A DNA stretch of 16,845 nt from Clostridia bacterium (GTDB taxonomy: Bacteria > Bacillota_A > Clostridia > Christensenellales > CAG-138). Both the position numbers and the translations under genes were made by a program. Below, in pieces: positions 1-16,845 of this stretch. The stretch covers positions 1 through 16,845 of the forward strand of contig JAFZJT010000265.1 of the NCBI GenBank assembly GCA_017553815.1. The letters run 5' to 3'. The notes under the pieces were generated by a model that did no database searches, was not told the DNA's origin, and was given only the letters and a program-made list of their open reading frames with translations. Each line of letters starts with the position of its first letter. Within the stretch, counting starts at the first letter, position 1.

Positions 1-3000
1 GCATATTCTGATGCTGAAGAGATTCTGAACAAACTTACAGAATTTCTGAAAGAAAAAAAGTACGATAAAAAGATAGAATATGTTGTTAATACAGGAGACT
101 TTATTGATCAGCGCGCTATTGCAGCAAGTATCATTGGCAACTTGCGGGAAAAGTATCATGAGTTTGACAGTTTTGTTGCAACGTGGGAAAATGAGTTGTT
201 AAACAAAAGAAATGATGAGGAATATAAGAAAGAACACTATTTGAATTACACGAGAATATGTGTTAAACAAATAGAGGAAATGGGAGGGAAAATAAGAGAC
301 GATTATAATTCCGAATTAACAATAGCCTGCGAGGCCTTGTTCGAGAAAACGGGAAACCTCTTTTCTACGTTTATTAAAAATATCGGCGTGCAACCTGAAA
401 ACACCATTGTATCATGTGGAAACCATGATAGAACATGGCTTATTGGGGATGAAGATGTTAAATGCAGTGACTCCAAGTTAACGCTTAATTTTCAAGATCG
501 TTTTACTCTTTTCAGGAGCTTTTGCGACAAAAATGGATTTACTTATCTTGGAACAGATACTCCCATCCACGAAACAGCTGACGGTTGTTTAGCTTTTTGT
601 GGTTTTGATTCAGTTTCCCCCTCGCCTAACACTAATGAACGATATTGCTGTGGTTGTCATAACATCGACTATGAATCTATATTTAAACTATCTTGCGATA
701 CTCATATTATATTCGTTTCACATAAACCAATCGATGATTATTGCGATGAAGCTAAAACTGTATATGACAAAGCAAGGAAACATACATTCAGGCATTTTTT
801 GAGGACACATGGGACATGTGTATTAAACGGCGATAAGCATGGATTTGCAAATGAAGACAATGCTGTTCTTTGCGGTGCTCCGTTGAAGAAAGATAGTGAC
901 CAGATACGTTATACTATTATTGATACTAATTCTGTGCCATGGAACCACATCCCTATATTGTTCGATTGTGGTGAATGGAAGAAAGATAATTGGCCTGAAC
1001 TCATTGAAGATATGTACGCTGTTAGCAAAAAGAGCATTCTGGATAATCAGACGAAGAATTTGCATAATGATAGAATGCTGACCAGTGCTTATGACATAAT
1101 AAACCATTATGATAAGAGCATTACCGAACAATTGTCAACGGTTTTTAAGGCGGAATGCGAATATCGAATCAAAGGTGATAGAACACGAAAAGTGGATTTG
1201 TGGAGCGGTGATAATAGCATATTCGATTTCTTATACGAAAAAATCTCCAAATCTCAATTCTGCAATCCATTTAATATTCGTGGAGAGCCGGGGTCTGGAA
1301 AAAGCACACTACTCATTGAGCTTTACTCGTTTTTCTTGAATAAAGTTTATAATGGTAATACGCAAATATTACCATTGTACTTTAATTTCCGCAGTTACTT
1401 TACTGCTAATGAGCATGTCGGAACGGAAAAACTGATTAAAGTGGCTATGAATGCTTTTGATGCATTCACATCTGAAGCTGATGATTTGAAGGATCATCTG
1501 TTGGCAGAAAAAAAGGAATACAAATTACTATACCTAATAGATGGACTCGATGAGTTAAACTTCTATGGTAATGATGGCATTATCTTACATAAGCATATTC
1601 ACACTAAATGCAAGGCCATTGAGAAAGATGAAGATTTGTTTGTGCTTTCTATTAACCAGTACAAGAAGAGTTGCACAATAACGATGCTCAACTGGCGGTT
1701 GCAAACTGACAGTGATGTTATGTATTTGGATCCTGTTTGTTTAGTTCCAATTTCGGAAACAGAGAAAGACAAACGCGATGGTTTTTTTACTGCGGTAAAC
1801 ACAATTCTCAGAGACTATGGGATTAAAGAAGTCAATGCATTGTCACTAACAAAGTGTGGTCAAGTCACTGCAGATATTGGGTTAGTGTATTATTTGTTTT
1901 GCAATCAGAACCCTAACATGCGTATGAAACAAGGCGTTCCTAGGATTCCAGATAAATGGTATCAGGTTATTAGATACTATAAATGCGTATTATTACAAAC
2001 TAACTGGGATAAGCTGGATGATGCAGAGAAAGATTCGTTAATGAAATCTGCTTATGAATACTTGACTCTTGATAATTTTGATTACTCAACCCCATCATGC
2101 TCATCCTGCAAAACAAAAGATTTCAAACTGATTATTAGCAACAAAAGCATAAGGAATATGCTATGCGCAGAATACTTTGCCGAGTTGTTTGAAAGAATAA
2201 AGATAAATGAATGGAAGCCATTTATGACTCATGAATTGGGCTTGTTTATTTGTGCAGCACTATATGAAAGGTTCGCGCCGAGCGCTCCGAATCAGATCAA
2301 GCGTTTTCTTGATTTGTGTGAGCAAAATGAAAAAGTGACAGATTCAGCACAAATTCGCTCAATACTAATATATGTACTTGGCCAGTTGTTGTCAAAGGAT
2401 ATTGATGAGAATCATCGTAACCGATTAATTACAACACTATTGGGTAGTTCAAAAAAGCTTACGCCGTTTGATTATCATTGCTTGAAACGGTCATTCCGAA
2501 TTGCGCGCGTCTATATTGATTCAGAGATTCATCTTTCGCAACAAGGAAAAGAACTGAATAGTCTCCTATCCGACATAGTTTTTCAAAAGGAGATTGTCGA
2601 ATACGATCGAGCCTTTTTGCTGACATATTACGGGGATGCTGCGCAGAACTATAAAAGCAGCGAGATGCTTGTGGAATGCGAGTACTCAGAAGGTTTTGAT
2701 TTTGAGTTGGTTTTTCGCAATCTGAATTCGTTGCTTGATAATGAAAACAATCCTGTATACCTCTACAATGCATTTATGTTAGCCAGCTTTGTAAAAAGCA
2801 GACTGATGGTAAAGAGTTATCTTAATGGTCGACGTTTGACACATCCGTTTTTCTATAATGAGGAGTATGATAGTCAAGAAATCGAGCGTATAGTTGCTGT
2901 GTTGAGCATCGTCATTAATCGTATAGATATAGCCAATGAACGGATCAGGATTATTTCTGATATTAGGCTACGCGCTGCATACAAATCTTTAATGTTAGAG

Positions 3001-3774
3001 ATGAAACAGTTGTTTCTGGATTGCAAAGATGAGTTCAATAAATGTGATGTTTCTAGCAAATGCCAGGATAAGCTACATGAGGATATCGCTTTACGAGCGC
3101 ACCCCGAATATGCTTTTGATAAGTTGAGAAAGCTTGAATATTTCGGCAGGTCATGTTGGGATTACAACAAGCCGCCAAAGGACACTGATAAGAACGAAGA
3201 AGACAAGATCCTTGATAACAACATCAACCCCAAAGACGACAGTAATGGTCAACATAAAGAGACCGTACTTGAACATGTTTATGAAATGATGCTAATAGCG
3301 TTTCTCTATCTGCCAGAAAATGCCCCTGCAGATTATCCGGAGTACAACAAGAGAGATATTCTTAGCATTATTCTTACGCATGAGTTTGGAGTTGCTGAAT
3401 ATGGCGATATACCCAAAGGTGCGCGACGCTTTGTGGAACCAAATACAGAACCTGTAGACTATATCTTCTCGCTATGGTGTAATATGTGTATGAATACGAC
3501 TTCTTCTAGAAAAGACTTCGATTTAGCATATACATATAAAACTGATTCTAAAGATTCAGAGAATAGGAATATCAATATTAGAATTGCCAGAGAAATCGGT
3601 AGCATCCAAAGAGAGTATAAAGCTAGGCTGATTATTTCAACTGATCCAACATACAAAGATGCTCTAAAATGGATTCCTGAGCCGAACAAGGCTGATATGA
3701 CCGCATATGCTCAAAGTATATATGAATTGCTCATAGAGACAAACCCGAGAGTCTGCAAAGTGGAGAGAAGATGA
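1..3774 (+). CDS. Metallophosphoesterase-NACHT (STAND) fusion protein, 5'-truncated by the window edge
   Basis: The frame is open from base 1, so the true start lies upstream; the TTG at 142 is not a credible start because catalytic residues precede it. Counting codons from base 1, the N-terminal part has calcineurin-like phosphoesterase motifs: GDFID at 32-36, GNHD at 140-143, a VSHKP histidine near 240 and GDKHG at 277-281 (the usual form is GHxH). A NACHT-type P-loop follows: Walker A GEPGSGKST at 428-436 and Walker B with IDGLDEL around 513-519. About 700 further residues, probably helical, have no motif I recognise; a charged, likely disordered stretch lies near 1060-1095. In known STAND proteins such a C-terminal region senses the trigger and the N-terminal domain is the effector. 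I infer an anti-phage protein whose nuclease or phosphodiesterase activity is released by oligomerisation. The gene is AT-rich compared with the mod/res genes. Domain calls are firm; the defence role is inferred. Confidence 0.88.
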   Translation, partial: AYSDAEEILNKLTEFLKEKKYDKKIEYVVNTGDFIDQRAIAASIIGNLREKYHEFDSFVATWENELLNKRNDEEYKKEHYLNYTRICVKQIEEMGGKIRDDYNSELTIACEALFEKTGNLFSTFIKNIGVQPENTIVSCGNHDRTWLIGDEDVKCSDSKLTLNFQDRFTLFRSFCDKNGFTYLGTDTPIHETADGCLAFCGFDSVSPSPNTNERYCCGCHNIDYESIFKLSCDTHIIFVSHKPIDDYCDEAKTVYDKARKHTFRHFLRTHGTCVLNGDKHGFANEDNAVLCGAPLKKDSDQIRYTIIDTNSVPWNHIPILFDCGEWKKDNWPELIEDMYAVSKKSILDNQTKNLHNDRMLTSAYDIINHYDKSITEQLSTVFKAECEYRIKGDRTRKVDLWSGDNSIFDFLYEKISKSQFCNPFNIRGEPGSGKSTLLIELYSFFLNKVYNGNTQILPLYFNFRSYFTANEHVGTEKLIKVAMNAFDAFTSEADDLKDHLLAEKKEYKLLYLIDGLDELNFYGNDGIILHKHIHTKCKAIEKDEDLFVLSINQYKKSCTITMLNWRLQTDSDVMYLDPVCLVPISETEKDKRDGFFTAVNTILRDYGIKEVNALSLTKCGQVTADIGLVYYLFCNQNPNMRMKQGVPRIPDKWYQVIRYYKCVLLQTNWDKLDDAEKDSLMKSAYEYLTLDNFDYSTPSCSSCKTKDFKLIISNKSIRNMLCAEYFAELFERIKINEWKPFMTHELGLFICAALYERFAPSAPNQIKRFLDLCEQNEKVTDSAQIRSILIYVLGQLLSKDIDENHRNRLITTLLGSSKKLTPFDYHCLKRSFRIARVYIDSEIHLSQQGKELNSLLSDIVFQKEIVEYDRAFLLTYYGDAAQNYKSSEMLVECEYSEGFDFELVFRNLNSLLDNENNPVYLYNAFMLASFVKSRLMVKSYLNGRRLTHPFFYNEEYDSQEIERIVAVLSIVINRIDIANERIRIISDIRLRAAYKSLMLEMKQLFLDCKDEFNKCDVSSKCQDKLHEDIALRAHPEYAFDKLRKLEYFGRSCWDYNKPPKDTDKNEEDKILDNNINPKDDSNGQHKETVLEHVYEMMLIAFLYLPENAPADYPEYNKRDILSIILTHEFGVAEYGDIPKGARRFVEPNTEPVDYIFSLWCNMCMNTTSSRKDFDLAYTYKTDSKDSENRNINIRIAREIGSIQREYKARLIISTDPTYKDALKWIPEPNKADMTAYAQSIYELLIETNPRVCKVERR

Positions 3775-3818
3775 GCAATTGATTCATTTTCGAGTTTTGT
3801 ATAACTGGTATGATATAG

Positions 3819-3861
3819 CTAACTTGAGATGTCTTGAAGTCGCCCTGACATCTCAAGTTAG
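3819..3861. repeat. 15-bp perfect inverted repeat (hairpin) after the NACHT gene
   Basis: Arms 3819-3833 (ctaacttgagatgtc) and 3847-3861 are exact reverse complements around a 13-nt loop. The hairpin begins 44 bp after the stop codon of the metallophosphoesterase-NACHT gene. No clear T-tract follows on either strand, so a classical intrinsic terminator is not proven. It could be a terminator, a transcript-stabilising hairpin or the scar of a mobile element. Confidence 0.6.
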
Positions 3862-3944
3862 TGAGCATTTTAAAGGCAACGATGTTCCAATATTTTTGCG
3901 CAAATTCATTTCCCTGCTGAATCGCCTGGGTTTTCAGACCCCGG

Positions 3945-3961
3945 TCCGGCCGATGGCCGGA
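3945..3961. repeat. Short GC-rich hairpin in the intergenic zone
   Basis: TCCGGCC (3945-3951) and GGCCGGA (3955-3961) form a perfect 7-bp stem with a GAT triloop. It lies in a GC-rich patch (about 3920-4050) between the AT-rich NACHT gene and the IS256 remnant. No gene is seen in this patch. It may be non-coding IS-derived sequence. Confidence 0.45.
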
Positions 3962-4055
3962 GAGCCAGCGCAGCCGTGCATTTACCCTTGACGGGCAAAG
4001 GGCAGACCGTTATGATCTTACAGGCGATAAGCGGACAGTTCAGACCGGTATAGAG

Positions 4056-4280
4056 TTAGCCGGCTATGTATCCCTCCTCATCGGAGAGGATCATCGATTT
4101 CAAATGCTCCATGTTGAGATAGCGTTTTGAACCCCATTCGCTCGACGCAGCGTGCCGGACCCTTGCACACACAAGCATCAGAGCCGATTTTCCGTCAGGG
4201 AAAGTCCCGACCACCTTTGTTCGGCGTTTGATCTTGCGGTTCAATCGCTCCAGGGGAGTGTTGGTTCGCATCCTGATCCA
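4056..4280 (-). pseudogene. IS256-family (Mutator-type) transposase, C-terminal remnant
   Basis: The minus-strand translation contains RTNTPLERLNRKIKRRTKVVG, then FPDGKSAL, W-GSKRYLNM and a TAA stop at 4056. This is the conserved C-terminus of IS256-family DDE transposases (LERLNREIKRRTKVVG...FP...RYL). Only about 70 of the roughly 400 residues remain. Similarity stops just upstream of the RTNTPLERLN segment, near 4275-4280, where the frame continues into unrelated sequence. The catalytic DDE residues are absent, so it is dead. It marks past insertion and deletion at the left border of the restriction-modification operon. Confidence 0.85.
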
Positions 4281-4406
4281 GAGCTGGAATGTGAATCAGC
4301 AGCCGCCTAATCTGTGCAACTTATTGTACCTTATCCATAGATTTGACTCTCATTGTTATTTAGCTGTACTCATTCTGTTCATATCTGCAATAGCGAACTT
4401 CAGACA

Positions 4407-5384
4407 TTATTCGTTGTCCGTCGATAGAAAATCATCATACAGCGGCTGCGTAATGAACGAAAACATATGCGCCTGTTCCATTATCGCTACATTTTTCTCT
4501 ATAATAAAAGGTATATCATCAAGCAAGGTTATTCTTCCGTCAAGCATTTCGTAAATCGCCGCGGCGATATCGGAATACCCTTCGATGCTTTTATCAATGT
4601 GCTTATCTGCAAGAAACAGAAGACCGTCACATGAGTAATTCAGTATTGCCACGGAAGGCGAAACCGGAAAAAAGATGCCTGTTAACGCGTTCGCAATTCC
4701 ATTAGCATATAAACCTTTTTGTTGATTGAAGAATCCTTCAACAAGAACCGGGTGATCGCTGGTTACAAACGGCATATTGCTGCGTTGAGTGTTTCTTGCA
4801 ACGATCCAAATGCGGCTTTTAAGTATAGCGCAGTATTTTTCAAAGAGTTCAGGATCAAAGCAACTATTCAAATGAAGCTGCATTAATTCTTTGTCAGTCA
4901 ATTCCGCCCTTCTTGATGCTTTTTCAAATTTGCTCCTCGCTGCAAGTGGCAAAGCTGATCGCGTAATTGCCTTGATACTCTTAGAAACAGCAGGATATAG
5001 CGTTTTTGTATGGTTTATGCTGCTTGGCACTCTTAACAGCTGCGACATTATTATTCTTGCAAGAACGTCTTTTTCCTGATCATTGAGGATTCTTGTGTCG
5101 GGTTTCGCCATAGTTGCTGCAGCAACTATTCTGCCAAGAGGCGCGCCACAAAGAGAATCCTGTGTTCCGGCAAAATAGTGCTCCCAATACTTCGTATCAT
5201 CCTTGTCGTCTACATCGTAGAAATCCTTAATATAACCGACATTATCCGTTGCTTGTTTATAGAACTTTAGTTCCCCATCCTTATTCAGTCGCGTACCAAT
5301 GATGTACTCGCTGCGTCCGGGCTCTGCAAAACGATCCAAATAGCATTTGGGCACTATATGGTTTTTAGAATAATCTTTTCCCAT
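4407..5384 (-). CDS. DUF4238 domain-containing protein
   Basis: This 325-residue protein has both hallmarks of the DUF4238 family: an N-terminal HIVPKCYLDRFA motif (residues 9-20, family form H-hVP-xYL-xxFA) and a central TSDHPV motif (208-213). Its length is normal for the family. No membrane segment or signal peptide is seen. The biochemical function is unknown, although such genes are often found near defence and mobile loci. The ATG at 5384 is preferred because the family motif begins eight residues later. It lies 10 nt after the res stop, so this is the last gene of the leftward operon. The nearest purine-rich tract (AAGGGG, inside the end of res) is about 16 nt away, so initiation may depend on translation of res. 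The amber codon in res could then lower its expression by polarity. No convincing terminator follows. Confidence 0.82.
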   Translation of the reverse strand: MGKDYSKNHIVPKCYLDRFAEPGRSEYIIGTRLNKDGELKFYKQATDNVGYIKDFYDVDDKDDTKYWEHYFAGTQDSLCGAPLGRIVAAATMAKPDTRILNDQEKDVLARIIMSQLLRVPSSINHTKTLYPAVSKSIKAITRSALPLAARSKFEKASRRAELTDKELMQLHLNSCFDPELFEKYCAILKSRIWIVARNTQRSNMPFVTSDHPVLVEGFFNQQKGLYANGIANALTGIFFPVSPSVAILNYSCDGLLFLADKHIDKSIEGYSDIAAAIYEMLDGRITLLDDIPFIIEKNVAIMEQAHMFSFITQPLYDDFLSTDNE

Positions 5385-5394
5385 AGGTGCGTAT

Positions 5395-8025
5395 TCACAT
5401 CCCCTTCACGATCTCCATAAACCTATCAAACGAATACGCGCCCTCATACTCCGGCGACTTCGTTTGGAACACCATAAAATACCTAAACTTCGGCCCTGCC
5501 ATATTATCCCACAGCTTTCCGAGCTTCGCTTTTGCCTTCGATTCGTCGTTATCGAGGTGATCGCCCTTGGTTTCGATTAGCAAAATCTTTCCGCTGTCGG
5601 TCAATGCGATTATATCGGGATAGGCGTGGATATAGCCGTTTATCTCAAAGCCAAGGCGGGAGATATTCCTGTGCCACCATCTGATATTCGGCATTGAGGA
5701 AAGCTCCATAACGACCTTCTTTTCGTATTCGTTCACATCCTCCTCGCTGGTGTAGAGCGAGCGCGGGAACATCGAGGTGGTCTGCGTTGGCGAGATCGTG
5801 GGCTTCAGCGCATAACTCGGCTCGCAAACGATCCGCTCCTGCTCGCACCACAGGCTGAACACCTTGGCTCTGTATTCCGAAAGCAGCGCTTTGATCTTTT
5901 CCTCGATCTTCACAACATACGGGTAGACCGACTGCTCCATATCTGCAATCTGATCCTCGTTAAGCGTAGCGACAACACGATCCACATAATCAACTATCTC
6001 GCTATGCTTGATGCCGTTGAATCGTGAAAGCTTATTGACTATCTGCGCTTTGCAGTTTCTCAGCCTTGCCTCCGAAGGCGCAGCATTGAACCATTCCTTG
6101 AAAAAGGCGTTGTCCGAGCCGCCGATACGCCAAACCTTCGGCACTTTGCCCTTGCCGTCATCGGTATCTATCTTAAACATTTCGGCATCGATCGCGGATA
6201 AATCAATAGTCGCATCCCTGCCGTTGAGCGAAAAGTCTTCCTCGAGGTGGGCAAGCTTCAGCGGAATGTGTTCCCCCGCAAAGAAGCTGACCTCGGTTTT
6301 TATCATAAACTGCGGCAGCCGCAGCGCGGAAGCTTCTTCCTTGAACTCCTCGTTCATCATAAACACATTCATCTTATCCCGAACTTCCACCGGCGCAAGA
6401 TCGAGCGCGGTTTCGACCGCTCCGCTCATAACTTCTTCATAAGCGGTATTCTGCGAAAGCGCCATCGCCAGCATAGCATCCGCTTCGATAACGGAAGTTG
6501 GCGTGTTCCCGTCCATATTCATCGCGTTTTCAACGATTGATCTTAGGCTTGCGGCGTTGACTTCGGGAATATCGGCTTCCCCGTCAACAGCGGGCGCAGC
6601 GGGCTGAACGGGCGTTTGTACGGGCGGCTGTATTGGCTCTTTTACAAGCTCCGGTTCCGCATCCTTTGCACGGTAATCATTATCGGTGAAGCCCGCGTTG
6701 TTAAGTCCGCTCACAACTCTTTCAAGCGTTCCTGAGAAGTCCGAAGACGAAGTGATGACATACGAAATATTGAGCACATTGCTCCTGTTCTTCTGCGTAT
6801 AGGGCAGGCGAAGAACCCTTCCGAGTATCTGCTCCACATCCACGGACGATGTGCGGTTCGCAACGGTCGCAAGGATATAGGCAAACGGGCAGTCCCAGCC
6901 CTCCTTTAACGCGTTGACCGTAATAATGTAGCGTATCGGACAATCGGAGGAAAGCAGATCGATATTCTTGAGCTCGTCCTTATCACCCGTCTTTATCGTT
7001 ATCTCGTTTGCGGGTATGCCCGCATCGATAAGCGTTTGCTTTATCTTTTCGTATGTGGTGCTCTCTGCGCCAACCCTCGGCTGCGCCTGGAAAAGCACTA
7101 TCGGGCGAATGTATCTGCCCGTTTCCTTCTGCTCGTTCTGCGCCTGCACCTCCAGCTTGCATCTTAAATGGATCGCATCGGCGTAAACGTCCTCCTGCGT
7201 TTTGCGGTTGTAAACGATGACCGGCAGCTTGACCATATTCTCCGCCTTGAGCTGCCTTGCATCCACAAAGGATATGATATTGCTGTTTTTCTTCGGTGTT
7301 GCGGTAAGGTCGAGCACAAAGCAGGGATTGAAGCTTTTTATCATATCCACGCTGAGATTGCTGACCGCGTGATGGCTTTCATCCACTATCACCACGGGAT
7401 TGAGCGAGCGAATGACCTGTATAAGAGCGGTTTCATCGGTATCGGGCAGCAGAATCGACCTATCCTGCATAAGCTTTGGAAACTCTGCAAGATTGCCGTT
7501 CTCCTGATATGCCTTCCTGCCGTCCTTCTTGCTCGTGCGGAACGAATCATAGCTGAGCACGAAAACAGAAAGCTGCTCCGTTACTGCGGTTGGATTGAAG
7601 TTTTGCCCGCTTAAAAGCTGCGCCTTTGAATAAACCTCCACAGCGCCGCCGAAATCAACGTCTATCTTCTGCCGGTACGGATGCGCGGCATTGCTGAGCG
7701 CGGCATAGGTCTGCGTAAGTATCGCATCGGACGGAACGAGCTAAACCACCGCTTTTGTGGCAAAGCTCGGCACGGCATCATAGATGACCTTTATGGCATT
7801 TGCCGCGATAAAGGTTTTGCCGCCGCCCGTAGGCACCTTGAAGCAAACGCTCGGCACTCCTTCCAAAGCATCGTTATACACGGGCATTCCCCCAAGCCCG
7901 ACGTTGACATTCTTTTCATCCCAAAGCGCGGAATACGCCTCGGAAGCCCTGCCTTTCTCGGTCATAAGCTCAAGAAAACGGGCAAGGTCGGATAGAACGG
8001 TTTTTTGGTAGTTTTTAAGATGCAT
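5395..8025 (-). pseudogene. res: Type III restriction enzyme Res subunit, interrupted by an in-frame amber codon
   Basis: One frame of 876 codons runs from the ATG at 8025 to the TGA at 5395, broken only by TAG at 7741-7743 (codon 95). Before the stop are residues 1-94 with Walker A VPTGGGKT. After it come LVPSDAILTQT, the DESHH helicase box (from residue 215), DLTATP, and the motif V/VI region NALKEGWDCPF...EQILGRVLRLPY. A proline-rich linker follows, and then a C-terminal PD-(D/E)xK nuclease (YPDIIAL...LLIETKG). In the family the helicase segment reads VxWLVPSDAIL, so TAG has replaced a tryptophan TGG by a single G-to-A change. Res normally translocates or loops DNA using ATP and cleaves with Mod at unmodified sites. 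A restart downstream, for example at the GTG at 7641, would lack Walker A. The start has an AGGAG ribosome binding site overlapping the ATPase gene stop. All else is intact, suggesting a recent mutation, a sequencing error or suppression. Confidence 0.9.
7741..7743 (-). other. In-frame amber stop in res (TGG to TAG at a conserved Trp)
   Basis: The minus-strand codons around this point read K-A-V-V-TAG-L-V-P-S-D. Both sides are in the same frame (the start at 8025 and the stop at 5395 agree), so this is a substitution and not a frameshift. The neighbouring ATPase gene ends with TAG at 8037-8039, so amber is a genuine stop in this organism. Confidence 0.9.
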
Positions 8026-8033
8026 TTTATTTT

Positions 8034-8038
8034 CTCCT
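8034..8038 (-). promoter_or_regulatory. Ribosome binding site of res overlapping the upstream stop codon
   Basis: AGGAG on the minus strand shares bases with the TAG stop of the ATPase gene (TAGGAG) and lies 8 nt before the res ATG at 8025. The arrangement suggests translational coupling between the ATPase gene and res. Confidence 0.7.
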
Positions 8039-9659
8039 AAGTTCGAGGGATTCCTATCGGCATATATGGCAATAGTGCAGCAATGATTTCATCATGCAGT
8101 ATCCCGTGTAGCAGTCTAATGATCATCTGTTGATACTCTTCATTATTCACACCAAAGAATTGCCCAACTGATCTGGCAATGTTCTTTTTGTTGAACAGTT
8201 TTAGTATTTCTGCATAATCTGCACCAGCAAGCGCATCTCTGAATCGCTTTCCCTCATTAGCCTTTATGCTGTCAAAGCTTATGCTATTCAAAACGGCATC
8301 GAGTGTTGCCTTTGCTTCACACTCATTTTTCTTTGAAATATTCGCGCTGGATAACTCATACTTGATTTGTGCAACAACACTCTCGCAAATTTGTCCTTCA
8401 ATTTGTTTTGAAAATCGTTCGGTTATCACATACTGCTTAATTCTATCGAAAATATCGTTAGCATTACGTCCCAAATGCTCTGCAAATAGTTTTATCAACT
8501 CCTCAACAATAAAGAGGTTCTCCACTTCCGCAACGCTTATTGTATAAACCCCATCGGCTCTGTATTGTTCTATCTCATAATCAGAGCGGAAGTCCCGATC
8601 AATGATGCCAAAAACTTCGTTGTCATGCAGAAATTGGTTGCCGCGGAAAGCTTTGGTTCTTGCGATAACCTGCGTACAGCTTCCACACGGAACTACATAG
8701 TACTCGGGATAGATTTCCGAATACAATTGGGCATCAAAGCTGTTTCTTTCGCCCTCAACGAAAAGAACCTTTTTTCGGCTTCCGAGGATATCAAGAAGCA
8801 TCTCCTCGGGCAACTCTCCGCTTTCTATTTTTTCGTATTTCCACCGTTTTCCGTCGAACTCTCTAACCCAAATCTTATCCGCGTTAGAATGGGCAGCGGC
8901 AAACTGCACATCGTGCGTGATATAAATAAACAGGCAATCCTGCCTTTCCTCTTCCAAGGATTTCCATAACCTGTTCATTATTGATCTGTGCAAATGTACT
9001 TCGGGTTCATCAATGATAAGTACCGTGTCCTTTGGCGCACAAAGAACTTGCGCGGTTAGGTATAATACGGACCGTTCTCCATCGCTCATATTAGTTGCTG
9101 AATACTTCCCTTCGCCATCATTTCTATCAAGTACGGCAATGAATTTTGCATCATCAAGAACTAATCGGCGTTGAGGTAGAATTCGTCGCCATATTCGAAT
9201 AAGCTTTTCAGAAACTGTAATCGGCACTTTAGGAATAGTGATGTTTTGCGCCTCTGCTTCTCGAGCCTTCTCAATAAACTCATGCTCCTCGTTGCTATTC
9301 ATAGCTAAAAGCGCGGCAAATGTATTGTCGATATCATCAATTAATCTTGTTGTGTAGTCGGCGTTACTCCAGCCCCATCGATGATCTTTGATGCCGTTAG
9401 ATACACTAAATTCGTCGTCGGCACCAAATTGGACATAGTTCCAAGCTTGCGAGAGTGGTTTTAAAGGTATATTCTCCGAAAAACTTAGTTTCCTCTGCGC
9501 GCCAACACGATGTACGCGCTTCATCTCTTGCTGCTCAATCCATGCGCCAAGTTTACTCTTTCCCGATCCATTTGCACCAACAATAATCACCGCGTTCGAT
9601 TCGGTGGTGCAGTCAACTCTATTACCGTTTTCATCGGGAAGCCAATAAGTGAATGACAT
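8037..9659 (-). CDS. ABC-type AAA ATPase with C-terminal TOPRIM/DUF4435-like domain
   Basis: This 540-residue protein has Walker A GANGSGKSK at 28-36, an ABC-like signature SDGERS at 192-197, Walker B VLIIDEPE at 213-220 and a switch His in THD at 248-250. The C-terminal half begins KKVLFVEGERN (about 296-306) and continues to GIIDRDF at 351-357 and VAEVENLF near 376-383. This acidic pattern (VEGxxx...DRD) fits the DUF4435/TOPRIM-like nuclease fold fused to ATPases in OLD-family and related defence proteins. It probably uses ATP hydrolysis to control a metal-dependent nucleic-acid cleavage domain; that role is inferred. Its place between mod and res is unusual, since the two are normally adjacent. 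It starts 21 nt after the mod stop with an AGGAG site 7 nt before the ATG, and ends in TAG 11 nt before res. It is more AT-rich than res. Confidence 0.85.
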   Translation of the reverse strand: MSFTYWLPDENGNRVDCTTESNAVIIVGANGSGKSKLGAWIEQQEMKRVHRVGAQRKLSFSENIPLKPLSQAWNYVQFGADDEFSVSNGIKDHRWGWSNADYTTRLIDDIDNTFAALLAMNSNEEHEFIEKAREAEAQNITIPKVPITVSEKLIRIWRRILPQRRLVLDDAKFIAVLDRNDGEGKYSATNMSDGERSVLYLTAQVLCAPKDTVLIIDEPEVHLHRSIMNRLWKSLEEERQDCLFIYITHDVQFAAAHSNADKIWVREFDGKRWKYEKIESGELPEEMLLDILGSRKKVLFVEGERNSFDAQLYSEIYPEYYVVPCGSCTQVIARTKAFRGNQFLHDNEVFGIIDRDFRSDYEIEQYRADGVYTISVAEVENLFIVEELIKLFAEHLGRNANDIFDRIKQYVITERFSKQIEGQICESVVAQIKYELSSANISKKNECEAKATLDAVLNSISFDSIKANEGKRFRDALAGADYAEILKLFNKKNIARSVGQFFGVNNEEYQQMIIRLLHGILHDEIIAALLPYMPIGIPRT

Positions 9660-9680
9660 AGTATTGCTCCTCTCTTTTTC

Positions 9681-11423
9681 TCAAAGCCTCTTTATATCCC
9701 TCGGTATCTTTTTGAAGGTAATATTGTACTTTTTCAATTCCTCATCGGGAATGGTGCAAAGATCGGCATAGATCAGATACCCATCGGCCTTTTCCTTTAT
9801 GGTTGAAAGGAAGCCGTGGTTAAGCGTGGTGGGCTGATCCTTTTCATAATAGAAATAGTAATCCGTGCTGTTATGGCTGCCGAGGAAATAGGGGTTCGCG
9901 CTTTGGGCGGGCGCAAGCGGCGACCTTGTTTCCATAAACCAAACATAATCGCGGATCTTTGCGATATCAACTTCCTCATTCAGATTGCCGTTCGGCAGAA
10001 GCAGCGCTTGTCCAAGATTATAGAAAGTGAAATCGCCGCCCGTTCCCTCCGCCGCGTTCTTGCCTCCACCGTAACCGTTTATAACGCGCTTTACGCGCTC
10101 GGCGGTTATGCTCTCGGCATAGTCCTCCATCTCAACAAGAATAAATTTGCGATTACCGCCATCGGCCTTATTCATATTCAGAACAGCATGAGCGGTTGTG
10201 CCGGAACCGGCGAAGGAGTCGAGAATGATATCGTCATCCCCACTTAACCGCCTTAAAACTTCACAGATTAAAGCCGTAGGCTTTGCATATGTGAACACTG
10301 TTTTTATTCCAAAAACACCTTCAATTTCATCAGTTCCTTTTGCGGTATAAAAGTCCTTGCTATCCCAAATTGTAGGAATGGTTATTCCTGCGGTTGAATA
10401 GTCCAATATTTCAAGAGTCGGACAGTCGTCCGATTGTGGTTTGCAAGAAAAAGATCCGTCTTCAATCTTTTTCTTTATGCCGTCAGACAAGAATTGGATA
10501 GACCACTTATTCTTTGTTGCTTTGCTCTTCTGCGGAATGACTTTAATGTATCCGCGGTTCCAGTCCCTCATTGTGCTTTCTGCAATTTGGCGCCATACAC
10601 AGGGCAAGCCCTTGCTTGTTACTGGCCATACTGCAGTTGTTCCGGCAGGAGCATTGTCATAGTCAAAAGAATAAGAAGCCTTATCCCCGCAATACTCTCC
10701 GCGATCGATTAATTCTTGTAACGAACAACCGCAGGAAACAATTCTTCCGAGGTCATCAACATAAATCGGATATGTCTGGTTCGGCCTTTCTTCTTGGAAA
10801 AAAGAGGCCAATGTCATGCTGTGATAAGGAGAACTCTCGTTGTTTATACTTAACGCCGAAGCATTGGCTCTAAAATCTTTAGGAAGGATAAAAACAATGT
10901 ACTCATGTGTAACATTGAAGGACCCCGACGGTTTTCCTCCCGACGTTTTTACTGTGACCGTCATTATCTGCCGCGATGAAAACATCTCTTGACACAACGA
11001 AATGAGATTATTTACTTCATGAAAACCAATACTAATAGCGATACACCCGTTAGGATCGCAAAGCCTTTGAAGCAGCCTCAGCCTCGGATACATCATGCAA
11101 AGCCATTTATCATGGCGGCTGAGATCCTCGCCCTCCTTGCCAACCACCTGCCCAAGCCATTTCTTGATCTTCGGATCGTTTACATTATCGTTGTAAACCC
11201 AGTTCTCGTTGCCCGTGTTGTACGGCGGATCGATATAGATGCACTTGATCCTGCCCTCGTATTTCGGCAGAAGTGCCTTGAGCGCCTCAAGATTATCACC
11301 GCGGATTATCATATTTTCGCTCTTCTCCGCGCCAAATGTGTACCTCTCCTCAAGCACCCTGTACGGCACCTGCTGATGATGGTTTATTACCTTGTCTTTT
11401 CCTATCCATTCAAGAGTGGGCAT
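9681..11423 (-). CDS. mod: Type III restriction-modification DNA methyltransferase (Mod), N6-adenine, beta class
   Basis: I place the start at the ATG at 11423 (580 residues), because AAGGAGG lies 8 nt upstream; an in-frame TTG at 11447 has no such support. Motif IV DPPYNTG is at residues 65-71 and the AdoMet-binding motif I DSFAGSGTT is near 402-410. The order IV, target-recognition region, I is that of beta-class N6-adenine methyltransferases such as type III Mod. Mod provides sequence recognition for both methylation and restriction. After motif IV the strand usually reading ISIDDNE reads ISIGFHE here. Base composition changes sharply inside the gene: the flanks are about 50-58% GC, while roughly 10260-11040 (residues about 128-388, the target-recognition region) is about 32-45%. 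That indicates domain replacement. The gene lies 24 nt after the TIR gene and 21 nt before the ATPase gene. Its usual partner Res is interrupted, so Mod may now act alone. Confidence 0.93.
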   Translation of the reverse strand: MPTLEWIGKDKVINHHQQVPYRVLEERYTFGAEKSENMIIRGDNLEALKALLPKYEGRIKCIYIDPPYNTGNENWVYNDNVNDPKIKKWLGQVVGKEGEDLSRHDKWLCMMYPRLRLLQRLCDPNGCIAISIGFHEVNNLISLCQEMFSSRQIMTVTVKTSGGKPSGSFNVTHEYIVFILPKDFRANASALSINNESSPYHSMTLASFFQEERPNQTYPIYVDDLGRIVSCGCSLQELIDRGEYCGDKASYSFDYDNAPAGTTAVWPVTSKGLPCVWRQIAESTMRDWNRGYIKVIPQKSKATKNKWSIQFLSDGIKKKIEDGSFSCKPQSDDCPTLEILDYSTAGITIPTIWDSKDFYTAKGTDEIEGVFGIKTVFTYAKPTALICEVLRRLSGDDDIILDSFAGSGTTAHAVLNMNKADGGNRKFILVEMEDYAESITAERVKRVINGYGGGKNAAEGTGGDFTFYNLGQALLLPNGNLNEEVDIAKIRDYVWFMETRSPLAPAQSANPYFLGSHNSTDYYFYYEKDQPTTLNHGFLSTIKEKADGYLIYADLCTIPDEELKKYNITFKKIPRDIKRL

Positions 11424-11431
11424 GTATTGAT

Positions 11432-11438
11432 CCTCCTT
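11432..11438 (-). promoter_or_regulatory. Shine-Dalgarno site that decides the mod start
   Basis: AAGGAGG on the minus strand is followed by 8 nt and ATG (11421-11423). It is a near-perfect anti-16S match and rules in favour of this ATG over the in-frame TTG at 11447, which lies upstream of the site. Confidence 0.75.
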
Positions 11439-11447
11439 GCCAATCAA

Positions 11448-12671
11448 TCAAAACGGAAAATCATCTGAGTATTTAGTTTTCGCTTGCGCTATAAGGTCTT
11501 GTAACACAATAGGAACGCCTAACAGCCATTCTTTAAGTGATGGGAATATTGTGTATTCTTTGGGGTTATGGTAGCTCGTCCAAGCACTTTCATATACAAG
11601 AGCATTATCAGTTAATAAACCCAAGCATCTATGATAATTATTTGATACAATGCTTGTAATACTATGTTTGCGTTCCCAATTTTCAATATCAGCAATCTGT
11701 CCACCAGCATTTCCTCTATCACCGAGTTTTGATACCCTTTCATCAATAAGATATGATGCAAACAATATGTCGGCATCATCAAGTTTTCCAGCTTCAAGTA
11801 GCTCGGAATACTTTTTCGAAGCAAGGCAAATATGCTGTTTTACTGTTTGCTCCCAGTCTTTTTGTGTGTTGGCATTGATGACAGCATTTCTAAAATAATC
11901 AATATCAAGCTCAATGGCTGCAATAGTTTGTCCAGTAACGCCACGATCAGCAATAGTTGCAATCTTTGATGCTGACAACAAATCGAATGCATTATCAACA
12001 TTAACGCCGTGAACCTCATTTTCATTGAGCCAATTCATAACTTCCAATTTTGTCGCTTTTCGCGTGTGTCTTGAAAACATGTAGAACAAAACAACTCTTT
12101 CATCTTCTGTTAGGCTCTCGTACTTAATGATGTTGTCAGAAGCACTATTGAGCATATCTTGACCTACTGCTAAATCCTTTACAGCAGTTCTTGTTGCAAT
12201 ATATTCATTGTACCTAGATATAAGTTTTTGAATAGCGCTATTTATGATTGCCGTTGTATTATGAGGCGCATTTATTGCAGTGTTCACTATATCGTATACA
12301 GCGGACACATCATCCATATTATCAAGCCTGCGTATTTTGTATTCGCTGTTCAAAAAGCCATACATATTTGATGGTTCGATCTCCGGCAAGGCAATAATAA
12401 TGGTATCTTTCTTCTGAAACCAAACAATCCCTGCCTCATTTAAGCAATATGCGCTCTCGTAGTAGTTGCGAGAAAGAATAGCGATGTTAACAGTGCTATT
12501 TTGAAGCTTCTCTTGAACCTCGCGCGAAATGCATTGAACAATGTCATTACCCGGAAGCGATGAACAAAAGATGAGATCGTTAGAGATTCCAACACCAACC
12601 AAGAAATCCTTGAGCATATCCGCGATTTCTTTATCCGTTGATCTGTGGCTTATAAAAATACCAGAATTCAT
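11448..12671 (-). CDS. TIR-domain protein, first gene of the type III restriction operon
   Basis: The N-terminal 120 or so residues are a TIR domain: GIFISHRSTDKE (4-15), the core strand VNIAILSRNYYES (61-73) and CLNEAGIVW with Glu79 at the place of the catalytic glutamate of NAD-cleaving TIR domains (S-x-x-C-x-x-E). The rest (about 120-407) is mostly helical. It has a winged-helix-like stretch around 190-245 and a conserved-looking tail that I do not recognise; it may sense a trigger or bind a partner. Bacterial TIR proteins commonly deplete NAD+ or make signalling nucleotides in abortive infection. The start at 12671 has a GAGGGTGG tract just upstream. The gene is AT-rich and ends 24 nt before the mod ATG, so it is co-transcribed. 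I infer a back-up suicide effector tied to the restriction system. The TIR call is firm; NADase activity and partner are inferred. Confidence 0.88.
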   Translation of the reverse strand: MNSGIFISHRSTDKEIADMLKDFLVGVGISNDLIFCSSLPGNDIVQCISREVQEKLQNSTVNIAILSRNYYESAYCLNEAGIVWFQKKDTIIIALPEIEPSNMYGFLNSEYKIRRLDNMDDVSAVYDIVNTAINAPHNTTAIINSAIQKLISRYNEYIATRTAVKDLAVGQDMLNSASDNIIKYESLTEDERVVLFYMFSRHTRKATKLEVMNWLNENEVHGVNVDNAFDLLSASKIATIADRGVTGQTIAAIELDIDYFRNAVINANTQKDWEQTVKQHICLASKKYSELLEAGKLDDADILFASYLIDERVSKLGDRGNAGGQIADIENWERKHSITSIVSNNYHRCLGLLTDNALVYESAWTSYHNPKEYTIFPSLKEWLLGVPIVLQDLIAQAKTKYSDDFPF

Positions 12672-12743
12672 TTTCCACCCTCATCATATGGATTTGATTA
12701 AACAGCTTTATTGCGGAATCAATAGCCTAACCAAGCTACTACA

Positions 12744-12772
12744 ATGATACCAAAAAAGAGTGTTTTAATCAA
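12744..12772 (-). promoter_or_regulatory. Candidate sigma-A promoter of the TIR-mod-ATPase-res-DUF4238 operon
   Basis: On the minus strand, TTGATT (12767-12772) and TATCAT (12744-12749) are separated by 17 nt. This predicts a start of transcription near 12737 and a leader of about 65 nt before the TIR gene ATG. The short gaps between all five genes make a single transcript likely. Confidence 0.5.
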
Positions 12773-12819
12773 TATCAATCATCGAAATAATACCAGCAAT
12801 CCTGTTGCTTATTACAGGC

Positions 12820-13011
12820 TCATTTCGTCTCACGTTCCTGCTCGCCGCAGAGATAATACCGATTCTTACACTTTGTGCTGCAAAACACGGCATTCGATCT
12901 TGGCGCGGCAAACACCTTATCACAGCCTTTACATATTCGCAGGGGCTTTGCATCGTCGGTTATCAGCAGGTAGAGCGTCATTTCGATTGAATGGTGATAG
13001 TCTTTAGGGTG
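12820..13011 (-). pseudogene. C-terminal zinc-finger remnant of a lost gene (DUF6076-like)
   Basis: The minus-strand frame reads HPKDYHHSIEMTLYLLITD, then ICKGCDKVFAAPRSNAVFCS and TKCKNRYYLCGEQERETK, ending in TGA at 12820. The C-x2-C ... C-x3-C pattern followed by KNRYY is a treble-clef-like zinc finger. It resembles the tails of Clostridial proteins annotated as DUF6076 or CGNR-like; the family name is from memory and only tentative. The frame is blocked upstream by TGA at 13012-13014, and no start or N-terminal part is found, so it is a 3' gene fragment. The promoter-operator region of the AlbA_2 gene begins just to its right, which suggests that insertion of that unit removed the 5' part. 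Confidence 0.6.
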
Positions 13012-13052
13012 TCATGCGAAACCGACAGTATTTTCAATACCGCAACTGCATT

Positions 13053-13074
13053 TTAACGCATATTTGTGCATTAA
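13053..13074. promoter_or_regulatory. Possible second operator-like dyad upstream of the AlbA_2 gene
   Basis: TTAACGCA (13053-13060) and TGCATTAA (13067-13074) form an imperfect inverted repeat (7 of 8 pairs) with a 6-nt spacer. The TAACGCA core matches the half-sites around the same gene. It lies just upstream of the -35 element and could be an auxiliary operator. Confidence 0.35.
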
Positions 13075-13078
13075 GTTC

Positions 13079-13107
13079 TTGATTCTAACACGCGCGTGTG
13101 TTAAAAT
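13079..13107 (+). promoter_or_regulatory. Promoter with an 18-bp operator filling its spacer (AlbA_2 gene)
   Basis: TTGATT (13079-13084) and TAAAAT (13102-13107) are separated by exactly 17 nt. The dyad TAACACGCGCGTGTGTTA occupies 13086-13103, covering the spacer and touching the -10. Eight of nine pairs match. A repressor bound there would block RNA polymerase. A copy with one base change that makes it perfectly palindromic lies just after the gene, at 14808-14825. The gene product carries winged-helix domains, so autorepression is the simplest reading (inference). Confidence 0.6.
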
Positions 13108-13129
13108 GTTTTTGGAGGTGTATTGGATC

Positions 13130-14779
13130 ATGCGAATAATACCCGAAAATGAAAGCCTTACAATCGAGTTCAAAAGCGACGTCAAAAAGCTATCCAACAG
13201 CGATATTTTTGATGCCGTAGTTGCTTTTGCGAATACGGACGGCGGCGATTTATATCTTGGTGTTGAAGACGACGGCACTATAACCGGCGTTCATCCCGAC
13301 CACATCAATCCGATGACATTGAGCGCGTTTATCGCGAATAATACCATTCCGCCAGTTTCTATCCGCGCGGAGATCGTTGATGATGTAAAGCCCGTTTTGA
13401 AGATATCCGTACCCAAGTCCTATGGAGGTATAGTTGCAACGCAATCGGGCAAAACGCTTCGCAGGCGCTTGAAGATGGATGGCACTCCTGAAAATGTTCC
13501 GATGTATCCGAACGAAATGGCGACGCGTTTATCCGATCTTCGTCTTTTGGACTATTCCGCGCTTCCGATACAGAGCGCAACCACGGATGATTTCGATCCG
13601 ATCGAAGTTGAAAGATTGAGGAAAACGATCCTCGCATACAACGGGGATCGTTCTCTGCTTGAGCTGTCCGATGAAGAACTGTTTAAGGCGTTGGGGCTCG
13701 TTACAGAGCAACTCGGCAAAGCCTTCCCCACGATTGCCGGAATACTTATGCTTGGCAGGGAATCGGCATTAAAGCAGTATGTGCCTACAAGCAGTGCGGC
13801 ATTTCAAGAACTGTCGGGCACGAATGTTGTAAAGAACGAAGATTTTGCGCTGCCGCTCCTGCTGATGATCGAAAAGCTGAACGGCTATCTCGAAGCTCGC
13901 AATCCCGAGTATGAGCTCGAATACGGCTTGTTCCGTATTCCCGCACCGGATTTCAATAAAAGGGCGCTGCGCGAAGCTATCGTAAATGCCTTTAGCCATC
14001 GCGACTACTCCAAAATGGGGCGCGTGAGAGTTGCACTTTGCGATGGCGGGTTGACTATCGCCAATCCCGGCGGCTTTATCGAGGGCGTTTCCGTCAACAA
14101 TCTTCTTACAGCCGAGCCGCACGGAAGAAACCCGCTCCTTGCGGATGTGCTGAAGCGTATCGGTCTTGCCGAACGCACCGGTCGAGGCGTTGACAGAATA
14201 TTTGAAGGTTCTTTGATCTATGGCAGTCCGCTTCCGGACTATTCCGATTCCACGACTGTAACGGTATCGCTGTTCATCCCGCGCAATGAGCCCGATCTGC
14301 AAATTGCGAAGATGATTTCGGACGAACAGAATCGCCTCGGTCGTCCGCTGCCGCTCAATACGCTGCTGGTGTTGAATAAGCTGAAGGATATTCCCCGTTC
14401 CGACATTCATCAAATTGCAGAAGCGGTCAACCTCTCCGAAGCGGCCGTTAAAGTGGTTCTCGATAGATCCATTGAATCCGGCTTGGTCGAAGCGTTCGGC
14501 GCGGGCAGAGGACGAACTTACATGCTGTCCCATAAGCTGTATAGCAACAAGGGGCGGGCAAGCGGATACGTCAGACAGGCGGATATCGACGAAGCACGCT
14601 ATCCCGAGCTTATAATCCGTTTAGCTAAGAATAATGAGTTTATCTCAAATGCCGATGTTGTTCAGCTTCTCCATGTTTCTACCGCACAAGCATATCGCTT
14701 GCTTAAACGCCTTGTTGATGAAGGCAAGCTGGAAGCTGTAAATAAAGGCCGTTATTCAAAATACCGTATCGGGAAATGA
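13130..14779 (+). CDS. AlbA_2/Schlafen-like and HATPase domain protein with winged-helix C-terminus
   Basis: I place the start at the ATG at 13130 (549 residues): GGAGGTG lies about 10 nt upstream and the AlbA_2 domain begins at once (IPENESLTIEFKSD). A start at 13064 would fall upstream of the promoter and operator. The AlbA_2 (divergent AAA-4, Schlafen-like) nucleic-acid-binding domain spans about 1-120, with FANTDGGDLYLGV as its hallmark. A GHKL/HATPase_c_4 module follows, with REAIVNAFSHRDY and ANPGGFIEG around 303-340 and GRNPLLADVLKRIGLAERTGRG near 350-375. The C-terminus has two winged-helix stretches (about 425-470 and 510-549). Proteins of this architecture are annotated as ATP-binding proteins or putative transcriptional regulators. 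The dyads on both sides suggest it binds its own control region. It stands alone, divergent from the TIR operon. It is richer in GC than the TIR gene. Its cellular role is unknown; it could be a regulator or a defence component. Confidence 0.87.
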   Translation: MRIIPENESLTIEFKSDVKKLSNSDIFDAVVAFANTDGGDLYLGVEDDGTITGVHPDHINPMTLSAFIANNTIPPVSIRAEIVDDVKPVLKISVPKSYGGIVATQSGKTLRRRLKMDGTPENVPMYPNEMATRLSDLRLLDYSALPIQSATTDDFDPIEVERLRKTILAYNGDRSLLELSDEELFKALGLVTEQLGKAFPTIAGILMLGRESALKQYVPTSSAAFQELSGTNVVKNEDFALPLLLMIEKLNGYLEARNPEYELEYGLFRIPAPDFNKRALREAIVNAFSHRDYSKMGRVRVALCDGGLTIANPGGFIEGVSVNNLLTAEPHGRNPLLADVLKRIGLAERTGRGVDRIFEGSLIYGSPLPDYSDSTTVTVSLFIPRNEPDLQIAKMISDEQNRLGRPLPLNTLLVLNKLKDIPRSDIHQIAEAVNLSEAAVKVVLDRSIESGLVEAFGAGRGRTYMLSHKLYSNKGRASGYVRQADIDEARYPELIIRLAKNNEFISNADVVQLLHVSTAQAYRLLKRLVDEGKLEAVNKGRYSKYRIGK

Positions 14780-14782
14780 AGC

Positions 14783-14836
14783 TCTAACGCACGTCTAACG
14801 CACGTTTTAACACACGCGTGTGTTAGGCGTGTGTTA
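14783..14836. repeat. Five-half-site operator-like array after the AlbA_2 gene
   Basis: Half-sites TAACGCACG occur at 14785-14793 and 14796-14804, and TAACACACG at 14808-14816. The inverse CGTGTGTTA occurs at 14817-14825 and 14828-14836. Spacings are 11, 12, 9 and 11 bp, close to one helical turn each. The central pair is a perfect 18-bp palindrome. The array begins 4 bp after the stop codon. No T-tract follows, so it is not a standard terminator, although the palindrome could still form a hairpin. Confidence 0.7.
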
Positions 14837-14851
14837 AAGTGTATTGGATTA
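14828..14851 (+). repeat. Degenerate direct copy of the AlbA_2 gene leader
   Basis: This segment (an 11-nt block ending TTAAA, then gtgtattggatta) matches the leader of the AlbA_2 gene at 13095-13105 plus 13118-13130, differing by one base. It lacks the intervening 12 nt (13106-13117) that hold part of the -10 and Shine-Dalgarno sequences. The gene is therefore flanked by direct copies of its own control region. Confidence 0.55.
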
Positions 14852-14911
14852 AGTGTTTTGCTAGAAAACGCATCTGCTTATGATAATCCGATTGGAATCG
14901 TCGTAAAGCAA

Positions 14912-14952
14912 AACTCGGCACTGCAAATCCTCATGATCCACAGTACCGAGTT
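14912..14952 (-). terminator. Candidate hairpin terminator for the leftward transporter-SDR operon
   Basis: Arms 14912-14923 and 14941-14952 pair at 11 of 12 positions (AACTCGG-x-ACTG with CAGT-x-CCGAGTT) around a 17-nt loop. Read on the minus strand, the stem is followed by TTTTGCTTT. It is about 245 nt beyond the SDR stop. The long loop and interrupted T-tract make it a weak candidate. A transposon or small-RNA origin is also possible. Confidence 0.35.
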
Positions 14953-15078
14953 CATGTTAAACTGTTTTACCGTATCAGCTTACCCACCTGCCACATAGTT
15001 TCCCTATGGCACGGTGCGCTTCGCATTTTCCGTTTTATACTCGCCGCGGGGCTCCTCGTCGGAGTGGCGTTTGCCACT

Positions 15079-15165
15079 CGCCGTGGGGGCATTTGCCGCT
15101 CGCCGTGGGGGCATTTGCCGCTCGCCGTGGGGGCATTTGCCGCTCGCCGTGGGGCATTTGCCGCT
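15079..15165. repeat. 22-bp minisatellite, four tandem copies
   Basis: The unit cgccgtgggggcatttgccg + ct repeats exactly at 15079-15100, 15101-15122 and 15123-15144. A 21-bp copy with one G lost lies at 15145-15165. Degenerate part-copies flank it at about 15061-15078 and 15166-15182. Each unit holds GGCA-TT-TGCC, a small dyad. It lies 31 bp beyond the SDR stop and shows no sign of coding. Identical units imply recent slippage or strong purifying exchange. Confidence 0.9.
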
Positions 15166-15196
15166 TTCCGCGGGTGGCGCTTTCATCCCCTCGTTT

Positions 15197-15844
15197 TCAC
15201 CAAATAAAATTCGACTTCAGCATCTCGCCGTTATCGATCAAGATATCCTCGCCGGTTATCGAGCGGTTCACCTTCGTCATATAATACGCAAGCTCGGCGA
15301 TCTCCTCGGGCTCTGCCCATTTATCAAGCAGCGTTTCATCGAGCACGGCGCGATAGAGGCGCTCGCTCTCGAGGATATGCGCGTTCGATTCCGTTATGAC
15401 ACCGCCCGGGGAGATGCTGTTCACCGTTATGCCGCGCTTTGAAAGCGCGAGCGCGAGGTTCTTCATATAGCCCACTATCCCCGCTTTTGAGGCCACGTAA
15501 AACGGAAACTCCGCGCCGTTTCGCGCCGAAGCCGAGGCGATAAACAGCACCGAACTAAGGCTCGTGCTGTCCTTGAAAAGCTCCGTGAAGCGGATATTGC
15601 CGCAAAGATTGACCTCTATCGCTTCATCTCCCTCGAGCGTTCCCGCGCAATTTATAATGATATGCGCGTCCACGGGCTCGATCGGCTCGTCGCGCGTGAT
15701 ATCGAAAACGAAATGGCGATAGCTCGGATGCTCTATCGCGCTTCCCCTCATATCGAATCCGAAAACGGCGTCCCCCGCCGCAAGAAATCTTTCGGCGATG
15801 GCTTTGCCGATGCCCCTGCCCGTTCCGCTGATCACTATATTCAT
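15197..15844 (-). CDS. Short-chain dehydrogenase/reductase (SDR) family oxidoreductase
   Basis: This is a 215-residue classical SDR: a Rossmann glycine motif SGTGRGIG at 6-13, Asp31 at the end of the second strand (suggesting NAD(H) over NADP(H)), NCAG at 65-68, Asn79, Ser104 or Ser106, and the catalytic Tyr116-x3-Lys120 (YVASK). SPGG at 145-148 follows. It is somewhat shorter than the usual 240-260 residues. The substrate cannot be predicted. The ATG at 15844 overlaps the stop of the upstream transporter gene (ATGA at 15841-15844), so the two are translationally coupled. The frame is open further upstream to 15982, but that part lies inside the transporter gene and lacks family similarity. 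Being under the same leader as the transporter, it may be controlled by a queuosine precursor (inference). Confidence 0.88.
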   Translation of the reverse strand: MNIVISGTGRGIGKAIAERFLAAGDAVFGFDMRGSAIEHPSYRHFVFDITRDEPIEPVDAHIIINCAGTLEGDEAIEVNLCGNIRFTELFKDSTSLSSVLFIASASARNGAEFPFYVASKAGIVGYMKNLALALSKRGITVNSISPGGVITESNAHILESERLYRAVLDETLLDKWAEPEEIAELAYYMTKVNRSITGEDILIDNGEMLKSNFIW

Positions 15845-16566
15845 GCTTTTTGCTCCATTTCTTCTATGACTGTATCTACTTTTTCCTTCATCATGCGCTT
15901 GGAGATGCGGTAGCCCACGGGCGAGAACACGACCTCGAAAACGAGCTCCAGAACAGCTCCGGTAAGCGCGCAGGTGAGGCATTGAAGCATCGACCAGCCG
16001 AAAAAGATGCGGCTGACGAGCAGCGCAAATATCATATTATCCGCAAACTGCGCAACGAAGGTGGAAACGTACGAGCGCACCGCGAATTCGCCGAAATTCA
16101 GCTCCTTTTTAAAGAATTTTCCTATTCCATAGTTTAAGAAGCTGTTTATAAATGCCGAGGCGAGAAACGCGACGGAGCTTCCGAGCAGAATGTACCACGT
16201 GCCGCCGAATGTGTTGTCGAGCGCCGAGTTTATCACCCTTTCGCTTCCGTCAACGAAGCTTTCGCCCCAAACGCCCGGGATGCGGCTTGCGATAAAGAAG
16301 ATCAGCACCATGAAAAGGTTGAGAATGAGCGCCGCAACGGACATAGCCGAGGAAACCTTCGGCCCGCAGCAATGCGTCAGAATATCCATCGAAAGATAGG
16401 CGAGCCAGGAAAAAAGAATGCCGCAGTCGAGCGCCAGCCAGCTTAGCCCTGTGTCGATGCTTTTATTCGCGAGAAGATTCATCCCAACAACGGAGAGGAT
16501 CATCAGCGCGGCAACGATGGGCGGAACTTCGCGCACCATTCTGCGGAAAGAAGAAAGGGTCTTCAT
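15841..16566 (-). CDS. yhhQ: VUT-family (YhhQ-like) queuosine precursor transporter
   Basis: This 241-residue hydrophobic protein has about six membrane segments (around 15-33, 43-60, 73-94, 123-145, 165-187 and 194-215). It also has the family features: an acidic-Thr motif after helix two (MDILTHCCGPK, family form DxxTExYG) and RSYVSTFVAQFADNMIF at 164-180 (family form R-x2-ST-x2-Q-x2-D). VUT/YhhQ proteins import 7-deazaguanine precursors (preQ0, preQ1 or queuine) for tRNA queuosine. The Glu of the DxxTE motif is replaced by His, so specificity may differ. The start is ATG at 16566, with GGAG about 10 nt upstream. The preceding leader folds like a preQ1-I aptamer, which supports the function. 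It overlaps the SDR gene by four bases. Confidence 0.87.
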   Translation of the reverse strand: MKTLSSFRRMVREVPPIVAALMILSVVGMNLLANKSIDTGLSWLALDCGILFSWLAYLSMDILTHCCGPKVSSAMSVAALILNLFMVLIFFIASRIPGVWGESFVDGSERVINSALDNTFGGTWYILLGSSVAFLASAFINSFLNYGIGKFFKKELNFGEFAVRSYVSTFVAQFADNMIFALLVSRIFFGWSMLQCLTCALTGAVLELVFEVVFSPVGYRISKRMMKEKVDTVIEEMEQKA

Positions 16567-16576
16567 TATTTAATTG

Positions 16577-16613
16577 CTCCTTGTTTTTTTGGGGTGGTTT
16601 TCAAGAGACACCC
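16577..16613 (-). promoter_or_regulatory. Candidate preQ1-I riboswitch overlapping the Shine-Dalgarno of the transporter gene
   Basis: On the minus strand the leader can form an H-type pseudoknot. Its parts in order are P1 GGGUG, L1 UCU, P2 CUUG, L2 AAAAC, P1' CACCC, an A-rich L3 (CAAAAAAA) and P2' CAAG running into GAG. The Cyt just before the 3' strand of P1 is residue 17 of the motif, the place of the preQ1-pairing cytosine in the class I aptamer. The A-rich tail ending ACAAGG resembles the known translational preQ1-I tails. P2' overlaps GGAG (16577-16580), so ligand binding would hide the ribosome binding site. Upstream of a YhhQ-type transporter this is the expected control element. Confidence 0.65.
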
Positions 16614-16636
16614 GTTTTGCGCCAAACGCAGGAAGG

Positions 16637-16665
16637 ATTATAGCATTTTTAACTGAGAATTGCAA
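16637..16665 (-). promoter_or_regulatory. Sigma-A promoter of the transporter-SDR operon
   Basis: On the minus strand, TTGCAA (16660-16665) and a consensus TATAAT (16637-16642) are separated by 17 nt. Transcription would start near 16630, about 64 nt before the ATG, with room for the riboswitch candidate. Confidence 0.75.
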
Positions 16666-16681
16666 GTGCCGAGAGAAAAAT

Positions 16682-16706
16682 GGCTCTACTCCCATTATCG
16701 TAATGG
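16682..16706. repeat. Probable ISL3-type terminal inverted repeat with internal hairpin
   Basis: ggctctactcccatta starts at 16682. GGCTCT is typical of ISL3-family ends. CCATTA-TCG-TAATGG (16692-16706) is a perfect 6-bp hairpin overlapping the transposase stop. The other end of the element is outside the window, so the repeat cannot be confirmed here. Confidence 0.5.
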
Positions 16707-16845
16707 ATTCAGACAAGCGAGCTTCAGTTTGCCTGCAACAAGGTAGATCATAGAGGAGAAGCCCTCAAAGGTGTGATATCCTCTTGCTTTCCTTTTTGCG
16801 GCTTGGATCATACTGTTGATCCCTTCGCAGATCGCATTGGTTATA
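16695..16845 (-). CDS. ISL3-family transposase, C-terminal end (runs off the window)
   Basis: The minus-strand frame gives NAICEGINSMIQAAKRKARG, then YHTFEGFSSMIYLVAGKLKL and a TAA stop at 16695. This is the conserved C-terminus of ISL3-family DDE transposases (N-x-EGxNxxI-xxKRxARGYxxFExF). Only 49 residues are visible; the rest lies to the right. Whether the element is complete cannot be judged. It closes the window on the right and its terminal repeat lies next to the transporter promoter, so the insertion is just upstream of that operon. Confidence 0.88.
   Translation of the reverse strand, partial: ITNAICEGINSMIQAAKRKARGYHTFEGFSSMIYLVAGKLKLACLNPLR

Follow-up and report, generated by a model that had tools for sequence, protein, structure and literature searches.

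A single-chain protein of the PARIS family, AriAB, is encoded between mod and res in a type III restriction locus of the window, the 16,845-nt stretch of DNA from a Clostridia bacterium analyzed here. Gene order, domain identity, the motifs of Mod and AriAB, a stop codon in res and the recurrence of mod-ariAB-res elsewhere in Clostridia are established. We consider it fairly probable that the locus carries a nested PARIS second line answering phage inhibitors of restriction, of which we infer the trigger and the cleavage of tRNA.

The locus consists of five minus-strand genes in the order TIR, mod, ariAB, res and DUF4238, with gaps of 24, 21, 11 and 10 nt. The original prediction had described five genes on one strand spaced by 10-24 nt; their order and gaps were confirmed, and Pfam and PADLOC matches back the names. 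The list it gave holds for gene order but not for res as one reading frame, an in-frame TAG having gone unnoticed. The features are as follows.

12744..12772, minus strand: promoter-like site upstream of TIR, TTGATT-17-TATCAT with TG before the second hexamer, a consensus match only
12671..11448, minus strand: TIR gene (TIR_2, E = 9.6e-9), with an N-terminal TIR domain and a further C-terminal region
11423..9681, minus strand: mod (PADLOC MTase_III PDLC03644, E = 2.9e-160; N6_N4_Mtase, 6.7e-30)
9659..8037, minus strand: ariAB (PADLOC AriAB PDLC02982, E = 4.3e-160, residues 2-534 of 540)
8025..5395, minus strand: res as a whole, interrupted, with a ResIII match in both pieces
8025..7744, minus strand: N-terminal piece of res, 94 aa, Walker A GGGKT at 67
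7741..7743, minus strand: in-frame TAG in res, the frame being open on either side
7641..5395, minus strand: downstream open frame of res, 748 aa from GTG (REase_III PDLC03653, E = 2.4e-55)
5384..4407, minus strand: DUF4238 gene (PF14022, E = 9.3e-25)

Promoter-like sites number 23 in the region, compared with 17.4 ± 4.4 in shuffled sequences. As DNA, the five-gene stretch had no match in plasmids. The mod gene starts at ATG 11423 with AAGGAGGA upstream of it, and its product has the motifs of an N6-adenine methyltransferase, DPPY at 65 and FAGSG at 404. It apparently codes for an intact type III N6-adenine Mod.

The protein encoded between mod and res had been called an OLD-like ATPase. An ABC-type ATPase (residues about 1-280) is indeed joined to a DUF4435/TOPRIM tail (about 281-540), but the protein is more exactly a fused AriAB, and by its sequence we assign it to the PARIS family as a single chain. 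Pfam matches to AAA_21 (1e-15, 59.1 bits) and DUF4435 (1.7e-16, 61.1 bits) exceed cut-offs of 27 bits each, which in the available text of PMC9122126 are those for two-gene PARIS, fusions having profiles of their own. The window protein thus has the AAA_15/AAA_21 ATPase and DUF4435 that mark PARIS, whether as two genes or as a fusion, and the PARIS-specific profile PDLC02982 matches it over its length. It also has the catalytic motifs GANGSGKS (Walker A), SDGER, IDEPE, THD, VEGE and DRD, with E302, D354 and D356 as the TOPRIM residues; the motifs of both halves are largely invariant in 37 sequences. In a sequence search of solved structures with AriAB, AriA and AriB did not pass 0.001. The best structural alignment of the TOPRIM half is with the solved AriB of PARIS, whose fold it resembles, and the ATPase half is structurally as close to PtuA as to AriA. 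That AriAB is a DNA nuclease of the OLD/Gabija type, acting on phage DNA next to Res and not as an anti-restriction alarm, seems to us very unlikely.

To see how AriAB is placed elsewhere, we used a profile scan of the genome collection, which gave 51 AriAB loci, many of them in metagenome bins, compared with no match when genome contigs were searched with the single protein. The scan relied on two exact peptide patterns, so it leans to window-like AriAB. A full-length AriAB is encoded in 45 of the loci; the other six (L051-L056) hold fragmentary or broken copies, and neither the tree nor the count includes them. Eight of the 45 have mod-ariAB-res (L006, L007, L009, L011, L014, L016, L017 and L018), with 11-27 nt between mod and ariAB and 11-32 nt between ariAB and res. 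In L009 res runs off the contig, and L018, the same contig as G114, was counted once. Mod and res were called with the window's own proteins at 1e-5, at which other type III families could be missed.

The same mod-res family is also found without AriAB. Genome G452 encodes it with a 9-nt gap. A related mod is present in 34 plasmid records, and in all eight loci opened res comes after mod with no AriAB match anywhere in the stretch; the gap is 221 nt in one and at most 12 nt in the others, and mod is annotated in pieces in two. Because AriAB recurs in eight loci and is missing in G452 and these plasmids, it is an optional gene at one exact place. Across 391 genomes of the class, AriAB is encoded in six and a window-type res in two, and only G114 has both, adjacent to each other. 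Among 101 relatives of G001, the genome nearest to the window, AriAB gave only five weak, short ATPase matches. Phage records with AriAB were limited to two, both of one Oenococcus phage. None of 11 viral-contig AriAB loci matches the window mod or res, nor do any of the five loci opened from 53 plasmid AriAB records.

The recurrence bears on whether an ATPase unrelated to restriction was packed by chance into a defense island, the outcome by which the original prediction would have had its link between the ATPase and type III genes judged. AriAB does occur without restriction genes among the neighbors typed (L012, L015, L027, L028 and others), and the island of the window carries other defense-like genes. 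Against this, AriAB lies exactly between mod and res in eight of 45 other loci, with gaps of 11-32 nt, and the T3 label clusters on the AriAB tree. The link stands, and we find chance packing improbable.

The AriAB tree comprises 46 proteins. Its ten T3 rows (the eight loci, the window and L010) all fall in one clade of 24 rows (99/99). The label requires five changes, at least three of them forced by well-supported branches, while shuffled labels need 9.3 on average and none of 500 shuffles was as low as five. The T3 label is therefore inherited, with several gains or losses. Over nine loci, AriAB and res distances correlate moderately (Mantel r 0.44, p 0.011). With the variable target region of mod included, the values were r 0.34 (p 0.043) for AriAB and mod and r 0.23 (p 0.11) for mod and res. 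These results fall short of strict co-inheritance of mod-ariAB-res as one unit.

Beyond type III operons, seven further AriAB genes adjoin type I, II or IIG restriction genes. With L010 included, 16 of the 45 are restriction-linked, a lower bound as only part of the neighbors was typed. In L034 (2-3597, a Helicobacteraceae bin), 2-3 nt separate AriAB from a DNA methyltransferase gene on one side and a TdeIII-type restriction gene on the other, a type II counterpart of the nesting, and L037 has AriAB adjoining such a pair. AriAB follows a cytosine methyltransferase and HpaII in L026 (in L025 a partial HpaII, assigned by clustering), precedes XamI in L043 and comes after hsdR-, hsdM- and hsdS-like genes in L047. 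In Campylobacter volucris (L048, 6244-11545) a single nucleotide separates it from the Eco57I-type IIG gene upstream. On a viral contig (L059, 11683-14769), the gene just downstream of a distant AriAB codes for leucine-rich repeats, Roc-COR and a C-terminal TIR, another TIR adjoining an AriAB relative.

The res gene of the window is interrupted. The TAG at 7741-7743 splits it directly after the piece bearing the Walker A motif. The downstream frame, with GTG 7641 as its first listed start, encodes DESH at 87 and the PD-(D/E)xK-like PDIIALTDSGKILLIETK at 675. There is thus no single intact Res with both helicase and nuclease motifs in the window, and mod is not directly followed by res, as ariAB lies between them here and in the eight other loci. 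We describe the locus by its sequence as one of type III descent and claim no working restriction system for the window strain. Recoding of TAG was ruled out. The ariAB gene of the same locus itself ends in TAG, where its relatives also end, and the TAG in res is for this reason a real stop; res is also alone among the five genes in being interrupted by one. All ten res copies compared are uninterrupted at this position. Intact copies exist, since P0241 has a full length of 876 aa and shares 98% identity with the downstream part of the window res. The TAG may be a strain mutation or a sequencing error. Given the stop, restriction is probably off in the window strain, which would probably be left with a methyltransferase and an alarm.

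Two other loci have lost parts of the operon. L010 (743-2836) encodes a full-length AriAB with mod reduced to two scraps and no res match, and there the alarm seems to have persisted beyond the restriction system. L055 (10001-12802) is a natural loss of the nested ariAB: only the first 72 AriAB residues are left, fused in frame to res in a 933-aa frame, with mod and res kept.

AriAB could instead be held off by the intact Mod/Res complex and fire when any inhibitor disrupts that complex. Its tight, recurring placement between two subunit genes with short gaps would suit such an arrangement, as would the occurrence of further family members next to type I, II and IIG genes. A suicide protein restrained in this way should be lost or lethal once the system decays, and survival of AriAB in L010, with its scraps of mod and no res found, and beside the broken res of the window therefore counts against it. 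Moreover, Ocr triggers E. coli PARIS, which functions in DH10B, a host without EcoKI, according to the available text of PMC9122126. We judge this explanation unlikely.

The outer two genes are not part of the recurring core. The original prediction saw a layered system of five genes and proposed scoring how often all five occur in order; none of the eight loci has all five and mod-ariAB-res alone recurs, so neither the system nor its order was borne out. TIR and DUF4238 had no match in the eight loci by tblastn at 1e-5. The TIR profile and the DUF4238 protein had none at 0.1, at which both match the window and the TIR profile also G001. The sequence searched was limited to 1.0-2.0 kb before mod in L006, L011 and L018, and it stops at res in L009. 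Typed in seven of the eight loci, the 5' neighbors of mod are of other kinds, T5orf172 (L011), FRG (L016) and DUF3800 (L018), with no family assigned in L006, L007, L009 and L014. Downstream are SIR2 and HerA in L018 and a type II pair in L017. Being found in none of the eight loci, TIR and DUF4238 look like flanking cargo at the edges of the recurring core, and they may still have a role of their own.

Some observations would fit TIR and DUF4238 as integral parts. Their gaps of 24 and 10 nt are short and all five genes are on one strand. G001, which shares 25% of the window's words and is 68% complete, keeps TIR (98.8% identical) together with the start of mod, roughly 100 codons (99%), the match ending at window position 11125; AriAB, a window-type res and DUF4238 were not found in this 68% complete genome. 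In G150, the TIR relative lies 27 nt after a cytosine methyltransferase gene and before a helicase-like gene, another methyltransferase gene and a GmrSD-type gene being close by and type III genes having no match, a neighborhood suggesting that some link between TIR and restriction is possible. Set against the empty eight loci and their different 5' neighbors, we hold an integral five-gene system to be improbable as well.

Relatives of the TIR protein were found in four genomes, G001, G150, G850 and G823 (broken). They amount to two of 391 genomes (G001 and G150) and three of 219 (G001, G850 and G823), and among 348 genomes of the phylum only G001 has one; these samples overlap and are not summed. 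In the G850 and G823 loci the window proteins matched no mod or res, other genes there being viewed by eye only. No plasmid matched TIR at 1e-20, and three viral-contig loci gave TIR-domain matches only. DUF4238 had no match in plasmids or in 138 genomes, the latter search having no informative value.

The TIR domain spans residues 4-123 and is close to that of Bacillus subtilis SpbK. The domain orders differ: the TIR is towards the C-terminus of SpbK, at 150-271 of 308 in its model, and N-terminal in the window protein, and the remainder of the proteins differs too. Within SAYCLNE, the SxxCxxE glutamate E79 is invariant in 20 sequences. We take E79 to be the NADase catalytic residue. The protein is probably an NADase-type effector, for which we infer NAD depletion. 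A structural search with the whole protein returned a match list filled by its TIR half and no known fold for the C-terminal region. Thoeris was rejected for this gene, as no ThsA lies beside it and its flanking genes are mod and an AlbA-type gene; ThsA was likewise absent among the PADLOC matches listed for eight window proteins.

The remainder of the island encodes other proteins. An open-ended 1257-aa protein (1-3774, plus strand) has a NACHT NTPase match of 4.3e-5, below the Pfam cut-off, no PADLOC match and metallophosphoesterase-like motifs by eye. It is perhaps an unlisted STAND-type defense protein. The stretch 3888-4287 is 81-84% identical to sites in genus relatives, in two of which it meets the end of a gene for a transposase (IS256-like by eye). 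It is probably a remnant of an insertion sequence at the edge of the island. Divergent from TIR, 13130-14779 (plus strand) encodes a protein with SLFN_AlbA_2, HATPase_c_4 and HTH that is 97% identical in G001. In L006 the sequence before mod encodes the C-terminal end of a relative (46%), and in L019 AriAB is directly preceded by another AlbA_2 gene. It is possible that the AlbA_2 protein is a regulator of such loci. A cysteine-rich 53-aa ORF without a Pfam match just upstream of TIR (12820-12981, minus strand) is perhaps the end of a decayed gene.

In the reading we prefer, with AriAB as a nested second line, Mod would mark host DNA and Res, where intact, would cut unmarked phage DNA. A phage inhibitor of restriction would be sensed by the ATPase half of AriAB, which would release the nuclease activity of the TOPRIM half, with tRNA the probable target by analogy with E. 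coli PARIS. Protein synthesis would stop and the infected cell would sacrifice itself. Through nesting, the cell would carry and express the back-up along with the very system that, when inhibited, calls it into action. TIR and DUF4238 would be co-oriented neighbors having a putative role of their own. In the available text of PMC9122126, PARIS halts growth on sensing Ocr and serves as a second line against phages that inactivate restriction; AriB degrades tRNA-Lys according to the accessible part of a review (PMC12707154). PARIS, a sensor of an anti-restriction protein (PMC9122126, available text), agrees with the original idea of suicide modules placed within restriction loci. Ocr blocks type I and BREX systems and reportedly not type III enzymes, so the nested AriAB should answer another inhibitor.

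The fixed position of a PARIS-family gene in the gap between mod and res leads us to expect phage-encoded inhibitors of type III restriction. It also offers a route to them, as they should be toxic in cells with window-type AriAB. It would become testable whether nested suicide modules are matched to the restriction operon that hosts them, and whether the alarm outlives the restriction enzyme, which the broken res of the window and L010 without res hint at. More speculatively, single-chain PARIS in Clostridia could be an optional gene of type III operons and a movable guard in type I, II and III operons, answering type III inhibitors and possibly watching Mod/Res, a generalization we put forward only tentatively.

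Nested defenses have been noted before. Payne et al. in a 2024 preprint reportedly described defenses embedded in immune systems, and an earlier survey by Aravind and colleagues is said to cover TOPRIM-linked OLD-ABC neighborhoods. The operon was first likened to PrrC in EcoprrI, a tRNA-cutting suicide module in a restriction locus triggered by an anti-restriction peptide; that locus is type Ic and its nuclease is unrelated to AriAB. DarTG2 in a type I locus is a known nested defense, and a known suicide-type module nested in a type I restriction operon is like the window but has another toxin and its own repressor. Type III systems of the EcoP15I type share with the window an N6-adenine Mod with DPPY/FxGxG and a DEAD-box Res with a PD-(D/E)xK-like end. 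They differ in that the window has an extra gene between mod and res and an interrupted res.

The original statement that no named system has this gene order needs amending, as PARIS has a name and has been described nested in BREX; it holds in that we found no report of mod-PARIS-res. The literature search found no description of PARIS between mod and res, with subscription papers, preprints and supplements mostly outside it. The idea of nesting is known, and PARIS between mod and res appears to be new, an earlier notice being possible. The accessible text of PMC9122126 names the single-gene AriAB fusion, and the window resembles PARIS as described there in joining ATPase and DUF4435/TOPRIM in one chain, in the catalytic motifs and in having AriB as the best structural match of its TOPRIM half. 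It differs in being far in sequence from the tested E. coli proteins and in its location, a type III operon instead of a P4 hotspot. PARIS is embedded in Salmonella BREX between pglX and pglZ, and 2.21% of about 2000 BREX loci have a known system between pglZ and pglX, in the parts of PMC11341690 and PMC9009780 available, in which no trigger had been found for the Salmonella PARIS. Like the window, it is an anti-restriction alarm nested in a methylation-based defense operon; as described in those parts it is a two-gene system in BREX, whereas the window has a fusion between mod and res.
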